Assembly (NCBI GenBank): GCA_947647735.1
Contig: CANSLJ010000001.1
Location: 1-64,000 of the forward strand
Length of the DNA: 64,000 nucleotides
Origin: an uncultured bacterium
Lineage (GTDB): Bacteria; Bacillota; Clostridia; Lachnospirales; Lachnospiraceae
Direction: 5' to 3'
The first letter of the stretch is position 1. Each line of letters opens with the position of its first letter. The position numbers and the translations under genes are program-made. The notes below the pieces were generated by a model, which saw only the letters and a list, made by a program, of their open reading frames with translations, ran no database searches and was not told the origin of the DNA. Below, in pieces: positions 1 to 64,000 of the stretch.

Positions 1-1030
1 TCGATTTAAATGCAACACAGGAAAAGAAATTATTATTTTCAATTCCTTTATCCATTAGTGCGTCGTGATTACAACCGCCTAAACAATACTTATACAATAT
101 ACATGTATCAATACACTTTCTTCTTCTCTTTACAGCCTGTCCTATCAAACTCTTAAATGCGTCATTTTCAAATACATTATTTATATGTTTTACATTTGAA
201 ATATTCCCTAAGCAAAAATCCTCTGGAAAATTACGAGAACATGGATAAATATCCCCCCTAGAGTTCATACATAAAAACTGCCCTAAACATGATGCATGAT
301 TACAGATTCTATGAAAACCGTCACCTTTGCACATTAAAGAAAAATAGGATTCAAAAGGGTCAACTCTGATATTACACTTGCTATCATGAATATAGTATTC
401 AAACAATCTTTTCATTGCATCACAATAGGCTTGTACACTATAGCTCAGTCCTTTTTCGTCAACCAGCGCACAGTGAAAAATAGGATTCAATCTAACATTC
501 AGCTCATTATCTCTATAAAATCTATAGACTTCAATTATTCTGTTCAAATCATCATTCAACAACACTTTAATAGTTGAAACTTTCTGATTGTCATTTCTTA
601 CCAGATCAAAAGCCTCTTCTGTTTTAGTTGACAAGCCTCTTGTATTTTCATTTGAATTTCCATCAAAAGAAAAGCCAAATGTAAAACCTTCTCTTTTAAG
701 AAATTTATATATTTCGGGAGTTAATAAAGTCCCATTAGTTTGAATGGCATTGGTTATACATATCCCAGTTTTTCTTTTTATATTATTTTCTACTTGAACT
801 ATTTGCTCAAAAAAAGGTCTCCCCACGATCAATGGTTCCCCACCATGCCAAATTATCCTTACCGTTTGGTAGACTCCTACGCACTTTTCCAACAATTCTT
901 CAAATAACTGAATAGGCATTATTTCAGTACCATATTCATAATCTGCATGATAACAATAAATGCAACGTAAATTGCAAGCATCTGTAGGTTTTATTAAAAT
1001 ATTTATCACATTAATTGGATTATTATTCAT
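1..1030 (-). CDS. Radical SAM/SPASM peptide maturase (3' end beyond window)
   Basis: Read directly from the minus strand; 343 codons are open from the ATG at 1030 to the window edge, and an in-frame TAA lies two codons before the ATG. Residues C19, C23 and C26 form the CxxxCxxC motif that holds the radical SAM iron-sulfur cluster, and WHGGEP at 61-66 is the usual GGE SAM-contact motif. The C-terminal half is a SPASM domain: C243, C248, C254, C264 and C273, then Cx3Cx5Cx3C at 306-320 and C338, ligands for auxiliary clusters. Such enzymes modify ribosomal peptides or sulfatases. Two tiny Tyr/Asp-rich genes directly upstream point to a peptide substrate. The ribosome site is weak. Only the last residues are missing. 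The substrate assignment is inference. Confidence 0.9.
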   Translation of the reverse strand, partial: MNNNPINVINILIKPTDACNLRCIYCYHADYEYGTEIMPIQLFEELLEKCVGVYQTVRIIWHGGEPLIVGRPFFEQIVQVENNIKRKTGICITNAIQTNGTLLTPEIYKFLKREGFTFGFSFDGNSNENTRGLSTKTEEAFDLVRNDNQKVSTIKVLLNDDLNRIIEVYRFYRDNELNVRLNPIFHCALVDEKGLSYSVQAYCDAMKRLFEYYIHDSKCNIRVDPFESYFSLMCKGDGFHRICNHASCLGQFLCMNSRGDIYPCSRNFPEDFCLGNISNVKHINNVFENDAFKSLIGQAVKRRRKCIDTCILYKYCLGGCNHDALMDKGIENNNFFSCVAFKS

Positions 1031-1103
1031 ATATTACACTTTGATGTATAAACACCTTATCTCCTTTTTACACTCTCATGACACATTAAATATTGTAACA
1101 AAT

Positions 1104-1131
1104 AAAAAGAGAAGAGAACAAGAACCTTCTC
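1104..1131 (-). terminator. Hairpin plus T-tract between precursor genes and maturase (attenuator)
   Basis: On the minus strand GAGAAG and CTTCTC pair around an 11-nt loop and are followed by TTTTTA. It lies 29 bp after the first-peptide stop and about 75 bp before the maturase start. The stem is short, so a partial terminator that keeps the enzyme below its substrate level is more likely than full termination. Confidence 0.45.
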
Positions 1132-1158
1132 CTTACTCCCTTCTCACATTATTCCTAA

Positions 1159-1260
1159 TCATTCATCTAGATTATCACTGTCGCCATGCTCTGTGTAATC
1201 AGTGTATACGCTAGCACAATCATCCGTATCGTACATTGTTTGGGAAATATATTCTTCCAT
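1159..1260 (-). CDS. Putative RiPP precursor peptide 1 (33 aa)
   Basis: A 33-aa ORF starting at ATG 1260 behind a strong GGAGGAATAAA ribosome site. The N-terminal part is acidic (MEEYIS), followed by DTDDCASVYTDYTEHG and an acidic tail. The Tyr-Thr-Asp and Tyr-Thr-Glu triplets recur in the neighbouring peptide, and it has one Cys (C15). It is co-oriented with a radical SAM/SPASM gene 128 bp downstream. Size, acidity, ribosome site and repeated motif fit a maturase substrate. No secretion gene is visible because the operon runs off the edge. The precursor role is inferred from context; the product is not identified. Confidence 0.72.
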   Translation of the reverse strand: MEEYISQTMYDTDDCASVYTDYTEHGDSDNLDE

Positions 1261-1313
1261 TTTATTCCTCCTATCCAACAAAACAAATCATTAATCCATC
1301 CAAACAGAACTAA

Positions 1314-1418
1314 TTACATGTGATCAGTATAATCAGTATATACTGTATAATCAACATAAGAAGTTCCCGTTTCTGAATCACCATTCTGGTCATAATACTC
1401 TTCAAATACTTCTACCAT
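1314..1418 (-). CDS. Putative RiPP precursor peptide 2 (34 aa)
   Basis: A 34-aa ORF starting at ATG 1418 with an AAAGGA ribosome site 7 nt upstream, first gene behind the consensus promoter at 1456-1484. The N-terminus is acidic (MVEVFEEYYDQNGDSE). The C-terminal 14 residues read YVDYTVYTDYTDHM, a tight run of aromatic-X-Asp units. Peptide 1 carries the related YTDYTEH, so the two genes look like diverged duplicates sharing a modified core. Aromatic-x-Asp triplets are known targets of three-residue-cyclophane-forming radical SAM enzymes; applying that here is inference. No cleavage motif is evident. Confidence 0.72.
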   Translation of the reverse strand: MVEVFEEYYDQNGDSETGTSYVDYTVYTDYTDHM

Positions 1419-1455
1419 AATTAATCCTTTCTGTATATATAAAACACTTTTTATA

Positions 1456-1484
1456 ATTATATTACAAACATTAAACACTGTCAA
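1456..1484 (-). promoter_or_regulatory. Perfect sigma-A promoter of the peptide operon
   Basis: On the minus strand TTGACA (1479-1484) and TATAAT (1456-1461) are separated by exactly 17 bp, all twelve positions matching consensus. It is 37 bp from the first precursor start. The insertion sequence's target duplication ends 8 bp upstream of the -35 box, so the promoter core is intact but any distal operator would be displaced. Confidence 0.85.
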
Positions 1485-1501
1485 TTATTTTATAATAAAC
1501 G

Positions 1502-2755
1502 CACGACAAAGCACGACAAACGCATGAATGCTCTGTCATCCTTTTTCCTTATCGAGCAGCATTTTAAAAAGATAATACTTCTTCCGGATACTGTATCGGA
1601 CGAAGGCTGATCACAAACCGTTTTTTCTTCATCGACAATCCGGGTTTCATCAGTTCTATCATTTTCAGGATGCTCAGACTCCACTTTCTGATGATGTTCT
1701 GGTTCCGGGCCGCCTGTTTATCCAGCATTGTGTTTGCATCTTCACGGAATGTCACATCCAGCTGCCAGTGCATGCTCTCCACGCTCCAGCGCCCCCTTAC
1801 TGCTCTCCGGAATGTTTCCGCATCCGCCTCAAGGCTGCTGATATAATACCGGTACTCTTTCCGTTCCCCTTTTCTCCCCTTATCGTTTTTTCCTCCATCC
1901 CTATGCTTTTCAGCCCTTTCCATTCCTTCTTCTGCGGCAGCCAGCCGATGTCCTCCGTCTGATAATATTCCCTCTTTTCCACCTGGCCATGGGCTTTCTC
2001 TATTGTGCAAACATACTTCTTTTTTTCCTGCAGTTTCTTTCGTATTTTCTCATCCCTGAAATACAGCTCCACATCTTCATGCAGCCCCACCTGGTTCCCT
2101 TTTAATGCCAGCACATAGTCGGCACGTTTCTTTCGTATCTTTTCCGCTATCGTCTTCTGGGTTCCCATCGCATCAATTGTAATGATATGCCCCTTTACCT
2201 GTATCCTGTCCAGCAGTTCCGGTATCGCGGTGATCTCATTGCTCTTTTCCTCCACTGCTTTCTGACCCAGGCAAAAGCCATCCTCCCTGCTCCATGCTGA
2301 AACAATATGTGACGGCTTTCCTTCTTTTCTCTTATTGGAACGCATGGTTTTTCCGTCAGTGCAGATAATCTTTTTCAGGGCCTCTCCCTCATTCCTGTTC
2401 AGAAGTTCTTGCCATTTCCAGTACAGCTGGATCTCCGGTGCGACAAGGCCCATGACACGGTTAAGGGTATCATGGGAAAGGATGCCGTTTTTTAGTTCTA
2501 TATACCTGCGCAGGTAATCCTGATATTCTTTTGCGAACAGTGCCATTTCCACCCAGTCATCCGCATTGGCAAGGGTTGCAAACAGGACAATGGCAAGTAT
2601 GTCTTTCAGTTTGTGCCGTACTTGTCTTTCCTGCCGCACATCTTCAATGTATTCCATCCAGTTTAACAGTTCTTCCATTATGAACAATCCTTTTTTCTTT
2701 TATTTTACCAGAAAAAAGGATTGTTCATAATTTATTTACTCATGCGTTTGTCGTG
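1502..2755 (-). mobile_element. ISAs1-family insertion sequence
   Basis: A 1.25-kb element bounded by the inverted repeat CACGACAAACGCATG (left copy 1512-1526) and its exact complement at 2741-2755. The 9-bp direct repeat TAATAAACG at 1493-1501 and 2756-2764 is the target duplication, placing the left end at 1502. The left end therefore has an extra 10 bp, CACGACAAAG, almost repeating the terminus. It carries one transposase split by a frameshift. Insertion upstream of the peptide promoter split the former intergenic region. Confidence 0.88.
1564..2687 (-). pseudogene. ISAs1-family DDE transposase, split by a -1 frameshift
   Basis: Two overlapping reading frames together give about 374 residues, the family's usual length. 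The first frame (2687 downward) holds the N-terminal domain, the first catalytic Asp in ICTDGKT and the second in ITIDAMG. The second frame (to 1564) holds YYISSL and RGRWSVESMHWQLDV with the catalytic Glu. They join at A_AAG_GGG (1866-1872), which is in the right phase for a -1 shift. Either a mutation has inactivated the gene or ribosomes slip there; without the shift the DDE triad is incomplete. The ATG at 2687 is inside the right end of the element. Confidence 0.8.
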
Positions 2756-2791
2756 TAATAAACGTTTTTCTTGCCGATAATCTAGAGATAT

Positions 2792-2807
2792 TTTTGTTAT
2801 AACAAAA
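2792..2807. promoter_or_regulatory. 16-bp perfect palindrome TTTTGTTATAACAAAA
   Basis: A perfect two-fold symmetric AT-rich site 36 bp beyond the insertion sequence. Before insertion it would have lain about 40 bp upstream of the -35 box of the peptide operon promoter. It could be an operator displaced by the insertion, or chance symmetry in AT-rich DNA. Nothing else is recognised between 2756 and 2934. Confidence 0.3.
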
Positions 2808-2934
2808 CAAATGCTCCTTCTCATCAAATCGAAAGTTTTCCGGGATAAACTGCGGAATATAATGATGTTTTACCGGCTATTTCCACTCTCACATTTTAAA
2901 TAAATTGATTTTAAAAAATGATTGTCATCCTGTA

Positions 2935-3249
2935 TTACCTTTCCTGTTTTTCAGCTTCCTGAATGCCGTATCTGTAAATCTTGTTAAGTTTCGCCTGTGT
3001 CTGTTCCAGCTCATGTTTCCTTACAAGCATATCCCGGTCACTGAGGATTGCGAGCATCTCATCCACGACATCTTCTATGCGCGGCTCCGTATAGCGGTAC
3101 AGATATCCCAGCATTCTTGTTGCTGTATAATCTGTATTTATCCGTTTATATGCAATCTCCCTGCAAAAATCCTCCGGGAATCCTGTTTCCTGCAGCGCCC
3201 TGAACAGTTCATTACTCCGTTCCTTAACGCTGGAATCCTGTTTTGCCAT
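2935..3249 (-). CDS. Uncharacterised 104-aa helical protein
   Basis: The start at ATG 3249 is chosen for the GAGGTG ribosome site just upstream. The protein is soluble, charged and predicted mostly helical. It begins MAKQDSSVKERSNELFRALQ and ends with a Lys/Glu/Gln-rich helix. No membrane segment, cysteine cluster or catalytic motif stands out, and I do not assign a family. It is co-oriented with the HD-domain gene upstream and seems to end the cargo cluster. The 150 bp to the next gene hold nothing recognisable. Confidence 0.6.
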   Translation of the reverse strand: MAKQDSSVKERSNELFRALQETGFPEDFCREIAYKRINTDYTATRMLGYLYRYTEPRIEDVVDEMLAILSDRDMLVRKHELEQTQAKLNKIYRYGIQEAEKQER

Positions 3250-3404
3250 AATCACACCTCAGAATATTCCAGATTTTCATATAACAGTCTGCTTCCCTCA
3301 GAAATACCCTCCGGCAACAAAGCCCTTGCAACGCATTTTTCATTCCCCGGACTGTCATCCTCCAAAACAAGGAAAACATAATCCGCGGCTTCCTCTTTCA
3401 CATT

Positions 3405-3869
3405 TTAAGAAAGTCCAAATTCCCTGCACAGATTCTCATACCTTTTCTGTTCCTTCTCCTTTACGGGTTTGGAAATGTCGTTCATACAGTGATGCATCAC
3501 ATCGGCATCTTTCAGCACTTCATCCATCGGCTTATCGATAACCTGTTTGTCATCATGATGATAAATGGCGGAGCATATCATCTCTGTCTCCTTATCGTCC
3601 GTAATCTTCATTTCTCCTAAAATTTCCCCGGCAAGCTGCGCCCCCTTATGGGCATGGTCCTCATAAGAGCCTGACTCATAAGCATATAAATCGTGCAGCA
3701 TTGCCGCCAGTGATGCAATCTCCGGATCCAATCCTCTTTTCTTTGCAATAAGGACCACTGCCAGCGAAACACCATTCAGGTGCGCTATGGCGCTGTTCCG
3801 CTTTCCGGTATCCTCCATGTTTTCCAGCTTACGGTCTACATACTCCCTTAATTCTTTTAAACGTCCCAT
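3405..3869 (-). CDS. HD-domain metal-dependent phosphohydrolase
   Basis: A 154-aa protein with HD-superfamily metal ligands in order: an early His in IAHLNG (about 30), the HD doublet in MLHDLYAYES (about 58), His in EDHAHKGA (about 72), HH in AIYHHDD (about 104) and Asp in LKDADVMHH (about 123). HD enzymes hydrolyse phosphate esters, often nucleotides; the substrate here is unknown. It follows the 54-aa gene by 23 bp and is part of a cargo cluster with macro-domain, Smr and AlkZ-like genes. Confidence 0.82.
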   Translation of the reverse strand: MGRLKELREYVDRKLENMEDTGKRNSAIAHLNGVSLAVVLIAKKRGLDPEIASLAAMLHDLYAYESGSYEDHAHKGAQLAGEILGEMKITDDKETEMICSAIYHHDDKQVIDKPMDEVLKDADVMHHCMNDISKPVKEKEQKRYENLCREFGLS

Positions 3870-3892
3870 TTTCTCCTTCTCCTCTTCTGTGA

Positions 3893-4057
3893 TTATATTT
3901 CCTCTGCCATGCGCATCCCGTAAGCCACGCCTTTTTTGTCCAGCACATCTGTCACCCTGTCTATCGCCGTATCCTCATCCACTGCCATCACTTTTTCATG
4001 GTATATCTCCCTGTCATCCTCTTCGGAAAATACTGTTACTTCATAGATAGGCGGCAT
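3893..4057 (-). CDS. 54-aa conserved small protein, copy 1
   Basis: Read directly: ATG at 4057, TAA at 3893-3895. It begins MPPIYEVTVFSEEDDREIY and ends GMRMAEEI; it is acidic and looks like one compact beta-alpha unit. A second copy of the same length lies at 48482-48646 with only a few substitutions, which argues that it is a real selected gene. The function is unknown. It lies 6 bp after the YunG-like gene. Confidence 0.75.
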   Translation of the reverse strand: MPPIYEVTVFSEEDDREIYHEKVMAVDEDTAIDRVTDVLDKKGVAYGMRMAEEI

Positions 4058-4063
4058 ATCTCT

Positions 4064-4543
4064 TTACACTCCTTTATCATATAGCTCCGGAAACTCATCC
4101 GCAGTCAGATGCAGATACGCAGACACCTTTTCCCTCAGATATTCATACCGCAGCCGTTTTTCTTCTTTCATAAAATGAATTTCCCGGAACTGTTCAGGAT
4201 TATTTTCATATACTAACCGGTCTGCTTCCGCTCCGAACTGTTCACTTGTCAGGTCAAAACAGCAGTTACCTGCTGCATTATAGCAGTGATAATTTCCGCC
4301 TGGCCTTAAAATACCATAAACCTTGCCCCCGAAAATATCCTGTGCAAGAAACGCTGTGATGGAACACTGTCCTAACGTTTTGTTTTCCCTGCTCCATTGC
4401 TCCCTCATCCTGGGGGCACAGGTATCAGCACACCATATTTCCGACAGGATATCATACAATTCTTTGGGAGAATGGATAGCCCGGTATTTTTCATTGACCG
4501 GCTTCATGTCTGCGTTCTCCCAGCCATAAAAACAATACTGCAT
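4064..4543 (-). CDS. YunG-like protein
   Basis: A 159-aa soluble protein. The central region, CAPRMREQWSRENKTLGQC followed by ITAFLAQDIFGG and a Tyr/His-containing strand (NYHCYN) with DLTSEQF, resembles the YunG-like family I recall from Bacillus. That pattern suggests a Cys/His-containing enzyme-like fold, but no biochemical role is established to my knowledge. The start at 4543 has an AGAGGCGGG ribosome site. It sits between the macro-domain and 54-aa genes and is missing from the second cargo copy at 48.5 kb. Confidence 0.65.
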   Translation of the reverse strand: MQYCFYGWENADMKPVNEKYRAIHSPKELYDILSEIWCADTCAPRMREQWSRENKTLGQCSITAFLAQDIFGGKVYGILRPGGNYHCYNAAGNCCFDLTSEQFGAEADRLVYENNPEQFREIHFMKEEKRLRYEYLREKVSAYLHLTADEFPELYDKGV

Positions 4544-4572
4544 TCTGCCCGCCTCTCTTTACCTTTCCATGC

Positions 4573-5112
4573 TTATAGCTGCTCTGTGCTCAGATTCTCT
4601 CCTAAATGATATTTCAATATCATATCCTGGTAAAGCAGTTTCGTTTCCGCATCAAACGCCACCAGGTAAACTTCATATTCGTCCCCGAATCCCTTTGTCT
4701 CTTCCAGAATCGTCTTTACCGCCGCCTTCGCTGCTTCCTTTTTGGGATAACCGTAAATTCCCGTGGATATTGCAGGAAAAGCAATGCTTTTCAGGTTATT
4801 TTCTTTCCAGAGGGCAAGGGAATTTTTATAACAGTTTACAAGAAGTTCCCTCTCCCCGTTACTACCGCCCCGCCACACCGGACCGACCGTATGAATCACA
4901 TATTTTGCCGGCAGTCTGTACCCTTTTGTCATCTTTGCCTCCCCGGTTTTTGCGCCGTGCAGGTTCCTGCACTCCTCTAATAGTTCCGGTCCCGCCGCTC
5001 TGTGGATGGCGCCGTCCACTCCTCCGCCGCCAAGCAGGGAACTGTTTGCTGCGTTCACAATGGCATCGACCTTTAACTTTGTAATATCACCTTTATATAC
5101 TTTTAAATGCAT
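4573..5112 (-). CDS. Macro-domain protein (O-acetyl-ADP-ribose deacetylase type)
   Basis: A single 179-aa macro domain. Signatures: [21 protein letters not shown] (about 18-38; the NAAN Asn and the Gly-rich, Asp-containing loop line the ADP-ribose pocket), [10 protein letters not shown] (about 73-82) and [12 protein letters not shown] (about 113-124) for the distal ribose loop. Members hydrolyse O-acetyl-ADP-ribose or remove ADP-ribose from proteins or nucleic acids. Genomic location with DNA-repair-like genes suggests an accessory role, but no partner ADP-ribosyltransferase is seen here. Confidence 0.9.
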
Positions 5113-5127
5113 GTTGAAACCTCCCGT

Positions 5128-5388
5128 CTAATATAATTCTTTCAATATCAGTTCCGTTATCCCCTCATTATCCCCCATCACAACCCGTTTTACTTTCGGC
5201 TCTCTGCCGTAGCCGAACTCTTCCCTGACCGCTGTGCGGATACGGACACCCCCGTGATAGCCATGAATGATCCGCACCCTGTATGTGCCATTTCCCGCCT
5301 GCGCCACTTTTTTCTGTACCGCTTTTATGGCTTCCTCCACTTTTAACCCGTGAACATCTATCTCTATAATTGGATCATTTATCATCAT
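5128..5388 (-). CDS. Smr-domain protein, copy 1 (86 aa)
   Basis: A stand-alone Smr domain. EIDVHGLKVEEAIKAV (9-24) matches the LDxHG motif, and IIHGYHGGVRIRTAVREE (38-55) matches the HGxG motif that follows it. Smr domains act as nicking nucleases or RNA endonucleases in MutS2-like and ribosome-rescue proteins. It is nearly identical to a second copy at 48719-48979, differing at only a few residues. Lies 15 bp from the macro-domain gene. Confidence 0.88.
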   Translation of the reverse strand: MMINDPIIEIDVHGLKVEEAIKAVQKKVAQAGNGTYRVRIIHGYHGGVRIRTAVREEFGYGREPKVKRVVMGDNEGITELILKELY

Positions 5389-5407
5389 AAGCCTTTCTTG
5401 CTTCCCT

Positions 5408-6148
5408 TTATCTGATTATTTTTTTAATCACTTTATCCGGCGCTCCCGGATATAATTCTTTGATATGCTCGAATATCCTCTCACCGGAATCCTCCGGTTC
5501 CTCCCGATATGCCCCTGTCACCATGTCATATCCCCACAACCTTTCCGGCCTGCTGTAAACACATACAGGCATACCATACGCCTGCCCTTTTTTACTCCTT
5601 TTGCGACGAAACTCAGAAACAACAAGATATGTCTGCATCTGAAGCTCCGTTATGATTCCGTCAAAATTCTTATATCCGTCCTTCCCAAAACCTGCCCCGC
5701 GTTTCAGGTGCAGACCTGTATGCCCCCGATCCGCTTCCGTCTCTTCATCTGTCCCAAAACAGTCCATGATCTTTTTATGACGGATATTCGCAAGACCATC
5801 CTCCCACCGGGCATCAAAATCATATCCGTCCCGTCTGTAATTTACAAAAACCGGGAACCATTCCTTACTGATAAATCCCACTTTTCTGTCAAAGAATTTA
5901 CCATAGGCAACCTTTCCCGTCCCCGCGATTACCTCCCGCCATTCCCACGGGTCCTGTTCCGCATTTCCCGTCCACCAGTACAGCGGCGATACCCGTTCTT
6001 CCACAGAAAATCCCTCTATCTCATTTCGGAATAACGGAAGAAACCCGGTTTCATTTATCCGGTTTATCAACTCCTGCCAGGTACGGATGCGGCATGGGTC
6101 ATTCCATTCCAGCCCGTTCATCACCCAGCCGTCCCCTTCTTTTGCCAT
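5408..6148 (-). CDS. AlkZ-related protein
   Basis: ATG at 6148 is chosen because GGAGGTGAACCAG precedes it. The 246-aa protein contains FLPLFRNEIEGFSVEER, YWWTGNAEQDPWEWRE and FISKEWFPVFVNYRRDGYDF, which I recall as typical of clostridial proteins annotated as AlkZ-related (DNA glycosylase/winged-helix superfamily). True glycosylase activity is not shown. The shortened right-hand copy of this cargo lacks this gene exactly, with flanking sequence rejoined near 49018. Confidence 0.65.
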   Translation of the reverse strand: MAKEGDGWVMNGLEWNDPCRIRTWQELINRINETGFLPLFRNEIEGFSVEERVSPLYWWTGNAEQDPWEWREVIAGTGKVAYGKFFDRKVGFISKEWFPVFVNYRRDGYDFDARWEDGLANIRHKKIMDCFGTDEETEADRGHTGLHLKRGAGFGKDGYKNFDGIITELQMQTYLVVSEFRRKRSKKGQAYGMPVCVYSRPERLWGYDMVTGAYREEPEDSGERIFEHIKELYPGAPDKVIKKIIR

Positions 6149-6271
6149 CTGGTTCACCTCCGGTATATCAAAAAGAATCCCTGCCTGTTTCCATAATCAT
6201 CATACCCCTTTTATCCCGTATTTGTATACATTTATTTTCCTCTTACACCATACTTCCTGCACGTTTGCATA

Positions 6272-6298
6272 GAACAAAATGCCTTCGGCATTATGTTA
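6272..6298. repeat. Compact inverted repeat downstream of mobC
   Basis: AACAAAATGCC and GGCATTATGTT, eleven-base arms with one mismatch around TTC, form a tight hairpin about 70 bp past the mobC stop. It could be a second terminator or part of a transfer origin near the relaxosome gene. No nic-site consensus was identified. Confidence 0.35.
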
Positions 6299-6324
6299 CT
6301 CTTTGACGGAATTTCCCATAATTC

Positions 6325-6360
6325 AAAAAACAGGCGCAGAGAAGTCATTTTCTGCGCCCG
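6325..6360 (-). terminator. Rho-independent terminator after mobC
   Basis: On the minus strand GGCGCAGA and TCTGCGCC pair around a 10-nt loop and are followed by TGTTTTTT. It is 8 bp past the mobC stop and closes the helicase-mobC transcript. Confidence 0.85.
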
Positions 6361-6367
6361 CATGTCA

Positions 6368-6706
6368 TTACAGGTTTGCAAATTTCCGTATCAGTGAAAG
6401 AAGCCCCGCCTGTGCCGCCGCGTACCCTTTGCGCAGATCCTCCACATCCTCAGCATAAAGATTGCGCGTCTCGTTACAGCGGCGGGCTATCTGGTTTGTG
6501 TTTACAGACAGGGAGCGTAGAAGTTTTGTCAGTTCCTTCACGCTCTCCATATCCAGGTGAACGATATAGCCGTCCACCGCCATCTTCCTCAGGTATGCCC
6601 GTTTATTCTTTGTGCCTGCCTGTTCCATCTTTTTCTCAATCAGGGCCATTTCCTCCGGGCTTACCTTAAAGTAAAGCCCGACAGTGCGCCCTTCCGTTTT
6701 CCGCAT
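6368..6706 (-). CDS. mobC: MobC-like relaxosome accessory protein
   Basis: A 112-aa basic protein. GLYFKVSPEEMALIEKKM at the N-terminus is ribbon-helix-helix-like, and LRSLSVNTNQIARRCNETRN (about 66-85) is the conserved MobC helix. MobC binds the transfer origin and helps the relaxase nick. Its start overlaps the end of the giant helicase gene by one base. A relaxase gene normally follows; here there is a terminator and then cargo, so the relaxase is elsewhere or lost. Confidence 0.85.
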   Translation of the reverse strand: MRKTEGRTVGLYFKVSPEEMALIEKKMEQAGTKNKRAYLRKMAVDGYIVHLDMESVKELTKLLRSLSVNTNQIARRCNETRNLYAEDVEDLRKGYAAAQAGLLSLIRKFANL

Positions 6707-9700
6707 CAGATTGCCTCCCTTTCCCGCCCGCGTCCCACTCCAAAGGAAACCGGCGCAGGCCGTTCATATTCTTTCAAAGTTTTCAGGATAGAGGGTTTTT
6801 CACTTCTCTGCTCCGCATCTTCCTCCGTCTCCCGCACCGGTTCTGCGCCTCGTCCTTTTTCCTCATTGTCAAGGATTGTATTCAGTTCTGCCAGCCGCGC
6901 GGATTTCTCCTGAAGTTCTGCTTCCTGTGCAAAGGGCCTTTCCGCTTCCTCCTTCGCGCTTTCCAGTTCCCCCAGCAGACGTGCCATATTCTCCTTATGG
7001 TTTACAAGGCTCTGAGGGATTTTTTCCAGTGCGTTGTTGATGCGGGTGATGTTTCCCGCCACATCATTGGATAGTTCCGCCGTATAGGTCAGGTGCTGCT
7101 TCATGGTCACTTTGAATTTTGCACCGTCAAACATAAGCTTCATCGGGAACCCGCGGTATTCCCCCAATTCGATTTCCTCGCCCGGGTCATCCATCAGATG
7201 GCAGGCCGCCACGATTGCCTTGCCCGCTTCCTTCCGCTCCGTATATACATTTCCCATGACAGTCATGGAAAACGCATCTTCCCTGACAGGGTGTGCCTCC
7301 AATACGGGCAGGTCAGCATTCAGGCAGTCAATATAAAGCCGGGTTTCTTTTATTTTATTTGGATAATACCCCCGTACTCTGTCCTGCATCTCATACTGCT
7401 GCGCCTGGTGGTTTGATTTCAGCATTTTCAGCTTTGTCACCTGTATATCCAGGTCCATTTTTTCTTTAATGCGGACGTCGCCCGTAGCTAACATCTTCAC
7501 CTCCGCATAAGACAATGCAGTGGCATCCACATCCTCAATGGAGCGGGCCGGGCTTTTGGAAGTCATGATCTGTCCGATAAATTTCTGCTTCGATTCCACC
7601 AGCCCCCATGTATAGGCGTCAAATGTCCCTTTCGTGACATAACGATATATTTTTACATGGTTGTTTTCATTGCCCCGCCGTACAATTCGCCCGGCACGCT
7701 GTTCCAGATCCGCCGGACGCCAGGGACAGTCCAGGTCATGAGATGCCACCAGCTTCGTCTGTACGTTGGTTCCGGCTCCCATCTTTTGTGTGCTGCCAAG
7801 AAGAACGCGCACCTGTCCGTTTCTCACTTTTGCAAAAAGTTCAGCTTTTTGTATCTCCGTACCTGCGTCATGTATAAAAGCGATTTCCCGGGGCGGGATT
7901 CCTTTTACAATCAGTTTCTTCCGGATATCTTCATAAACGCTTGCCTCCATAGCCGTCTCTTCCTCTGTTGCTACGGATTCCCCCTCCGTTCCCGTCTCTT
8001 CCGTATTTTCTTTTGCTTCCTCCTTTTTCGGCTCCGCCTTTCCCTTCGGCGTAGATAAATCCGAAAAGATAAGCTGTGCGCCCTTTGTCTCCATATTTTC
8101 CTGCCAGATTCTGAATACATTGTCCACGCAGGCGTTTACCTTGCTTCCGGGGTCGTCGGGGAGCAGCGGGTTCATAATGCGCTGCTCTAACGCCAGCTTG
8201 CGCCCGTCCGACGTAATCTTCAGCATGTTGTCGATTCTGGGGTCAATCTTCTCTCTCCGTATCTTCTCCGCCCTGTCTGCAAGGGATTTTACCATCACTT
8301 TCTGTGCTTCGCTGGGTTCCGTCTGCACCGTCACATACTCTGCCTCCGGCACCGGTAAGTTTAACATATCCGCTGTCTGGATATCCGCAGCCTCCTTCCA
8401 GCGGTTGATCAGTTCCGGCAGGTTATAAAAACGGGCAAACCGCGTCTTTAAGCGGAATCCCGTACCCTCCGGCTTTAGTTCCACCGCTGTCACCTGTTCC
8501 CCGAAAGTCGCCGCCCAGTTGTCAAAGTGTTTCAGGCTCCGTATCTTCCCCGTGCTGTCCCGGTAGCCTTCCTCCAGCATGTCATACTGGAGATAGCGCA
8601 TCATGGTATATAATTCCACCATCGAGTTACTTACCGGGGTTCCGGTGGCAAATACCACACCGCGCCCTCCGGTGATTTCATCCATATAGCGGCACTTCGC
8701 AAACATATCGCTGGACTTCTGTGCGTCCGTCTGGCTGATGCCTGCCACATTACGCATTTTCGTATGCATGTAAAGGTTTTTAAAACTGTGCGCCTCGTCC
8801 ACAAAAAGACGGTCAACACCCAATTCCTCGAATGTGACCGTATCATCTTTTTTCTTATCATAGAGTTTCTTAATCTTCGCTTCCAGGTTCTTCTTCGTTT
8901 TCTCCATCTGCTTGACCGTAAATTTTTCTTCCCTGTTCGCCTTTGCTTCCGCAATAGCAGACACAATCTCGTTAATCTGATCCTGAATAATAGCCATCTG
9001 GCGCTCCGGCGAAATGGGGATTTTCTCAAACTGGCTGTGGCCGATAATCACAGCATCGTAGTCTCCTGTGGCAATCCGCGCGCAGAAACGCCTGCGGTTC
9101 TTTGGTTCAAAATCTTTTTTTGTTGCCATCAGCACCTTCGCTCCCGGATAAAGGGTTAAAAAATCGCCGCCCCACTGCTCTGTCAGGTGGTTTGGCACGA
9201 CCATAATGGACTTTTTACACAGCCCCAGCCGCTTACTCTCCATCGCCGCCGCTATCATCTCGTAGGTCTTGCCTGCGCCCACCACATGGGCAAGCAGGGT
9301 GTTCCCGCCGTAAAGGATGCGCGCGACAGCGTTCCTCTGGTGCGGCTCCAGTTTAATCTCCGGGTTCATCCCGATAAAGTTGATATGTCTCCCGTCATAT
9401 TCACGGGGACGGGTGGAGTTGAACATCCTGTTGTAAACAGCGCATAAATCCGTGCGCCGCTCCGGTTCTTTAAAAATCCAGTCCTGGAAAGCCTCTTTCA
9501 TAGCGTCCTGCTTCTGCTGCGCGATGGCTGTCTCCTTCTCATTCAGGACGCGGGTCTCTTTCCCCTCAGCGTCTATGCGCGCGTCAAAAATCTGGATGCT
9601 CCGCTGGTTTAAGCTGGCCTCGAAAATCTCATAAGCGTTGATCCGCTTTGTGCCGTAGGTAGTGTGGACACGGGCGTTCGTGATGCTGTCCGCCGATTTT

Positions 9701-12700
9701 CCCTTTAACCGCCATTCGCCCGTGACATCCGAATACAGCACATCTATCCTCCCGTTCCGGAGCCACCCCGGTGTCTGGAGCAGTTCAAATAAAAACTGCT
9801 TATAATATTTTGTGTCTATCCAGGGAGCGCCGATGCGGACGCTGATTTCCGGTGCAGTCAGGTCTTTTGGCTGTACTGCAAGGAGCGCTTCCACGTTTGC
9901 GGAAAACTCAGGGTATTCCTTCGCCGCTTTCTTCGCTTTTTCCAGTTTTTCCCGCACATCCCCGGAAAGATACTCGTCCGCAGTCTTCCAGCCTTTATGC
10001 CAGTCTGTGTTTTCCTCCGAAATAACTGCCGGGCCGCTGTCCGGGTCTTTGAAGATAATACCCTTTAAGTCGGAAATGATCTGGGGTATCTTATCCCCGC
10101 CTCCCATCAGGGATGCCATAAATCCCAAATCCACACACGCCCTCTCCCCGATGGAAACCCCTAACGCCTCCACCGCCGTATCCACGCTTGTCACCGGCTG
10201 ATGATGTTTAATTGTACGCTTTGTAAACATATCTGCCTTGCGTTGCAGGTTCCCTTCTTCGTCCAGCACCTCCAGAGAGCACAGCAAGGGGTATGAAGAA
10301 TCCTGCCGGAATGCAAGACGGTTCCCGGCACTGTTTAGCAGTCCGTACATTTTCTGAAATTCATCATAGAGTGTATTGAGCTTTGCCTGCTCCTTCCCGA
10401 CTTCTGCATCCCCCGCGCCGCTAAGCTGTAAATCAATGAGCCGCCTTGCACTGTCCCGGATAGCTATCATGCCCCGGATACGGGCGGCAGGTATTTTCCC
10501 CGCTTCTATCTGTTTCATGCGGGAGTTTTCGCGGAAATAGAGTTTCCCGCCTTTTTCAGTAAAGCTGAAATTGCGCACATGGGGGTCTGCCGGTATGGTT
10601 TCCGCCTTTTCATCTTCTGCCTGTTCCGGTGCGTCCATGTGCAATAGCTCTCTATCCGGTGTTTTGATATGTGTAACTGCCTCCGCAAGCTGCTCTTCTA
10701 AGTCAGCCCCTTCAAACGGTATACATGCCGTTTCCGTGGCATTCCCATACATATTCTCCCAGAAAGCCATTTTGCCCAGCACCATATCGGGATTGTGCAA
10801 AAAATAATTGTTTAACGGTACACCGTCCTCTGTCTGCCCTACGTTTACCCAATTCGGCAGCTTTTCCGGTGCACTGCCCCGTTTCTGAAAAAACAGGATG
10901 TCCGCCGTCACATCCGTGCCTGCGTTGGCTTTGAAAGCATTGTTCGGCAGCCTCACCGCACCCAAAAGGTCTGCTTTCTGTGCCAGCGCCTCCCGCACCC
11001 TGCCGTTTGCCTTATCCATTGTCCCCTTTGAAGTGATGAAAGCCACCACACCGCCCGGACGCACCTTATCCAGTGTTTTTGTGAGAAAGTAATCGTGTAT
11101 CAAAAGATTCTGTTTGTCATACTGTTTGTCATGCACCTTATATTCCCCGAAAGGTACATTCCCCACCGCAAGGTCAAAAAAGTCGTTTGGGTATTCCGTC
11201 ATCTCAAAACCGCCAACAGTAATATCTGCCTTCTGGTAAAGCTGCTTTGCGATACGCCCGGTCAGGGAATCCAGTTCGACGCCGTAAAGGTTGGATTTTT
11301 CAAATTCCTCCGGCACAAGCCCGAAAAAGTTTCCGATGCCGCAGGACGGCTCCAAAATGTTCCCTGGCGTGAAATCCATGCGTTTCACTGCTTCATACAT
11401 TGCTTTGATGACAACAGGACTGGTATAGTAGGCATTTAAGACCGTGCTTCGCGCCGATTCGTACTCTGCCGGGTTCAGAAGTTCTTTTAGTTCCACATAT
11501 TCCTTCCCCCACTTTTCATTATCTGCGTCAAATGCCTGATGAAGTCCGCCCCATCCTGCATATCTTGATAAAACTTCCTGTTCCTGCTCTGTGGCGAGAC
11601 GATTTTCCGCCTCAATCTGCGTTAGTGTCCGGATTGCGGCAAGGTTATCCTGATATTTTGATTTCCGTCCACCGGTTCCCAGCGCATCGTCCGTGATATG
11701 GAAGTTATGCCGGTCAGGGCCGAAATGGAGTTTATCTATAACAATATCGTAAGGAAGCCCTGTGCTGTATCCTTCTGCCGGGCCTTCCATGACAATCTCC
11801 CCGCCCTCGATCTCCACCATATCCGGGGATTCTTCTTCCTCCCTGCCGATAGTTTCCCATTCTGTCGGAATAACGCCTTCCCTTGCCCCCTGCATTTCTT
11901 CCTGCCAGATTTTTTCATTTAAATCCGCTTCCAGCCGTTCCTCTATACCGGGTTCCAGATAGATAAGCTGGTCATAGTCCAGAAAAGAAAGTTCCACATC
12001 AATCAATTCCCGCAGACTGTCATACTGCCGTTTCTCCACGCATTTCCCGTCCACAAACTGACTGAGGGAAAAGTGGAGCAAATCTACGTTTACCTGGACT
12101 TCAAAGCCGCCGTTTTCCGTAACACCATAAGCAAGCCCTACTTTCTCCAGATCAAAAAAGTCCACACTGTCCCCGCCATATTCTGCAAGACAGAAATCTT
12201 CAATCAGGCGTTTCGCTTCCTCCAAATCTGCACCGTCAGCCTGTTCTGATGTTTCCGCATTCACAGCCGCAAAATCAAAAGCAAGCTGCCCGTCCGACTG
12301 CTCTTTTACCTTTCCTCGCTGTTTTTTTGCAAGGGCGCGGGCAGCGGCTTCCAGTTCCCCTGCAGGTTCTGTTACCTTTTGGGGCGCGTTTTGTTTCTCT
12401 TTTGCCTCTTTCTTTTCCAGCTCCTGTTTCTGTCTCTCCGCTCGCAGAGTTTTCTCCGGAAGCGGTGTGAACAGAAAATATTCTCCCCTCTGATATGCGC
12501 CCATATCTTCGACAGCTCTCTGCATAATGCCGTAACTGCGGCTTTCTTCCGGCACTACGGCAGCAAAAGATTCCACCATATCCTCATACAATGCCGCACT
12601 GAGCTTCACATCATCCAGCATGGGCTTAAAATCCCGTTCTGCCGCGTCCACATCCCACAAAACAGACTTGCCGGGATTGGGCGTATTAGGACAGTAATAA

Positions 12701-15177
12701 TAAAAAGCGTATATGCTCCGCGCAAGCTGTAGCTTTTCATACTCGGAGGTATACGCCATTTCTTCCGGATTCAGGTATCTCCCGGTATCAATCAGTTCCC
12801 CAAGCCGTTTCTGCACCTGATTCCAGTTCATTTTTATTGTGTCATATTCTTTAAAACCGGAAGCCTCATCGGAGCGGGTAAATTTTATCCCTTTGGCATC
12901 ATGCCATTCATCATATCCAATGTCTCCTCTGCCGCCAGTCCCATATTCATCTTTCAGGAAATCCGCCCGCTCCTTAGCGTCATGCCCTTGCATAAAGTAC
13001 GAATAAATCCGCATTTTCCCCTCGGAAATGCCGCTTCCACGCAAAAACATCCTGTCAATCTCATCTTCAGTGATAAAGCTTCCTTTTGCCGGCTCAAAGC
13101 CTTCCAAAGCGTGGAACTGCTTCGGCTCTATATCGAGATTTAATAACCTGTTTAAAATAATCTCCGGATTATGGAAATGGAAACGCATGAGCTCGCGGTC
13201 TTCCTCATAAGCACGGGCAAATTCTGCAAGCTCAAAAATAAAAACGTCGCGGCCTGCACTTTTCTCCAAAAGCCCTGCTATTTCCTCTGTGCTGTCCGGG
13301 AATCCCCCGTACAGTTTAGATACATGCGGCAGGAAACCTCTCTCTACCGCTTCATCACTCAAATTCTGTCGCAGATACCAAAGTCTGGATGCCAGCTCCT
13401 GATATTCATTTGCCCGTGCGGTATCTAATATCTCCTGCGCTGCATAGATGCCGTCCTCTAAAAGTTCCGAAACCTGCTCTGCCGCCTCTTCCCAAGATAC
13501 AAGGGTAGCGCCGGGGATATTTGCGGTGCGTCCAGGCGCAATCTTTATCCCTTCTTTGTCAAACCATAAGGCATACTTTTCCCCGGCAATTGTAAACCCC
13601 TTTCCGCCTGTGCCGTATTCTTTTTGCAGAAAAGTGGCAGCATCTTTCATAGAAGGAGATTTTTGATAAAAGGCAATAATCCGCTGGGTGCTTCCCTTTT
13701 CATTACCACCGCTGGTAAGTGCCCGCCCTATCACCTCCCTTTCCACTTCTGTCACCAAGATTCTGCCACTCGCAGGGAATCCCGTCCTTCTCTCCTCTTC
13801 CCTTGCCCGGACAATACGCTCTACCTGTTCCTCCATCGTCGGAAAAAGGGACATCTGGAAATAGGCGGGCGCAGAAACGGCGGGCTCATCACCCCCCGTT
13901 TCCTGTTCTTTCTCTCTCTTTTGTTCTACCGGTATACGATTTCCTGAAGCACCGTTTCCTCCGCTTGCTCTGTCAGACCGTTTACTGCCTGCACCCATGC
14001 CATCTGGTCGCGCGCTTTCAGATTCTCGTCCACTCCCCTTGCTTTCATCATCTTTGCCACTGTCTGGTCTACCTGTTCCTGTGCCTGTTCGTCTATCTGC
14101 CGCAAGTGGGGCATCAGCCGCCCCGTCAGCAGCATCGATGTGTACGTCCCCTGATGATGCTCCATAAGGAATGTCTGACGCAGCATCCCATACTTCCCGA
14201 TAGGCATTTTCTCCAGTTCTTCCTCCCCGTCCAGTATCAGCTCCGGTATCTGATAATCCCCGTTCTTCCTGTATATCAGTTCTGTCATTTTCTATACCCC
14301 CTTTTTCGCTTTCATGCTTTAAAGTGTTAAACCGTTCTGTAGATTCAGTATACTCTGTGCCTGTAGATTTTGCAAGAGATTTTTCAGGCATTTTACGGAT
14401 ATTTTTCTGCCTCTCTGCCATCATCTCCCGGTCATAATTCCTGATTACTTTTCCAATCTCCTGCAATATTCCCATAGACAGGGTGCTTGCCGCATTTCCA
14501 AGATGGTGCAGAACGGAAGGCGTGGAAAACTCCGTAATGCCAGCCAGTTCCCCGTCGTCCAGATAATCAGAAGGTGTGAAGCCACAGCGGGTAAGAATGG
14601 TATACTGGACGCTCGCCGTCAGCGTATTCCGGAAACACACTTCAAGGTTTAACCGGTCAAATTCTTCCAGAAAACTTCCCTCCGCATCGTAAGCCAGTTC
14701 TTTCAGATATTCCGGATAAACCTCTCTCACGGCTTTTGCCGCAATCTCCATCAGCCTGCTCACAAATTCCTTCTCTTTTCCTACTCCGTACCGCCTCTCC
14801 AATGCACTAAGAATGGGCGCATGGTGTTCCTCCCTCATCTCCCACAGGTATGGCTCTCTTGCACCTCGCACGGGCCGTGTGTCCGCCACATCAAAAACGT
14901 ATTCCAGATGGGGTCTGCCGGTTTCCGTACCGCGTATCAGGGCAATTCCTTTAGAACCTCTTTTTACCCACCGGTACATTTTTTCATTCCACAGTTCCAT
15001 CTCTGCGCAGGCCGTAGCGTCAGGGCGCTGCGCATAGATCAGGAGCTGCTCATCAAACTTGTATTTATAAATCCGAGAAGCAGTGTCAAGGTATTGTTTC
15101 CATCTGCCTGTGCTCCCTGTGATATCACGGGCGGTACGGTTTGCCAGTTCCGAAACTTCCATATATTTTTTTGCCAT
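6706..15177 (-). CDS. Giant ArdC-like / N6-methylase / SNF2 helicase protein
   Basis: 2,823 aa from ATG 15177, which starts the recognisable MAKKYMEVSELANRTARDI; a GGAGG lies about 15 nt upstream. The N-terminus (about 1-290) resembles ArdC-like ssDNA-binding regions of mobile elements. Low-complexity acidic and Gly/Asp/Arg-rich stretches follow. GNVPFGEY near 1340 is an adenine-N6 methylase motif IV variant. GAGKT near 1966 (Walker A), DEAH near 2129 and QRAGRIVRRGN near 2496 are SNF2/SF2 helicase motifs. Such proteins are hallmarks of clostridial Tn1549-like ICEs and are thought to protect or process transferred DNA. The methylase Asn-Pro-Pro is replaced by Asn-Val-Pro, so catalysis is uncertain. 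Confidence 0.88.
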   Translation of the reverse strand: MAKKYMEVSELANRTARDITGSTGRWKQYLDTASRIYKYKFDEQLLIYAQRPDATACAEMELWNEKMYRWVKRGSKGIALIRGTETGRPHLEYVFDVADTRPVRGAREPYLWEMREEHHAPILSALERRYGVGKEKEFVSRLMEIAAKAVREVYPEYLKELAYDAEGSFLEEFDRLNLEVCFRNTLTASVQYTILTRCGFTPSDYLDDGELAGITEFSTPSVLHHLGNAASTLSMGILQEIGKVIRNYDREMMAERQKNIRKMPEKSLAKSTGTEYTESTERFNTLKHESEKGGIENDRTDIQEERGLSDTGADTGRGGRTGENAYREVWDAASDIPYGASSGDVHIDAADGAADAPLAADRRTGTGTGRPDSGKDDESKGSGRESESARPDGMGAGSKRSDRASGGNGASGNRIPVEQKREKEQETGGDEPAVSAPAYFQMSLFPTMEEQVERIVRAREEERRTGFPASGRILVTEVEREVIGRALTSGGNEKGSTQRIIAFYQKSPSMKDAATFLQKEYGTGGKGFTIAGEKYALWFDKEGIKIAPGRTANIPGATLVSWEEAAEQVSELLEDGIYAAQEILDTARANEYQELASRLWYLRQNLSDEAVERGFLPHVSKLYGGFPDSTEEIAGLLEKSAGRDVFIFELAEFARAYEEDRELMRFHFHNPEIILNRLLNLDIEPKQFHALEGFEPAKGSFITEDEIDRMFLRGSGISEGKMRIYSYFMQGHDAKERADFLKDEYGTGGRGDIGYDEWHDAKGIKFTRSDEASGFKEYDTIKMNWNQVQKRLGELIDTGRYLNPEEMAYTSEYEKLQLARSIYAFYYYCPNTPNPGKSVLWDVDAAERDFKPMLDDVKLSAALYEDMVESFAAVVPEESRSYGIMQRAVEDMGAYQRGEYFLFTPLPEKTLRAERQKQELEKKEAKEKQNAPQKVTEPAGELEAAARALAKKQRGKVKEQSDGQLAFDFAAVNAETSEQADGADLEEAKRLIEDFCLAEYGGDSVDFFDLEKVGLAYGVTENGGFEVQVNVDLLHFSLSQFVDGKCVEKRQYDSLRELIDVELSFLDYDQLIYLEPGIEERLEADLNEKIWQEEMQGAREGVIPTEWETIGREEEESPDMVEIEGGEIVMEGPAEGYSTGLPYDIVIDKLHFGPDRHNFHITDDALGTGGRKSKYQDNLAAIRTLTQIEAENRLATEQEQEVLSRYAGWGGLHQAFDADNEKWGKEYVELKELLNPAEYESARSTVLNAYYTSPVVIKAMYEAVKRMDFTPGNILEPSCGIGNFFGLVPEEFEKSNLYGVELDSLTGRIAKQLYQKADITVGGFEMTEYPNDFFDLAVGNVPFGEYKVHDKQYDKQNLLIHDYFLTKTLDKVRPGGVVAFITSKGTMDKANGRVREALAQKADLLGAVRLPNNAFKANAGTDVTADILFFQKRGSAPEKLPNWVNVGQTEDGVPLNNYFLHNPDMVLGKMAFWENMYGNATETACIPFEGADLEEQLAEAVTHIKTPDRELLHMDAPEQAEDEKAETIPADPHVRNFSFTEKGGKLYFRENSRMKQIEAGKIPAARIRGMIAIRDSARRLIDLQLSGAGDAEVGKEQAKLNTLYDEFQKMYGLLNSAGNRLAFRQDSSYPLLCSLEVLDEEGNLQRKADMFTKRTIKHHQPVTSVDTAVEALGVSIGERACVDLGFMASLMGGGDKIPQIISDLKGIIFKDPDSGPAVISEENTDWHKGWKTADEYLSGDVREKLEKAKKAAKEYPEFSANVEALLAVQPKDLTAPEISVRIGAPWIDTKYYKQFLFELLQTPGWLRNGRIDVLYSDVTGEWRLKGKSADSITNARVHTTYGTKRINAYEIFEASLNQRSIQIFDARIDAEGKETRVLNEKETAIAQQKQDAMKEAFQDWIFKEPERRTDLCAVYNRMFNSTRPREYDGRHINFIGMNPEIKLEPHQRNAVARILYGGNTLLAHVVGAGKTYEMIAAAMESKRLGLCKKSIMVVPNHLTEQWGGDFLTLYPGAKVLMATKKDFEPKNRRRFCARIATGDYDAVIIGHSQFEKIPISPERQMAIIQDQINEIVSAIAEAKANREEKFTVKQMEKTKKNLEAKIKKLYDKKKDDTVTFEELGVDRLFVDEAHSFKNLYMHTKMRNVAGISQTDAQKSSDMFAKCRYMDEITGGRGVVFATGTPVSNSMVELYTMMRYLQYDMLEEGYRDSTGKIRSLKHFDNWAATFGEQVTAVELKPEGTGFRLKTRFARFYNLPELINRWKEAADIQTADMLNLPVPEAEYVTVQTEPSEAQKVMVKSLADRAEKIRREKIDPRIDNMLKITSDGRKLALEQRIMNPLLPDDPGSKVNACVDNVFRIWQENMETKGAQLIFSDLSTPKGKAEPKKEEAKENTEETGTEGESVATEEETAMEASVYEDIRKKLIVKGIPPREIAFIHDAGTEIQKAELFAKVRNGQVRVLLGSTQKMGAGTNVQTKLVASHDLDCPWRPADLEQRAGRIVRRGNENNHVKIYRYVTKGTFDAYTWGLVESKQKFIGQIMTSKSPARSIEDVDATALSYAEVKMLATGDVRIKEKMDLDIQVTKLKMLKSNHQAQQYEMQDRVRGYYPNKIKETRLYIDCLNADLPVLEAHPVREDAFSMTVMGNVYTERKEAGKAIVAACHLMDDPGEEIELGEYRGFPMKLMFDGAKFKVTMKQHLTYTAELSNDVAGNITRINNALEKIPQSLVNHKENMARLLGELESAKEEAERPFAQEAELQEKSARLAELNTILDNEEKGRGAEPVRETEEDAEQRSEKPSILKTLKEYERPAPVSFGVGRGREREAI

Positions 15178-15230
15178 ACTGTTCTCTTTTTTCCTCCTTT
15201 TCTGCTCCTGTTGTTTTATAAAATTTGCGC

Positions 15231-15270
15231 ATAAAAAAACTGTTATAAGACTATACAGCCTATAACAGTT
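15231..15270 (-). terminator. Terminator/attenuator ahead of the helicase gene
   Basis: AACTGTTATA and TATAACAGTT (perfect 10-bp arms) are followed on the minus strand by TTTTTTATG. It lies 80 bp after the phosphoesterase stop and 54 bp before the helicase start. With no clear promoter in those 54 bp, it may act as an attenuator of a long transcript. Confidence 0.75.
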
Positions 15271-15349
15271 CCCACTTGACGCTATCAATATTTTTTAATA
15301 ATTATATATGAGCAGCTTTTCAATTACTTTTTAAGCGCCGTTTTCCCGC

Positions 15350-16024
15350 CTATCTTCCATATATCCTGTTCAATATGCCGTCAATGTCTACTCCTGGATG
15401 CGTCAGATACATCCGGCAGATCTGCTCTGCCAGTTCCGGGGCGATTTTCAGGTCTTCCGCAATCTTTTCCGCGCTCTGCCCTTTATCCACCCTCTTTATG
15501 ACCGCTTCTGTGATTCTCCGTATATCCGGTTCTTTTTCCGGCATTTTCACGCCTCGGCCTGTCTCCTCATGAGGAATATCAATTCTTTTCACCTCATACT
15601 TTCCATTCCCGGACACTTCAATCAGCGCCATAGTAACAGACTGGTGAAAACGCCTCGGCCCGCAGCTCCCCGGATTCAGAAAACAGATACCGTTTTCCTC
15701 CCTGTCCATATACTTATGAGAATGCCCGAATACCACCAAATCCGTATTCTCTATATCTGCCGGAAGTTCTTTCCTGTTGTGGATCATTTTTATCCGGATG
15801 CTGAAAAGTTCTGTATCCAGCATCCCCGGCAGGCTTTCGGCCCACTCCTCCTTGTCTGCATTGCCGCGCACCGCATACACAGGGGCAATCTCTTTTAATT
15901 CCTCTATAACCCTCTCTCTATGGATATCCCCGCCGTGCAGGATTGCATCACAGCCTCTTAATTTCTCTCTCACTTCCTCCCTCAGCAATCCATGTGTATC
16001 AGATATGACGCCTATATAGTGCAT
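15350..16024 (-). CDS. Metallophosphoesterase (YfcE/MJ0936 type) with C-terminal helical tail
   Basis: The start at 16024 has GGAGG 10 nt upstream and begins MHYIGVISDTHG. Calcineurin-like metal ligands are visible: SDTHG (8-12), LHGGD (about 34-38), GNAD (about 60) and FGHSHKY (about 103). The closest known role is cyclic or simple phosphodiester hydrolysis. About 70 extra residues after 150 form a small helical domain (RRITEAVIKRVDKGQSAEKI) not usual in this family. It overlaps no gene and follows the flavodoxin gene by 29 bp. Confidence 0.85.
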   Translation of the reverse strand: MHYIGVISDTHGLLREEVREKLRGCDAILHGGDIHRERVIEELKEIAPVYAVRGNADKEEWAESLPGMLDTELFSIRIKMIHNRKELPADIENTDLVVFGHSHKYMDREENGICFLNPGSCGPRRFHQSVTMALIEVSGNGKYEVKRIDIPHEETGRGVKMPEKEPDIRRITEAVIKRVDKGQSAEKIAEDLKIAPELAEQICRMYLTHPGVDIDGILNRIYGR

Positions 16025-16053
16025 CCTGTAAAATCCTCCTGCTTTCTGTTTCC

Positions 16054-16635
16054 TCAATCATAAATATGAAGTCCAAACCCGTATGCTTTCCGAAGCCAGT
16101 CTGTTCTGTCAATCTGCGGCTTCCCGTTCGTATCGCCGCAGCCCCCCGCTAACAGCATGCCCCTGTCATGGAATCCTATGTACTGAATGACAGCGAACTT
16201 ATAATAAGATACTGCCTGCTCATACGTCCAGAAAAAATCGTCCGCAGACGTCATAAGCAGCGCCGCATCTTTTACCGGATACTTCTCATACCTTCCATAA
16301 GGCGGATTTTCATCTTTCTCTGCAATACAGTAAAACCTTTCTATAAATGCTTTCAGCTTTGATGAAATTGTCCAGAACAACAGCGGCGATGCAAATACAA
16401 GCAGGTCCGCCTCTCTGATTTCCGGCACAAGTTCATTAAAACCGTCCTTTTGTATACAGGGTTTCCCATACCGGCAGGCATTACAGCCAATACAGCCTTT
16501 TACTTCCGTCCTGTTCAGCGACACTTTCTCCACCGCATGTCCTGCCTCTTTTGCACCTTTTATAAAGGAATCCGCTAACTGCTCTGTGTTCCCATGTATC
16601 CTTCCGCCGCCCTGAACAACAAGTATCTTCTTCAT
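16054..16635 (-). CDS. Flavodoxin-fold NAD(P)H-dependent oxidoreductase
   Basis: The start at 16635 (MKKILVVQGGG) has GGAGG nearby; upstream in-frame codons are not needed. GGGRIHGNTEQLADSF (9-24) is the FMN phosphate loop. GCIGCNACRYGKPC (48-61) is the Cys cluster of the iron-sulfur-flavoprotein/NAD(P)H-oxidoreductase type, and FASPLLFWTISSKLKAFIER (81-100) is the flavin-binding and dimer helix region. It likely reduces FMN or a small acceptor; the substrate is unknown. Part of the cargo block between topB and the helicase. Confidence 0.85.
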   Translation of the reverse strand: MKKILVVQGGGRIHGNTEQLADSFIKGAKEAGHAVEKVSLNRTEVKGCIGCNACRYGKPCIQKDGFNELVPEIREADLLVFASPLLFWTISSKLKAFIERFYCIAEKDENPPYGRYEKYPVKDAALLMTSADDFFWTYEQAVSYYKFAVIQYIGFHDRGMLLAGGCGDTNGKPQIDRTDWLRKAYGFGLHIYD

Positions 16636-16738
16636 TCCCTGCACCTCCGAAAACCGAAATTTCTCTTTGACTGCCCGACACTTATGGGTTTCCCGTATGC
16701 CATGCTTCATTAACATTATAGCATCAGCCGCAAAATAA

Positions 16739-17425
16739 TCACACTGTTTCTTCCATAGATTCTGTTACCCGCTGAAAGACATGTGTCTCCGCATTGTATT
16801 CATACACACTGTCCGTTAATACCATATCCGGCGGCAGTTCAGAATTCATATCCCTCACTATTGCCTCCAATTCTTCCGGCACAACGCCTTCCCCTTTTGA
16901 TACCACAATCACTTCACTGACTGACGACGGCAGTATGTAGTATTCTTCCCCCACTGTCCCGGCAATCATCTGGCGCACACCATCATTCAGAATAACCGCA
17001 GCCCCATACTTCCCGCATTTAAGCCCGACAGTATACTGCTTCTTCTTTTCTTCCGGAAGAACCACTTTTATTCCTTCCCCATCTATCTCCAGTCCAAACA
17101 GTCCGGTCACCATCTCCATATACATATCAAGCATATTTTTGAACAAAATATTTTCCATGTTCCCTATATTTTTGACAGCTATGGCATGAAGTTCTTCTAC
17201 ATCCATGCCGTACTTTTCCAGCAAATTCGCCGTGACAGGCATTATCGCAGCTTCTTCCTCTCCTTCCGCCGCTTTTTCTCCTGTCACATAATAAAGCACC
17301 GCCATATCCTCCACAACCGTATGCGGTATCCGCAAAAGACGTTCCCCGTTTTTCTCCGCCGAACAAATCATTGGAAAAATATGATCCATCTCTTTTGCCA
17401 TTGACAACTCCTCATGAAACTGCAT
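16739..17425 (-). CDS. DUF5688-family protein
   Basis: A 228-aa acidic, soluble protein beginning MQFHEELSMAKEM at 17425 with AGAGGGAAGAG upstream; the start overlaps the end of the PAPS-reductase-like gene by 14 bp. The pattern HTVVEDMAVLYYV, EELHAIAVKNIGN and PEELEAIVRDMN is that of DUF5688 proteins common in Firmicute ICEs. Function unknown. Translational coupling to the upstream ATP-pyrophosphatase-like gene suggests they work together. Confidence 0.7.
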   Translation of the reverse strand: MQFHEELSMAKEMDHIFPMICSAEKNGERLLRIPHTVVEDMAVLYYVTGEKAAEGEEEAAIMPVTANLLEKYGMDVEELHAIAVKNIGNMENILFKNMLDMYMEMVTGLFGLEIDGEGIKVVLPEEKKKQYTVGLKCGKYGAAVILNDGVRQMIAGTVGEEYYILPSSVSEVIVVSKGEGVVPEELEAIVRDMNSELPPDMVLTDSVYEYNAETHVFQRVTESMEETV

Positions 17426-18245
17426 TCTCTTCCCTCTCTTTCTCAAACTGCTTTCTTAACGCTTCCATAAATTTCTTCCCTTTTACCGGTTTTCCCCGGC
17501 GGATACATTCCTCCTCAAACCTAAACCGGATATCCAGCTCTCTGACGCTGTACTGCGGCTTGAACTGCCTGAAATTTCTATCATCCCATTCCCTTAACTG
17601 TTCCCACAGTTCCGGAAAATGCTGTCTCAGCTTCCTGAGTTCCTCCAGAGACTGCAATGGGCAGCACCAGCATGATACCCTTTTAAAATATTCATACAGG
17701 CCGCCCCAATCGTATCCTTTCCGGTAACAGTATTCCAGGCAGTCAGCCTCCGTCATGCCCCACTCCACAAGAGGATGCACATGGTTTGCTTTCTGGTTAC
17801 ACTTCCGTTCCAGCCTGTACTGTTCGTCAGCCGCTATGCCGACATACTCCCTGATTTCATAGCTGTCCTTAAAGGCATTGAAAAATCTCGCCCTCGGTTC
17901 GTTCTTCAGGCTTTTCGTGCACCAGCGCATCTTAGGTCCCGGCCAGCCATACCCTTTCTGATTCCTTCCGTATTGGATGGCAATCTTGGAATCCGGCTTC
18001 CTGTTTATCTGCTTCTCAAACATCCAATGTTCAAAAGATTTCTCTGCTTTCACGCGGGTAATATGTACTCCCGTCTCCCGCTCTACTCTGTCTATATGCT
18101 TATACATTTCCGGAAACTCAAGCCCCGTATCACAGAACAGCACACAGTCAATCGGCATTTTTTCCTCTATCATTTTCAGTAGCATCGCCGTACTGTCCTT
18201 CCCTCCTGAGAAAGACACCACGTTATAAACCATCCTGCCCAGCAA
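17412..18245 (-). CDS. PAPS-reductase-family (adenine nucleotide alpha-hydrolase) protein
   Basis: About 277 aa. VVSFSGGKDSTAML (residues 8-21) is the ATP-pyrophosphatase PP-loop. RWCTKSLKNEP (about 107-117) and SCWCCPLQS (about 196-204) supply Cys residues like those of phage- and ICE-borne relatives. These enzymes activate a substrate by adenylation and transfer sulfur or reduce sulfonucleotides; a DNA or RNA sulfur modification is possible but no dnd partners are present. The TTG at 18245 follows GGGGTGA; ATG 18233 is an alternative. Confidence 0.8.
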   Translation of the reverse strand: MLGRMVYNVVSFSGGKDSTAMLLKMIEEKMPIDCVLFCDTGLEFPEMYKHIDRVERETGVHITRVKAEKSFEHWMFEKQINRKPDSKIAIQYGRNQKGYGWPGPKMRWCTKSLKNEPRARFFNAFKDSYEIREYVGIAADEQYRLERKCNQKANHVHPLVEWGMTEADCLEYCYRKGYDWGGLYEYFKRVSCWCCPLQSLEELRKLRQHFPELWEQLREWDDRNFRQFKPQYSVRELDIRFRFEEECIRRGKPVKGKKFMEALRKQFEKEREENAVS

Positions 18246-18261
18246 TCATCACCCCGCTTTC

Positions 18262-18294
18262 AAAAAAACGCACAGACCGCTATACGCCTGTGCG
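18262..18294 (-). terminator. Terminator after topB
   Basis: CGCACAG and CTGTGCG pair around a 12-nt loop, and TTTTTTT follows on the minus strand, 15 bp past the topB stop. The plus-strand side also ends in T-rich sequence, so it may work both ways. Confidence 0.8.
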
Positions 18295-18308
18295 CCTTTT
18301 TCTTTTTT

Positions 18309-20429
18309 CTATTCCATTTTTTCTTTTGGTTGTTTCTTCTGCGGAAATTCCAGTTTAAACTTCACATACTTTTCGCCTGTATCTTCCATCACGATTGTGG
18401 CATCATACGTTTTTCCCTTCTTTTCCGAATAAAGCCCCTTCATGCCTGCTTTCCCGTCTTTCAGAAATGCTTTTGCCACCGCCTTTGTCAGCTCTTTCCT
18501 CTTGCTCTTGAAATACGGGTTCTCCTTCCAAAGTACAAAGCCGCAGGCAGGATTGCCTTTATAGCCGGAACAGTAAAAATTCTTTTTCCCTTCATAGACG
18601 GGCCTGCCGCACCGGGGGCATTTCCCGATTTCTTCCCGTGCGTCTCCAAAGAAATTCGCATCCGGTTCCACATTTTCATACTCTTTCACAAGCTCCCGCA
18701 CCATATCAGTAATGTCATTCATGAAGTTCTCCGCCGAACATTCTCCCCGCTCGACTTCCTTCAGGGCAGCCTCCCATTCCGCCGTCAGCTTTGCTGATTT
18801 TACTTTATCCGGCAGGACTTTTATGAGTTCCATCCCCCGCTTTGTGGGAATAAGCTGTTTTTTATTCCGCTCTGCAAAACCGCACCGCACCAGCTTTTCA
18901 ATAATTCCGGCCCTTGTGGCAGGCGTTCCTAATCCTTTGTGCTCTGCGTCCTCTATCCGTGCAAACCCTTCTGCATCCGCATTTTCCATAGCCGAAAGCA
19001 AAGAATCTTCCGTAAAACGCGAGGGAGCGGATGTGGCCCCTTCCCGCAGGCAGATTTCCTTTACGCCCGCTCCCTTTCCTTCCTCCAGATTCGGCAGAGG
19101 TACCGCAGCCTCCCTCTTCTGCTTCTCCTTTAATGTTTTCAGGAAAGCCCTTTCCAATGCTTTCCACCCTTCCGCCAGCTCCACACGCCCTTTTGCCGTA
19201 AATTCTTCCGTTCCGCAGATAAGCGTTGCTGCCGTATCCGCATAAACAAACTTTTCCGGGCAGACAGCACATAAAAGCCTCACAGAGATCATGGAAAGCA
19301 CATTCCGCTCTCCTGTTGGCAGCCCAGAAACTTTATCCCTTGATATCTCCTTCGTAGGAATAACAGCATGATGGTCGCTCACCCTGCTGTCATCGACTAC
19401 CTGTAATGCATCTACCGCTCCCGAAAACTTTTCCATAAAGGGAAACACGCCTGAAATGCTCCCGCACAGTCCGGGAAGCCCCGCTGCCATGTCTTTCGTC
19501 AGATAACGGGAATCCGTCCGGGGATAGGTCGCCAGTTTCTTTTCGTACAGGCTCTGCACATAGTCTAATGTCTGCTGTGCCGTATACCCGTACAGCCTGT
19601 TTGCCTCCCTCTGCAATGTCGTTAAATCATACAGCTTCGGCGGCTTTTCCGTTTTCTCCTGTCTGCTTACGGACTTTACTGTTACCGCTCTGCCAAAACA
19701 GGATTTCCGCGCTTTCTCCGCTTCTGTTTTTCCCGAAAATTTCCTGCCCGCTGCTTTAAAACTGCCGCAATCCAGCTCTAAAACATAAAATTTTTCTTTC
19801 TGAAATTCTGTTATCGCTTTTTCCCTCTCCACAATCATCGCCAGTGTGGGCGTCATAACCCGCCCCACATTCATCGTTGGTCCTCTGTAGATTGTGCTGA
19901 ACAGCCGTGTCCCGTTGATTCCCACAAGCCAGTCCGCTTTGGCGCGGCACAGAGCGGCCTCATAAAGAACATCGTACTTTTCACCGGGAATCAGATTTTC
20001 AAATCCCGCGCGGATAGCAGAATCCTCCATCGAGGAAATCCAGAGCCGTTTAAAGGGTTTCTTACAGCCTGCCTCCTGATAAACCAGGCGGAAAATCAGT
20101 TCCCCTTCTCTTCCGGCATCTGTCGCTTCTATCAGTTCCGAAACGTCACTCCGTTCCATCAGCGACTTGATAATTCCAAACTGCTTTTTTGTTCCGGGGG
20201 ACACGGTAAACTTCCACGGGGCAGGCAGAATTGGCAGATCTCCCTTTGTCCATTTAGAATAGCGCGCATCATAGCAGTCAGCGTTGGCAAGTTCCACCAG
20301 ATGCCCCACGCACCACGAAATGATATACCCGTCCCCCTCTATGTACCCGTCCTTTTTCCCTTTGATGCCAAGCGCAGCAGCAATCGCCTGGGCTACGCTC
20401 GGCTTTTCCGTCAAAACTAACACTGCCAT
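18309..20429 (-). CDS. topB: DNA topoisomerase III
   Basis: Type IA topoisomerase, about 706 aa. MAVLVLTEKPSVAQAIAAAL starts the Toprim domain, with EATDAGREGELIFR (about 103-116) its acidic centre. The catalytic Tyr lies in LATYPRTDSRYL (about 310-321), and HAVIPT and GLGTPATRA are conserved. A zinc ribbon (CPRCGRPVYEG..FYCSG..CGF) ends the protein. ATG 20429 is preferred; ATG 20435 two codons earlier is equally placed behind AGGAGG. Conjugative elements of this type carry TopB to resolve DNA during transfer. Overlaps the preceding Cys-rich gene by 13 bp. Confidence 0.93.
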   Translation of the reverse strand: MAVLVLTEKPSVAQAIAAALGIKGKKDGYIEGDGYIISWCVGHLVELANADCYDARYSKWTKGDLPILPAPWKFTVSPGTKKQFGIIKSLMERSDVSELIEATDAGREGELIFRLVYQEAGCKKPFKRLWISSMEDSAIRAGFENLIPGEKYDVLYEAALCRAKADWLVGINGTRLFSTIYRGPTMNVGRVMTPTLAMIVEREKAITEFQKEKFYVLELDCGSFKAAGRKFSGKTEAEKARKSCFGRAVTVKSVSRQEKTEKPPKLYDLTTLQREANRLYGYTAQQTLDYVQSLYEKKLATYPRTDSRYLTKDMAAGLPGLCGSISGVFPFMEKFSGAVDALQVVDDSRVSDHHAVIPTKEISRDKVSGLPTGERNVLSMISVRLLCAVCPEKFVYADTAATLICGTEEFTAKGRVELAEGWKALERAFLKTLKEKQKREAAVPLPNLEEGKGAGVKEICLREGATSAPSRFTEDSLLSAMENADAEGFARIEDAEHKGLGTPATRAGIIEKLVRCGFAERNKKQLIPTKRGMELIKVLPDKVKSAKLTAEWEAALKEVERGECSAENFMNDITDMVRELVKEYENVEPDANFFGDAREEIGKCPRCGRPVYEGKKNFYCSGYKGNPACGFVLWKENPYFKSKRKELTKAVAKAFLKDGKAGMKGLYSEKKGKTYDATIVMEDTGEKYVKFKLEFPQKKQPKEKME

Positions 20430-20659
20430 GTGCATGATCCTCCTTTCATACTGTCCGTCGTCTGCTCTTCCTCCCTTTGTTTTTTCACCGGAGAAAGCAC
20501 TTTCTTCATACATGTGCCAATGCATAACTGTCTGCTCCCGTAGGGACAGCCCGAACACCCGCTTCCGGGCGGACGGGACGGCTCCGAAATCCTTTCCTTC
20601 CCCGCATAAGGTTTCTGCTTCATCAGGTGCTCATAAGGGGAATCTGTAAACTGCGTCAA
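20417..20659 (-). CDS. Small Cys-rich ICE protein (80 aa)
   Basis: TTG start at 20659 overlapping the DUF4366 stop as TTGA, with GGAGGGG upstream; its end overlaps the topB start. It contains GSGCSGCPYGSRQLCIGTCM (about 32-51), four Cys spaced like a small metal-binding knuckle, and a final Cys. The overlap on both sides is typical of a real coupled gene. No family name assigned; a small iron-sulfur or zinc protein is possible. Confidence 0.6.
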   Translation of the reverse strand: MTQFTDSPYEHLMKQKPYAGKERISEPSRPPGSGCSGCPYGSRQLCIGTCMKKVLSPVKKQREEEQTTDSMKGGSCTWQC

Positions 20660-21504
20660 TCTTCCATCCCCTCCTGTTCCGGCTCCTCTTCCTGATAGTC
20701 ATCGTCCGGGTAATCGTCATAGACAGAAGTATCCATATCTTTCCCCGTCCCTGCGTCTGCCGGCATATCTGATGTTTCCATATCCTCATTGACCTCCGCA
20801 TCATCCTCCAGAAGTTCGTCCAAATCCTCCGCATCATCCAGATCGTGCTTCGGCTTGTAAATCTTGAAATAATATCCGCTTCCGCCGACAGCCAGAGCTG
20901 CTAACAGAACAAAAAGGAAAGCACCGCTGCTTCCCTCCTTTGTTCCCTCTTTCACCGGTTCTTCTGTTTCAGGCGGCGTCTGCTCTTTTCCGATACAGGC
21001 AGACAGGGCATTTTTACACACCGGGCAGGATGTGTTTACCATTCCGGCCTCACATTTATCTGTGCAGGTGCATATAATAATCTCCGGCACGGCATTCTCA
21101 CTCTCTTTCCCGCTCTTTTCCCCTTTCTCTGCAAGGGCCATCAGGTCCTCTTCCGTAACAGCGTTTAAGAAATACACGTTTTCAGAATCTCTCTGGTTAT
21201 CTATCACAAGATAAAATACATTTTCCTCCGGTGTGATGAAGGTATAAAATTCCTTGCCATCTCCATCGACGGCGTTATCCAGAACGGAAGCCTGCCTCGC
21301 CGATGTAAACGGGTTCTGCTCTGCATCCACACCGGAATCCTCATCGCCTGTTTCTATATGGGGCGTATCTCCGAACAGTTCCGCACTGACCAACGGCGGT
21401 GCAATATCACCGTCTCCCTGTGCGTATGCCGTCACAGGCATTAAAAAAGCGCCCATGCACATCACAAGCGCCGTTAATGCATACCGTATGCTATTCTTAT
21501 TCAT
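20656..21504 (-). CDS. DUF4366-family conjugation surface protein
   Basis: A 282-aa membrane-anchored protein: signal peptide (1-29, ending VTAYAQG), an extracytoplasmic region containing CTCTDKCEAGMVNTSCPVCK (about 146-165; Cys-rich), one transmembrane segment (about 193-212, SGAFLFVLLAALAVGGSGYYF) and a very acidic cytoplasmic tail (DD/EE-rich). This matches the DUF4366 family found beside CD1108 and DUF4315 in clostridial ICEs; thought to be part of the transfer machinery, with no defined activity. Overlaps DUF4315 by 8 bp. Confidence 0.8.
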   Translation of the reverse strand: MNKNSIRYALTALVMCMGAFLMPVTAYAQGDGDIAPPLVSAELFGDTPHIETGDEDSGVDAEQNPFTSARQASVLDNAVDGDGKEFYTFITPEENVFYLVIDNQRDSENVYFLNAVTEEDLMALAEKGEKSGKESENAVPEIIICTCTDKCEAGMVNTSCPVCKNALSACIGKEQTPPETEEPVKEGTKEGSSGAFLFVLLAALAVGGSGYYFKIYKPKHDLDDAEDLDELLEDDAEVNEDMETSDMPADAGTGKDMDTSVYDDYPDDDYQEEEPEQEGMED

Positions 21505-21742
21505 TCCTCTCTGTTTCCTCCTTCGCTTTCAGTTCGTTCTGGGGCAGTTCCCTCATGGACTGTATCATCCCCAGGATTGTTTTCAGTTCCTCCGGAGACG
21601 CAGTGATGCTCCGCACAGCCTGAATGATTTCCAGGTTCTCCTGTTCCGTAATCTGATGCTCAATATCCTTTATGCGCGCCTGCCACTCCGCAGCCTTCTG
21701 TTTCGCCTTTTCCAGTTCCGCCTTTAATCTTTCAAGTTTCAT
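21497..21742 (-). CDS. DUF4315-family protein
   Basis: An 81-aa coiled-coil protein: MKLERLKAELEKAKQKAAEW and further heptads to about 50, then SPEELKTILGMIQSMRELPQ. DUF4315 members are standard neighbours of DUF4366 in these ICEs. The gene begins the DUF4366-topB transcript; upstream lies the inserted ATPase cassette rather than CD1108. Confidence 0.8.
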   Translation of the reverse strand: MKLERLKAELEKAKQKAAEWQARIKDIEHQITEQENLEIIQAVRSITASPEELKTILGMIQSMRELPQNELKAKEETERNE

Positions 21743-21868
21743 TTAGCTGCATTTCCCTCCTATTTTTTCATAATAAAATATGGCTTTTACCATTATTCTT
21801 TTACAATTATGTTTGATAATACTTGTGTACTACAATCAAGGGCCTCATCTCCAATCTATTTTAGACAC

Positions 21869-21904
21869 AAAAAGGATGCATCTGCTTTCATTGCTTATGC
21901 ACCC
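21869..21904 (-). terminator. Terminator of the ATPase cassette
   Basis: GGGTGCAT and ATGCATCC (one G-T pair) around a 15-nt loop, then TTTTTGTG on the minus strand, about 50 bp past the ATPase stop. The remaining bases to 21742 are AT-rich; no clear promoter for DUF4315 was recognised. Confidence 0.7.
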
Positions 21905-21956
21905 CTAACTATAAATAAACTACTCTTTATTAACTTGTACTATCTCTGACATAACA

Positions 21957-23525
21957 TTATTCATCTTCGGAAATAGGCTCCCAGATTCCTTCCATTTCCG
22001 CACGGTTTCGAATATATGTCCTCATATCTTCAATGGACTGTTTCAATTCTTCCATAGTAAAATGTGTATTGTTTTGATTTTCTGGATGATGAATCTGATG
22101 CCTAATATATGTAGATATTTCCTGGCTCTCGTCTCTCACACTTCCGTTTCTCAGTATTCGCTGGTATGGTTTTTGCGGTCTTCCTATTTTATAATCATCA
22201 ATCCACTGCTGAAACACTAAAAAACCATACAGTTCATTGTGGTATTCTTCGGTAATCTCACCATAAGCTGCATAATTCACCTCATTTAGCGATGGATATT
22301 GTAGAACTGCAGGTTCCACTGAAAGTACATGTTTTCCATATTCATCTTCATAAATCAAACGAAGATTTTCAAAATTAAGTTCTTTCACAATAACAGAGCT
22401 ATGGGTTGTAAGCAAAATCTGTGTATTAGCCACTTGAGCCAATTCCTTTAACGCTTTTATCAATACTCTCTGGTTATTGGAATGCTGAGAAGTTTCTGGC
22501 TCTTCAATCGCATAAATAATTCCAGTATTATCACCCTCTGCGGCTCTCCGTTCAGCCTCTGCTCTGAAAAAATTTAATAAAACAAGTCTCTTGACACCAC
22601 TTCCTCTTTTATTGATAGGGATGTCCTCATCGCCCGAAATTGACACCGCCTTAAATACATCTGCCCACTTTAGTTTGTCAGCAGTAGGAATAATTGGATT
22701 CAGACTGTTTGCGACAGCAGGATCCATTTCCCGCAACTTCTCCAATGTCCTACTTGAAACTTCTTTCAGCTTTGTTTCTACAATCTCTGCTACCGATGCC
22801 AAAGTTTTCTGTAATTCTTCATCATTGATGATCTGTTTTACTGCCTCTTTTAAAGGATCCTGAACCTCGCTGTCCCCATCACTGTTTTTACGGTCTGACT
22901 GAAACAGGGAATACACTGGCATATAAGAAGATAACTTATCCCATATTTTCTTTGCGTCTTCTTTTGAAACATCAATCTCGATATCCTGCAGATTGAGGTC
23001 ATCGGCATAATGCTCCCAGATTGACCGTCTCATTATTGTATTGATGCTCTGATTTTCACATTCTATGCCTTTCCCTGTGATAACTCGTTTAAGCTCTGCA
23101 TTTTTCTTAAGAAGTAAATCTTTACACTCCGCATTTGTCGGATGTTTTGCACGAATAAATACAGAAGCTTTTCCACCACTTTTATACTTCTTCACTATTT
23201 CCAGAAAACCATTAGAATTCAACATATATTCACTGGCAAGCGTGGTCTGCACTGCTGAATCTATAATAATTGACTCTGGCAGTTCCGAAAAACATGCAGA
23301 AATAACAGTTTCATTATCACCATTCCTTGACGCCTGAGTGTTAAGATCAGTTTTATCCATCTTAATTACCCCATTCCCATCATTAAAGAAAATATCCAAT
23401 GCTTCAAGAATTGTAGATTTACCGATGTCATTTCTACCAACTAATACAGTAAGATTGTCAAAATCGATTACTGTCTCATCTTTATAGCTTCTAAAGTTCT
23501 TTATCTTTATGGATTCAATTTTCAT
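21957..23525 (-). CDS. AAA/ABC-type ATPase with HEPN-like C-terminal motif
   Basis: 522 aa. KIKNFRSYKDETVIDF and VGRNDIGKST (Walker A, 29-38) start an SMC/OLD-type ATPase; VGGS-like signature is not obvious but RGSGVKRLVLLNFF (about 307-320), YAIEEPETSQHS (Walker B) and LLTTHSSVIV (H-loop) are clear. The C-terminal part lacks a Toprim nuclease domain. Instead IRHQIHHPEN has R475 and H479/H480 spaced like the R-x(4-6)-H motif of HEPN ribonucleases. AT-rich, with its own promoter and terminator inside a conserved conjugation operon: a probable anti-phage or competition cassette (inference). Confidence 0.8.
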   Translation of the reverse strand: MKIESIKIKNFRSYKDETVIDFDNLTVLVGRNDIGKSTILEALDIFFNDGNGVIKMDKTDLNTQASRNGDNETVISACFSELPESIIIDSAVQTTLASEYMLNSNGFLEIVKKYKSGGKASVFIRAKHPTNAECKDLLLKKNAELKRVITGKGIECENQSINTIMRRSIWEHYADDLNLQDIEIDVSKEDAKKIWDKLSSYMPVYSLFQSDRKNSDGDSEVQDPLKEAVKQIINDEELQKTLASVAEIVETKLKEVSSRTLEKLREMDPAVANSLNPIIPTADKLKWADVFKAVSISGDEDIPINKRGSGVKRLVLLNFFRAEAERRAAEGDNTGIIYAIEEPETSQHSNNQRVLIKALKELAQVANTQILLTTHSSVIVKELNFENLRLIYEDEYGKHVLSVEPAVLQYPSLNEVNYAAYGEITEEYHNELYGFLVFQQWIDDYKIGRPQKPYQRILRNGSVRDESQEISTYIRHQIHHPENQNNTHFTMEELKQSIEDMRTYIRNRAEMEGIWEPISEDE

Positions 23526-23576
23526 AATCTGATATCCTCCTATTCAGATAGCATTTTTTAATTTTTCTCACAAAAT

Positions 23577-24308
23577 TTAGTTAAACAATGCTTCAATATC
23601 ATCATCTGTAGCCACTGTCAAAACATTCCTTTGAGGGAACTTCTCTGGAACACGCACTTTCCCTTCATAATCTAAGGCATATTCTAAAAGTTTAAAGGCT
23701 CTCCACGAATAGGAAAATCCCCCATCCACCTCATACATCAGTCCTAATCCTCTGAAATCATCTATATAATCACTCTCTCCACTAATTGTTCCCTCTTTAA
23801 CATTTTCCTTTAGAAATAAAAGGTCCTCTTCGGTAAGCATTCTGATACACTGACCAAGTTTAAAAAATAGCCTTCTATCAATGTCATGTTTTGCAAACGC
23901 TCTGGAAATATTTGCTAAATACACTGCTTTCTGGATAGTTCCGCAGTCATCAATCAGCTTTACAATTCGCTTTGAGTATTCATGAATCTTTTTAGGATCA
24001 CCTACATAATCTGCTTCATCATTCGGGCTTACTTCTGCTAATAAAATTGCCATCTTCTTTAGATTATCCTCAATAAATACTTTCTTTTTATGATCATATT
24101 TATTCAGATTTAAGATGTAAGCCTCAAAACATTCAAAAAATATCCCATCTCTTATCGTTGACGGAAGATTCTTTACGTTTTTAACAAGTTCCAAAGCTGC
24201 TACTGGGTCCAAACTAAGAACATCAAGAATATTGTGGTAAAAATCTTTAGCTGTCACGCTCATCGTTCCAGAAGATACTGTATTTTTCATCGTAGACAAA
24301 ACATTCAA
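23577..24308 (-). CDS. Unknown partner of the ATPase (243 aa)
   Basis: The TTG at 24308 is preferred because AGAAGGAGGTGAT lies just upstream. A soluble, mostly helical protein with no signal peptide or membrane segment. The C-terminal region, DYIDDFRGLGLMYEV..GFSYSWRAFKLLEYAL, resembles a winged-helix-like fold end. No catalytic motif recognised and no family assigned. It is the first gene of the two-gene cassette, 51 bp from the ATPase gene, so it may be a sensor or regulator of it. Confidence 0.75.
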   Translation of the reverse strand: MNVLSTMKNTVSSGTMSVTAKDFYHNILDVLSLDPVAALELVKNVKNLPSTIRDGIFFECFEAYILNLNKYDHKKKVFIEDNLKKMAILLAEVSPNDEADYVGDPKKIHEYSKRIVKLIDDCGTIQKAVYLANISRAFAKHDIDRRLFFKLGQCIRMLTEEDLLFLKENVKEGTISGESDYIDDFRGLGLMYEVDGGFSYSWRAFKLLEYALDYEGKVRVPEKFPQRNVLTVATDDDIEALFN

Positions 24309-24373
24309 AAAATCACCTCCTTCTAATACCTCGAACACCTTTATATCAAATATAAATGTAAATTGTGTCGTAT

Positions 24374-24418
24374 ATTATAGTGTTATTTGTCACTTTTGTC
24401 CGATAAAATAATTTTATC
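24374..24418 (-). promoter_or_regulatory. Promoter and palindromic operator of the ATPase cassette
   Basis: TATAAT at 24374-24379 is 17 bp from CGGACA (a weak -35, four of six). Just upstream, GATAAAAT-T-ATTTTATC (24402-24418) is a perfect palindrome touching the -35 region, placed where a repressor or activator would bind. About 65 bp separate the -10 from the TTG start. Confidence 0.5.
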
Positions 24419-24488
24419 ACGCTTAGTTATAAATTACCAATCATTTCTGTCATATTATCAATCCTACTTATCGCTTAACCCCCGTTTA

Positions 24489-26897
24489 TCACGGAAGCCT
24501 GCCGCCGCTGTAAAAATGTCCTGACCAATACTGGCTGTTTATGTCTGCGTAAGAGATCGGGTCGCCGCAGTGTAGCATTTTCCCGTTTCCAATATAAATA
24601 CCTACGTGGGTGACAGGGTTTGCTGAAGAACTTGTTCCTGTAAAGAAAATCAAATCTCCCGGCTGTATATTTTCTTTGGGAACAGGGATACACAGATTAT
24701 ACAGCCCCTGTGCGGTCTGTCTGCCCACGCTCCCCACACCGGAATGGTTGATTACCCAGGACACAAAGCCGGAGCAGTCAAAAGATGTAGACGGCGACGA
24801 GCCTCCCCATACATAAGGAAATCCCAGATATTTCTCTGCTTCCTCCAACATGGCAGAAAAACTCCCGTCCCCCATAGCCTCACCGGGGTCTTCCGTAAAA
24901 TCTGGGCCGCCTGTCACTCCGCCACCCGGAAGATAGCCTGCACCGCCTCCCGCCACGTAATAATAAGGGTTTAGATATTCACCGTTATGAGTGACTTCCA
25001 GATGCAGATGCGGTCCTGTACTGTTTCCGGTGCTTCCCACGGCGGCAATCACATCCCCGCGCTTTACCTTCTGCCCTGTTCCTACCAAAATGGAAGAACA
25101 ATGGGCATATCTGGACTGATAGGCGCCCTCTCCCTCAATCACCACGCACAGCCCGTAATCCCCGGCATTCCCTGCCGAAACTACAATGCCGTCCTGTGCC
25201 GCCTTAACAGGGGTTCCTTCCGCTATGCCGATATCAACGCCCCTGTGCAGATTCTTTTCCCCGCTGACAGGATGGATTCTGTACCCATAAGGACTGGTAA
25301 CATTGCTGATCCAGTCAAAGTCAAAGGGATTGCCATAGCACTGGCGGTTGCCGCAGGTCTGCATGTATATCCCGTACCGGTCAGACACATCGCCCGGCGT
25401 AAGGCTTCCCGCGATAACATCTCCAAGAGGACGTACAGACAGCGTAGTTTTCAGCACATACCATTCATATTCGTGTTCTTCCCCTTCGTCATCCGTATAG
25501 GTGCGTGTCTCCGTAATTTCCTCCCGTGTAAACTGATACTGCTCCCCGAACAGGCGGTTTATCTCTGTCTCCACCTGTGCATAAGTAAAATCATTGTAGG
25601 CTGCTGAAAGATAGCCCATCAGTTCATAAGGACTGTGCCCAATCTCCCCGATGTTATAGCGGTATTCATCATATCCCGGATAATCTTCCTCCGTCTGGTC
25701 AATCCCCATCTGCAAGTCTGTTTCCAGTTCGGTATACCGCAGTTCACTCTGGTTGATTTCCGCATCCTCCGCCACATAACAGGTAGAGATAACTGCGGAC
25801 TGTACGCCGGAAAGCATAGCGGAACAGGCAGAAATCAGGGAGCTGCACATAGCCGCAATCAGTACGCCAATCCCCACAATACCCAAAACAGTCTTATGGG
25901 AAGCCAGGGCCTGCGCCATCGCCCGTACCACCTGTCCGGCAGCGTTCAGCATGTTTGTGGTGTGCTTTATCTCTTTTTCCGCTTCCCTTACCGCAGCCGC
26001 ATATTTGCGTTTCAGCTTTTGTTTCTGTATCCACTTTGCAAAAACTTTTTTCTCCGGTTCCGGGTTGTCAGCAAAAAGTTTCCTGTATGCTGTATCTGCA
26101 TTTTTCTGTGTGTGTCTCTTTTCCGCTCTCCTCCCTTCACGGCAGGACCTTTCCTGGAGACGTTGCCTCTTTTTCCGTACCGCCCACCCTGCGCCCCGCT
26201 CCACTGTAAATTCCGCCTTATGCGATGCTTCCACACCAACGTTATCCGATTCTGCCTCACTGATTTTCCGGTGTGCTTTCAGGACCGCCGCTGTGGACAC
26301 TGCATATCCCGCCGCGCGGCCTGCCCTGTTTGAAAGCAGAAGTTTTTCTTTCTCCGGTATCATCTCTTTTTCAAAACACAGACGATTCCTCACCTTTCCG
26401 GATTCGGTGTCACAGGATTTTTGCTGACGTATGTGCTTGTTGGTCGTTGGCCTTTCTCTGACTTTTTCCGGTTTCGTTTTCTCCTTTTCCATGCACCCCT
26501 GTGCCTTTTCATACTGTCTTTTCGGGTGCGGTGTTACAGTCCTTTTCTCTGTAGCGGATTTTTCATCCCTCGGCGTTGCCACTTCCCCGTATAATATTTC
26601 TCCTGTGATTTTCTCCCTCATCAGACTGTGCTGTACCGCCTTAGACCGTTTTCTGTCCTCCGGTACTTTGCGGGTACAGCACACAGGGGCATCCGTTCCG
26701 CGCATATTTTTCTGTTTACTGTTTTCCGCACGGTGCCCTGCCGCCGTATCTTCCGCCTTTTCACGCCCGAAAGATGCATCCGCAAGCCTGCTGCTGATTC
26801 GCTGCTCCGTACCAGATGTCAGATTTTTCTCTGTCAATCCGTCACGGGTCATTTTCTGAATCTTTTTATCCCGCGCCCGAAATTCCTGTCCTCTCAT
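24489..26897 (-). CDS. CD1108-type bifunctional peptidoglycan hydrolase of the transfer apparatus
   Basis: 802 aa. A long basic cytoplasmic N-terminus (1-325) precedes one transmembrane segment (about 332-358, TVLGIVGIGVLIAAMCSSLI). Outside are an M23 endopeptidase-like domain (about 525-640: SPYGYRIHPVSGEKNLHRGVDI, HLHLEV metal ligands) and a C-terminal NlpC/P60 domain (about 680-802: FDCSGFVSW catalytic Cys, THVGIYIG catalytic His). It opens the cell wall for the mating channel, the VirB1-like role. The start overlaps the DUF6674 stop as ATGA. Confidence 0.92.
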   Translation of the reverse strand: MRGQEFRARDKKIQKMTRDGLTEKNLTSGTEQRISSRLADASFGREKAEDTAAGHRAENSKQKNMRGTDAPVCCTRKVPEDRKRSKAVQHSLMREKITGEILYGEVATPRDEKSATEKRTVTPHPKRQYEKAQGCMEKEKTKPEKVRERPTTNKHIRQQKSCDTESGKVRNRLCFEKEMIPEKEKLLLSNRAGRAAGYAVSTAAVLKAHRKISEAESDNVGVEASHKAEFTVERGAGWAVRKKRQRLQERSCREGRRAEKRHTQKNADTAYRKLFADNPEPEKKVFAKWIQKQKLKRKYAAAVREAEKEIKHTTNMLNAAGQVVRAMAQALASHKTVLGIVGIGVLIAAMCSSLISACSAMLSGVQSAVISTCYVAEDAEINQSELRYTELETDLQMGIDQTEEDYPGYDEYRYNIGEIGHSPYELMGYLSAAYNDFTYAQVETEINRLFGEQYQFTREEITETRTYTDDEGEEHEYEWYVLKTTLSVRPLGDVIAGSLTPGDVSDRYGIYMQTCGNRQCYGNPFDFDWISNVTSPYGYRIHPVSGEKNLHRGVDIGIAEGTPVKAAQDGIVVSAGNAGDYGLCVVIEGEGAYQSRYAHCSSILVGTGQKVKRGDVIAAVGSTGNSTGPHLHLEVTHNGEYLNPYYYVAGGGAGYLPGGGVTGGPDFTEDPGEAMGDGSFSAMLEEAEKYLGFPYVWGGSSPSTSFDCSGFVSWVINHSGVGSVGRQTAQGLYNLCIPVPKENIQPGDLIFFTGTSSSANPVTHVGIYIGNGKMLHCGDPISYADINSQYWSGHFYSGGRLP

Positions 26898-27787
26898 AAT
26901 GCCGCCTCCCGGCTCTTTATCCCTTTATCTGGCACAGGCATCGACCGGATGGTGGCAAGCATTTTCTTTTCCTGTAAATCCTTTAATACGGATAGCTTTT
27001 CTTTCCTGTTATCCACAGACGGCTTCAAATTCCCCTGTCCATTCATCGCCTCAAATGTTTCCGCCCTCTCCTGTCCTGTTTCCGAAGCTGCTTCCTCTTT
27101 TGTTTGCCCTGCCGCCTGTTCCAGACGCTCTACGCTTCCAATCGCAGCAATGATCATATTATTAAGCTGGTTTAAGAGTGTTTTTTCCATCCGCAAAGGA
27201 GAAAGGACAGCCGCCTGGATACGTCCTTCGCTTCCGCCGTCTATCTCCTGCCGTTCTTTCCCCATGATGGTGCGTCCCGCATTTTTGATATGTCCTCCTG
27301 CGCTCCTGATTTCATGCCCCAGATTCTCCACCTTTTCTATAGACTTTTTCACATCCGCTATGGAGTCGCCGACTCTCTTCTGCATACTCTCCAACGCTTT
27401 CCTGATACCAAGTGCGGAAACTGCATGATCCAACGCCTTAATGCCGGTACGTCTGAACCTTTCCACGGCCTCCTTTGCTCTCTCCACAATATGCGCCTTC
27501 ATCGTTGCAAGCTGTTCCCGTATTGCATAGAGCCTGCCCTCCACCACATCCGTCATACGCGACACTAAATGCCTTGAAGGGTTCTCCTTCATTTCTGCAA
27601 GCTGCCCCCGGACTTCGTGTAGTTCAGCCAGTGCCCTGTTAAGTTTTCCTGCCATATTGTCCGCCTGCCAGAGCATCATGGAATAATCCTGTCTTTTATC
27701 AGGACTGTTTTCCGCAAGGAGTTGTAAAAACTGTCTGACCGCTTCATTTTCCAAAAGCTTCCCTATCTGCATATCCTGATCGTTCAT
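26894..27787 (-). CDS. DUF6674-family protein
   Basis: A 297-aa soluble protein, strongly helical with coiled coil (QADNMAGKLNRALAELHEVR, RAKEAVERFRRTGIKALDHA). This matches the DUF6674 family that immediately precedes CD1108 in clostridial ICEs; function unknown, probably transfer-associated. Good ribosome site GGGGGAG. A terminator sits only 24 bp upstream of the start, so expression must come from read-through or from a promoter inside the methyltransferase gene. Confidence 0.75.
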   Translation of the reverse strand: MNDQDMQIGKLLENEAVRQFLQLLAENSPDKRQDYSMMLWQADNMAGKLNRALAELHEVRGQLAEMKENPSRHLVSRMTDVVEGRLYAIREQLATMKAHIVERAKEAVERFRRTGIKALDHAVSALGIRKALESMQKRVGDSIADVKKSIEKVENLGHEIRSAGGHIKNAGRTIMGKERQEIDGGSEGRIQAAVLSPLRMEKTLLNQLNNMIIAAIGSVERLEQAAGQTKEEAASETGQERAETFEAMNGQGNLKPSVDNRKEKLSVLKDLQEKKMLATIRSMPVPDKGIKSREAAL

Positions 27788-27810
27788 GCCATTCTCCCCC
27801 TTTCCATGTC

Positions 27811-27838
27811 AAAAAGGCGTATCCGAAAATACGCCTCC
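27811..27838 (-). terminator. Terminator between methyltransferase and DUF6674
   Basis: GGCGTA and TACGCC pair around TTTTCGGA and TTTTT follows on the minus strand. It closes the methyltransferase unit but lies in the middle of the transfer operon. Confidence 0.8.
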
Positions 27839-27914
27839 CCTAAATACCATAATTGATTAGTTACTTTCTTCCCGAACAGCTCTTAAACGGGCTGCCTCGT
27901 TTTTGTAAGAAGTC

Positions 27915-28622
27915 TCATAACTGCATAATCCTGTTTTTTGAAACCATGAACCATTTATTTTCTATTTCCACTCCTATAAATCTGCGGTTTGTCCTGATGC
28001 ATGCTTCTCCCGTCGAGCCGCTCCCCATAAACGGGTCAAAGCATACTTCGTTCTCCTGCGTGGAACATGCGACCAGATGCTCTATCATAGATACCGGTTT
28101 TTCAGTCGGATGCCGTTTTTCTTTTCCTCTCGGCATCCTTTGTTCTATGACCGTCGAACCTGAAAAATGGGCCTTTCTGTAGTTTCCTTTTCTATACATA
28201 AGGATAAACTCAGCTCTCTTAGGATAATATGTAGATGGCACTGTCATTTTTTTATCTAAAACCAGTAATTCACAAAAGTGAAATTTACAATCTATACAGA
28301 TTTTGTGAATAGAAAAAATATTCCTGTCATTTGTCATTACATAAAAATACCGTTCACTTTTTAATATCCTGTATATTTCCGGTATCCATTCGGAAAAAGC
28401 AATATTTTTTGTACTGAAACCGTAATTTCTGAATACTTCCCCTCCTGCATAATTCAGCTTTCCGTTTTTCATTCCGCCACTCACCAGTTCAAAAGGCGGA
28501 TCGGTAAAAACCATATCAACGCTATTGTCATCCATGCAAGATGCAATCTTCAAAAAATCAGCATGGTATAACAGGACTTTTTCTGTTATACATACGGTTT
28601 CTGTCTCTTTTTTTATATCCAG
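27915..28622 (-). CDS. DNA (N4/N6) methyltransferase, DPPF type
   Basis: The catalytic motif IV is FTDPPFELV, motif I is DPFMGSGSTGEAC and GVEIENKW near the C-terminus, so the order is beta-type with the methylation motif first. The family's usual start, LLYHADFLKIASCM, is encoded upstream of the first ATG-like codon; a CTG at 28622 with GGAGGTG six nt upstream is the best start, giving 235 aa, while TTG 28553 would cut that region. RHPTEKPVSMIEHL is typical. No restriction enzyme is nearby, so it is an orphan methylase, probably for host-defence evasion. Confidence 0.8.
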   Translation of the reverse strand: MDIKKETETVCITEKVLLYHADFLKIASCMDDNSVDMVFTDPPFELVSGGMKNGKLNYAGGEVFRNYGFSTKNIAFSEWIPEIYRILKSERYFYVMTNDRNIFSIHKICIDCKFHFCELLVLDKKMTVPSTYYPKRAEFILMYRKGNYRKAHFSGSTVIEQRMPRGKEKRHPTEKPVSMIEHLVACSTQENEVCFDPFMGSGSTGEACIRTNRRFIGVEIENKWFMVSKNRIMQL

Positions 28623-28708
28623 TTTTTCACCTCCATCAGCAAATAGAATTTATCTGCGGCAATGCTCTGGCAGATATAAATATCCATTCTTATCTCCAGC
28701 TTTCTCAT
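28613..28708 (-). CDS. Possible 31-aa peptide upstream of the methyltransferase
   Basis: ATG at 28708 with AGGA upstream, and an internal in-frame ATG at 28687 preceded by GGAG. The peptide begins MRKLEIRMDIYICQSIAADK. Its 3' end carries the GGAGGTG that would serve the methyltransferase and overlaps its CTG start, so it could couple translation. No homology recognised. Confidence 0.35.
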   Translation of the reverse strand: MRKLEIRMDIYICQSIAADKFYLLMEVKNWI

Positions 28709-28722
28709 GCCTTTAAATATTC

Positions 28723-29472
28723 CTAAAAATTTTTGATTATGATCTCCTTATAGCATCTTTTTGTAGAGCACGAAGTCATATTATTCTGGCGTTCCAACGG
28801 AATCACCCGGTAATCTCCATATAAATTACGGATATATGGACAGTCGTTATATGTCAGAATAAATTTTCCCTCTGCTTTCTCCAGGCTGGCTTTTAACCGC
28901 AGATGATCCTCCCGTCCAAAATCCCCTGTATAATATCCTTCGGCATCAAAATACGGCGGATCTGCATAAAAGAGAGTACCTTTTGCATCATATAAAGGAA
29001 TCAGTTTTTCAAAATCCAACTGCTCGATTACTGTTGCCCGCAGGCGCTCACTGAACATCCCCAAATCTTTTACAACATTTCCCAGAGATACCCTTTTCCC
29101 GTTAAAAGTTTCCATTTTAGCGCCAAAACTGCACCTTGCCACCATAAAAAATCTGGCTGCCCTCTGGATATCTGTCAGGTATGGACTGTGCAGTTCCTCC
29201 TTCGCTTTCATAAATTCCTCTCTTGAAATAAGACACCATTGCAATTCTTTTTGCAGTTCCTCTGCATGATACTTGACACACCGAAACAGATTGACAAGAT
29301 CATGGTTGATATCATTGTAAACTTCCATGCTGCTGTTTTTCTGCCTTGCAAACAGCACCCAGGCCGCACCTCCGAATACTTCAACATAACTGTCCACTGT
29401 CTGCGGAAATTCTTCTAAAATCCGGTGCCGCAGCAGATACTTCCCGCCTACCCATTTCATAAAACTGTTCAT
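28723..29472 (-). CDS. D12-class DNA adenine N6-methyltransferase
   Basis: 249 aa with Dam-type order: KWVGGKYLLRHRI (6-18, SAM/DNA loop), YVEVFGGAAWVLF (28-40, motif I), NDINHDLVNLF and the catalytic LFYADPPYFDAEGYY (about 167-181). It methylates adenine in a short site; a stand-alone copy suggests protection against restriction. The start overlaps the VirB4 stop as ATGA, so it is translationally coupled to the pore operon. Confidence 0.92.
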   Translation of the reverse strand: MNSFMKWVGGKYLLRHRILEEFPQTVDSYVEVFGGAAWVLFARQKNSSMEVYNDINHDLVNLFRCVKYHAEELQKELQWCLISREEFMKAKEELHSPYLTDIQRAARFFMVARCSFGAKMETFNGKRVSLGNVVKDLGMFSERLRATVIEQLDFEKLIPLYDAKGTLFYADPPYFDAEGYYTGDFGREDHLRLKASLEKAEGKFILTYNDCPYIRNLYGDYRVIPLERQNNMTSCSTKRCYKEIIIKNF

Positions 29473-31940
29473 TTCCCATCCTCCGCCAAATCCTCCGGCC
29501 TTGTTGTAAGCAGGCGGTACAAATGGGTATCCTTCGGGAAATGGTCAATAAAAGGAATAATCACATTCCCGTAAAACAAAAGTCCCTCACCGGCATTGGA
29601 ATTTGTAACATAAGAAAGCTGGTGAGGGGAAATATTCAGTTGCTTTGCCAAAATCTGCCGGTCTCCCGCAGCCTGATTAAGCATGTAGATAAAATCACTG
29701 TTCTCAAAAATGTTCTCTATCTCCCGCGAGGAAAGCAAATCTTTTACGTTCTGGGTGATGCCCGTCGGTATGCCGCCCCACTTCCTGAACCGTTTCCAGA
29801 TTTCCACGCTGTATGCCGCTGTCTGCTCTTCTTTCAAAAGGAGGTGGAATTCATCAATGTAAAGCCGTGTGGATTTATGTGCTTCTCTGTTCACTGTGAC
29901 ACGGCCCCAGACCTGGTCCTGCACCACCAGCATCCCCAGCTTTTTAAGCTGTTTTCCCAATTCCTTAATGTCATAACAGACAATACGCGACTGTATATCC
30001 ACATTTGTCCGATGGTTAAAGACATTCAAAGAACCTGTGACATAGATTGCCATACAGTCCACCACATGCCGTGCCTTATCTCCTCCGTACTTTATGATTT
30101 CCTCATACAAATCCTGTAAAACAGGCATTTTCTCCGGACACGGGTCATCAAAAAAGCGGTGGTAAACCCTGCGCAGACACTGGTCAATGATACTCCTTTC
30201 ATCCGGTTCCACCTTTCCCATCATCAACTCCATCAGTGACAAAATAAAGTCACTTTTTAAAATCAACGGATCATCGTCCTCACTGTAATTCAGATTGATA
30301 TCCATCGGGTTAATGTACTGTGAGGATGTGGGAGAAATCTTAATCACCTGTCCTCCCAGCGCTGTCACAAGAGGTGAATACTCCGCCTCCGGGTCAATAA
30401 TCGCTATATCGTCCGTCGTAATCAGGAAAGAGTTGGTGATCTCCCTCTTTGCAGAAAAAGACTTGCCCGCACCGGGAGTGCCAAGTATCAACCCGTTCGG
30501 GTTTTTCAGTTTCTTCCTGTCACACATGATGAGATTATTACTGAGCGCATTTACCCCGTAATAAAGGGCTTCCCCGCTCTGGAACAGTTCCTGTGTTGTA
30601 AACGGTACGAAGATTGCCGTGCTGCTTGTGGTAAGACCCCTCTGTATCTCCACCTGGTTCACGCCAAGCGGGAGCGTGGATACAAACCCCTGCTCCTGCT
30701 GATAGGAAAGACGCCTCAAGGCACAGTTGTATTTCTGCGCAATCCCCGCTGTCTGAAACACATTGTTTTCCAGCTTCTGCCGTTTATCCGCCAGGTTCAT
30801 CACAAGTATTGTCACTAAAAACATGCGCTCATTCCGACTCTGCAAATCTTCTAACAGCGTCTTCGCCTCATTGCCGTAGGTTGCCAGGTCGGACGGGATG
30901 ATATCCATATCGTACCCCGCACGCACTGCTTTCTTTTGTTCCTCAATTTTCATCTTGTCAATGTCTGTCAGCTTGCGTTTGATGGTCTTGATTGCCGCTC
31001 TCTGGTCGATGGACCGGATATGCAGTGTCACCACCATGCCATTCTCTAGGTCGAGGAAATCCGCCAGCATCCGGTCCGTCAGTTCCGGCGCTAAAATCTG
31101 GATAAAGGACGCTGCGCCGTAAGTCTGTCCTATCTTAAAATACTGCCCGTTCTGAAAAGTGAAACTGTCCGGCGCAATAAAATCTTTACTGGAAAGCCCT
31201 GTCTGCCAGAGTGCATCCCACGAAAAATGAAATTTTCTCTCCCTAGCAGGGTGGAGTATCTGATGTAAGATGGAGAGTCGCTCATAACCGTCCAGAGCTT
31301 TCGCCTTTACCCCAAGCACCTTAAAATTAGCCATTATGTCGGCTTCAATCCGCTCAAGCCGTGTCTTTGCGGCTTTCAGGTTTTCGGCTTCCACACCGAA
31401 GGTAATATATTTTGTCTTTGTCAGTCCGTTGTTGCCGCGGGAAAGCTGTCCCCGCAGCATTCCGACATATTCACGCCTGATCTGGTTAAAGGCGTCCTCC
31501 TGCTCCGGTATATCAATAGACTTCCGGAAACGCTCCATATCTGCCCTCTGGTTCAAAAAGGAAAGCTGGAAATGGATAGAGGAATCAAAATAGTTGAGAA
31601 AATCGCACCAGTTCTCAAAAATAATATTCTTATCCTCGTTCTGTGCAAGCTGATAATTGATATCGAAAAACTCAATCTGCTTTGTAAAGTAATGCCCATC
31701 CACGTCACATATACCATCACGGTGCATCTCCCGGTAAGGAATCGTCTCCTGCGCGGACTTCGGAATTTTCCCGTCCCGCTTTGCTTTCTTCACAGCGATG
31801 ACAAGCCTCTTTTTTTCCTGCTTCCTGAGTTTCCCCTCCGGCATGAGCCTTATCGCCTTTAAATCCTCCTTATCCTTTTTATACTGGTTTTTTGCGGCTT
31901 GCAGGTTTCTTTCCTGCCTTGTCTGCTTCCTTGTTTTCAA
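29469..31940 (-). CDS. VirB4-type conjugation ATPase
   Basis: The TTG at 31940 is chosen: GGAGGC lies 8 nt upstream inside the PrgI gene, giving 823 aa. LGTPGAGKSFSAKREI (Walker A, near residue 450) and RLYIDEFHLLLKEE (Walker B, near 690) mark the AAA+ domain; the N-terminal half is the TrbE/CagE-type region. VirB4 powers assembly of the type IV secretion channel at the inner membrane. The overlap with prgI (about 60 bp) is common in these ICEs. Confidence 0.93.
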   Translation of the reverse strand: MKTRKQTRQERNLQAAKNQYKKDKEDLKAIRLMPEGKLRKQEKKRLVIAVKKAKRDGKIPKSAQETIPYREMHRDGICDVDGHYFTKQIEFFDINYQLAQNEDKNIIFENWCDFLNYFDSSIHFQLSFLNQRADMERFRKSIDIPEQEDAFNQIRREYVGMLRGQLSRGNNGLTKTKYITFGVEAENLKAAKTRLERIEADIMANFKVLGVKAKALDGYERLSILHQILHPARERKFHFSWDALWQTGLSSKDFIAPDSFTFQNGQYFKIGQTYGAASFIQILAPELTDRMLADFLDLENGMVVTLHIRSIDQRAAIKTIKRKLTDIDKMKIEEQKKAVRAGYDMDIIPSDLATYGNEAKTLLEDLQSRNERMFLVTILVMNLADKRQKLENNVFQTAGIAQKYNCALRRLSYQQEQGFVSTLPLGVNQVEIQRGLTTSSTAIFVPFTTQELFQSGEALYYGVNALSNNLIMCDRKKLKNPNGLILGTPGAGKSFSAKREITNSFLITTDDIAIIDPEAEYSPLVTALGGQVIKISPTSSQYINPMDINLNYSEDDDPLILKSDFILSLMELMMGKVEPDERSIIDQCLRRVYHRFFDDPCPEKMPVLQDLYEEIIKYGGDKARHVVDCMAIYVTGSLNVFNHRTNVDIQSRIVCYDIKELGKQLKKLGMLVVQDQVWGRVTVNREAHKSTRLYIDEFHLLLKEEQTAAYSVEIWKRFRKWGGIPTGITQNVKDLLSSREIENIFENSDFIYMLNQAAGDRQILAKQLNISPHQLSYVTNSNAGEGLLFYGNVIIPFIDHFPKDTHLYRLLTTRPEDLAEDGK

Positions 31941-32292
31941 TTTGCTCTGCCTCCTTATCAAAATTCGCCTGCCGCATAAGTGCGGCATAGCCATTGTCTG
32001 TACGGTACGGTCTTGCCGACGGCCGTATAAAAGAAACGCTGATAAAATTTTTCAGCACTTTTTCAAGGGGCTGCCCGTCCTTCTCATATATCCCAAATGC
32101 AAAAAAGGGGAGCATCAGGCCGATCATCAAAAGAGCAGCCGATTCATTCCCAATGCTGCCGCGGGTAAAAAGATATACAGGGATTCCCACAAAGCCGCCC
32201 AGCCCGAAGGTGACAAGCTGCCGCTTTGTCAGGTTAAACGCCACCTTTGTCTTTACTTTTGTCAGGTCCTTCGGCACAGGCACAAACGGCAT
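31879..32292 (-). CDS. PrgI-family inner-membrane conjugation protein
   Basis: 137 aa. MPFVPVPKDLTKVKTKVAF is the typical start; two transmembrane segments lie at about 27-45 and 50-68, followed by the FISVSFIRPSARPY stretch and a Lys-rich tail. PrgI is the VirB3 counterpart that binds VirB4. It is 1 bp from the DUF3849 gene and its 3' part overlaps the VirB4 start. Confidence 0.88.
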   Translation of the reverse strand: MPFVPVPKDLTKVKTKVAFNLTKRQLVTFGLGGFVGIPVYLFTRGSIGNESAALLMIGLMLPFFAFGIYEKDGQPLEKVLKNFISVSFIRPSARPYRTDNGYAALMRQANFDKEAEQIENKEADKAGKKPASRKKPV

Positions 32293-32293
32293 C

Positions 32294-32854
32294 TTACCTC
32301 ACCTCCCTGTCATTTGTTTTGTGATCGTGTTTTTCTCCGGGGACGGGCGGTGCGGCAAGCTGCTCTCTGATTGACGGCTTTTCGGACTGCGATTTTGCCG
32401 CTTCCCTATCGCGCCGCATCAGGCTGATAAACCCGTCCAGCACAGCCGGATGGCTCCCCACAATATAATCACATACCGTGTCATAATTTTGTATTCCACC
32501 CTCCTGGCTGAGATAACTATCTGCCCACTTTTTATTGCTATGGGAAAATCTCCCGTCATAATTCAGATACCGGACAGTATTTGCCAGCACCCAATCCATA
32601 CGGTCAGAACCATATTCCTCCATAACCGGCCTGATGCACTCCTCTTTCAGGTGCATCCCGTCAAAGTTTTCCCGTATCGCCGCCTCGATTGCCTCTTTGC
32701 AGGCAATGTTCAGTTTGCGTGATGCCCGAAAAATATCAATTTCTCCTCTGGCTTTTGCTTCCGCCGGGAAAAGTTTATAAACCTGCATGTTTTCCATTCT
32801 CTTCCTTTCCTTCTGTTTCATGTCTAAGGGCATGAGCACCCTTTTTTCTTCCAT
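32294..32854 (-). CDS. DUF3849-family protein
   Basis: The start MEEKRVLMPLDMKQK at 32854 has AAGGAA upstream and lies 10 bp after the TrbL stop; ATG further up would overlap it. 186 aa, soluble. VYKLFPAEAKARGEIDIFRA, NIACKEAIEAAIRENFDGMH and RMDWVLANTVRYLNYDGRFS match the DUF3849 signature of clostridial ICEs. Function unknown; position inside the pore operon suggests a cytoplasmic accessory of transfer. Confidence 0.75.
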   Translation of the reverse strand: MEEKRVLMPLDMKQKERKRMENMQVYKLFPAEAKARGEIDIFRASRKLNIACKEAIEAAIRENFDGMHLKEECIRPVMEEYGSDRMDWVLANTVRYLNYDGRFSHSNKKWADSYLSQEGGIQNYDTVCDYIVGSHPAVLDGFISLMRRDREAAKSQSEKPSIREQLAAPPVPGEKHDHKTNDREVR

Positions 32855-32864
32855 ATTTGTTTCC

Positions 32865-33734
32865 TTAATGTGCGTTAAAGATTGAGCGTGAGATTGAACT
32901 TGTCTTAAAAAGCGAAAAGCATAGAAGCAGCGTGTACCCGGCACAGCTCCAGATTGCGCCGTGGATATTCACCGCACTCCCGATATTTGATACAAGAACA
33001 GAATAGATTGCTATGCACACCATGATAAAAAAGCCCTGCAATCCAAGAGCCACAAGCCCCCGCAGGTAGTTATTCCCCATCTGCCCCCATTCCCGGTTGG
33101 TCATAGTGGCAAAAGGGATTGCACCTACAGAACAGTAAATATAAATTTCCACCATGCGCCCCACCAGTACCAGCATGACGCAGACAGACAGTATCGGGGT
33201 TGTAATCCGTATCAGCATGGTTTCCACCAGCAGGCCGAACAGTTCCCCGTTCTCCATTGTCTCAAGCTGTGCAGTCAGGCTCCCCATGACAGCATCAAAC
33301 TGAATGTTCGTATTCCCGGTAATTACCCCGGTACTCTGGCGCACTACGCTCTGCGACAGCTCAAAAATCGCCATTGTAATGTCAAAAGTATGCGTGACAA
33401 AATATGTTGCAACGAACACTTTGAAAATCCATTTAAAAATGTTAAAAGTATCAAAATCATGCATGTTGTTCTTCTCAGTAATCATACTGATCAGCTCATA
33501 ACACAGGACGAATGTTAAAATAATTCCGGCTATGGGGACGATCACATTATCAGACAGAGCACGGATCATGGAAAACACCCCGGCATTCCAATCCTGGGGT
33601 GTTTTCCCTACGTCCGCCGCTACGCCCCCGACCGCTTCGTTTACCTGATCGAACAGCCCGGAAAGGTTTCCTGTGATGCACTCAATCAGAAACCCTTTTA
33701 TCCACTGCTCAATCTGATCGAGGATATTCAGCAT
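32865..33734 (-). CDS. VirB6/TrbL-like polytopic channel protein
   Basis: 289 aa with about six transmembrane segments (65-85, 100-125, 175-200, 225-245, 255-285). MLNILDQIEQWIKGFLIECI and the conserved QMGNNYLRGLVALGLQGFF block are typical of TrbL-like proteins of Firmicute ICEs. It forms the inner-membrane part of the DNA channel. Follows Maff2 by 15 bp. Confidence 0.85.
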   Translation of the reverse strand: MLNILDQIEQWIKGFLIECITGNLSGLFDQVNEAVGGVAADVGKTPQDWNAGVFSMIRALSDNVIVPIAGIILTFVLCYELISMITEKNNMHDFDTFNIFKWIFKVFVATYFVTHTFDITMAIFELSQSVVRQSTGVITGNTNIQFDAVMGSLTAQLETMENGELFGLLVETMLIRITTPILSVCVMLVLVGRMVEIYIYCSVGAIPFATMTNREWGQMGNNYLRGLVALGLQGFFIMVCIAIYSVLVSNIGSAVNIHGAIWSCAGYTLLLCFSLFKTSSISRSIFNAH

Positions 33735-33749
33735 AGGCGTCCACCTTCC

Positions 33750-34046
33750 TTAACTAAACAGTGTCGCCAGCAGAGGAATAAGCTTCATACCTATCAGCGC
33801 AACACCTCCGCCTGCCATAAGCTGTTTAATGCCCTGACTTTTTGCACCAGGGTTGTCATTGCCATATCCTTCTAAAAGATTGATTACACCCCATACGCCA
33901 AGCCCTGACCCTAATGCAATCACAAGAACTTTCAACGTATCAATCGCACTCGTAAAAAATGCCATACTCATTTTAAAACCGGCGCTTTTATTTTCAGGGA
34001 TTTTATTTATTTTCTTCCAGCCACCAGAAAGCCTTATATCATTCAT
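33750..34046 (-). CDS. Maff2-family membrane protein (VirB2-like)
   Basis: 98 aa with two transmembrane segments (about 35-55 and 75-96). SMAFFTSAIDTLKVLVIALG and the GVWGVINLLEGYGNDNPGAK loop are the Maff2 signature. The size and topology resemble VirB2/TrbC pilins. AGGAAAA 8 nt upstream supports the start. Confidence 0.85.
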   Translation of the reverse strand: MNDIRLSGGWKKINKIPENKSAGFKMSMAFFTSAIDTLKVLVIALGSGLGVWGVINLLEGYGNDNPGAKSQGIKQLMAGGGVALIGMKLIPLLATLFS

Positions 34047-34101
34047 TCGGATTTTCCTGTTTCCGAATCCCCAGCGCCAGTTTATCCTCCTTCATTATTT
34101 T

Positions 34102-34272
34102 TTAGCTGCTGACACAGGCTTTCCAGGCATAAAAACAGGGCTTTTGCAAAAAACTTTTCCATGCTATAATTCTTATAAGCATTTCATGCTGCATCCGGTG
34201 CTCTGTAGTTTGCCGACTCACTGCATCGGGTGTTTTTTGTAGCCCTTTCTTTTTTCCATATTCAGTTGTCAT
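34102..34272 (-). CDS. Possible 56-aa peptide between sortase and Maff2
   Basis: ATG at 34272, TAA at 34102. Basic, begins MTTEYGKKKGLQKTPDAVSR and has a hydrophobic/aromatic C-terminus with two Cys. It starts 6 nt after the stop of a 10-codon leader that has a strong ribosome site, so re-initiation could express it. No family recognised; may be non-coding. Confidence 0.35.
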   Translation of the reverse strand: MTTEYGKKKGLQKTPDAVSRQTTEHRMQHEMLIRIIAWKSFLQKPCFYAWKACVSS

Positions 34273-34278
34273 CTTTTT

Positions 34279-34311
34279 TCAGGTGGGCGACCTGACCCTG
34301 ACCGTTTCCAT
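34279..34311 (-). CDS. 10-aa leader peptide with strong ribosome site
   Basis: METVRVRSPT from ATG 34311 behind AAGGAGGAAGG and a 6-nt spacer, inside the 300-bp gap between sortase B and Maff2. The ribosome site is the best in the gap. Either a leader controlling the downstream pore genes or the remnant of a longer gene. Confidence 0.35.
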   Translation of the reverse strand: METVRVRSPT

Positions 34312-34346
34312 GTATAACCTTCCTCCTTTCTTGCAATTTCCCTCTT

Positions 34347-35228
34347 CTAATAGGGCACCCCGATAACCAGAAGCCTTCCATTTTTCCCGTACTCACTCCG
34401 GTCACAGGTAGCCAGTATCATCAGTCTTTCCGGCACCCCCGGCTCTCCTCTGTAGTAAAGGGCCCTTTTCTCAATCTCTTTCATGAATGCCAGACAATCT
34501 TCTTCCGTGTCATGATTCCGTACCCTGAAATCCCATTCCTCCACATCCTTTACATCATATTTCATTACGGCAATAATCTTATATACAGAAACCTTTTTGC
34601 CGGTTTCCGTAAAACAGAAATAACAGTTCTTCTCAAAATAATCCTTATCTTTAAAATACAAAAGGGTAGAAAACATAGCCTCTGAACCTTTGCCCATGTT
34701 ATGGCCGTAAATGACACGGTTAAAATCATACAATTCCGTATCTTTATCCATAAAAAGACAGCCGCTCCTGCTTTCCTTCCCTGAAAGATCATGTGATAAA
34801 TAAAAACTGTTGTCCTCCGCTGCCACAACTGGAAAATCAATCAGGCTGTTTGGTATACAAAGCCATCCTGAAACATTCTTGTTTATGCCAAGAAGTTCAC
34901 CCCAATCATAATAGAGCCTGGGTTCCGGTTTTTGTTTTCCTCCCGGAATGCTTTCTGTCTTTGCCTCCTTTTCTGCTTTTGCCGCCTCTTTTTCTATATC
35001 TGCAGTCTCCTCCTTTTCTTCCTCATCTTCCGGCAACTGTCTGTCCTCTTGTATCTGCCCTGTTTTACAGACTTCTGCTATTTCCTGATACGCCAAAGTT
35101 TCCCTTTTTGATTGGCAACAACAGATGCAGATACCTATTGCGGAAATCACTACGAATATCCCGCCAAGTAAAACGGTCGGAATTTTTCTGAAATCTTTCC
35201 TTCTTCCGTCATGTTTCACTTTCTCCAT
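34347..35228 (-). CDS. Class B sortase
   Basis: The start at 35228 (MEKVKHDGRRKDF) has GGGAG upstream. 293 aa: N-terminal membrane anchor (about 16-40), an acidic Glu/Lys-rich linker (60-100), and the sortase fold. Catalytic residues: His in IYGHNM (about 165), Cys in LATCDRSEYG (about 273) and Arg in GRLLVIG at the end; the TCDRSEYG motif is that of class B. It probably anchors the surface protein encoded 80 bp upstream in the operon. Confidence 0.92.
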   Translation of the reverse strand: MEKVKHDGRRKDFRKIPTVLLGGIFVVISAIGICICCCQSKRETLAYQEIAEVCKTGQIQEDRQLPEDEEEKEETADIEKEAAKAEKEAKTESIPGGKQKPEPRLYYDWGELLGINKNVSGWLCIPNSLIDFPVVAAEDNSFYLSHDLSGKESRSGCLFMDKDTELYDFNRVIYGHNMGKGSEAMFSTLLYFKDKDYFEKNCYFCFTETGKKVSVYKIIAVMKYDVKDVEEWDFRVRNHDTEEDCLAFMKEIEKRALYYRGEPGVPERLMILATCDRSEYGKNGRLLVIGVPY

Positions 35229-35308
35229 ATTGTTTTCTCCCTGCCTGATATTTTCATCTGCATTCAAAAAGCAGGGACACACACACCCCTGCCGCATTTT
35301 AAAAACAA

Positions 35309-38167
35309 CTATAACGATTTTTCTGCCCGCTTTCTTTTTTCAAACAAACAGGCTGCTCCTATGAACAATATGCTGCATACCCCTAAAACAGCAAAACCAT
35401 ACACAGGTGATACACGCCCTGTCTGGATAACAGGCTCCATTTCTTTCTCCTTATGTTCCATCTCCGCATCCGGCAATATAACGTTAAAACTGTCACCCGT
35501 ATTATTTGTATTGTTATTGATTTTTATGGAATTTGAGGAATCCTTTCCTATATCTTCTTTCCCCGGCTTCTTATTATTTTCGCTTGTATCTTCTTTTCCT
35601 GATACATCATCTTTCTTATCATTGGACGGATTATTCTCCGATACATCATCTTTTCCGCCGGGAGGATTATTCCCCGATACGTCATCTTTCCCATCAGAGG
35701 GATTGTTTCCCGATACGTCATCCTTTCCGTCCGACGGTTTGGGTATTCCTTTTATATGTACCGTACATTCATGCTCATCTCCGGTCTCCTTTTCCGTAAC
35801 ACGTATTTCATTTTCTCCTTCCTCTATTGTCACGGAATCTTCTCCATTCAGTTCATATTCCTCAACTTCTTTTGTGAAATCTATCAGACCGTTTTCTATA
35901 TACCCCGCTTTATCCTCTATGGTGCGGGTAAAGTATACCTCAAGTTCTTTCAGTTCCGTACCGGCTTCCATCTCCACAGGCGGTTTCCAGACAGCAATAC
36001 CGTCAATATAACTGCCGAATATTTCTGCCGTAGTGGTAAGACCTGTGCTGATCTGTTCTACTACGACCTCATTACTCCCCCGCTCAATCCTGTCTTTGGA
36101 AAACCGGATATCATCCTCACCAATAACTGCCTCGTCATCCTGTATCAGATCAATCAGCTTGCCGTTCTCATCATATACTTTATAAACAGGATATACTATG
36201 ATATTCGTATCACTGATACTGCTTCCCTCCGGAATGTTGTTGTCATAGCTGACCTGAATGCTTGTCTGCACTTTTCTTTTATATTTTGCAGTATAAACAG
36301 CATCCCCTGTCAGTTCATCTGTTTCGTTCAGCGCCGGGAACCAGCCTGAAAACATATATGTATTTCTTCCCTCTGCTTCTCTGAACGCGGGCGGGGCTTT
36401 ATCTAAAATAGTCTCACCATAAGAAAGCAGCACTTCTTTCAATACTGTTCCGTTATAATTTTTAAACGTCACCGTACCTTTTCCGGGTATGGAATATTTC
36501 GGCGTATATTCGGCTCCGCCCGTCACCTTTGTATCTCCTGTGATTTCCGGCTCCCATCCGGTAAAAACATAAGTATCACCGCCATCTTCATATTCACCCA
36601 TGACAAGAGCCTTATCCAGAATGGTTTCCCCATGTTCAAGGACCAGCTCTCTTATACTGTTTCCTGCATGATCTTTAAATATTACTTTCGACCTGAACGT
36701 GACTTCTCTTCCGTCATCCGCCCATTCATAATTTATTGCATTCTTATTATCAGTCTCTACATTTGTCTGTGTCATGTCTTCTACAAAAAACACCTTAGCT
36801 CCGAACCTTGTAACGCCTTTCCCGATTGAAATATCTTTCAGCGCCCTGCTGTCATAAAAAGCGCTACTCGCTATCTGCGTTACATTATCCGGAATCTCAA
36901 GACGCTCTAATACATGCGCTCCGTCAAAAGCATGATTCAGTATTGTCAGCAACCCGCTTCCAAGAACAAGGTCTGACAGGCTGTTGCAAGATTCAAAAGC
37001 ACTTGATTCTATTGTCACAACACTGTCAGGGATTATTAAAGATTTCAGCTTTATACATTCAAAAAAAGAGCGGCTTCCAATCACCTCCACACTGTTGCCA
37101 AGCGTTATACTTTCCGCATTTTTACAGGATTCAAAAGCCTCCCGCTCTATCGTCTTAACCCCGTCTGAAATGATGATCTCCACAGCCCCCGTTTTGCGGA
37201 AGGCCATCTTTCTGATCGTCTCCACATTTCCGGGGATTGTTATGGTTTTTACGCCGTAAATTTCTTCAAATGTCCTCTCTTTAATCTCAGATATTCCGCT
37301 CCCTATGGAAATGTTCTCTGCATTACGGCATTCTGCGAAAGCATACTCTCCAATATCTGTTACACTGTCCGGTATAATGATCTCCTCCAGTGCATTTCCC
37401 TGAAACGCATTCTCGCCGATTCTTTCAACACCCTCCGGTATCTCTATATGCCGTAGGACTCCTCTCACACTGCTATAAATGGGATAGCCTACCATAACAG
37501 CATAGTCCCCGATTTCTTTCAGTGTACCTGGCAAAATCACATCTGCAAGTTCCTCATGGCGACAGAGTGCATTATCCCCTAAAGTGGTAATCCCTTCCCC
37601 TATAATAGCTGTCACTATTGTATCCGTATCCCACGGACTATCGGCAGCGTCAGTCCAGTCAAACATTTCTCCCGTACCCTCAAAGACCAGTGTCCCTTCC
37701 GTCTCAAAATAATATGCCGTGATATTCTCCCCGGCTGCATAAATTCGATCTGCTGCTGATATATCATAACTGCCCGATTCTAATGAGAGAAACTGCTCTT
37801 CGTTTTCTGCCTCTTCATCTTCCGTCTCCAGAGTTTCTTCCATTTCTTCTGCTTTTTCCACAAATCCGCACTTTTCACACACCTGCAAACCTTCCTCTTT
37901 TTTTGTAAAGATACAATCCTCCGCATCTTCCAGACCGCAGTTTATGCAGGTGAAGATATGTGTCCTGTCATTCCCCGGCATATAGTGATACTCATGCCCG
38001 CACTCGATACTGTTCCCGGAAACATCATTCCCGGAAACTGCCGGAACGCCGGTATCCGTACTTTCTGCCAATGCACTGACCGCATTCGATGCCAGAAGCA
38101 TCATGCACAAGAATCCCATCAATAATTTTTTACATTCCCTTTTTATATTCATACTTTTCTTTTTCAA
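35309..38167 (-). CDS. Leucine-rich-repeat (BspA-type) surface protein with sortase signal
   Basis: 952 aa from a TTG behind GGAGAGG. Signal peptide (1-34); C74/C77 and C97/C100 form a zinc-ribbon-like pair; LRR_5 repeats run about 180-470 (units such as IIIPDSVTDIGEYAFAEC); then beta-rich repeats with FSGW/FTGWEP motifs of bacterial surface adhesins; then degenerate DDVSGNNPSDGK-type repeats (about 815-880). The C-terminus has PVIQTG, a hydrophobic segment (VSPVYGFAVLGVCSILFIGA) and KRKRAEK, a cell-wall sorting signal with an unusual motif. Likely a mating-contact or host-contact adhesin attached by the neighbouring class B sortase. Confidence 0.88.
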   Translation of the reverse strand: MKKKSMNIKRECKKLLMGFLCMMLLASNAVSALAESTDTGVPAVSGNDVSGNSIECGHEYHYMPGNDRTHIFTCINCGLEDAEDCIFTKKEEGLQVCEKCGFVEKAEEMEETLETEDEEAENEEQFLSLESGSYDISAADRIYAAGENITAYYFETEGTLVFEGTGEMFDWTDAADSPWDTDTIVTAIIGEGITTLGDNALCRHEELADVILPGTLKEIGDYAVMVGYPIYSSVRGVLRHIEIPEGVERIGENAFQGNALEEIIIPDSVTDIGEYAFAECRNAENISIGSGISEIKERTFEEIYGVKTITIPGNVETIRKMAFRKTGAVEIIISDGVKTIEREAFESCKNAESITLGNSVEVIGSRSFFECIKLKSLIIPDSVVTIESSAFESCNSLSDLVLGSGLLTILNHAFDGAHVLERLEIPDNVTQIASSAFYDSRALKDISIGKGVTRFGAKVFFVEDMTQTNVETDNKNAINYEWADDGREVTFRSKVIFKDHAGNSIRELVLEHGETILDKALVMGEYEDGGDTYVFTGWEPEITGDTKVTGGAEYTPKYSIPGKGTVTFKNYNGTVLKEVLLSYGETILDKAPPAFREAEGRNTYMFSGWFPALNETDELTGDAVYTAKYKRKVQTSIQVSYDNNIPEGSSISDTNIIVYPVYKVYDENGKLIDLIQDDEAVIGEDDIRFSKDRIERGSNEVVVEQISTGLTTTAEIFGSYIDGIAVWKPPVEMEAGTELKELEVYFTRTIEDKAGYIENGLIDFTKEVEEYELNGEDSVTIEEGENEIRVTEKETGDEHECTVHIKGIPKPSDGKDDVSGNNPSDGKDDVSGNNPPGGKDDVSENNPSNDKKDDVSGKEDTSENNKKPGKEDIGKDSSNSIKINNNTNNTGDSFNVILPDAEMEHKEKEMEPVIQTGRVSPVYGFAVLGVCSILFIGAACLFEKRKRAEKSL

Positions 38168-38220
38168 CTTCCTCTCCTTTCTGTTCCTGCCTTTTTGTTC
38201 CTGTTAGCTGTTATGTTCTG

Positions 38221-39972
38221 CTATGCTTTCATTTCATAAACTTCAAACTTATCATCCGGCTTTACCTTTAAACGGTGCTTCAAAAAGTCTGCCACATGAA
38301 ACGTATTCCTTTCATCAGCGTCTGACAGGTATTTGTACTGCGGATGTTTCGTAATATCATACTTGTCCGAGAAAAACGGCCTGATACCCTGAACCTGCAG
38401 GATGCATTTGCTGTTATCCATGACTGCAAGCTCATCGGGCGTCATAAGCTCCTTTCCCAATTTCTGATAATTCAGTCCGTAACTTCTCTGGCTGCCCCGT
38501 GTGTCCGACGTATTGTAAGTATCTATCGTTTCCTTGCCCAGCATGGATGAAATCTCTTTCAGCGTGCTCTGCTCCTTTCCGCCAAGAAACAGGACACAGG
38601 AACAGTTCCCGATGATAGTCTCCGCATGGTCTTTATAGACCGCTTTTAACTGGCTCTGCGTCTGGACAATCACATGTGCCGATATTTCCCTGCTTCTGAT
38701 TACAGAAATCAAATGTTCAAAGTTGGGTATTTTCTGGTTTGCAAATTCATCAAAAAGACAGGTAACATGTGTTTTTAATGCGCCGCCGTTTTCCAGTGCC
38801 TTGTCACAGAGCGTATTGAACATCTGTGTGTAAACCATAGACGCAATAAAGTTAAATGTCGTGTCCGTATCTGACACAATACAGAATAAAGCTGTCTTGC
38901 GATCCCCCAATTTATCCAATTCCAGCTCATCGTCCATCATCATATCCCGGACTTCTTTTATATCAAAAGGAGCCATCCGCGCGCCGCAGCTAATTAAAAT
39001 ACTTTTTGCGGTTTTTCCCGCCGCCATTTTGTATTTTTTATACTGGCGGACAGCGAAATGCCCCGGGTTGCGTTGTTCCAGGCGCTCAAACATCATGTCC
39101 ACTGCATTTTTGAAATTCTCATCATCCTCCCGTACTTCGGAAGCATTCAGCATCTCCAGCAGAGTATTTAAGTTTTTCTCTTCCTTTGGAGCTTCATACC
39201 AGATATAGGCAATCAGCGCCTGGTAATACAGCGCCTCCGCTTTTGCCCAGAAGTCTTCCCCGCCCTTGCTGCCCTCCCCTTTTGTGTTTTCCATGATGCA
39301 GTTGACCAGTTTCAGAATGTCATTCTCGGAGCGGATATAGCAGAACGGATTGTAATGCATGGATTCCTTAAAGTTTATGGTGTTCAGGATTTTTATCCTA
39401 TATCCGCCACGTTCAAGCATCTTTCCACATTCCTGAACGATTGTACCTTTTGGATCAGTGACACAATAGCTTGCATTCATCTGCATCAGATTGGGCTTGA
39501 CATGGAAACGGGTTTTGCCGGAGCCGCTTCCGCCGATAATCAGCACATTTTTATTGATGTTGTACTTTGGTATCTTATTTCTCCCGATCATAATTCGCTC
39601 TGTCTGTGTCAGCAGTATATTGTTCTGGAATTTAGGGTCAATAAACGGTTTAATGTCATTTGTGTTTCCCCACCTTGCACTGCCATACTCAGTGCCATGA
39701 CGGTATTTTTTTGCATTTTTCCCTCTGAAATAAACTGCAATCCGGATTGTTACCGCCGCCGCAATGCCAAACAGAAAATCATGCAGATTAAAACAGGGCA
39801 AGGGATTTTCCGTAATAACAGCCCCCAGCCCTGACAATGCCTCCATGCTTTTCGTTACCATATCCTGACCAGCGGAGAGACGGTAGCTTTCCGCCGCTTT
39901 TGAAAAGAACCAAAATACAAATACATAAGGCTGGTTCGGCATCACATATTTTTTCATATCAATGCCGTTCAA
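38221..39972 (-). CDS. VirD4/TraG type IV coupling protein
   Basis: 583 aa. N-terminal membrane region (about 10-30 and 65-85), Walker A IIGGSGSGKTRFHV (about 144-157), Walker B LFDEFANQKIPN, and VIVQTQSQLKAVY, all TraG/VirD4 signatures. Hexameric ATPase that delivers the relaxase-DNA complex to the channel. The start overlaps the pcfB stop as ATGA; the surface-protein gene follows. Confidence 0.93.
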   Translation of the reverse strand: MNGIDMKKYVMPNQPYVFVFWFFSKAAESYRLSAGQDMVTKSMEALSGLGAVITENPLPCFNLHDFLFGIAAAVTIRIAVYFRGKNAKKYRHGTEYGSARWGNTNDIKPFIDPKFQNNILLTQTERIMIGRNKIPKYNINKNVLIIGGSGSGKTRFHVKPNLMQMNASYCVTDPKGTIVQECGKMLERGGYRIKILNTINFKESMHYNPFCYIRSENDILKLVNCIMENTKGEGSKGGEDFWAKAEALYYQALIAYIWYEAPKEEKNLNTLLEMLNASEVREDDENFKNAVDMMFERLEQRNPGHFAVRQYKKYKMAAGKTAKSILISCGARMAPFDIKEVRDMMMDDELELDKLGDRKTALFCIVSDTDTTFNFIASMVYTQMFNTLCDKALENGGALKTHVTCLFDEFANQKIPNFEHLISVIRSREISAHVIVQTQSQLKAVYKDHAETIIGNCSCVLFLGGKEQSTLKEISSMLGKETIDTYNTSDTRGSQRSYGLNYQKLGKELMTPDELAVMDNSKCILQVQGIRPFFSDKYDITKHPQYKYLSDADERNTFHVADFLKHRLKVKPDDKFEVYEMKA

Positions 39973-40439
39973 TGTTCAATCCCTCCTTTTCCCCTTGTCT
40001 TTTCCTTATCCATACTCATATCCCGGACTTTCTGCTTAAACTGTGATAACTGCTTCAGCAGTGACGGCTTTTCCTTCTGCCAGTTCAGCATTTTTGCCGT
40101 ATACTCAGAGAAAGCCGCGTTCAGCACATCCGCATCACGGGCTTTAAAGAACACCATATATTTCCCCTCCGACGGGACTTTTTTCAGCGAATAATCTACG
40201 CCGTATTTCCTTGCGACACGGTCAAATGATTTGATATTTTTGTCTGTTATCTCAATGCTCTGTGCCCCGGCATCCTGTTTCAGCAGGCTTTTTACGCTCT
40301 GTTTCCCGCGGGGCGGCTCATTTATGTGTTTCAGATAATCCCGTATTGCCCTTTTCAGCATCTGCTCTGTCAGTTTGAAAGCCTCCTTACCCGACCGGAT
40401 CACAAGCGCAACCGACTTTTCCCTTACTTCATCCTGCAT
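39969..40439 (-). CDS. PcfB-family protein
   Basis: 156 aa, soluble and basic. The N-terminus VALVIRSGKEAFKLTEQMLK and KYGVDYSLKKVPSEGKYMVFF match PcfB/DUF3801, a cytoplasmic accessory that precedes the coupling protein in Firmicute transfer operons and is thought to aid substrate docking. Translationally coupled to VirD4. Confidence 0.85.
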   Translation of the reverse strand: MQDEVREKSVALVIRSGKEAFKLTEQMLKRAIRDYLKHINEPPRGKQSVKSLLKQDAGAQSIEITDKNIKSFDRVARKYGVDYSLKKVPSEGKYMVFFKARDADVLNAAFSEYTAKMLNWQKEKPSLLKQLSQFKQKVRDMSMDKEKTRGKGGIEH

Positions 40440-40522
40440 AGCGCCCCCTTTCTCCCATCAAAAAAACCAGAAGCATTTACACCCTGGTCATTTCCTTTGT
40501 TGTTCTTTCTTTTCTTCGCCCC

Positions 40523-40987
40523 TCACGCAGTCACTCTCCTGTCTGTACCTCCCCATTTTGTGAGAACCACCGTTTCGCCGTCCCGAAGGGTATCCCACAG
40601 CCCGTAAATGGTATCTGCCACATCATCGGGGTCTGCATAAGTTTTTCCCCCGACCATCATAAATTCCCCGGGCTTTTCAAAAACATCCTGAAAATCTTTT
40701 TGCTGCCCGGGCGTAAGCGAAGCAAAACCGTCCCCCTCTTCCGGTATGCCGCATAACAGGAATATGCCGTTTATGCTGCTCTTTTTTCCCGGCAGGCAGC
40801 GGTTCGGCGGCAGTCCGTCCATATCTTCCCTGCTGATTAACAGCACTTTCTGCGGCAGAAAACACCCTATCTGCACCGATCCGCACAATACTTTTTCTAC
40901 CGCTTCCAGCGTATTCCTGATAACGGCAGGGCGCGGCGCTTTCCCCGGCTCCACAATCAAAATTTCCATGTCTTTCACTGTACTCAT
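40523..40987 (-). CDS. DUF3846-family protein
   Basis: 154 aa. MEILIVEPGKAPRPAVIRNT, then VQIGCFLPQKVLLISRED, LPPNRCLPG and INGIFLLCGIPEEG follow the DUF3846 layout seen in plasmid and ICE accessory genes. Function unknown; often part of antirestriction-like clusters. The C-terminal 60 residues after the core are an extension. The 112 bp before it (to repA) hold no clear gene. Confidence 0.7.
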   Translation of the reverse strand: MSTVKDMEILIVEPGKAPRPAVIRNTLEAVEKVLCGSVQIGCFLPQKVLLISREDMDGLPPNRCLPGKKSSINGIFLLCGIPEEGDGFASLTPGQQKDFQDVFEKPGEFMMVGGKTYADPDDVADTIYGLWDTLRDGETVVLTKWGGTDRRVTA

Positions 40988-41099
40988 AATATGATGTCCT
41001 CCTTTTCATTTTATATACCGGCCTGTATAAGCCTTTTAATTTGTTTTATGTACCCTCAATGTTTTGCCATGATAACCGTTACCAGCGGAAAAAGAAAAT

Positions 41100-42053
41100 C
41101 TATCCGCCTCCATCCCTTTCGCCATACCTTTCGGCCATGTCATGCCGGACAAGGCTCGCATAATACTGTTTCATTGTCACGGGAGCATTAAACAGGGCTG
41201 ACAGCATGTATGCCCTGATATTCCCTATAGCTGTCGTGTTTTTGTCAAGGCAGTCCAGCACATACCGGATGTGCCCGCTGTCAAGTTTCCGGAAACGGCT
41301 TTTCACAATATCTGTCCGCACATTCTCCTGGTTGATGCGTATGCTTTCCCGCCTGCTGGCATAAACTTCTGCCATCAGCTCCACAAAGCCGTCAAGACGC
41401 TCCCTGTTATAAGGTTCATCCTGCACAAGAATGTCATACTCTATGTTTTCTTTTATCCGGCGGCGGTAACAATCCATCTCATCCATCCTCTCTGTCCTGT
41501 CAGTCTCACTCCTGTCCGCGAATGAGACAGGTTCCTCCCCGGCATGATAGATGGATAGATTAGTATCACTAAAGTCAGTATTATTGATATCAGTATTATT
41601 TGTTTGTGATTTTCGCAATTCCGGTTCCCTGAAAATCACAGTTCCTGATTTGTGATTTTCACAATTCCTGATTTGTGATTCCGGACGGTTCCTGCCTGTA
41701 AAGTTTTTCACATAAATGATATTAGGCTTTCCCAGCCCGCGTCTTACACGTTCAATCAGGCCGATGCCTTTCATACTGTCCAGTTCATTCAGCAGTTTAT
41801 TTGCTTTCTGTTCAGCGCATCCAAGCGTTTCCATTACATCGGCGATTGTAAAAATGATATATACCCTGCCCTCCGCATCCAGCCAGTTGTTTTTCACGGA
41901 CAGCGCCATCCGGTCAAGCAGCAGGCCGTACAGTACTTTCGCTTCCACTGTGATGCCCTGAAAACGCCTGTCTGTAAAAAGCACCTTTGGAATACGGTAA
42001 AAGCTGTACTGCTCCGCTTCATTTCCATAATAGTAATTCAGTTCCAACGGCAT
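41100..42053 (-). CDS. RepA_N-type replication initiator
   Basis: The start at 42053 (MPLELNYYYGNEAEQYSFYR) has GGAGG 9 nt upstream. 317 aa. FYRIPKVLFTDRRFQGITVE, AKVLYGLLLDRMALS and FTIADVMETLGCAEQKANKL are the winged-helix DNA-binding domain of RepA_N initiators; the C-terminal part is the variable host-specific region with a helical bundle (about 200-300). Such proteins start theta replication of plasmids; in an ICE they support copying of the excised circle. Confidence 0.88.
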   Translation of the reverse strand: MPLELNYYYGNEAEQYSFYRIPKVLFTDRRFQGITVEAKVLYGLLLDRMALSVKNNWLDAEGRVYIIFTIADVMETLGCAEQKANKLLNELDSMKGIGLIERVRRGLGKPNIIYVKNFTGRNRPESQIRNCENHKSGTVIFREPELRKSQTNNTDINNTDFSDTNLSIYHAGEEPVSFADRSETDRTERMDEMDCYRRRIKENIEYDILVQDEPYNRERLDGFVELMAEVYASRRESIRINQENVRTDIVKSRFRKLDSGHIRYVLDCLDKNTTAIGNIRAYMLSALFNAPVTMKQYYASLVRHDMAERYGERDGGG

Positions 42054-42150
42054 AATTTTCGCCTCCTTTTTTCTTTTTAAAACCAAATCTGCAAATATGT
42101 TATTCCTCGCCCTCCTGCCTTGCTGCTTACCGAAACAGGCTACAGAACGC

Positions 42151-42203
42151 AAAAAAGCCGCTCGGCAACTGATCAGTCAGGTCGCCGGACGGCTTCTATT
42201 TTT
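42151..42203 (-). terminator. Terminator upstream of repA
   Basis: AGCCG...CGGCT with an inner GGC/GCC pair around a GATC-containing loop, then TTTTTTGCG on the minus strand. It ends the RadC/DUF5720 transcript, so repA must have its own promoter in the ~100 bp that remain. Confidence 0.65.
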
Positions 42204-42221
42204 CCTTTTTTACATATTCAA

Positions 42222-42743
42222 TTACAGAGTGTGTTCTTTACAGTCGTAACGCAGATAACCTTCCGAAACCGATGCATGCTTTTTCAGTCTGACTTCACCC
42301 CGTTTCTGGCTATCCAGAAACTCACTGTAACCAGTCTCCGTGAGAAACAGGCGCATTCTGTCTCCTTTATCCCCGACAGGGGAATCACCGGACAGCACAT
42401 CAAATATAATCATGTGCTTCACCTCCGGGTCGTAGCGTTCCAGCGCCATAATATCATGTCCTTTTAATTTCTCCGCACCGGATTTCTGTCTGGCTTCGGC
42501 AATCATTTCGCCGATAGTACGTCCCTCTTTCGGAAGCTGGTAATTTTTCTGTATATCCCGTACCAGTTCCATGCACTGCTTATCCGGCTGAAGGCTCAAT
42601 TTTTCCATAAGGCCGTCTGCTGTTTTTCTCCGTACCGGGCCCTTTGCATACTGTGCTGTCATCAAAAGTTCGTGCAGAATTTCTGTCCTGCAGTCTCCCT
42701 CCGCCTGAAATAGTATCCTTTTTTCCATTCCATTCAGTTCCAT
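42222..42743 (-). CDS. DUF5720-like ICE protein
   Basis: The start at 42743 (MELNGMEKRILFQAEGDCR) follows AGAGAGGG. 173 aa, soluble. The C-terminal half, KLKGHDIMALERYDPEVKHM and IFDVLSGDSPVGDKGDRMRL, matches proteins I recall as DUF5720 from clostridial ICEs; the family name is less certain than the homology. No catalytic motif. Follows radC by 28 bp. Confidence 0.6.
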   Translation of the reverse strand: MELNGMEKRILFQAEGDCRTEILHELLMTAQYAKGPVRRKTADGLMEKLSLQPDKQCMELVRDIQKNYQLPKEGRTIGEMIAEARQKSGAEKLKGHDIMALERYDPEVKHMIIFDVLSGDSPVGDKGDRMRLFLTETGYSEFLDSQKRGEVRLKKHASVSEGYLRYDCKEHTL

Positions 42744-42771
42744 GTGATTCCCTCTCTTCTGCTCTGATAAT

Positions 42772-43368
42772 CTATCGCTCCATATTTTCCACTTTAGGCA
42801 CATGGACTTTTTCAGTATATTCCGGCTGCTGCCCTGTATGCTCTTTTTTATGCCGGCTGATTGCATCCATAATGCTGTCTTTCTTTTCTGCCGCCATGTT
42901 CCCGGTCCTCTCCCTATTCGGTATCCCACCATGTTCCAAAAAAGAATAGTACGTTCCTTTCTGCCCTATAATAACATGGTCCATCAAGGGGATTCCCATA
43001 ATCTCCGCAGCCATAAAAATCCGTTCTGTCACTTTCAGGTCATCCCTGGACGGCATTACGTTTCCGCTGGGGTGGTTGTGTACCAGCATAATCTGTGCTG
43101 CGTTGGAAAGGATAGATGTTTTAAAGACTTCCCTTGCTTCCACGATGGTGTTATTGACAGTGCCCATGCTGACGATATTCATGTTGACAGGCTTGCCGTC
43201 TCCCCGGAAATTCACCACGCACAGCACTTCCCTGTCATAATCCTCCAGTTCTTTTCCCAAAACACGCACCACATCTTTGGGGCTTTCAATTTTTTCATCG
43301 CTGTATAGCGGAGGAGCTTTCACCATACGGATTACCACATTTTCCAGCTTATTCTTATTCTTCTCCAT
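42772..43368 (-). CDS. RadC/JAB-domain protein
   Basis: 198 aa. The JAMM metal motif is LVHNHPSGNVMPSRDD (about 93-108: two His, Ser and Asp), preceded by EAREVFKTSI. RadC-like proteins are widespread on mobile elements; a metal-dependent hydrolase activity on DNA or protein conjugates is presumed but not defined. An extra basic tail after residue 150 is not part of the domain. Confidence 0.88.
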   Translation of the reverse strand: MEKNKNKLENVVIRMVKAPPLYSDEKIESPKDVVRVLGKELEDYDREVLCVVNFRGDGKPVNMNIVSMGTVNNTIVEAREVFKTSILSNAAQIMLVHNHPSGNVMPSRDDLKVTERIFMAAEIMGIPLMDHVIIGQKGTYYSFLEHGGIPNRERTGNMAAEKKDSIMDAISRHKKEHTGQQPEYTEKVHVPKVENMER

Positions 43369-43516
43369 GCCGCTCCTCTCCCGCCAGTTCCACTGTCAAG
43401 ATCACCCTCTCTTCTTCCAATGCTTTCAATACAGGTATCAGCCTGGATTCCCGCCTCTTCATATCTTTCTTTATATTCGCCTGTTTCTTTCTGAACAGAT
43501 CATTGCTTTTCTCTCT
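43355..43516 (-). CDS. Small basic coiled-coil protein (53 aa)
   Basis: MREKSNDLFRKKQANIKKDM from ATG 43516, then a Glu/Leu-rich helix. The GGGGG 11 nt upstream is a fair ribosome site; its end overlaps radC by 14 bp, suggesting coupling. No family recognised. Confidence 0.5.
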   Translation of the reverse strand, partial: REKSNDLFRKKQANIKKDMKRRESRLIPVLKALEEERVILTVELAGEERHGEE

Positions 43517-43600
43517 CATCAATAAGGTTCCCCCTTCATCCAAAACCAAATATGCCTATTATCTTTATATTTCACAAAATAAAAAGCAAAACGGTCTCGC

Positions 43601-43630
43601 GACTTTGTACTAACTTAGTACAAAGTTATA
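43601..43630. promoter_or_regulatory. Candidate parS / ParB-binding palindrome, site A
   Basis: ACTTTGTACTAA and its exact complement flank one central C (43602-43626), a perfect 25-bp palindrome in the gap between the 53-aa gene and the Rpn-like gene. A 30-bp sequence at 45318 differs at five positions, four forming two symmetric pairs that keep base pairing. The pair is within 3 kb of parAB. Confidence 0.6.
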
Positions 43631-43700
43631 GCCATCCGCTTTTCCTGTCCCCTAAAACAATAACAGGTACTTTCAATTCGCTGGGTGCCCGCGTTTTTAT

Positions 43701-43746
43701 ACAAAAAGACCATTTTACCAAAAAATTTTTCAGTAAAATGGTCTTT
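43701..43746 (-). terminator. Terminator after the Rpn-like gene
   Basis: Perfect 14-bp arms AAAGACCATTTTAC / GTAAAATGGTCTTT around a 14-nt AT loop, with TTTTTGT following on the minus strand, 32 bp past the stop. Confidence 0.85.
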
Positions 43747-43777
43747 AACTCTGACTTGTGAAATTTGCTGGGATTTT

Positions 43778-44755
43778 TTACGCTAAAGCCACACCCAAAA
43801 TCTCCGTTTCAAAAATTTCCTGAGCTTCCTTTGTTGAAATCTTTAATCCGTATTCAATCACCTGAATTGCTGTATCTTTATTCCTTGTCCCTCTATAAAT
43901 ACTTCCAGCCGTCTCAATAACCTTATTTTTTTCAACCTGGTCAAAAAAGTCGCCCATCCTAATCACCTCTCCTTTCTGATCCTTTTTTATTATCTGGTTT
44001 CTGATATTCAGGTAGTGTTCATCCTTTGTGTATGCATAAAGCATATCCAGAGCATCCACGGGATATTTCAACTGCTGAAAGTCATGCTTTTTATCAATCG
44101 CTCCCTCCGCAAGCACTGTCGCCACATCCCTGAAATCACTGGTAAATCTGTTCCTGACTGCCTCGTCCAGATACAGTACATCAAATATCTCCACATCATA
44201 ATCTTTCATGTGATCCGTAATATCCGGATGTCCGGCAGGCACAAGCTCTTTCAGTGACTTTGCCTTCTTCCACCTTGTCCGGGAAAAGTTCAGGATAACC
44301 GTAATCACTGGCACAAGCCTGAAATCCCCAAGTTTTTCAATATCCCTCTTCACTCTCTTTACTAACTCTGCACTTCCAATTTCCTGTGCATCTCTCAACA
44401 GCCGGTACAAATTTCTCTTTTTGTTATTATATTCATCAAGCTGATGCTTATACACGGTATAATCATACCCCATTACCCGGACAGGAATGGTCGGGTCAAC
44501 TGTAGTCTGATTGCCGATTCCAAACTCTGCTATCGCAAAATAATTTGCCTCATCACCCTCTCCATACTCCTTTAACAGGTCACGCTCCATAGAACGGAGA
44601 TTGCCGTCAAAATCTTCATACGCTGATTCGGGTATCACATCTTTTAATCTGTTTTCATCAATGTAAGGCTTTTCAAATATCAAAGTGTTTATAACATCCG
44701 AAAATACATCATTGTGGTACAGCATCACTTTTGCTGAAATATCCTGCTTCGCCAA
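43778..44755 (-). CDS. Rpn / PD-(D/E)XK nuclease-family protein
   Basis: 325 aa from TTG 44755 with GGAGGTGAT upstream. The N-terminal DISAKVMLYHNDVFSDVINT (4-23) and later EYGEGDEANYFAIAEFGIGNQ, YKHQLDEYNNKKRN and RLVPVITVILNFSRTRW match the Rpn-like recombination-promoting nuclease family (Asp and Glu-x-Gln/Lys core about 75-100). Such proteins may cut DNA or aid recombination or phage defence. Lies between parB and a terminator. Confidence 0.75.
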   Translation of the reverse strand: MAKQDISAKVMLYHNDVFSDVINTLIFEKPYIDENRLKDVIPESAYEDFDGNLRSMERDLLKEYGEGDEANYFAIAEFGIGNQTTVDPTIPVRVMGYDYTVYKHQLDEYNNKKRNLYRLLRDAQEIGSAELVKRVKRDIEKLGDFRLVPVITVILNFSRTRWKKAKSLKELVPAGHPDITDHMKDYDVEIFDVLYLDEAVRNRFTSDFRDVATVLAEGAIDKKHDFQQLKYPVDALDMLYAYTKDEHYLNIRNQIIKKDQKGEVIRMGDFFDQVEKNKVIETAGSIYRGTRNKDTAIQVIEYGLKISTKEAQEIFETEILGVALA

Positions 44756-44761
44756 ACGGTA

Positions 44762-44878
44762 TCACCTCCCCCCGTTACTGTTAAAAATATTATATAGAGA
44801 ATCCCCTGTTTTTTCAATTATAATCTGATTTTCGTTTGTATCTGTAATCACAGTTTCTCCTTTCGATTGCTTCTTCAT
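44762..44878 (-). CDS. 38-aa peptide between parB and the Rpn-like gene
   Basis: ATG at 44878 directly after the parB TAA; TGA at 44762. It begins MKKQSKGETVITDTNENQII and ends FNSNGGR; its last codons hold the GGAGG of the next gene. The tight packing argues that it is translated. No family recognised. Confidence 0.5.
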   Translation of the reverse strand: MKKQSKGETVITDTNENQIIIEKTGDSLYNIFNSNGGR

Positions 44879-45802
44879 TTATTCAATATTGTTCTCATAA
44901 CTCCACTTTTTCAACAATTCATAAATAATCTGTGTTTTCTGCTCTTCCGTATAATCCTTTGGAAAATACTCATTCAGTTTCTTCCTCTCCAGCTTGAATG
45001 CACCTGACAGCGGTTTTTCCTGTGATAGTATCAGTTCCATGCCGGTCTCATCCAGTTTTTTCTCTTTGCTTAACTGTTTCATCTTAACGGCTTGTGCCAG
45101 GTTCGGTACTGCTGCCAGCTTCTCCATAACTTTCAACAACAGCTCCTGCTCTGTTAAATCCAGATAGGATATCTCCACACCAACGCCGAAAGGAAGCTGT
45201 TTATTATCCACCTTATCCAGAAGTTTTTTTGAAAGTTCTGTAAGCCGGATATAACGGTGTATCTGCCTTGCACTCTCTCCGCTTTTGTCAGCCAGTTCGC
45301 CATCTGAACGGTTTCCCGACTTTGTGCCAACTTGGCACGAAGTTATATCTGTCCGCATCCCCTGTCGGCTCATAGCCTCCAGTTTCATCTTATAAGCAAA
45401 CGCTTTTTCACTGAAAAGCAGCTCTTCCCGCTGGATATTGGAATCCACCATAAGAATTACTGCCTCTTCATCACTCAATTCCCGCACGATACACGGAACC
45501 GTCTTTATCCCAGCTTTCTCACAGGCATGTTTCCTGCGGTGTCCTGATATCAGTTCATAACCGCCTGTCTTCCTCGGACGTACCAATAATGGATTTAATA
45601 CACCGTATTCCTGAACACTCTGTATCATGTCCTCCATTTTTTCATCATCAGACACTTTAAACGGGTGATTTTTAAAAGAATACAATTCACACACAGCAAT
45701 CTCCCGTATCTTTTCGCTTGTCCCTGTGGCCGTATCCTCCCCTACCTGAAACAAATCATCAAAAGAAGACATTTGAATCTTATCCGCACTTCTCCCCTTC
45801 AT
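44879..45802 (-). CDS. parB: ParB-family partition protein
   Basis: 307 aa. ELYSFKNHPFKVSDDEKMED (about 32-51), GVLNPLLVRPRKTGGYELIS and GHRRKHACEKAGIKTVPC are the ParB nuclease-like N-terminal CTPase/clamp domain; the helix-turn-helix lies around LADKSGESARQIHRYIRLTE (170-189). It binds parS sites to segregate the ICE circle. The start overlaps the parA stop as ATGA. A 30-bp palindrome is embedded in the gene at 45318. Confidence 0.9.
   Translation of the reverse strand: MKGRSADKIQMSSFDDLFQVGEDTATGTSEKIREIAVCELYSFKNHPFKVSDDEKMEDMIQSVQEYGVLNPLLVRPRKTGGYELISGHRRKHACEKAGIKTVPCIVRELSDEEAVILMVDSNIQREELLFSEKAFAYKMKLEAMSRQGMRTDITSCQVGTKSGNRSDGELADKSGESARQIHRYIRLTELSKKLLDKVDNKQLPFGVGVEISYLDLTEQELLLKVMEKLAAVPNLAQAVKMKQLSKEKKLDETGMELILSQEKPLSGAFKLERKKLNEYFPKDYTEEQKTQIIYELLKKWSYENNIE
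45318..45347. promoter_or_regulatory. Candidate parS / ParB-binding palindrome, site B (inside parB)
   Basis: CTTTGTGCCAA and TTGGCACGAAG flank a central C, one mismatch off perfect symmetry. It matches site A over 30 bp apart from five transitions, four of which are symmetric pairs. Lying inside a coding region it must satisfy the ParB sequence too, which supports selection as a site. Confidence 0.55.
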
Positions 45803-46578
45803 CCCGCCATTACCTCCTTTGTAAGTGCCGAATACGCCGCTGATACTTTGCCTGCCGGGTCATGCAGATAAATACTTTTACCCTCTGCACTGGTTTCAGC
45901 CGCCCTCACGGATAACGGGATAATGCTGTCAAAAATCCGCACGCTCCCGTCATAGTTTGCGTGTAAAAGTTCAACAATGTCCTTCGCATAATTAGTCCGC
46001 ATATCCGCCATTGTGATCACAATCCCGGCAATAGAAAGATTCTGGTTAATCTGCCGTTTTACCTTTGCAATCGTGCGGAAAAGCTGCTCCATTCCTTTGA
46101 TTGACAGATACTGCGCCTGCACCGGTATCAATACCTTGTCCGCCGCTGCAAGAGCATTGATTGTCAGCATGCCAAGCGACGGCATACAATCCAGAATAAC
46201 CACATCGTATTTATCACGCACCATATTCAGATATTGGCGCAGAATAGATTCCCTGCTCATGGTATTTACTAACGCCACCTCCAGTCCGGCAAGTTCAATA
46301 TTTGCCGGAAGCAGATCAACCCCTTCCTCATGATGGAGAATCCCCGCATCAGGTGAAACCGGCTTTTCATTTATCATCATTCCTAATATTGTTGCAAGTG
46401 TTGTCTCCATCTGATCCGGATGCTGCCATCCCAAACTCGCTGTCAGCGAACCCTGGCTGTCTACATCAACCAGAAGTACCCGTTTACCCTCACGGGCAAG
46501 ACCAATTCCCAAATTTACGGACGTCACTGTTTTTGCACAGCCGCCTTTCTGATTACATACCGCATAAACTATTGCCAT
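45799..46578 (-). CDS. parA: ParA-family partition ATPase
   Basis: The start at 46578 (MAIVYAVCNQKGGCAKTVTS) is chosen since the Walker motif begins at 9 and upstream codons are dispensable. 259 aa. NQKGGCAKT (9-17) is the deviant Walker A, VLLVDVDSQGSLT the A' region, VVILDCMPSLGML Walker B. Drives partition with ParB; transcribed first. Confidence 0.93.
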   Translation of the reverse strand: MAIVYAVCNQKGGCAKTVTSVNLGIGLAREGKRVLLVDVDSQGSLTASLGWQHPDQMETTLATILGMMINEKPVSPDAGILHHEEGVDLLPANIELAGLEVALVNTMSRESILRQYLNMVRDKYDVVILDCMPSLGMLTINALAAADKVLIPVQAQYLSIKGMEQLFRTIAKVKRQINQNLSIAGIVITMADMRTNYAKDIVELLHANYDGSVRIFDSIIPLSVRAAETSAEGKSIYLHDPAGKVSAAYSALTKEVMAG

Positions 46579-46670
46579 ATCTTTATGTCCCCTTTCGCGC
46601 ACAATAACCGTAGCGTCTTCGTACTTATTTTCTGTTTCATCTTTAACCTTTCTGTATCATTCACATATTC

Positions 46671-46738
46671 ATAAAAACAGGACTATTCAGCTATACCTCA
46701 GTGACACTTGTCCACTTTAACCGCTGATATAGTCCTGT
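46671..46738 (-). terminator. Inverted repeat with T-tract upstream of parA
   Basis: ACAGGACTAT and ATAGTCCTGT, perfect 10-bp arms 42 nt apart, followed on the minus strand by TTTTATG. A terminator or leader attenuator about 95 bp ahead of parA. Confidence 0.45.
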
Positions 46739-46796
46739 TAATACGCTAACTGCTAAATATTCAGTTACCCTCCTTCCCAATGGCACACTTCGACCC

Positions 46797-46820
46797 AACA
46801 TATCCTAAAAACGATATGTT
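46797..46820. promoter_or_regulatory. Inverted repeat upstream of parA (candidate operator)
   Basis: AACATATC and GATATGTT, perfect 8-bp arms around 8 nt, inside an AT-rich leader. A TTGACA is present on the minus strand at about 46828-46833, so the repeat may lie over the parA promoter. The rest of 46603-46955 holds no gene. Confidence 0.4.
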
Positions 46821-46955
46821 ATATTAGTGTCAATTTGCCTTCTTTTTCGGTTTTTCGGTTAAAAATGAGCTCATTTTAGTCCGATTTTGCTGTTTTTGCA
46901 GCCATTTTTTCATTGGACTAAATCAGTGGAAACCCTTTATTTTGCTGGCTTCTTA

Positions 46956-47618
46956 CTAACTTGGCAATATTTTAACATATTCCCCAAGATGCGGCCTTGC
47001 GTAGCCATAGCTTCTGGATGCCCCGAAATCATCATAATCCGTATAGGGAAAATCCTTCGCGATAGGGGAAAAAGCCTTCAAGCCATAACGTGTCTCCCCC
47101 TCCGCCTCGTACTCTCCCACAAAACCGCCCAGCACCGCCGTGTAGGCTTCCAGATAATAAGGATAGTATTTCAGCTTCTCCGTCAGCTTTTCCATACTCT
47201 CCCCCTTTTGCAGCTCTGCCGTGCAGTCATCAATATTTTTCAGAGCCGCCTTCCCGAATTCACCGCCCTGACGGGCAGCCGCATAGGCAAGCAGCTCGAT
47301 CCAGTTCATATGAACCTCCTGCCCGTAACTGTCAACATCATACTGGTAAGCTTTGCTCATCGCCTCCGCCGGCACCGTAAAATCCACCCATTTAATATAA
47401 TCCCCGGATGTGGTTTCCACCATCTCTCCCTGCTGATGCTTTTCCAGAACCTCCCAGATCCCTTCCGCATTCGCCTGCTTTGATGTCTTTGCGTCCGGCC
47501 TGTTCCCGGAAACAAGCCCCGTACCCGCCAGACAGATCAGCGCCGCCAGCTCTGCTATCACGCCGGCCCGCATCAACAGACTGTACAGATTTTTTCTTTC
47601 CCTCCCTATTTTTCTCAA
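46956..47618 (-). pseudogene. M23 peptidase gene cut by the ICE end (N-terminal part only)
   Basis: 220 codons. Signal/membrane anchor at about 16-37; WVDFTVPAEAMSKAYQYDVD, HMNWIELLAYAAARQGG, YYPYYLEAYTAVLGG and DDFGASRSYGYARPHLG are the pro-region of clostridial SpoIIQ-like M23 peptidases. In intact homologues HLG is followed by HDMMG and the catalytic domain; here it reads EYVKILPS and stops, encoded by foreign AT-rich DNA. The peptidase domain is therefore lost from this copy. Confidence 0.75.
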
Positions 47619-47667
47619 TTGGGCTTTCCCATCCTTTATCCCCTGTTTATCTTTACAGTATATGAAA

Positions 47668-47725
47668 AAGCCATATCAGACATTCCGAAGCAGTTTTCCT
47701 GCTCCGTTGTTCTGATATGGCGCTT
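47668..47725 (-). terminator. Bidirectional-type terminator, copy 1
   Basis: GCCATATCAGA and TCTGATATGGC, perfect 11-bp arms, with AAAAA/TTTT tracts. A near copy occurs at 49192-49247 downstream of DUF6033. Here it lies between the phosphatase gene and the truncated M23 gene. Confidence 0.8.
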
Positions 47726-47727
47726 TG

Positions 47728-48390
47728 TTATATGCTTTTTTGCGATGTCATAATCTCAATAACAGGCTCCATATACTCTCTTTTTGCCAGAAATGCGTCT
47801 CTTACCTTTTCTGCTATTGCCCTGCTCCCGCTTTTCTCAAATGCTATGCTGTAATAATATTCCGCTCTTTTTTCAGATGTTTCATTTGTCTTCAGATAAT
47901 CCAGCATAACTGTATCTTTATCTATCCCCTTTGATAACAAAAACAGTGCTGAGATAATCCCGCACCGGTCCTTTCCTTCCGTACAGTGCCATAAAACTGC
48001 CCCGTCCCTGCCATTATCGTTCAGTATCCCCATAACTTTTTTTATCTGAGCCGTGGAAAATTCGTCTGTCACAATATTCCTGTATAAATCTGGCATATCC
48101 GGGATCATCATACCCATCTCCCGCGTGCTTCTTTCGTGGGATATGCCTATCCTTGATTCTTCGAACAGCGGAATATGCACATATTCCACACCTTCTATAA
48201 CGCGGTCCGGCTGTTCCTTCCTCTCTATGGCAGTCCGCAGGTCAATGACTGTTTTCAAATGATACTGCTTTGATAAAACTTCCGCATCGCCTTCCGTCAT
48301 ATCATGCAGATGCGCCGAGCGGATATGCTCCGGAAAGCCATACTCTAAAAAATCTCTGATGTTCCTTACTCCCTGCAATTTAATGTCCAT
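47728..48390 (-). CDS. Tyrosine-protein phosphatase (IphP/LipA type)
   Basis: The start MDIKLQGVRNIRDF at 48390. 220 aa. The P-loop WHCTEGKDRCG (about 137-147) has the catalytic Cys and Arg with the GKDR form of atypical dual-specificity and lipid phosphatases; TVIDLRTAIERKEQPD is the conserved DLR region. The usual Thr-Gly after GKDR is Cys-Gly here. Part of the cargo-like segment 47.7-49.1 kb; no copy is seen at the left. Confidence 0.85.
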   Translation of the reverse strand: MDIKLQGVRNIRDFLEYGFPEHIRSAHLHDMTEGDAEVLSKQYHLKTVIDLRTAIERKEQPDRVIEGVEYVHIPLFEESRIGISHERSTREMGMMIPDMPDLYRNIVTDEFSTAQIKKVMGILNDNGRDGAVLWHCTEGKDRCGIISALFLLSKGIDKDTVMLDYLKTNETSEKRAEYYYSIAFEKSGSRAIAEKVRDAFLAKREYMEPVIEIMTSQKSI

Positions 48391-48481
48391 CCGCACTGCC
48401 CTTCCTTCTCTTCTGCTTCTAAGATCATATCTGTAAATCCTGTTAAGTTTCTATACATATTTTCTCTATCGTCCGTTATGA

Positions 48482-48646
48482 TCATATCTCCTCAGCCATG
48501 CGCATCCCGTAAGGCACGCCTTTTTTGTCCATCTCATCCGTCACTTGATCTATCGCTGTATCTTCATCTACAGCCATCACTTTCTCATGATATATTTCTC
48601 TGTCATCCTTTTCCGAAAATACTGTTACCTCATAGATAGGCGGCAT
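48482..48646 (-). CDS. 54-aa conserved small protein, copy 2
   Basis: ATG at 48646, TGA at 48482-48484. MPPIYEVTVFSEKDDREIY to GMRMAEEI, same length as the copy at 3893-4057 with a handful of substitutions and many silent changes, so both copies appear to be under protein-level constraint. Function unknown. Confidence 0.75.
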   Translation of the reverse strand: MPPIYEVTVFSEKDDREIYHEKVMAVDEDTAIDQVTDEMDKKGVPYGMRMAEEI

Positions 48647-48718
48647 ATCTCTTTGTACTCCTTCATCACAAAACCCTGTTATTTAAAATACTTTCTATAA
48701 GTGTTTCCAGCCTCTTAT

Positions 48719-48979
48719 CTAATATAATTCTTTCAATATCAGCTCGGTTATCCCCTCATTATCCCCCATCACGATCCGTTTTACTTTCGGTTCCCTGCCG
48801 TAACTGAACTCTTCCCTGACCGCTGTGCGGATGCGGACACCTCCGTGATAGCCATGAATGATCCGCACCCTGTATGTGCCGCCTCCCGCCTGTTCCACTT
48901 TTTTCCGTACCGCTTTTATGGCTTCCTCCACTTTTAACCCGTGGACATCTATTTCTATGATCGGATCATTTATCATCAT
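48719..48979 (-). CDS. Smr-domain protein, copy 2 (86 aa)
   Basis: Same length as the copy at 5128 and nearly identical (changes such as A/R, A/E and N/G near residues 26-34 and G/S near 59). The DVHG and HGYHGG motifs are intact. In this copy the YunG-like and macro genes between it and the 54-aa gene are gone, and so is the AlkZ-related gene that would follow. Confidence 0.88.
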   Translation of the reverse strand: MMINDPIIEIDVHGLKVEEAIKAVRKKVEQAGGGTYRVRIIHGYHGGVRIRTAVREEFSYGREPKVKRIVMGDNEGITELILKELY

Positions 48980-49018
48980 AAGCCTTTCACGCTTCCCTTT
49001 ATCTGATTATTTTTTCCT

Positions 49019-49087
49019 GTCTGTTTCCATAATCATCATACCTCTTTTAGCCGGTATTTGTATACATTTATTTTCCTCTTGCACCAT
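49019..49087. repeat. Duplicated cargo tail (matches 6183-6250)
   Basis: About 68 bp beginning CCTGTCTGTTTCCATAATCA correspond to sequence just upstream of the AlkZ-related gene at the left cargo. They end at CACCAT, which is also present in the M23 gene, marking a join. Confidence 0.75.
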
Positions 49088-49190
49088 CTCCCCCTGCTGA
49101 TGCTTTTCCAGATCCTTTCTCTCCCTACCCTTTCTTCTCATTCGGGTTTCCCTTTCGTCTACCCTGATCTCATCCATACAGTACATGAAA
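49084..49190 (-). pseudogene. Decayed 5' remnant of the M23 peptidase gene
   Basis: CACCATCTCCCCCTGCTGATG matches codons inside the truncated M23 gene near 47424 and is joined, after a deletion of about 140 bp, to sequence matching its start and upstream region near 47590-47665. No open frame remains. Confidence 0.65.
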
Positions 49191-49191
49191 A

Positions 49192-49247
49192 AGCCATATC
49201 AGACATTCCGAAGCAGTTTTTCTGCTGTTATGTCCTGATATGGCTTT
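49192..49247 (-). terminator. Terminator after the DUF6033 gene, copy 2
   Basis: GCCATATCAG and CTGATATGGC arms with flanking A and T tracts, 32 bp past the DUF6033 stop. Nearly the same sequence is at 47668-47725. Confidence 0.82.
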
Positions 49248-49278
49248 TATTCATCATCTGCTTTTTCGTGTTCTTGCC

Positions 49279-49998
49279 TCAGCCTGTCGTATCAAATCTG
49301 CTGCCTGCCACCGGCACTTTCTCCTCTTCCACTTTGTCCCAGTTCACATCCCGGATCTTTTCCAACAGTTCTTCCATCGTATTCGCCTTAACGGTAGTTC
49401 TCTTTACCTTATTATAACCGGTATCCGAAGCCTTCTCCGCACGCTTTGCTTCCTTCGCCGCTTCCGCCTGCTCCTTCCGCTGTTCACTCATCTTTTCCAG
49501 AGATGCGAACAGAGTGGTGGAGCCGTCCTTGCCGAAGGTGACGCCCATTTTCTTTACGTTATCGCCTTCCTCGCCGAGCTGCGTTCTCATATAGGCGAGT
49601 TCATTTCTGGCACTTTCGATCTTGCCCATGTAATCTTCCTTCACGGACTTGTCTTTTGCCATCTCTTCCAGTTCTTCCGCGCCGATCAGAACGCTGTACT
49701 CCTTCGTTCCCCGGGCAAGATATGCCGCAGCCTCATCCTCCGTCTCGAAATCTCCGACAATGACATCCATATTGCCGTACTTCTGCTGCAGTTCCTTCAA
49801 CATATTTTTAGCATCCTTGCTCAGTTCCACCGGCTTTGTATTTCCCGCCTCGCTTACCTTGCCGGTGCTTTTCGCATTCGCACTTTTAGACTGCCCTGCA
49901 TAATTCTGATAATTGTTCACATAAGCATCGTAACTTCCGACTTTGTTCATCGCTCTGCCCTCCATAGCTCTCTTTGTAAATCCGTTTACATCCGCCAT
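49279..49998 (-). CDS. DUF6033-family protein
   Basis: The start MADVNGFTKRAMEGRAMNKV at 49998 is preferred; upstream codons look non-coding. 239 aa, soluble, Lys/Glu/Ala-rich. VGSYDAYVNNYQNYAG, VELSKDAKNMLKELQQKYGN and EMAKDKSVKEDYMGKIESAR match the DUF6033 family of Lachnospiraceae; function unknown. It is the first chromosomal gene beyond the duplicated segment. Confidence 0.75.
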   Translation of the reverse strand: MADVNGFTKRAMEGRAMNKVGSYDAYVNNYQNYAGQSKSANAKSTGKVSEAGNTKPVELSKDAKNMLKELQQKYGNMDVIVGDFETEDEAAAYLARGTKEYSVLIGAEELEEMAKDKSVKEDYMGKIESARNELAYMRTQLGEEGDNVKKMGVTFGKDGSTTLFASLEKMSEQRKEQAEAAKEAKRAEKASDTGYNKVKRTTVKANTMEELLEKIRDVNWDKVEEEKVPVAGSRFDTTG

Positions 49999-50146
49999 CT
50001 TCCGAAATGACGGTCTCTCAAATATTATATCGGAATATTTTTCCGGATAATTAGGCTGTTTTTCCTTTTTAGATGAAAAATTTACTGCTTTCTTTCCACT
50101 ATTATGGTACAATGAACGGTAAGAAATCTGAACGGAAAGGAACTTT

Positions 50147-51766
50147 ATGCAGCGATTTTATACTTTCTGCATTCGTTTTATACAGATCACGGCACTCATC
50201 CTGTTTGGCATTCTGGCGGTATCCGCTTTTTTGAGAACCGCCTATGTGGAGAACGCCTATGAGATCGTGATTCGGTTAGGCTGGGACAACCCTTTGCTCA
50301 ACCTTTTGTTTTTGTGCTGTTTTCTCGGGCTTCTTTGGGGCGTCGGACAGCTTTTTTCGCGGATGAGGCACGGCTCCTTAACTCTGCTCGTCCTGACCTG
50401 CCTCTGGGTGTTCGGCGCATCGCTCCTCTGGACTTACCTCTCCAAGAGCGGCCCCGCCTCCGACTGCGGCTCCGTCTACTATGCCGCAAAAAGATTTGCC
50501 GTAGATGATTTCAGTGCCATCTCCTACCGGGATTCCTACTTTTCCGTATACCCCTTTCAGCTTGGGCTTGCTTTTTTTTATGAACTTATTTTCCGTTTTG
50601 CTCATAACGACAACTTCCATATTTTACAGGGTGTCAACGCACTGTGCCTTGTGCTCTGTGTGATTTCCCAGTATCATCTCTGCGGACGGTTTTTTAAGGA
50701 AAAAACAGCACAGATATATACCCTGCTTCTGACAGCCCTCTGTCTGCCCTTTATCATGTATGGTTCCTATATTTACGGGGAGATCCCGTCCTTCGCGTTC
50801 CTCCTTTTCGGGACATGGATGCTGCTGCTTTTTCTGGAGGAACCGGCGTCCGCCGCTACTCTGCCGGACGAACATTCTGTGCCTGTCTCCTCCGACGCAG
50901 AAATCTCAGGCGCACCCTTCAGGAAAAATGCCGTCAAAAAAGCAGTCTGCGGGATTTTGGCTTTATTATCCCTCACCTGCTGCGTGCTGGTGCGAAAAAA
51001 CTCCCTTGTTTTTATGATCGCTCTCGGGATCATACTGTTTCTGTGGCTGCTGAAGAACCACAGGAAATTTTCTCTCAAAAAAAACATCTGTTATGTTACC
51101 TGTTTTGTTCTCCTGTTTGCTCTCTCTATCAGCGTTATCCCGATGGTACAGAACCTTTACGAAAGGCGCTCCTCCCAGGAGATCAACCCCGGGATCCCCT
51201 CCAGCACCTATCTCGCCATGGGCCTGATGGAAGCGGAAGCCGGCCCCGGACATTACAGCGGCTATAATTTTGACACCTTCACGGTCGACGCTGACTATGA
51301 CGCGGCCCTTGCCTCCGAGATCGGATGGAACGATTACCGGGAACGGCTCTCCTATTTTGCCTCCCACCCGGGTTACAGCCTGCAGTTTTTCGGCAGAAAA
51401 TTCTGCATGGAATGGCTTAACACCGGTTGGTCCATCTTCGATTCCATCTATGTCTCCTTCGGGGAAAGGCTGCCTGTCATAGAGAGCTGTTTTTCCGGCC
51501 CCCTCTACGGCGTTCTGAAGGATTACATGACAAATTACCAGATGGTCCTTTATCTTTTGTCAGCCATATGCACCTTTGCATTATTCCGCACAAAAAGAGA
51601 CGGAGATGTATTCCTCTATCTGTTTCCGCTCACAGCCTTCGGCGGTGCCCTTCTTTTTCTCGCCTGGGAAGCCAGCGGCAGATACATCCTGCCCTACGCT
51701 GTTTTTATGCTGCCCTATGCGGGATACGGCATGCACCTGCTCGTACAGAAAATCCGGAGAAAGTAA
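50147..51766 (+). CDS. Polytopic membrane protein, GT-C/ArnT-like glycosyltransferase
   Basis: 539 aa with about 11-12 transmembrane segments. SDCGSVYYAAKRFAVDDF (about 103-120) puts an acidic residue in the first large outside loop, as in GT-C/PMT (GT39) enzymes that use lipid-linked sugars; YGSYIYGEIPSFAFLLFGTW and YVSFGERLP are other loops. GGAAAGGAAC is a clear ribosome site. It begins a plus-strand group of three, divergent from DUF6033, probably for surface polysaccharide or protein glycosylation. Substrate unknown. Confidence 0.75.
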   Translation: MQRFYTFCIRFIQITALILFGILAVSAFLRTAYVENAYEIVIRLGWDNPLLNLLFLCCFLGLLWGVGQLFSRMRHGSLTLLVLTCLWVFGASLLWTYLSKSGPASDCGSVYYAAKRFAVDDFSAISYRDSYFSVYPFQLGLAFFYELIFRFAHNDNFHILQGVNALCLVLCVISQYHLCGRFFKEKTAQIYTLLLTALCLPFIMYGSYIYGEIPSFAFLLFGTWMLLLFLEEPASAATLPDEHSVPVSSDAEISGAPFRKNAVKKAVCGILALLSLTCCVLVRKNSLVFMIALGIILFLWLLKNHRKFSLKKNICYVTCFVLLFALSISVIPMVQNLYERRSSQEINPGIPSSTYLAMGLMEAEAGPGHYSGYNFDTFTVDADYDAALASEIGWNDYRERLSYFASHPGYSLQFFGRKFCMEWLNTGWSIFDSIYVSFGERLPVIESCFSGPLYGVLKDYMTNYQMVLYLLSAICTFALFRTKRDGDVFLYLFPLTAFGGALLFLAWEASGRYILPYAVFMLPYAGYGMHLLVQKIRRK

Positions 51767-51798
51767 ATTTTATATCATATTATATCAGGAGAAAACGC

Positions 51799-53685
51799 AT
51801 GGCAATTTCCACCTTAAAACAGTACAACGCAAAAACAACAAAGAACGATCCGCACAGATCCTTCGGGCCTCACCTGTCCGGAATCCTTTCTGTCCTCGTT
51901 GTATTTTTATTATTCTGTTATTTTCGCAGGCTCTCCCCTTTTATCTACCAGACAAACGACGACCTTTTTCTGAAAATGATCGTTTCCGGCGAGATGACCG
52001 GCACGCCGGATTCCCGGATGTTTTATATCTCCTATCCGGCGGGAGTGCTGCTTTCCATCCTGTATAAGCTGTTTCCGCAGGCTCCCTGGTACGGGTTGTT
52101 TTTCTGTCTGACGATCGGCATGACCATGAGCATCGTGCTCTATTCTCTTCTAAAGGCGGAAAAAAGCCTGCCTGTTCGTCTGCTCACGGTTTTACTGTTT
52201 GCCCTGTTCAGCTATGGTTTTCTGTTTCTGCATATCGCCGAACTGCAGTTTACGACGGTGACGGCTATGGCGGGATGCGGAGCGCTCTTCCTCTTTATGC
52301 TCTCCTCCCCTGCGGATTCTCTGAGAGAAACTTTAAAAAGCAACCGGGGGTTTTTGCTGCTCTCCGCCTGGGCTTTCTGTATCCGTGGACAGGCGTTTTT
52401 AATGTTCCTGCCCGTGATCGGCATGATCGGCCTTGGAAAATATCTGGATGCGGGAAGATCTCCTGCTGTCTCCCTTTTTCATATGAACAGCAAAAGGAAA
52501 AACCTTTTTGCTCTTGCGGGTGTCTTTATCGCCGTCATCGGTTCTCTGTTCCTGTTGGAGAAACTCGCCTATCAGCGGGGGGACTGGAAAACCTTTTCCG
52601 CCTACACCGAGGCCAGCGAAACCGTTTACGACTATGAAGGGTACCCGGATTATGATTCCCACGAGGATACCTATCGGGAACTGGGCATCAGCCGCTCTTC
52701 CCTTGAAGCCGCCGCCCATCATTACTGCATCACCCTGGAGGCGGGCATCAACCAAAAGACCATGGAAACCCTGGCGGCTATCGTGGAACAGGAGCGTGCC
52801 CTTTCCCCGTCTGAACTGCCGGGAAAATTTCAGGAGATGGCCGCCTTTTTTATCGACAGGCACCTCTCCTACACGGACAGGCCCTTAAACCTGCTGGTCT
52901 ACTGCTGTTATATCCTGTTCTTTTTTGCCGCCCTTTTATCCGGCAAAAGAAGCGCCATGCGGGATATCCTGTTCCTCGGCATCGCCCGGATGGTCATCTG
53001 GATCTATCTGGTTTTTTACGGCAGGCTTCCTTCGAGAGTCTCCCAGTCCGTCTATCTGGCGGAACTGGCAGTTCTGCTCGCCATCGCTTTCGGAAACCGG
53101 CTCTGGGCATTTCATGATCATAAATCCAAAGGAGAAAATGACCCAATTCCTGCAAAAAATGTTTTAAAAAGTCAGATCTGCTCGATTTTTTGGATCATAT
53201 CCGTCATTTTTCTCACTTTTGTCTGCCTGCGTTTCGGTTTTCCAAAGGCAAAAGCCGCCGCATGGGAAGCCTCTTCCCGCCTGCAGTTTTCGCAGTCCTT
53301 TGTGGATATCAAAAATTACTTCAAGGCGCATCCGGACAATCTTTACTATCTGGATATGGACTCCTTCGGTTCTTTTACAGAGGATGCCCTGCAGGATCCG
53401 TCAAACGGATATGACAATTTTCTCTATATGGGAAGCTGGATCCCCCACAGTCCCTGGTATGACGTGAAGTTTGAGCTAGCCGAGATCTCCGATCCCGCCG
53501 CAGCCCTCTATGAAGATCCGAACGTCTATATCGTTTTTATGAATACGGAGGGTATCAGCTATGATTACCTGACAGACTTTTACGCGGAAAACCATCCCGG
53601 CGTCTCTTTTGCGGTCACAGATACCGTGGACGTCTCAAACGACCTGCAGTTTCTGATCCTGCAGGGGACTTCCGCACAGAAATAG
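51799..53685 (+). CDS. Polytopic membrane protein, GT-C-like, paralogue 1
   Basis: ATG at 51799 with CAGGAG upstream, 33 bp after the previous gene. 628 aa, about 11 transmembrane segments. FIYQTNDDLFLKMIVSGEM carries a conserved Asp-Asp in the first outside loop, the likely catalytic/metal pair of GT-C enzymes; YDYEGYPDYDSHEDTYRELG is another outside loop and the C-terminal part is a soluble lobe ending near FYAENHPGVSFAVTDTVDV. The next gene is its paralogue. Function inferred from topology. Confidence 0.72.
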   Translation: MAISTLKQYNAKTTKNDPHRSFGPHLSGILSVLVVFLLFCYFRRLSPFIYQTNDDLFLKMIVSGEMTGTPDSRMFYISYPAGVLLSILYKLFPQAPWYGLFFCLTIGMTMSIVLYSLLKAEKSLPVRLLTVLLFALFSYGFLFLHIAELQFTTVTAMAGCGALFLFMLSSPADSLRETLKSNRGFLLLSAWAFCIRGQAFLMFLPVIGMIGLGKYLDAGRSPAVSLFHMNSKRKNLFALAGVFIAVIGSLFLLEKLAYQRGDWKTFSAYTEASETVYDYEGYPDYDSHEDTYRELGISRSSLEAAAHHYCITLEAGINQKTMETLAAIVEQERALSPSELPGKFQEMAAFFIDRHLSYTDRPLNLLVYCCYILFFFAALLSGKRSAMRDILFLGIARMVIWIYLVFYGRLPSRVSQSVYLAELAVLLAIAFGNRLWAFHDHKSKGENDPIPAKNVLKSQICSIFWIISVIFLTFVCLRFGFPKAKAAAWEASSRLQFSQSFVDIKNYFKAHPDNLYYLDMDSFGSFTEDALQDPSNGYDNFLYMGSWIPHSPWYDVKFELAEISDPAAALYEDPNVYIVFMNTEGISYDYLTDFYAENHPGVSFAVTDTVDVSNDLQFLILQGTSAQK

Positions 53686-53742
53686 ACAGTCCGGTCACCT
53701 GCCTGTCCGGGGATATGCTTGTCCAAAAACATGCCTATCCGG

Positions 53743-53771
53743 GGCATATATGCCAGGGACATATATGTCCC
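53743..53771. repeat. Two tandem perfect palindromes before paralogue 2
   Basis: GGCATATATGCC (53743-53754) and GGGACATATATGTCCC (53756-53771), back to back, in the gap between the paralogues; a related GGGGATATGC/GTCC stretch lies just upstream. A strong stem or protein site, perhaps controlling paralogue 2. Confidence 0.55.
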
Positions 53772-53807
53772 GGGAAAACTACAAACAGATTCGAGGCGCA
53801 TTCCGAA

Positions 53808-55760
53808 ATGAACAGAAAAACAAACTTTCCTTATCATAAAGAACAAGACAGTCATTCAAACCGGCAGGCATATCCGCTTCGCAGACAGGAGCCTTATCTT
53901 CTGGCTGCCTGCTCTGTTTTCGCTGTTTTTTTCCTGCTCTGCTTTTTCCGCAGGCTGGCTCCTTTTGTCTACCAGACAAATGATGATCTGTTTCTGAGAA
54001 TGATCGCCTCCGGGGAGATGAGCGGGGAACCGGAATCCCGCCTGCATTTTATATCCTACCCCGCAGGACTGCTGCTCTCCCTCCTCTACAGATCACTGCC
54101 GTCGCTCCCCTGGTACGGACTGTTTTTATGCGCCTCCTTCTGCCTGACATTGGTTTTAGTGCTCTACGCCCTTCTGCGCCGTGAAAAAACACTGTCCGCC
54201 CGATGCCTCACGGTCTTGCTGTTCTGCATGCTCAGTTACAGCTTTTTATTTGTGCATATCGCATCGCTCCAGTTCACCACCTCGGCAGGTATCGCCGCGG
54301 CGGGCGCACTGTTTCTGTTCTCCCTCTCCGCCCCTTCCGCCTCCTTCCGGGAGACGCTGAAAAACAACGCCTGTTTTTTGCTTCTTTCCGCTTACGCCTT
54401 CTGCATCCGCAATCAGGTGCTGTTTATGTGCCTTCCTTTTCTCGGTATGATCGGGCTGGGGAAATATCTGGATATGCGTAAACTGCCGGAAGATCCCCTG
54501 CCAAACCAAAATAACACCCGTTCTGTTCCATCCAAAACAGCGGACGGATCCCGTAAATCCCGGCGCAATTTCCTGCACCATAAAAACAGACAGCAGAAAA
54601 ACCTCCTGCTGCTCGGTTTCCTTTTCCTCGCTATGCTGGCATCCTTCCTTTTCATCGAAAAGACCGCCTACCACAGCAGTGACTGGCGCTCTTTCCGCTC
54701 CTACAGCGATGCCCGCGCATCGGTCTACGACTACGAAGGCTATCCCGACTACGATACCTGGCAGGATACCTATCAGGAACTGGGCATCACCCGCTCCTCC
54801 TACGAAGCCGCCGCTCACCGCTACAGCCTGATGCTGGAGCCCGCCATCGATCAGCACAGCATGGAAGTTCTGGAGGAAATCTCCAGTCAGAAAAGGACTA
54901 TCTCCCCTGCAGAATTTCCGCAAAAACTGAAAGAAATGACAGCATTTTTTTTAGAGCGGCACCGCTCCGACGCCGATAAACCGCTGAATCTCCTGGTCTA
55001 CCGCTGTTATCTCCTGTTTATCCTCTGCGCCCTTTTCTCCCGAAAATGGAGGGCGATCCGGGACATTCTGTTTGCGCTGTCCGCCCGCATGGTCGTCTGG
55101 TCCTGGCTGGTCTTTAACGGCAGGCTTCCGGTCCGCATCTCCCAGTCGGTTTATCTGGCGGAACTGGCGGTTTTGTTTGCCGTCGCCTTCAGATACAGAT
55201 TCTGGCAATCGTGGGAGCAGTCCGGTCAGAATGGCAAAAAAGTCAGATGCAGCTATGCAGTATGGGGAATATCCATCCTTCTCATCCTGTTTACCTGCAT
55301 CCGCTCGGGTATCCCCAACGCAAAAGCGGCAGCAGAAGAATCTGCCGCCCGCCTTACGTTTTCCGAATCGTTTACCTTTATGAAGGATTATTTTCATGAT
55401 CACCCGGATCATTTTTACTATCTTGATACAAACTCTTTCGCCTACTTTACGGAAGACGCTCTCTCACCGGAACAGCCCGCAGACAGCAACTACCTCTTTA
55501 TGGGCGGCTGGGCGGCAAAAAGCCCCTGGTATGACAAAAAATTGAAGCAGAAAGGCATTTTGGATCCCGCTTCCGCCCTGTACGAAAACCCTTCCGTCCA
55601 CGCCGTCTTTATGAATACGGAGGAAACCGGCTACGGCTATCTGGAAGACTTTTACGCCGAAAACTATCCGGGCGTTTCTCTGGAAGTGACAGAGACTGTG
55701 GATGCCGGAAACGGATTATCCTTCCTCATCGTGAACGCCGTTTCTGAAAAAGCGCCTTAA
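53808..55760 (+). CDS. Polytopic membrane protein, GT-C-like, paralogue 2
   Basis: ATG at 53808 is preferred; the open frame upstream runs through the palindromes. 650 aa. FVYQTNDDLFLRMIASGEMS, YDYEGYPDYDTWQDTYQELG and FYAENYPGVSLEVTETVDA match paralogue 1 throughout, with an extra basic loop (about 225-265, Arg/Lys/Asn-rich). Tandem duplication. Its 3' end overlaps the end of the convergent sirohaem-type gene by 45 bp. Confidence 0.72.
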   Translation: MNRKTNFPYHKEQDSHSNRQAYPLRRQEPYLLAACSVFAVFFLLCFFRRLAPFVYQTNDDLFLRMIASGEMSGEPESRLHFISYPAGLLLSLLYRSLPSLPWYGLFLCASFCLTLVLVLYALLRREKTLSARCLTVLLFCMLSYSFLFVHIASLQFTTSAGIAAAGALFLFSLSAPSASFRETLKNNACFLLLSAYAFCIRNQVLFMCLPFLGMIGLGKYLDMRKLPEDPLPNQNNTRSVPSKTADGSRKSRRNFLHHKNRQQKNLLLLGFLFLAMLASFLFIEKTAYHSSDWRSFRSYSDARASVYDYEGYPDYDTWQDTYQELGITRSSYEAAAHRYSLMLEPAIDQHSMEVLEEISSQKRTISPAEFPQKLKEMTAFFLERHRSDADKPLNLLVYRCYLLFILCALFSRKWRAIRDILFALSARMVVWSWLVFNGRLPVRISQSVYLAELAVLFAVAFRYRFWQSWEQSGQNGKKVRCSYAVWGISILLILFTCIRSGIPNAKAAAEESAARLTFSESFTFMKDYFHDHPDHFYYLDTNSFAYFTEDALSPEQPADSNYLFMGGWAAKSPWYDKKLKQKGILDPASALYENPSVHAVFMNTEETGYGYLEDFYAENYPGVSLEVTETVDAGNGLSFLIVNAVSEKAP

Positions 55761-56291
55761 TTTTGCACAGACCTCCGCCACCTTTTTGTGATCGCTCCCG
55801 CCGGAACTGACGCCGATCGTCAGCCCGTCCTCCTGCAGGATCGCGGGAAAGAAAAAATCGCAGTCCCCCTTGCAGGAGGCATTGTTGACCGGCAGTTTTC
55901 TTTCTCTGCAAAGCTGCACTATCCTGTGGTTGAGAGCATCGTCATCCGTTGCCGCAAGCACAAGATCCGCTCCGCTCAGGTCACTTTCCTCAAAGCGTTT
56001 TTTCCGGTAAACAAAATTTCCGCCGCTTTCCTTTTCCTGCTTTTTTAACAATTCCGCCATCTCTGCGGAACACTCCGGCGCTGTTATCACGATCCCGGCG
56101 CCAAAGGAGTACAATATTCCCGCGCGCCTTGCCGCGATCTTCCCTGCACCTGCTATCAGAATCCGTTTATCCCGTAAAGAAATAAAAAGAGGGAAATACC
56201 TGCATTCCGATGCAGTGAAACATTCCGGCCTTTCCATCCTGTCCAGATCTTCCACCTCTCTGTTATCTCCTCCCCCAGTGCACGATCGCAC
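55716..56291 (-). CDS. Precorrin-2 dehydrogenase-like (CysG N-terminal/SirC) protein
   Basis: About 191 aa from 56291 or 173 aa from ATG 56237 (MERPECFTASECRYFPLFIS). RILIAGAGKIAARRAGIL is the NAD(P) Rossmann loop, LVLAATDDDALNHRIVQLCR and PVNNASCKGDCDFFFPAILQ are the CysG/Met8 signatures. It would oxidise precorrin-2 to sirohydrochlorin. Other sirohaem or cobalamin genes are not in the window. Overlaps degV by 29 bp if the longer start is used. Confidence 0.85.
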   Translation of the reverse strand: MRSCTGGGDNREVEDLDRMERPECFTASECRYFPLFISLRDKRILIAGAGKIAARRAGILYSFGAGIVITAPECSAEMAELLKKQEKESGGNFVYRKKRFEESDLSGADLVLAATDDDALNHRIVQLCRERKLPVNNASCKGDCDFFFPAILQEDGLTIGVSSGGSDHKKVAEVCAKLRRFFRNGVHDEEG

Positions 56292-57135
56292 ACATCCCGG
56301 GGCCTGTATGCGCGCCGATGATCGGGCTCAGCATCATCTTTGTCACGCTGCACGCAGGATTGATCGCCTTTACTTTCTCCTCCAGATATGCCGCATTCTC
56401 CTCGCTGTCCGCATGCATGATATAAATGCTCTCCCCTGCCTCCTTGTCGCTGGCAGCCTCATAATATTCCACCAGATTGTTCAGCGCCCTCTTACTGCCC
56501 CTTGCCTTCGCAAAGTTTTTCAGTGTGCCGTCCTCCTCGATCTTCAGGATCGGCCTGATGTTTAACGCGGAGCCCACCACAGCCGTCGCCGCGGACACTC
56601 TTCCGCCTCTCTTTAAATACATCAGATCCTCCACCATAAACCAGTGGCAGACTCTCAGCCTGTTCTCCTCCAGCCACCGGCCGTTTTCCGCAGGTGCCAT
56701 TCCCTTCTCCCGGTTCTGCACCGCAGCTTCCAGCAAAAGTCCCATACCGCCCGTTGCCGCAAGGGAATCCACGCAGACGATCTCCCTCTCCGGAAATTTT
56801 TCCTTCAACTCCGTCGCCGCAAGACAGGAAGACTGATATGTGCTGGAAAGCCCGCTGGAGAGCGCCAGATACAGAATGTCCTTCCCCTCCTGCAAAACCG
56901 GCTGAAAAACATCCACATAATTCTGGGGCGCTATCTGGGAAGTCCTCGTCAGATCCCCGTTTCGCTGTCCGTCATAAAACTTTTTTAAAACCTCCTCCTG
57001 CTCTATCTCCTCGCAGACTCTGTCCTCTTCCCCCAGGGAATACCGCATTGCCAGAAACCGGATACCATGCTCCTTCGCATAAGAAGCGGGAATATCCGCC
57101 GAAATATCTGAAAAAATTACATATGACTGTTCCAT
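56263..57135 (-). CDS. DegV-family fatty-acid-binding protein
   Basis: The start MEQSYVIFSDISADIPASYA at 57135 is typical. 290 aa. TSQIAPQNYVDVF (about 65-77), LALSSGLSSTYQSS (about 90-103), VDSLAATGGMGLLL and LKRGGRVSAATAVVGSALNI are the family's fatty-acid pocket motifs. DegV proteins bind fatty acids (FakB role) for phospholipid synthesis. Located between the dehydrogenase gene and the aldehyde dehydrogenase. Confidence 0.9.
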   Translation of the reverse strand: MEQSYVIFSDISADIPASYAKEHGIRFLAMRYSLGEEDRVCEEIEQEEVLKKFYDGQRNGDLTRTSQIAPQNYVDVFQPVLQEGKDILYLALSSGLSSTYQSSCLAATELKEKFPEREIVCVDSLAATGGMGLLLEAAVQNREKGMAPAENGRWLEENRLRVCHWFMVEDLMYLKRGGRVSAATAVVGSALNIRPILKIEEDGTLKNFAKARGSKRALNNLVEYYEAASDKEAGESIYIMHADSEENAAYLEEKVKAINPACSVTKMMLSPIIGAHTGPGMCAIVHWGRR

Positions 57136-57159
57136 TCTCGTCTCCTCTCTCATTTTCCC

Positions 57160-58539
57160 TTATCTCACAAATATCTGAATCATTTTATCCTTCCAGCCCG
57201 TATAAGGCTGATAGCGCATCGGCAGATCCAGAAACGTCTTTTTATCTACCATGCTCTTTCTATGGGTAAAGGTCTCAAACCCATGCCTCCCGTGGTAAGA
57301 TCCCATACCGCTCTCCCCTACGCCGCCGAATCCCATAGCACTGGTGGCAAGATGGATCAGCGTATCATTGATACAGCCCCCTCCGAAAGAAACCCTCTCC
57401 TTCACATAGCTTATATTTCTTTTATCGGAGGAGAACATATATAAAGCAAGGGGACAGGGCATAGAGCGTATTTTCTTCACCGCCTCCTCCAGGGAACTGT
57501 ATGTCAGCACCGGCAGTACCGGTCCGAAGATCTCCTCACCCATCACCGCATCTTCCCAGGTTACGCGATCCATCACAGTCGGGGCTATCCTCTGTGCCTC
57601 CTCGTCTCTTTCACCGCCGATCACTGTCTTCTCCCTGTCGATCAGCCCGCAGATACGGTCAAAATGTTTCCGGTTAATGATCTTCCCGTAATCCTCATTA
57701 TCCAGAGGCTTTTCACCATACTGAACCCGGATCTGCCTCCCGATCTCCTGTAACAGTTTCTCTCTCACCGCCTCGTCACAGTAAATATAATCCGGCGCCA
57801 CACAGGTCTGCCCGCAGTTTAAAAACTTTCCGAAAACGATCCGCTTCGCCGCCAGAGGAATATTTGCTGTTTTGTCCACAATACAGGGACTTTTCCCCCC
57901 CAGTTCCAGCGTCACCGGCGTCAGATGCTCCGCTGCCCGGCGCATCACTTCCCTGCCTACGACTTTTCCTCCGGTAAAGAAAATATAGTCAAACTTCATT
58001 TCCAGAAGACTGGTATTTTCTGCCCGTCCGCCATTTACCACTGCCACAAACTCCGGCTCAAAACAGGATTCCACCAGTTCCGTCATCGCCTTCGCCGTAT
58101 AGGGCGCATAGGCGCTCGGCTTCAAAACAACGGTATTCCCTGCAGCGATCGCATCCACCAACGGTTCGACGGTCAGAAGAAAGGGATAATTCCAGGGGCT
58201 CATGATCAGTACACAGCCATAGGGCGATGGCTTTTCAAAACTCCGGGACACATACTGTGCAAGGGGCGTCGGCACTCTTTTTTCCCTCACAAACCTGCCC
58301 ACATGGCGCAGCATATAAGTGATCTCGCTTTTCACAAGCCCGATCTCACTCATATAACTTTCCGAACTGCTTTTCCCCAGATCCTTTTTCAGCGCGGCAC
58401 AGAGCAGTTTTTCTTTTTCACCTATTGCCGCATACAACTTTCGAAGCGCCGCCTTTCTGGCACTGACAGGCAGCGTTGCGCCGGTTTCAAAATATTCCCG
58501 CTGCCTTCTTATGATCTCCTGTATTTCCTGCTTTTCCAT
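57160..58539 (-). CDS. Aldehyde dehydrogenase (class 3 type)
   Basis: 459 aa. LELGGKSPCIVDKTA holds the general base Glu (about 207), FLNCGQTCVAPDY the catalytic Cys (about 241), and IMSPWNYPFLLTVEPL, GEEIFGPVLPV and GGVGESGMGSYHG are class motifs. It oxidises aldehydes with NAD(P). The C-terminus ends in a hydrophobic/basic segment like the membrane-associated fatty-aldehyde forms. Two base pairs from the alcohol dehydrogenase gene; the two probably interconvert an alcohol and an acid. Confidence 0.92.
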   Translation of the reverse strand: MEKQEIQEIIRRQREYFETGATLPVSARKAALRKLYAAIGEKEKLLCAALKKDLGKSSSESYMSEIGLVKSEITYMLRHVGRFVREKRVPTPLAQYVSRSFEKPSPYGCVLIMSPWNYPFLLTVEPLVDAIAAGNTVVLKPSAYAPYTAKAMTELVESCFEPEFVAVVNGGRAENTSLLEMKFDYIFFTGGKVVGREVMRRAAEHLTPVTLELGGKSPCIVDKTANIPLAAKRIVFGKFLNCGQTCVAPDYIYCDEAVREKLLQEIGRQIRVQYGEKPLDNEDYGKIINRKHFDRICGLIDREKTVIGGERDEEAQRIAPTVMDRVTWEDAVMGEEIFGPVLPVLTYSSLEEAVKKIRSMPCPLALYMFSSDKRNISYVKERVSFGGGCINDTLIHLATSAMGFGGVGESGMGSYHGRHGFETFTHRKSMVDKKTFLDLPMRYQPYTGWKDKMIQIFVR

Positions 58540-58541
58540 GT

Positions 58542-59738
58542 TTAACTGCGCGCCTTTCTGTAAACTTCCTTTAAAGCCTCTTTATCCCAGAGCACCGGAA
58601 CCGGATAAAGCGGATTTGCCTCTTTATCCGCATAGGCGGCAAGCTGATCGATGTCTTCCTCCGCAATGCCCTCTATCTTCCCGGGAATCCCCAGCTTTTC
58701 ATTGAGCTCATAAACCGCTGCGATAAACTTTTTCGCAAGTGTCTCTTTCCCCTCCGCCGCTTTTCCAAGCCCTGCGCAGATCGCAAGTTCCGCCAGTTTT
58801 TTATAAACCGCCGGTCCGTACATCTCCAGTACAATGGGAAGCAAAATCGCATTGGTCTTTCCGTGGGGCATGTTATACTTTCCGCTCAAAGAGTGGGAAA
58901 CCGCATGGATATACCCCACATAGGACCGGGTGAAAGCCCGTCCTGCACGGTGCGCCGCAATCAGCATCCCCTTTTCCGCCCGCAGGCTCTTGTGGGCCGC
59001 CGCCGCTTCCACATCGTGGAAGATCGCTCTCACAGCCTTTTTCGCATCCCGTCTGGTATATCTTGTTGTGGAACGGCCGATATAGGCCTCCACCGCATGA
59101 GTCAGGGCATCCATACCGGTTGACGCGGCAACGGAATACGGTAATGTACTGATGACCGCCGGATCAAGCACCGCATAGGACGGAATCAGCGGAAAATCAT
59201 TAATCACGTACTTATGTCTTGTATCACTGTCCACGATCACCGCCGCCAGTGTGGTCTCGCTTCCCGTGCCCGCCGTGGTGGGCACAGCGATCAGAAGAGG
59301 CAGCTTTCTTCCCACTTTCAAAATGCCCGCCATCTTCCGCAGAGGCTTTTTCGGGCGCGCCACACAGGCTCCTACCGCTTTCGCACAGTCCATCGGAGAA
59401 CCGCCTCCAAAGGAAATGATACAGTCGCAGCCATTATCGCGATAAACCTGCAGCGCTTCCATCACCATCTTCGTCGTGGGGTTCTGCTCTGTTTTATCAT
59501 AGACAAAGGCGGGCTCCCCGCTCTCCTCCAATATTTCCTCCAGATGCTTTGTCAATCCCAATCCTCTGATCGAAGCGTCCGTCACAAGAAGAGGCTTTTT
59601 TAATCCCTTCTCTGTCAGCACACCCGGAATTCCATCCACACTGTGCAGGATCACCGGGTTTCGATAAGGTAAAAAAGGGAGGGCGACACGAAATACCGTC
59701 TGGTATACTCTGCAATATACTGATCTTATCCTGTTCAT
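58542..59738 (-). CDS. Iron-containing alcohol dehydrogenase
   Basis: 398 aa. SFGGGSPMDCAKAVGA (about 107-122) is the NAD(P) site; PTTAGTGSETT (about 153-163) and the metal His ligands DALTHAVEAYIG, AGRAFTRSYVGYIHAVSHSL and YNMPHGKTNAILLP are family III ADH signatures. Likely paired with the downstream aldehyde dehydrogenase. Substrate unknown. Confidence 0.92.
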   Translation of the reverse strand: MNRIRSVYCRVYQTVFRVALPFLPYRNPVILHSVDGIPGVLTEKGLKKPLLVTDASIRGLGLTKHLEEILEESGEPAFVYDKTEQNPTTKMVMEALQVYRDNGCDCIISFGGGSPMDCAKAVGACVARPKKPLRKMAGILKVGRKLPLLIAVPTTAGTGSETTLAAVIVDSDTRHKYVINDFPLIPSYAVLDPAVISTLPYSVAASTGMDALTHAVEAYIGRSTTRYTRRDAKKAVRAIFHDVEAAAAHKSLRAEKGMLIAAHRAGRAFTRSYVGYIHAVSHSLSGKYNMPHGKTNAILLPIVLEMYGPAVYKKLAELAICAGLGKAAEGKETLAKKFIAAVYELNEKLGIPGKIEGIAEEDIDQLAAYADKEANPLYPVPVLWDKEALKEVYRKARS

Positions 59739-59779
59739 CTTTCAATATACTCCATCAATATCATTCTATTTTAATCAGT

Positions 59780-59826
59780 AAAGCAGGCTGTCGTCTGATC
59801 TTTTCTCTCAGCCCACAGCCTGCTTT
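59780..59826 (-). terminator. Terminator after the J-like gene
   Basis: AAAGCAGGCTGT and ACAGCCTGCTTT, perfect 12-bp arms, in the gap before the alcohol dehydrogenase, about 75 bp past the stop. The T-tract is better on the plus strand. Confidence 0.65.
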
Positions 59827-59902
59827 ATTTTACATGATACCGGCGTATCCGTCAAACCCTGTAATCTCGTTCTGAAAACCCTTTCATATAGCCTGAAATA
59901 TT

Positions 59903-61732
59903 TCACCCCGCATCCGATCCCACAGCGCACTGCTGCTCATAAATTTCAAACTCAGAAATGCTCTCTTCTTTCCAGTCAAATGCCGGCAGCAGCTCTTTCA
60001 GTTCATCCACCTCCAGATAGGGTTCCTCCCCAAAATGAATCCATCCCTCTTCACCTTCCCCGTCAAAACCGTTTTCCTCCTCCAAAGCAGACATATTCAA
60101 CACATCAAAACCTGTTCCGTCCTCTGAAACAGAGATCTGTGCTCCCTGCTGCAGCAGATAATAATACACATTTCCCACCGACATTTCATATCCCCGGCTG
60201 TAATTACTGTGCGGAAGATTTCTGATACGCAGGCCGCAGACCCACTCCCCGGAAACATACAGCTCATACCACCTGTCCCTGCCCTCCAGACTACCGCATA
60301 GTTTTTCATACTCCGGTCCCAGTTCCCTGTAATCCTGCAGAGTCAGCTTCCAGGGCTCATAATTAAACCTATATTCGATATACGCCTCCTGAACCTTCTG
60401 CGTCAGTTCCTCCGCTGTCATTTCCCGGGGGTTGAAAAACTGCGGTTCCGAGACCGTGACCATTGTCTTCCCCCCTGTCAGCATCATTTCCTCATAGAGC
60501 GCTCCCTCCATGCAAAAGCCGACAGAACGCAACACCTGCAGTTCCTCCTGCTCCTGAAACATCTGATGTGCCCTTCTACAGAACTCTGCCAGTTCTTCCA
60601 AACCATCTGCCGGATAGTATAAAATCCCGGAGTTTTCATATACAAGATCCCACCGGGATATCCCCTTCGCCATCCCTGCCTTCAAACCATACCGCTCTGC
60701 ACAGCCTCCCAGAACCTGCACGCCATAATCCTCTATCAAAATGCGCCGCCCTCCATTATGCACCCAGTTTGTTACAAATGCCGTGATCTCCATATCCGGG
60801 CGGTCAGAAGATGTAAAGTGATAATATCCTGTGGTAAACTCTGTCCACTTCGGTTTTGAAAATTCAACACCCTGATATTTTTTTGCCATCGCCTCCACTA
60901 TATAGCGCTGATCGTTCGTAACATAGCTCCAGATAAAAAAGAGCAGGAGCCCCGCCAGAAAAGTATAAAATCCCCGCCGTATCCTTCTCTCCAGCTTATC
61001 CCATTTCATCCTGGCCCGTCTGTTCTTCTCACGAAGCACCTGATATGCCTGATCTTTTTCCCACTGTTTTCGGCTGGAATCCAGTACCCCCCAAAGCCTT
61101 TTTACTTCCTCCCCGTTTTCCGGCTTCCGCTCCTCCTGAAAACCATATAAATCCCACAATAACTGCCAGGCCTCATTGTCCCGGGCATATGACAACTTTG
61201 AAAACTCCTCCGCAAGAAGGCGCACCACCTGCGGATGCCACTGTATGCTCCGAAATGCCGCCGAGCGAAAATACTCCGGCAGATTCTCTTTCTCCTCCTG
61301 CTCCCGAAACTTTTTCCACAGTTCCTTCAGATATTCCAGAGCCGCAGCAATCCTTTCCTCCTCCAGCCGATTCTGCTCCTCAAAGTAATGCAGAAGTTCT
61401 TCCTTCTCAGTGTTTTCCCACTCAAAGGATCTCTCCCCGACAACCTCTTCCCCGGCGCTTTTCCTTCCGCCATCTTCTCTCTCAAAAATCTCCCCTGCGC
61501 CTTCCTCCGGCACAGGTTCCTCCCTCTTTTCCTTCGCGGCAAACTCCCGGATGCTTCCCCCCTTTTCAGAATTTTTCGCCTGCTGCAGAGCCGCCTGATA
61601 GGCGCGATAAAGCATCTGAAACTCCTCCGGTCTTTCCTCCGGATGGATCACCTTCGATCTGGCGGCATAGGCTCTCTTTATGATCTTTTTGTCGGTCGTA
61701 GGTTCTATTCCAAGTACATCCCAGATCGTCAT
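59903..61732 (-). CDS. Membrane J-like co-chaperone with altered HPD motif
   Basis: 609 aa. The first 55 residues are a J domain (MTIWDVLGIEPTTDKKIIKR, RAYQAAL) but the invariant HPD reads HPE (residues 31-33). A long acidic, Glu/Arg-rich helical region follows to about 255, one transmembrane segment (about 256-276, FYTFLAGLLLFFIWSYV), then an outside globular domain of about 330 residues with no known family. The Hsp70 gene starts upstream and ends 23 bp away. By analogy with the HscC-DjlC pair the two likely act together. Confidence 0.8.
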   Translation of the reverse strand: MTIWDVLGIEPTTDKKIIKRAYAARSKVIHPEERPEEFQMLYRAYQAALQQAKNSEKGGSIREFAAKEKREEPVPEEGAGEIFEREDGGRKSAGEEVVGERSFEWENTEKEELLHYFEEQNRLEEERIAAALEYLKELWKKFREQEEKENLPEYFRSAAFRSIQWHPQVVRLLAEEFSKLSYARDNEAWQLLWDLYGFQEERKPENGEEVKRLWGVLDSSRKQWEKDQAYQVLREKNRRARMKWDKLERRIRRGFYTFLAGLLLFFIWSYVTNDQRYIVEAMAKKYQGVEFSKPKWTEFTTGYYHFTSSDRPDMEITAFVTNWVHNGGRRILIEDYGVQVLGGCAERYGLKAGMAKGISRWDLVYENSGILYYPADGLEELAEFCRRAHQMFQEQEELQVLRSVGFCMEGALYEEMMLTGGKTMVTVSEPQFFNPREMTAEELTQKVQEAYIEYRFNYEPWKLTLQDYRELGPEYEKLCGSLEGRDRWYELYVSGEWVCGLRIRNLPHSNYSRGYEMSVGNVYYYLLQQGAQISVSEDGTGFDVLNMSALEEENGFDGEGEEGWIHFGEEPYLEVDELKELLPAFDWKEESISEFEIYEQQCAVGSDAG

Positions 61733-61755
61733 GTCTTTGTCCTTCTCCCGTGTTT

Positions 61756-63438
61756 TTATCGTTCCATTTGTTCCAGCTCATCAAACAGTGCTTCCGCTTT
61801 TCTCAGGCTCTCCGTCATCTGCCGCTCATCTTTCCCGGCCGCCTGTGCCTGGATCTCCCGCATGATCTCCGACACGATCCTCCGCTTTTCCCCGGTAAAC
61901 TGCGTAAACAACCGCTCCCCTCTGGCTAAAAGAAGCTTTGTCCGGATACCGCCCTGCGGCATCAGCTTATACGCCTGCAGTTCCCGCACCCTCCGCTCCA
62001 TCTCCTCCCCGGACATGCGGAAACTCCCGGTGGTAAAGACCTGCTGGTATTTTTTCTTCTGCTGAAGATCCGTCACCTCCACCTCCAGAATACCGTTGAT
62101 ATCATAGGTAAAACAGATATGAAAACCCGCCTCTCCCTTGCGGCAGGGAAGAATGTCCATCTCGATATCTCCCAGCTTTATATTTTCATCACAGTAGTAG
62201 GATTCCCCCTGATAGACGCCCACAGAAATATGGTTCTGCCCGTCGAAAGCGTTCGTGTAAAATCCTGTTCTGGCGTTGGGAAGGACGCTGTTTCTCTCGA
62301 TCACCGGCGACATGATCGGCCGGCTCGTGTCCATATAATTGACCACACTTGTCCCCAGCGTAAAGGGACAGATGTCCGTCAACACCAGATCCTTTATCTC
62401 TTCCTTCCGCTCCTTGATGCCGGCATAGAGCCCTGCCCCCATCGCCACCACCTCGTCCGGCGGCCCGATCACGCAGGGCGCTTTTTCCAGAAAAGCCTGC
62501 AGCCAGAAAGCGACCACCGGCATTCTGGAGGAACCGCCCACCAGTACCACTTCATTGATATCCTCCATGCTGCTCTCGCTGTCCTGCAGAACCCTTTTGA
62601 CTACTTCCCCGATCCGTCCGAAAATATCTCCGCACAGCTCCGCCAGGTCTATCCCCGTCAGTGCCAGCGTCTTTTTCTCCTCCCCGAACACAAGCTCCGC
62701 CTGCTTCTGCATAGTCAGCTCCCGTTTGCACTTCTCCGCCGCCCGAAGGAGAGACGCCTGCTCCTGCGATGCCAGTCCCTCATAATCCATATCGTTCACT
62801 TCACAGAACCGGCGCGCGATGACCTCGTCAAAATCGTCGCCGCCCAGATGATTATCCCCGCTGACAGCCCTGATCTCTATCACATTGTCAAAAAAATCCA
62901 CAATGGACACATCCAGTGTTCCGCCGCCGAAATCAAACACCAGATAGCTTCCCTCTTCCTCCCGACTGATCCGGCTTGCCGCCAGCGCCGCGGCGGAAGG
63001 TTCATTGATCAGCCGTTCCACCCGTATGCCGGCTAATGCCCCCGCCTGTTTTGTGGCATACCGCTGATTGTCGTTGAAATATGCCGGAACACTGATCACC
63101 GCCTCCGTCACTTCCTCCCCCAGAAAGTACTCCGCGTCCGCTTTTAACTGGCGCAATACAAAGGAGGAGAGTTCCTGCGGTGTAAAGTTTTGTCCCGCCA
63201 GCTCAAAGACATGGTCTGTCCCCATAAAACGTTTGAAGGATGCCGCCGAAGCCTCCGGATGGGATACCAGCCTCTCCCTTGCCACCGCCCCCACGCAGAT
63301 GCTGCCGTCCTCCTCCACGCTGACTGCGCTGGGTGTCAGAAACTGTCCCAGCCGATTGGGGATCAGGACTGTTTTTCCCTCCAGCCAGACACATGCCAGA
63401 GAGTTTGTTGTTCCAAGATCGATTCCGATAACCGCCAT
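61756..63438 (-). CDS. hscC: HscC-type Hsp70 chaperone
   Basis: 560 aa, shorter than DnaK (about 610-640) and lacking the EEVD-like tail. Hsp70 signatures: IGIDLGTTNSLACVW (4-18), YLVFDFGGGTLDVSIVDF (about 168-185) and INEVVLVGGSSRMPVV (about 307-322). The substrate-binding part begins after about 365. Such short Hsp70s (HscC) pair with membrane J proteins; the next gene encodes one. Ribosome site GGAAGAAAA is modest. Confidence 0.88.
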   Translation of the reverse strand: MAVIGIDLGTTNSLACVWLEGKTVLIPNRLGQFLTPSAVSVEEDGSICVGAVARERLVSHPEASAASFKRFMGTDHVFELAGQNFTPQELSSFVLRQLKADAEYFLGEEVTEAVISVPAYFNDNQRYATKQAGALAGIRVERLINEPSAAALAASRISREEEGSYLVFDFGGGTLDVSIVDFFDNVIEIRAVSGDNHLGGDDFDEVIARRFCEVNDMDYEGLASQEQASLLRAAEKCKRELTMQKQAELVFGEEKKTLALTGIDLAELCGDIFGRIGEVVKRVLQDSESSMEDINEVVLVGGSSRMPVVAFWLQAFLEKAPCVIGPPDEVVAMGAGLYAGIKERKEEIKDLVLTDICPFTLGTSVVNYMDTSRPIMSPVIERNSVLPNARTGFYTNAFDGQNHISVGVYQGESYYCDENIKLGDIEMDILPCRKGEAGFHICFTYDINGILEVEVTDLQQKKKYQQVFTTGSFRMSGEEMERRVRELQAYKLMPQGGIRTKLLLARGERLFTQFTGEKRRIVSEIMREIQAQAAGKDERQMTESLRKAEALFDELEQMER

Positions 63439-63528
63439 TTTTCTTCCTCACTGTTTTACTGATTTATGCTATATCCGATACTGTTTCCTGTCTGTGTTCA
63501 AAGCCAGGGAACTTATTTTTCTGTATTA

Positions 63529-64000
63529 TCATCCGTAAAGACAATCTCTGATCACACTTCTCAGCCGTACCGCCGTCCCCGCCGCCAGCACACAGAGAAT
63601 GAGATCCGCCCACACAGTCAGCAAAAAGCCGTTCACAAGCAGTATCCTCCATGTAACCTCCTGAAAGATCAGAAAACGGCATAGGGCAAAATAGTAAACC
63701 ATACCGACGCTGTAATATACAAACAACCCGCAGACAGAGATCCCTAACAACCTCCTAAAACCAATCGTCCGAAACCGCCCGCACAACCACGCCATCATAT
63801 AGGAGGCCGCACAAAATCCAAGTAAATACCCGAAGGTCGGACGCAGCACATAGGACGGCCCTCCTCCCCCGGCAAATACAGGCATTCCCATCAGCCCTGC
63901 CAGAAGATATACCCCCACGCTGGCTCCCGCAAGGCGTTTATCGAGCAGCAGTCCCGCAAGCAGCACGAAAAACCATTGCAGCGTAAAATGCATGGAAACC
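63529..64000 (-). CDS. bioY: BioY biotin transporter (5' end beyond window)
   Basis: At least 154 codons; the frame stays open to the edge and the homologous start (about 25 more residues) lies outside. MHFTLQWFFVLLAGLLLDKR, GVYLLAGLMGMPVFAGGGGP and RPTFGYLLGFCAASYM are BioY core motifs, followed by further transmembrane segments to the end. It imports biotin, usually with an energy-coupling module. The ATG at 63993 is internal. Confidence 0.88.
   Translation of the reverse strand, partial: VSMHFTLQWFFVLLAGLLLDKRLAGASVGVYLLAGLMGMPVFAGGGGPSYVLRPTFGYLLGFCAASYMMAWLCGRFRTIGFRRLLGISVCGLFVYYSVGMVYYFALCRFLIFQEVTWRILLVNGFLLTVWADLILCVLAAGTAVRLRSVIRDCLYG

Follow-up and report, generated by a model that had tools for sequence, protein, structure and literature searches.

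The window, a stretch of 64,000 nucleotides that forms the start of contig C1, begins with a compact gene set in which two short peptides (p2 and p1) and a radical SAM/SPASM enzyme are all encoded on the minus strand. The p2 ORF (1314..1418, 34 aa) carries a leader with ...FEEYYDQ... and the core YVDYTVYTDYTDH, and p1 (1159..1260, 33 aa) the leader MEEYISQ and the core YTDYTEHGD. The first-pass annotation had described two co-oriented short ORFs with ribosome sites ahead of a radical SAM gene; both lie where it placed them, with AAAGGA at 1430-1425 for p2 and AGGAGG at 1272-1267 for p1, each 6 nt before the ATG. The enzyme gene (1..1030) has no well-spaced ribosome site at its start, AAGGAG lying 30 nt upstream, and runs off the contig after 343 residues. 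An identical 55-bp overlap between C1 and contig C3 completes it with 47 further residues to 390 aa (stop at 242-244 of locus L004 on C3), and the joined tail goes on aligning to a homologue in genome G806. There follows on C3, outside the window, a third operon gene (L004:252-1154), a candidate U32-like partner by distant homology. All four ORFs are open when read across the overlap, and the adjacency of enzyme and partner depends on it, beside a chimeric-looking contig end.

Upstream of p2 we have identified a promoter, TTGACA-17-TATAAT (1456..1484, minus strand), which matches the consensus at 12/12 positions; the other 8 of the 9 promoter-like sites in the region have 9/12 matches and stay near shuffle level (mean 5.7, sd 2.5). 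Between p1 and the enzyme gene lies a terminator-like hairpin (1109..1145, minus strand) of 16 pairs with a 5-nt loop, then TTTTTATTT (fold -22.1 kcal/mol, z -4.9); p1 ends 13 bases before this 16-bp stem, which is followed by TTTTT. The region contains two terminator-like sites where shuffled sequence averages 0.1, and the hairpin is a probable attenuator between the precursors and the enzyme. On its other side the promoter adjoins an ISAs1-family element whose target duplication measures 9 bp, the -35 box being 8 bases from the duplication and 17 bases from the IS, and the operon looks like cargo of a mobilisable element. Promoter, hairpin, the last 47 enzyme residues and the third gene were all absent from the first-pass annotation. 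Extension to the left, which it had proposed, yielded the end of the enzyme and the third gene; no C39-type peptidase was found in the organism's own genome (86.6% complete), and the genes examined included no recognisable peptide exporter or leader peptidase. A transporter judged by eye to be a sugar-type ABC system lies about 9.5 kb along C3.

The enzyme has the full CxxxCxxC and the Cys-rich SPASM region ascribed to it at first reading, with the radical SAM motif at C19-x3-C23-x2-C26 (PF04055, 55.5 bits against a cut-off of 29.5) and ten Cys between residues 243 and 338. The SPASM assignment was made by alignment, the window enzyme keeping the SPASM-region Cys of the G806 homologue (TIGR04085 42.9, cut-off 27); for the window enzyme itself TIGR04085 was not among the best 25 of 56 family matches and Pfam SPASM was not reported. 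No NCBIfam cut-off was reached among these best 25 of 56 families. The best match was DynA (NF041298, 143.1 of 450 bits) and the second best the sulfatase maturase anSME (TIGR03942, 138.9 of 349.45 bits). The cyclophane-forming families GrrM/OscB (89 of 310), YhhB (67 of 445), AmcB (84.5 of 425) and FxsB (45 of 370) were all below cut-off; XyeB was not among the best 25 of the 56 matches. By sequence, the closest solved structures are anSMEs (anSMEcpe, PDB 4k36/4k37).

In the tree, the window enzyme belongs to a clade of 13 leaves (support 0.94), separate from the 64 leaves among which anSMEcpe is placed. Position 277 of anSMEcpe, presumably a functional Asp, is Asp in 65/65 anSME-side leaves (L061 counted), Ser in the window enzyme and Asn in the G806 enzyme, and three leaves of the 13-leaf clade retain the Asp. 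The window and G806 enzymes share 34% identity, and their joining node has a support of 0.50. Clustering with sulfatase maturases next to a sulfatase, named in the first-pass annotation as an outcome that would count against a RiPP operon, was absent: the clade is a separate one, Ser stands for Asp277, and no sulfatase lies among the annotated neighbouring genes. The tree was built without the G664 enzyme (split over two contigs), without loci lacking a full CxxxCxxC/GGEP ORF (L019, L020, L052, L059, L100-L102), without loci excluded by name (G664 pieces, L017, duplicates of clade loci) and without contained sequences. L080, L096, L099 and L064 fall in neither clade. Matches of 27-31% identity from relatives and from the family were rejected as members, as the fetched loci (11 + 29 new) all fell on the anSME side; loci were fetched for the stronger part of these matches, and among the weaker ones only G664 was examined.

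The gene order is repeated in two other genomes, where two precursors (G664) or a single fused one (G806) immediately precede a related enzyme, so that the peptide-enzyme linkage on which the first-pass annotation hinged is conserved. The triplets, too, are retained in kind: the G664 and G806 precursors carry Tyr/His-x-Asp steps with an i+2 spacing. A leader [EK]xYxxQ is common to all five precursors from the three genomes; this pattern was chosen post hoc and is matched by 0.7-3.8% of each precursor's own shuffles. Leader pattern, core limits and repeat-protein stretches were all chosen by eye. Taken on its own, the triplet count of the window peptides is modest, and it is the comparative data that are strong evidence. 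The triplets of p1 by themselves are at chance level (3 against 1.8 expected, 0.23 of shuffles reaching 3), those of p2 number 5 against 2.3 (0.027 of shuffles reaching 5) with one YTV that breaks the pattern, and the pooled p1 and p2 cores hold 6 against 2.7 (82/5000 shuffles). Across the five cores, aromatic(i)-acid(i+2) pairs number 40 against 21.9 expected, a count found in 0/5000 shuffles, and without G806 they number 20 against 11.8 (3/5000). When spacings of 1 to 8 were compared, the one further excess was at i+5 (28 against 20.6, 85/5000); the G664 cores taken apart show one at i+3 as well. The middle residue of the step differs across the homologues (HSD, HQD, HHD, HTD, HID, YVD, YNE) while i and i+2 are kept. 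Cores of sactipeptide and ranthipeptide precursors contain several Cys for thioethers; such an assignment was rejected for precursors with a single Cys (p1) or none (p2).

At 10/12 clade loci (G664 counted, though outside the tree) the enzyme gene adjoins one for a protein or peptide that contains aromatic-x-Asp/Asn steps; in G807 and G1434, of the same clade, no such repeat peptide was found. In G1349, His-Thr-Asp repeats lie beside a related radical SAM enzyme that has no U32 partner, and in three genomes of another genus, g792, five close radical SAM-U32 pairs were found, all beside secreted-looking Tyr/Trp-x-Asn repeat proteins; the Tyr-Ser-Asn repeat proteins of this genus are long, secreted-looking and located in pilus-like loci. 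His-x-Asp peptides and long repeat proteins seem to be the substrates of related gene sets, which may together represent a wider family that has been little described.

The third gene is possibly a divergent U32-like protein. The partner has no match to PF01136, its relative L019 scores 18.0 bits, below the cut-off of 22.4, and a more distant relative, L119:6043-7227, reaches 42.6 bits. The homology to U32 proteins is transitive only, with one-on-one E values of 2.5e-8 for partner-L019 and 3e-12 for L019-L119; in the genome search partner-L019 had an E of 2.9e-5, where the probable false match L020 reached 9.9e-4. A separate comparison of partner and L137 gave an E of 0.016. Direct hhalign gave 1.5% against the g792 proteins and 0.5% and 0.1% against two U32 proteins of the same genome. 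The Cys pattern of the partner is CX3CX2CX3C at 181-192, and the U32 motif CX6CX15CX3/4C, as given in the excerpted text of PMC6747719, does not occur in it. Compared with UbiU, UbiV and RlhA as that excerpt presents them, the partner is alike in its clustered Cys, and L019 and the g792 proteins provide its link to U32, but it differs in its Cys pattern and in having no direct Pfam match. The genomes of G664, G806, G807 and G1434 yielded no U32-like partner, so that the partner is not a family-wide requirement. L020, by eye a RecD-like helicase, was rejected as a U32 relative.

Across 43 loci (L006-L049 without L018), tblastn with the partner gave no credible U32-like neighbour (L020 1.4e-4, L042 0.15) and did not report L019, and of 12 short ORFs with at least 4 triplets in these loci none was convincing by eye. 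A repeat screen of 115 loci passed 3 distinct proteins (from L121, L119 and L108/L120); it missed the G664 and G806 precursors and is therefore insensitive to short or dense peptides. The enzyme matched 127 plasmid records and 22 phage records, all below 60% identity, with top identities of 28.9% among the best 20 of 127 and 36.2% among the best 20 of 22; annotations among the best 20 of each, where present, read sulfatase maturase or radical SAM protein. The enzyme alone had no match to viral contigs, the partner none to plasmids or viral contigs, and its relative L019 none to plasmids. L017 from genome contigs (24% identity over residues 3-127) and L096-L099 from viral contigs (27-32% over short stretches) were set aside as uninformative.

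We consider the best explanation, at a probability of roughly 0.6, to be a triceptide-like RiPP operon on a seemingly mobilisable element, in which p2, p1, the radical SAM/SPASM enzyme and the U32-like partner act together and Tyr is joined to the Asp at i+2. Gene order, control signals, common leader, triplet spacing, the place in the tree and the recurrent radical SAM-U32 pair are read from sequence; the bond, leader recognition, the part of the U32-like protein and a biological activity we infer. The strong promoter would supply abundant precursor mRNA, of which the hairpin would pass a fraction of transcripts on to the enzyme genes. The enzyme would recognise each peptide by its N-terminal [EK]xYxxQ leader. 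Through 5'-deoxyadenosyl radical chemistry it would take a hydrogen from the C-beta of Asp/Glu in each Tyr-x-Asp/Glu step and couple this carbon to the ring of the Tyr two residues earlier, so that successive three-residue cyclophanes form at a loss of 2 Da each, as described for YxdB (WP_226048651.1). A second tailoring step could fall to the U32-like protein, which may be an oxygen-independent hydroxylase. The hydroxyl donor of U32 hydroxylases is prephenate.

In the YxdB triceptides, a radical SAM enzyme joins Tyr C3 to the Asp C-beta (Sugiyama et al. 2022, as presented in the excerpted text of PMC11002830). The likeness lies in a radical SAM/SPASM enzyme, a short precursor and Tyr-x-Asp steps; compared by description in that excerpt rather than by sequence, the window operon differs in its two precursors, the [EK]xYxxQ leader, the hairpin, the U32-like partner and a Tyr/His exchange among relatives. 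With the Tyr-Asp bond already known, novelty would not lie in the core chemistry. The first-pass annotation had suggested that repeat and pairing may be new. What is new is the family of precursors, together with the U32-like partner and the connection to long repeat proteins. As to whether the peptides fall in a described family, left open at first reading, Tyr-x-Asp triceptides are known, but the enzyme lies below every cut-off among the best 25 of 56 families. Aromatic-x-residue substrates are described for OscB, XncB, MscB and YhhB in the same excerpt of PMC11002830. GrrM/OscB, YhhB, FxsB, XyeB and AmcB share with the window enzyme a broad superfamily and this type of substrate, and it fails to reach the family cut-offs of GrrM/OscB, YhhB, FxsB and AmcB. 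The cyclophane-forming maturases FxsB, XyeB and AmcB also act on aromatic-x-residue substrates.

The same operon could form another bond, an ether (Tyr-O to Asp C-beta, or Thr-based), or carry out epimerisation or Asp C-beta modification. We regard this as unlikely, though well worth keeping in mind. DynA is the best profile match, ahead of anSME, and each YTD step contains a Thr. DynA/DarE daropeptide maturases act on Trp-containing single cores, unlike those of the window. Enzymes of the daropeptide type form C-O, C-C or C-N links, according to the excerpted text of PMC11002830 (see also PMC9055067). Nevertheless, the middle residue varies while i and i+2 are kept, as in three-residue cyclophanes, and His replacing Tyr speaks against a bond to the phenol oxygen.

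The remaining explanations are considerably less probable. The cores are rich in His, Tyr and Asp, a make-up suited to metal binding, and neither an exporter nor a leader peptidase could be made out among the genes examined, so p1 and p2 might be unmodified acidic/aromatic metal-binding peptides beside an enzyme that acts elsewhere. This is made improbable by the common N-terminal leader, by the constant i/i+2 distance and by a compact gene order that recurs across three genomes. Slightly more improbable still is decaying cargo, that is, an operon captured with a mobile element and now silent or IS-broken; an ISAs1-family element does sit beside the promoter with its 9-bp duplication, but it lies outside the promoter hexamers and the four ORFs remain open across the contig overlap. 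An anSME or relative beside two chance ORFs would agree with the closest solved structures and with the second-best NCBIfam match, yet 139 bits are far under the 349-bit cut-off and anSMEcpe, the nearest solved-structure relative, is in another clade and has the Asp277 that the window enzyme lacks; moreover, leader and triplets common to two other loci, the exact consensus promoter and the hairpin speak against chance ORFs, and we give this account hardly any credence.

If the triceptide-like reading is true, the operon would be a compact and readily testable Tyr-x-Asp system with two substrates per enzyme and a defined leader, and its homologues would exchange Tyr for His at the same step. 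U32-like proteins, known from oxygen-free quinone hydroxylation and from RNA hydroxylation, would become candidate peptide tailoring enzymes; no link between U32 proteins and RiPPs was found in the literature covered (titles and abstract openings, few subscription papers). Perhaps, and this is a speculative extension that we think rather doubtful, a two-enzyme anaerobic module of a cyclophane former and a U32-like oxygen-independent hydroxylase works on aromatic-x-Asp/Asn steps in substrates ranging from peptides of 33-34 aa to the Tyr-Ser-Asn repeat proteins of g792, with related radical SAM enzymes that lack the U32 partner acting on those of G664, G806 and G1349, the repeats being armoured by chains of strained rings and oxygen-free hydroxylation. 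The triceptide-like reading itself, if true, suggests that cyclophane chemistry may build long repeat proteins of pilus-like loci besides small peptides.

Judged from its sequence, the gene set at the left end of the window has the anatomy of a minimal RiPP operon, as the first-pass annotation had proposed. The source genome (4.1 Mb, 63 contigs) is 86.6% complete, and the window spans the opening 64 kb of its contig C1. The operon lies on the minus strand, heading away from an ISAs1-family element. A consensus promoter with 12/12 matches (1484-1456) is followed by the precursors p2 (1418-1314) and p1 (1260-1159) and by the radical SAM gene, which runs from 1030 to the contig end; p2 and p1 are 53 bases apart, and p1 and the enzyme 128. 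Between the latter two lies a hairpin with a 16-bp stem followed by TTTTTATTT (1145-1109), which by its position could act as a partial terminator keeping the substrate above the enzyme. The ISAs1-family element (1502-2755) adjoins the promoter and is bounded by a 9-bp target duplication, TAATAAACG, at 1493-1501 and 2756-2764. It may be frameshifted, since its transposase ORF (296 aa) covers only positions 1-243 of 314 of the family model and the remainder may lie in an ORF that overlaps it in a different frame (1564-2010).

Searches of 397 genomes of the family and 34 of genus g489 identified close relatives in two genomes, G664 and G806. In G664 the enzyme is divided between the ends of two contigs; it shares 42% identity over residues 9-81 and 35% over 246-360, and two small ORFs lie directly upstream of it. 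The G806 enzyme (34% identity, 224 bits) is directly preceded by a single 228-aa ORF, the last 123 residues of which resemble an extended form of the small precursors. The first ~75 residues of this fused precursor (L065:8209-8895), ahead of the leader, are without a Pfam match above cut-off. No further match above 153 bits was shown among 392 genomes of the order, and 145 relatives of G806 gave no new close member (G807, 225 bits, had already been found in the g489 search).

A leader [EK]-x-Tyr-x-x-Gln, located close to where the peptide part begins, is common to all five precursors from the window, G664 and G806 (as EEYISQ, EEYYDQ, ESYTEQ, KEYIAQ and EKYIKQ), none of which reached the cut-off of any NCBIfam or Pfam model (NCBIfam only for the G664 precursors). 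Behind the leader, the cores carry many aromatic residues or His two positions before Asp, Asn or Glu. When the five cores are pooled, 40 such i+2 pairs are found vs 21.9 expected (0/5000 shuffles); separately, the counts are 6 vs 2.7 in the window cores (82/5000), 14 vs 9.1 in G664 (65/5000) and 20 vs 10.1 in G806 (0/5000). Pairs at i+3 are also raised in G664 (13 vs 8.9; 195/5000), and those at i+5 in the window pair (5 vs 2.4; 209/5000). The conserved features, namely the leader, the free middle residue and the i/i+2 pair of an aromatic residue or His with Asp/Asn/Glu, are those of three-residue cyclophane substrates. Taking the evidence as a whole, we consider it somewhat probable (about 0.6) that the window enzyme forms three-residue cyclophanes on p1 and p2, and very probable that it modifies these peptides. 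Because Tyr-x-Asp triceptides are already known, the central reaction would be no novelty. A review (PMC11002830) reports a YxdB cross-link between Tyr C3 and Asp C-beta, a His-Ala link made by HaaB, and Tyr-Arg and His-Arg links made by YhhB. A map of this enzyme superfamily (PMC9062424) names, in its available part, Aro-Xaa-Asn and other motifs and no Tyr/His-x-Asp series; such a series may already have been described, in Sugiyama et al. 2022 or elsewhere.

The enzyme also groups apart from the sulfatase maturases. A two-sequence profile (A1), run against 329 genomes of the phylum, gave matches scoring higher than is usual for anSMEs in G1428 (222, 219 and 152 bits) as well as G1327, G1303, G1374 and G1349 (170-185 bits); G1434 scored 149 bits. 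When 82 sequences were placed in a tree, the window enzyme fell with G806, G807, G1434, G1349, G1428 and the genomes of genus g792 in a clade of 13 leaves (support 0.94), separate from 64 leaves that include the known maturase anSMEcpe (support 0.94; 0.995 for 65 with L061), this anSME side being defined by placement with anSMEcpe and not by a per-leaf anSME cut-off. Support was 0.50 for the node joining the window enzyme with G806 and 0.998 for G807 and G1434 as a pair of their own. Where anSMEcpe has Asp277, Asp is present in all 65 anSME-side leaves, while the window enzyme has Ser, G806 Asn and eight clade leaves Gly; its loss is not a clade rule, since three clade leaves (G1349 and 2/3 G1428 genes) retain it. 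The enzyme reached no cut-off in the best 25 of 56 NCBIfam models matched. In 61 relatives, its own genome counted, the remaining near-full-length matches stayed at or below 31% identity and 116 bits, with up to 43% identity over short stretches. The genomes searched are samples, with 1996 genome-searches in total, repeats included.

A neighbour with aromatic(or His)-x-Asp/Asn steps was found at 10 of the 12 clade loci (window and G664 counted); the loci of G807 and G1434 had no such repeat neighbour. In G1349 (L120:1880-6002), an 815-aa protein with Ig-like parts marginally under cut-off carries, within residues 36-235 near its N-terminus, His-Thr-Asp 12 times and aromatic-x-acid pairs 27 times vs 10.6 expected (0/2000 shuffles). 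Next to it are encoded a radical SAM enzyme of 574 aa and proteins that resemble CpaF/CpaE by eye. A 385-aa protein of G1428 shows Tyr/His-x-Asp/Asn steps, 21 vs 8.5 expected in residues 21-175 (0/2000 shuffles). This protein also has Gly-Cys repeats, and its locus (L118) holds four radical SAM genes around it, with amidase- and holin-like genes (by eye) nearby. Five loci in three g792 genomes (L119, L121, L123, L131, L149) each pair a radical SAM enzyme with a U32-type protein, beside a secreted-looking repeat protein of 243-278 aa with runs such as YSNYSNYSNYGN (Tyr-Ser-Asn or Trp-x-Asn), in gene sets that are pilus-like by eye. Four of these five repeat proteins were tested, and each gave 18-22 i+2 pairs vs 7-9 expected (0/2000 shuffles); i+5 rises likewise, because the three-residue period forces it. 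A second radical SAM gene comes next in all four g792 loci whose following stretch was read. G807 (L066:8403-12756) and G1434 (L122:3870-7230) share a cousin operon without the aromatic-x-Asp repeat, encoding a short acidic peptide and three radical SAM proteins, joined in G807 by a protein related to diaminopimelate decarboxylase.

The end of the enzyme was found on a second contig, C3, whose first bases repeat window 195-249 (55 bases) in inverted orientation and are followed by 55 bases identical to window 55-1. This fusion (L004:1-101) gives the assembly end a chimeric look. On C3 the reading frame stays open for another 47 residues, up to a stop codon that ends at L004:244, and alignment to the G806 homologue persists past the junction; the tail alone scores 39 against it (shuffle mean 22; 6/1000 shuffles as high). 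A 300-aa partner ORF begins with ATG at L004:252, 7 bases past the enzyme stop, so that the putative adjacency of enzyme and partner is read across the 55-base C1/C3 overlap at this chimeric-looking end. A mobilisable element seems to carry the operon as cargo: on C3 the partner is followed by genes for SRAP, Toprim/DUF3991 and a MobA/VirD2-type relaxase, and the C1 side encodes a mobilisation protein resembling NikA as well as a helicase-domain protein of 2860 aa. Such a cargo role fits the rarity of the operon among the 61 relatives searched.

The partner matches no NCBIfam or Pfam model. It shares 25% identity with L019 from G072 (E 2.5e-8 one-on-one, 2.9e-5 genome-wide), which tblastn with the partner over 43 fetched loci did not report; L019 in turn matches g792 partner proteins (E 3e-12), one of which passes the Pfam cut-off for U32 (42.6 bits over 22.4). 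Homology of the window partner to the U32 family would thus be transitive at best, because no direct match was obtained with the g792 proteins (hhalign 1.5%) or with either of two U32 proteins encoded in the same genome as the partner. A Cys-x3-Cys step lies in the matching region of 7/7 proteins compared, and [GT]C[LIFV]xxC fits six of them (L123 reads ACIYGC); the window partner differs from the usual U32 motif in its compact CX3CX2CX3C. A profile including the partner itself (A3), run on ten clade genomes, gave strong matches in just four of them, the window genome and the three of g792, weak matches away from the radical SAM locus in G1428 and G1349, and no match at 0.001 in G664, G806, G807 and G1434. 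Radical SAM-U32 pairing thus occurs at 6/12 clade loci, five of these from one genus (g792). No U32 protein tied to RiPPs was found in the literature searched at the level of titles and abstract starts.

In the U32 members UbiU and UbiV, according to the available part of PMC6747719, cysteines hold a 4Fe-4S cluster required for oxygen-independent hydroxylation, and it is a guess from the family link that the U32-like partner is a hydroxylase. U32 relatives in G1157 and G1148 have different gene settings. That of G1148, where the U32-like protein (L138:1366-2535) lies amid glycosyltransferase-like genes (by eye), hints at U32 proteins in further biosynthetic clusters, and the g792 loci possibly represent a cross-linked surface fibre system.
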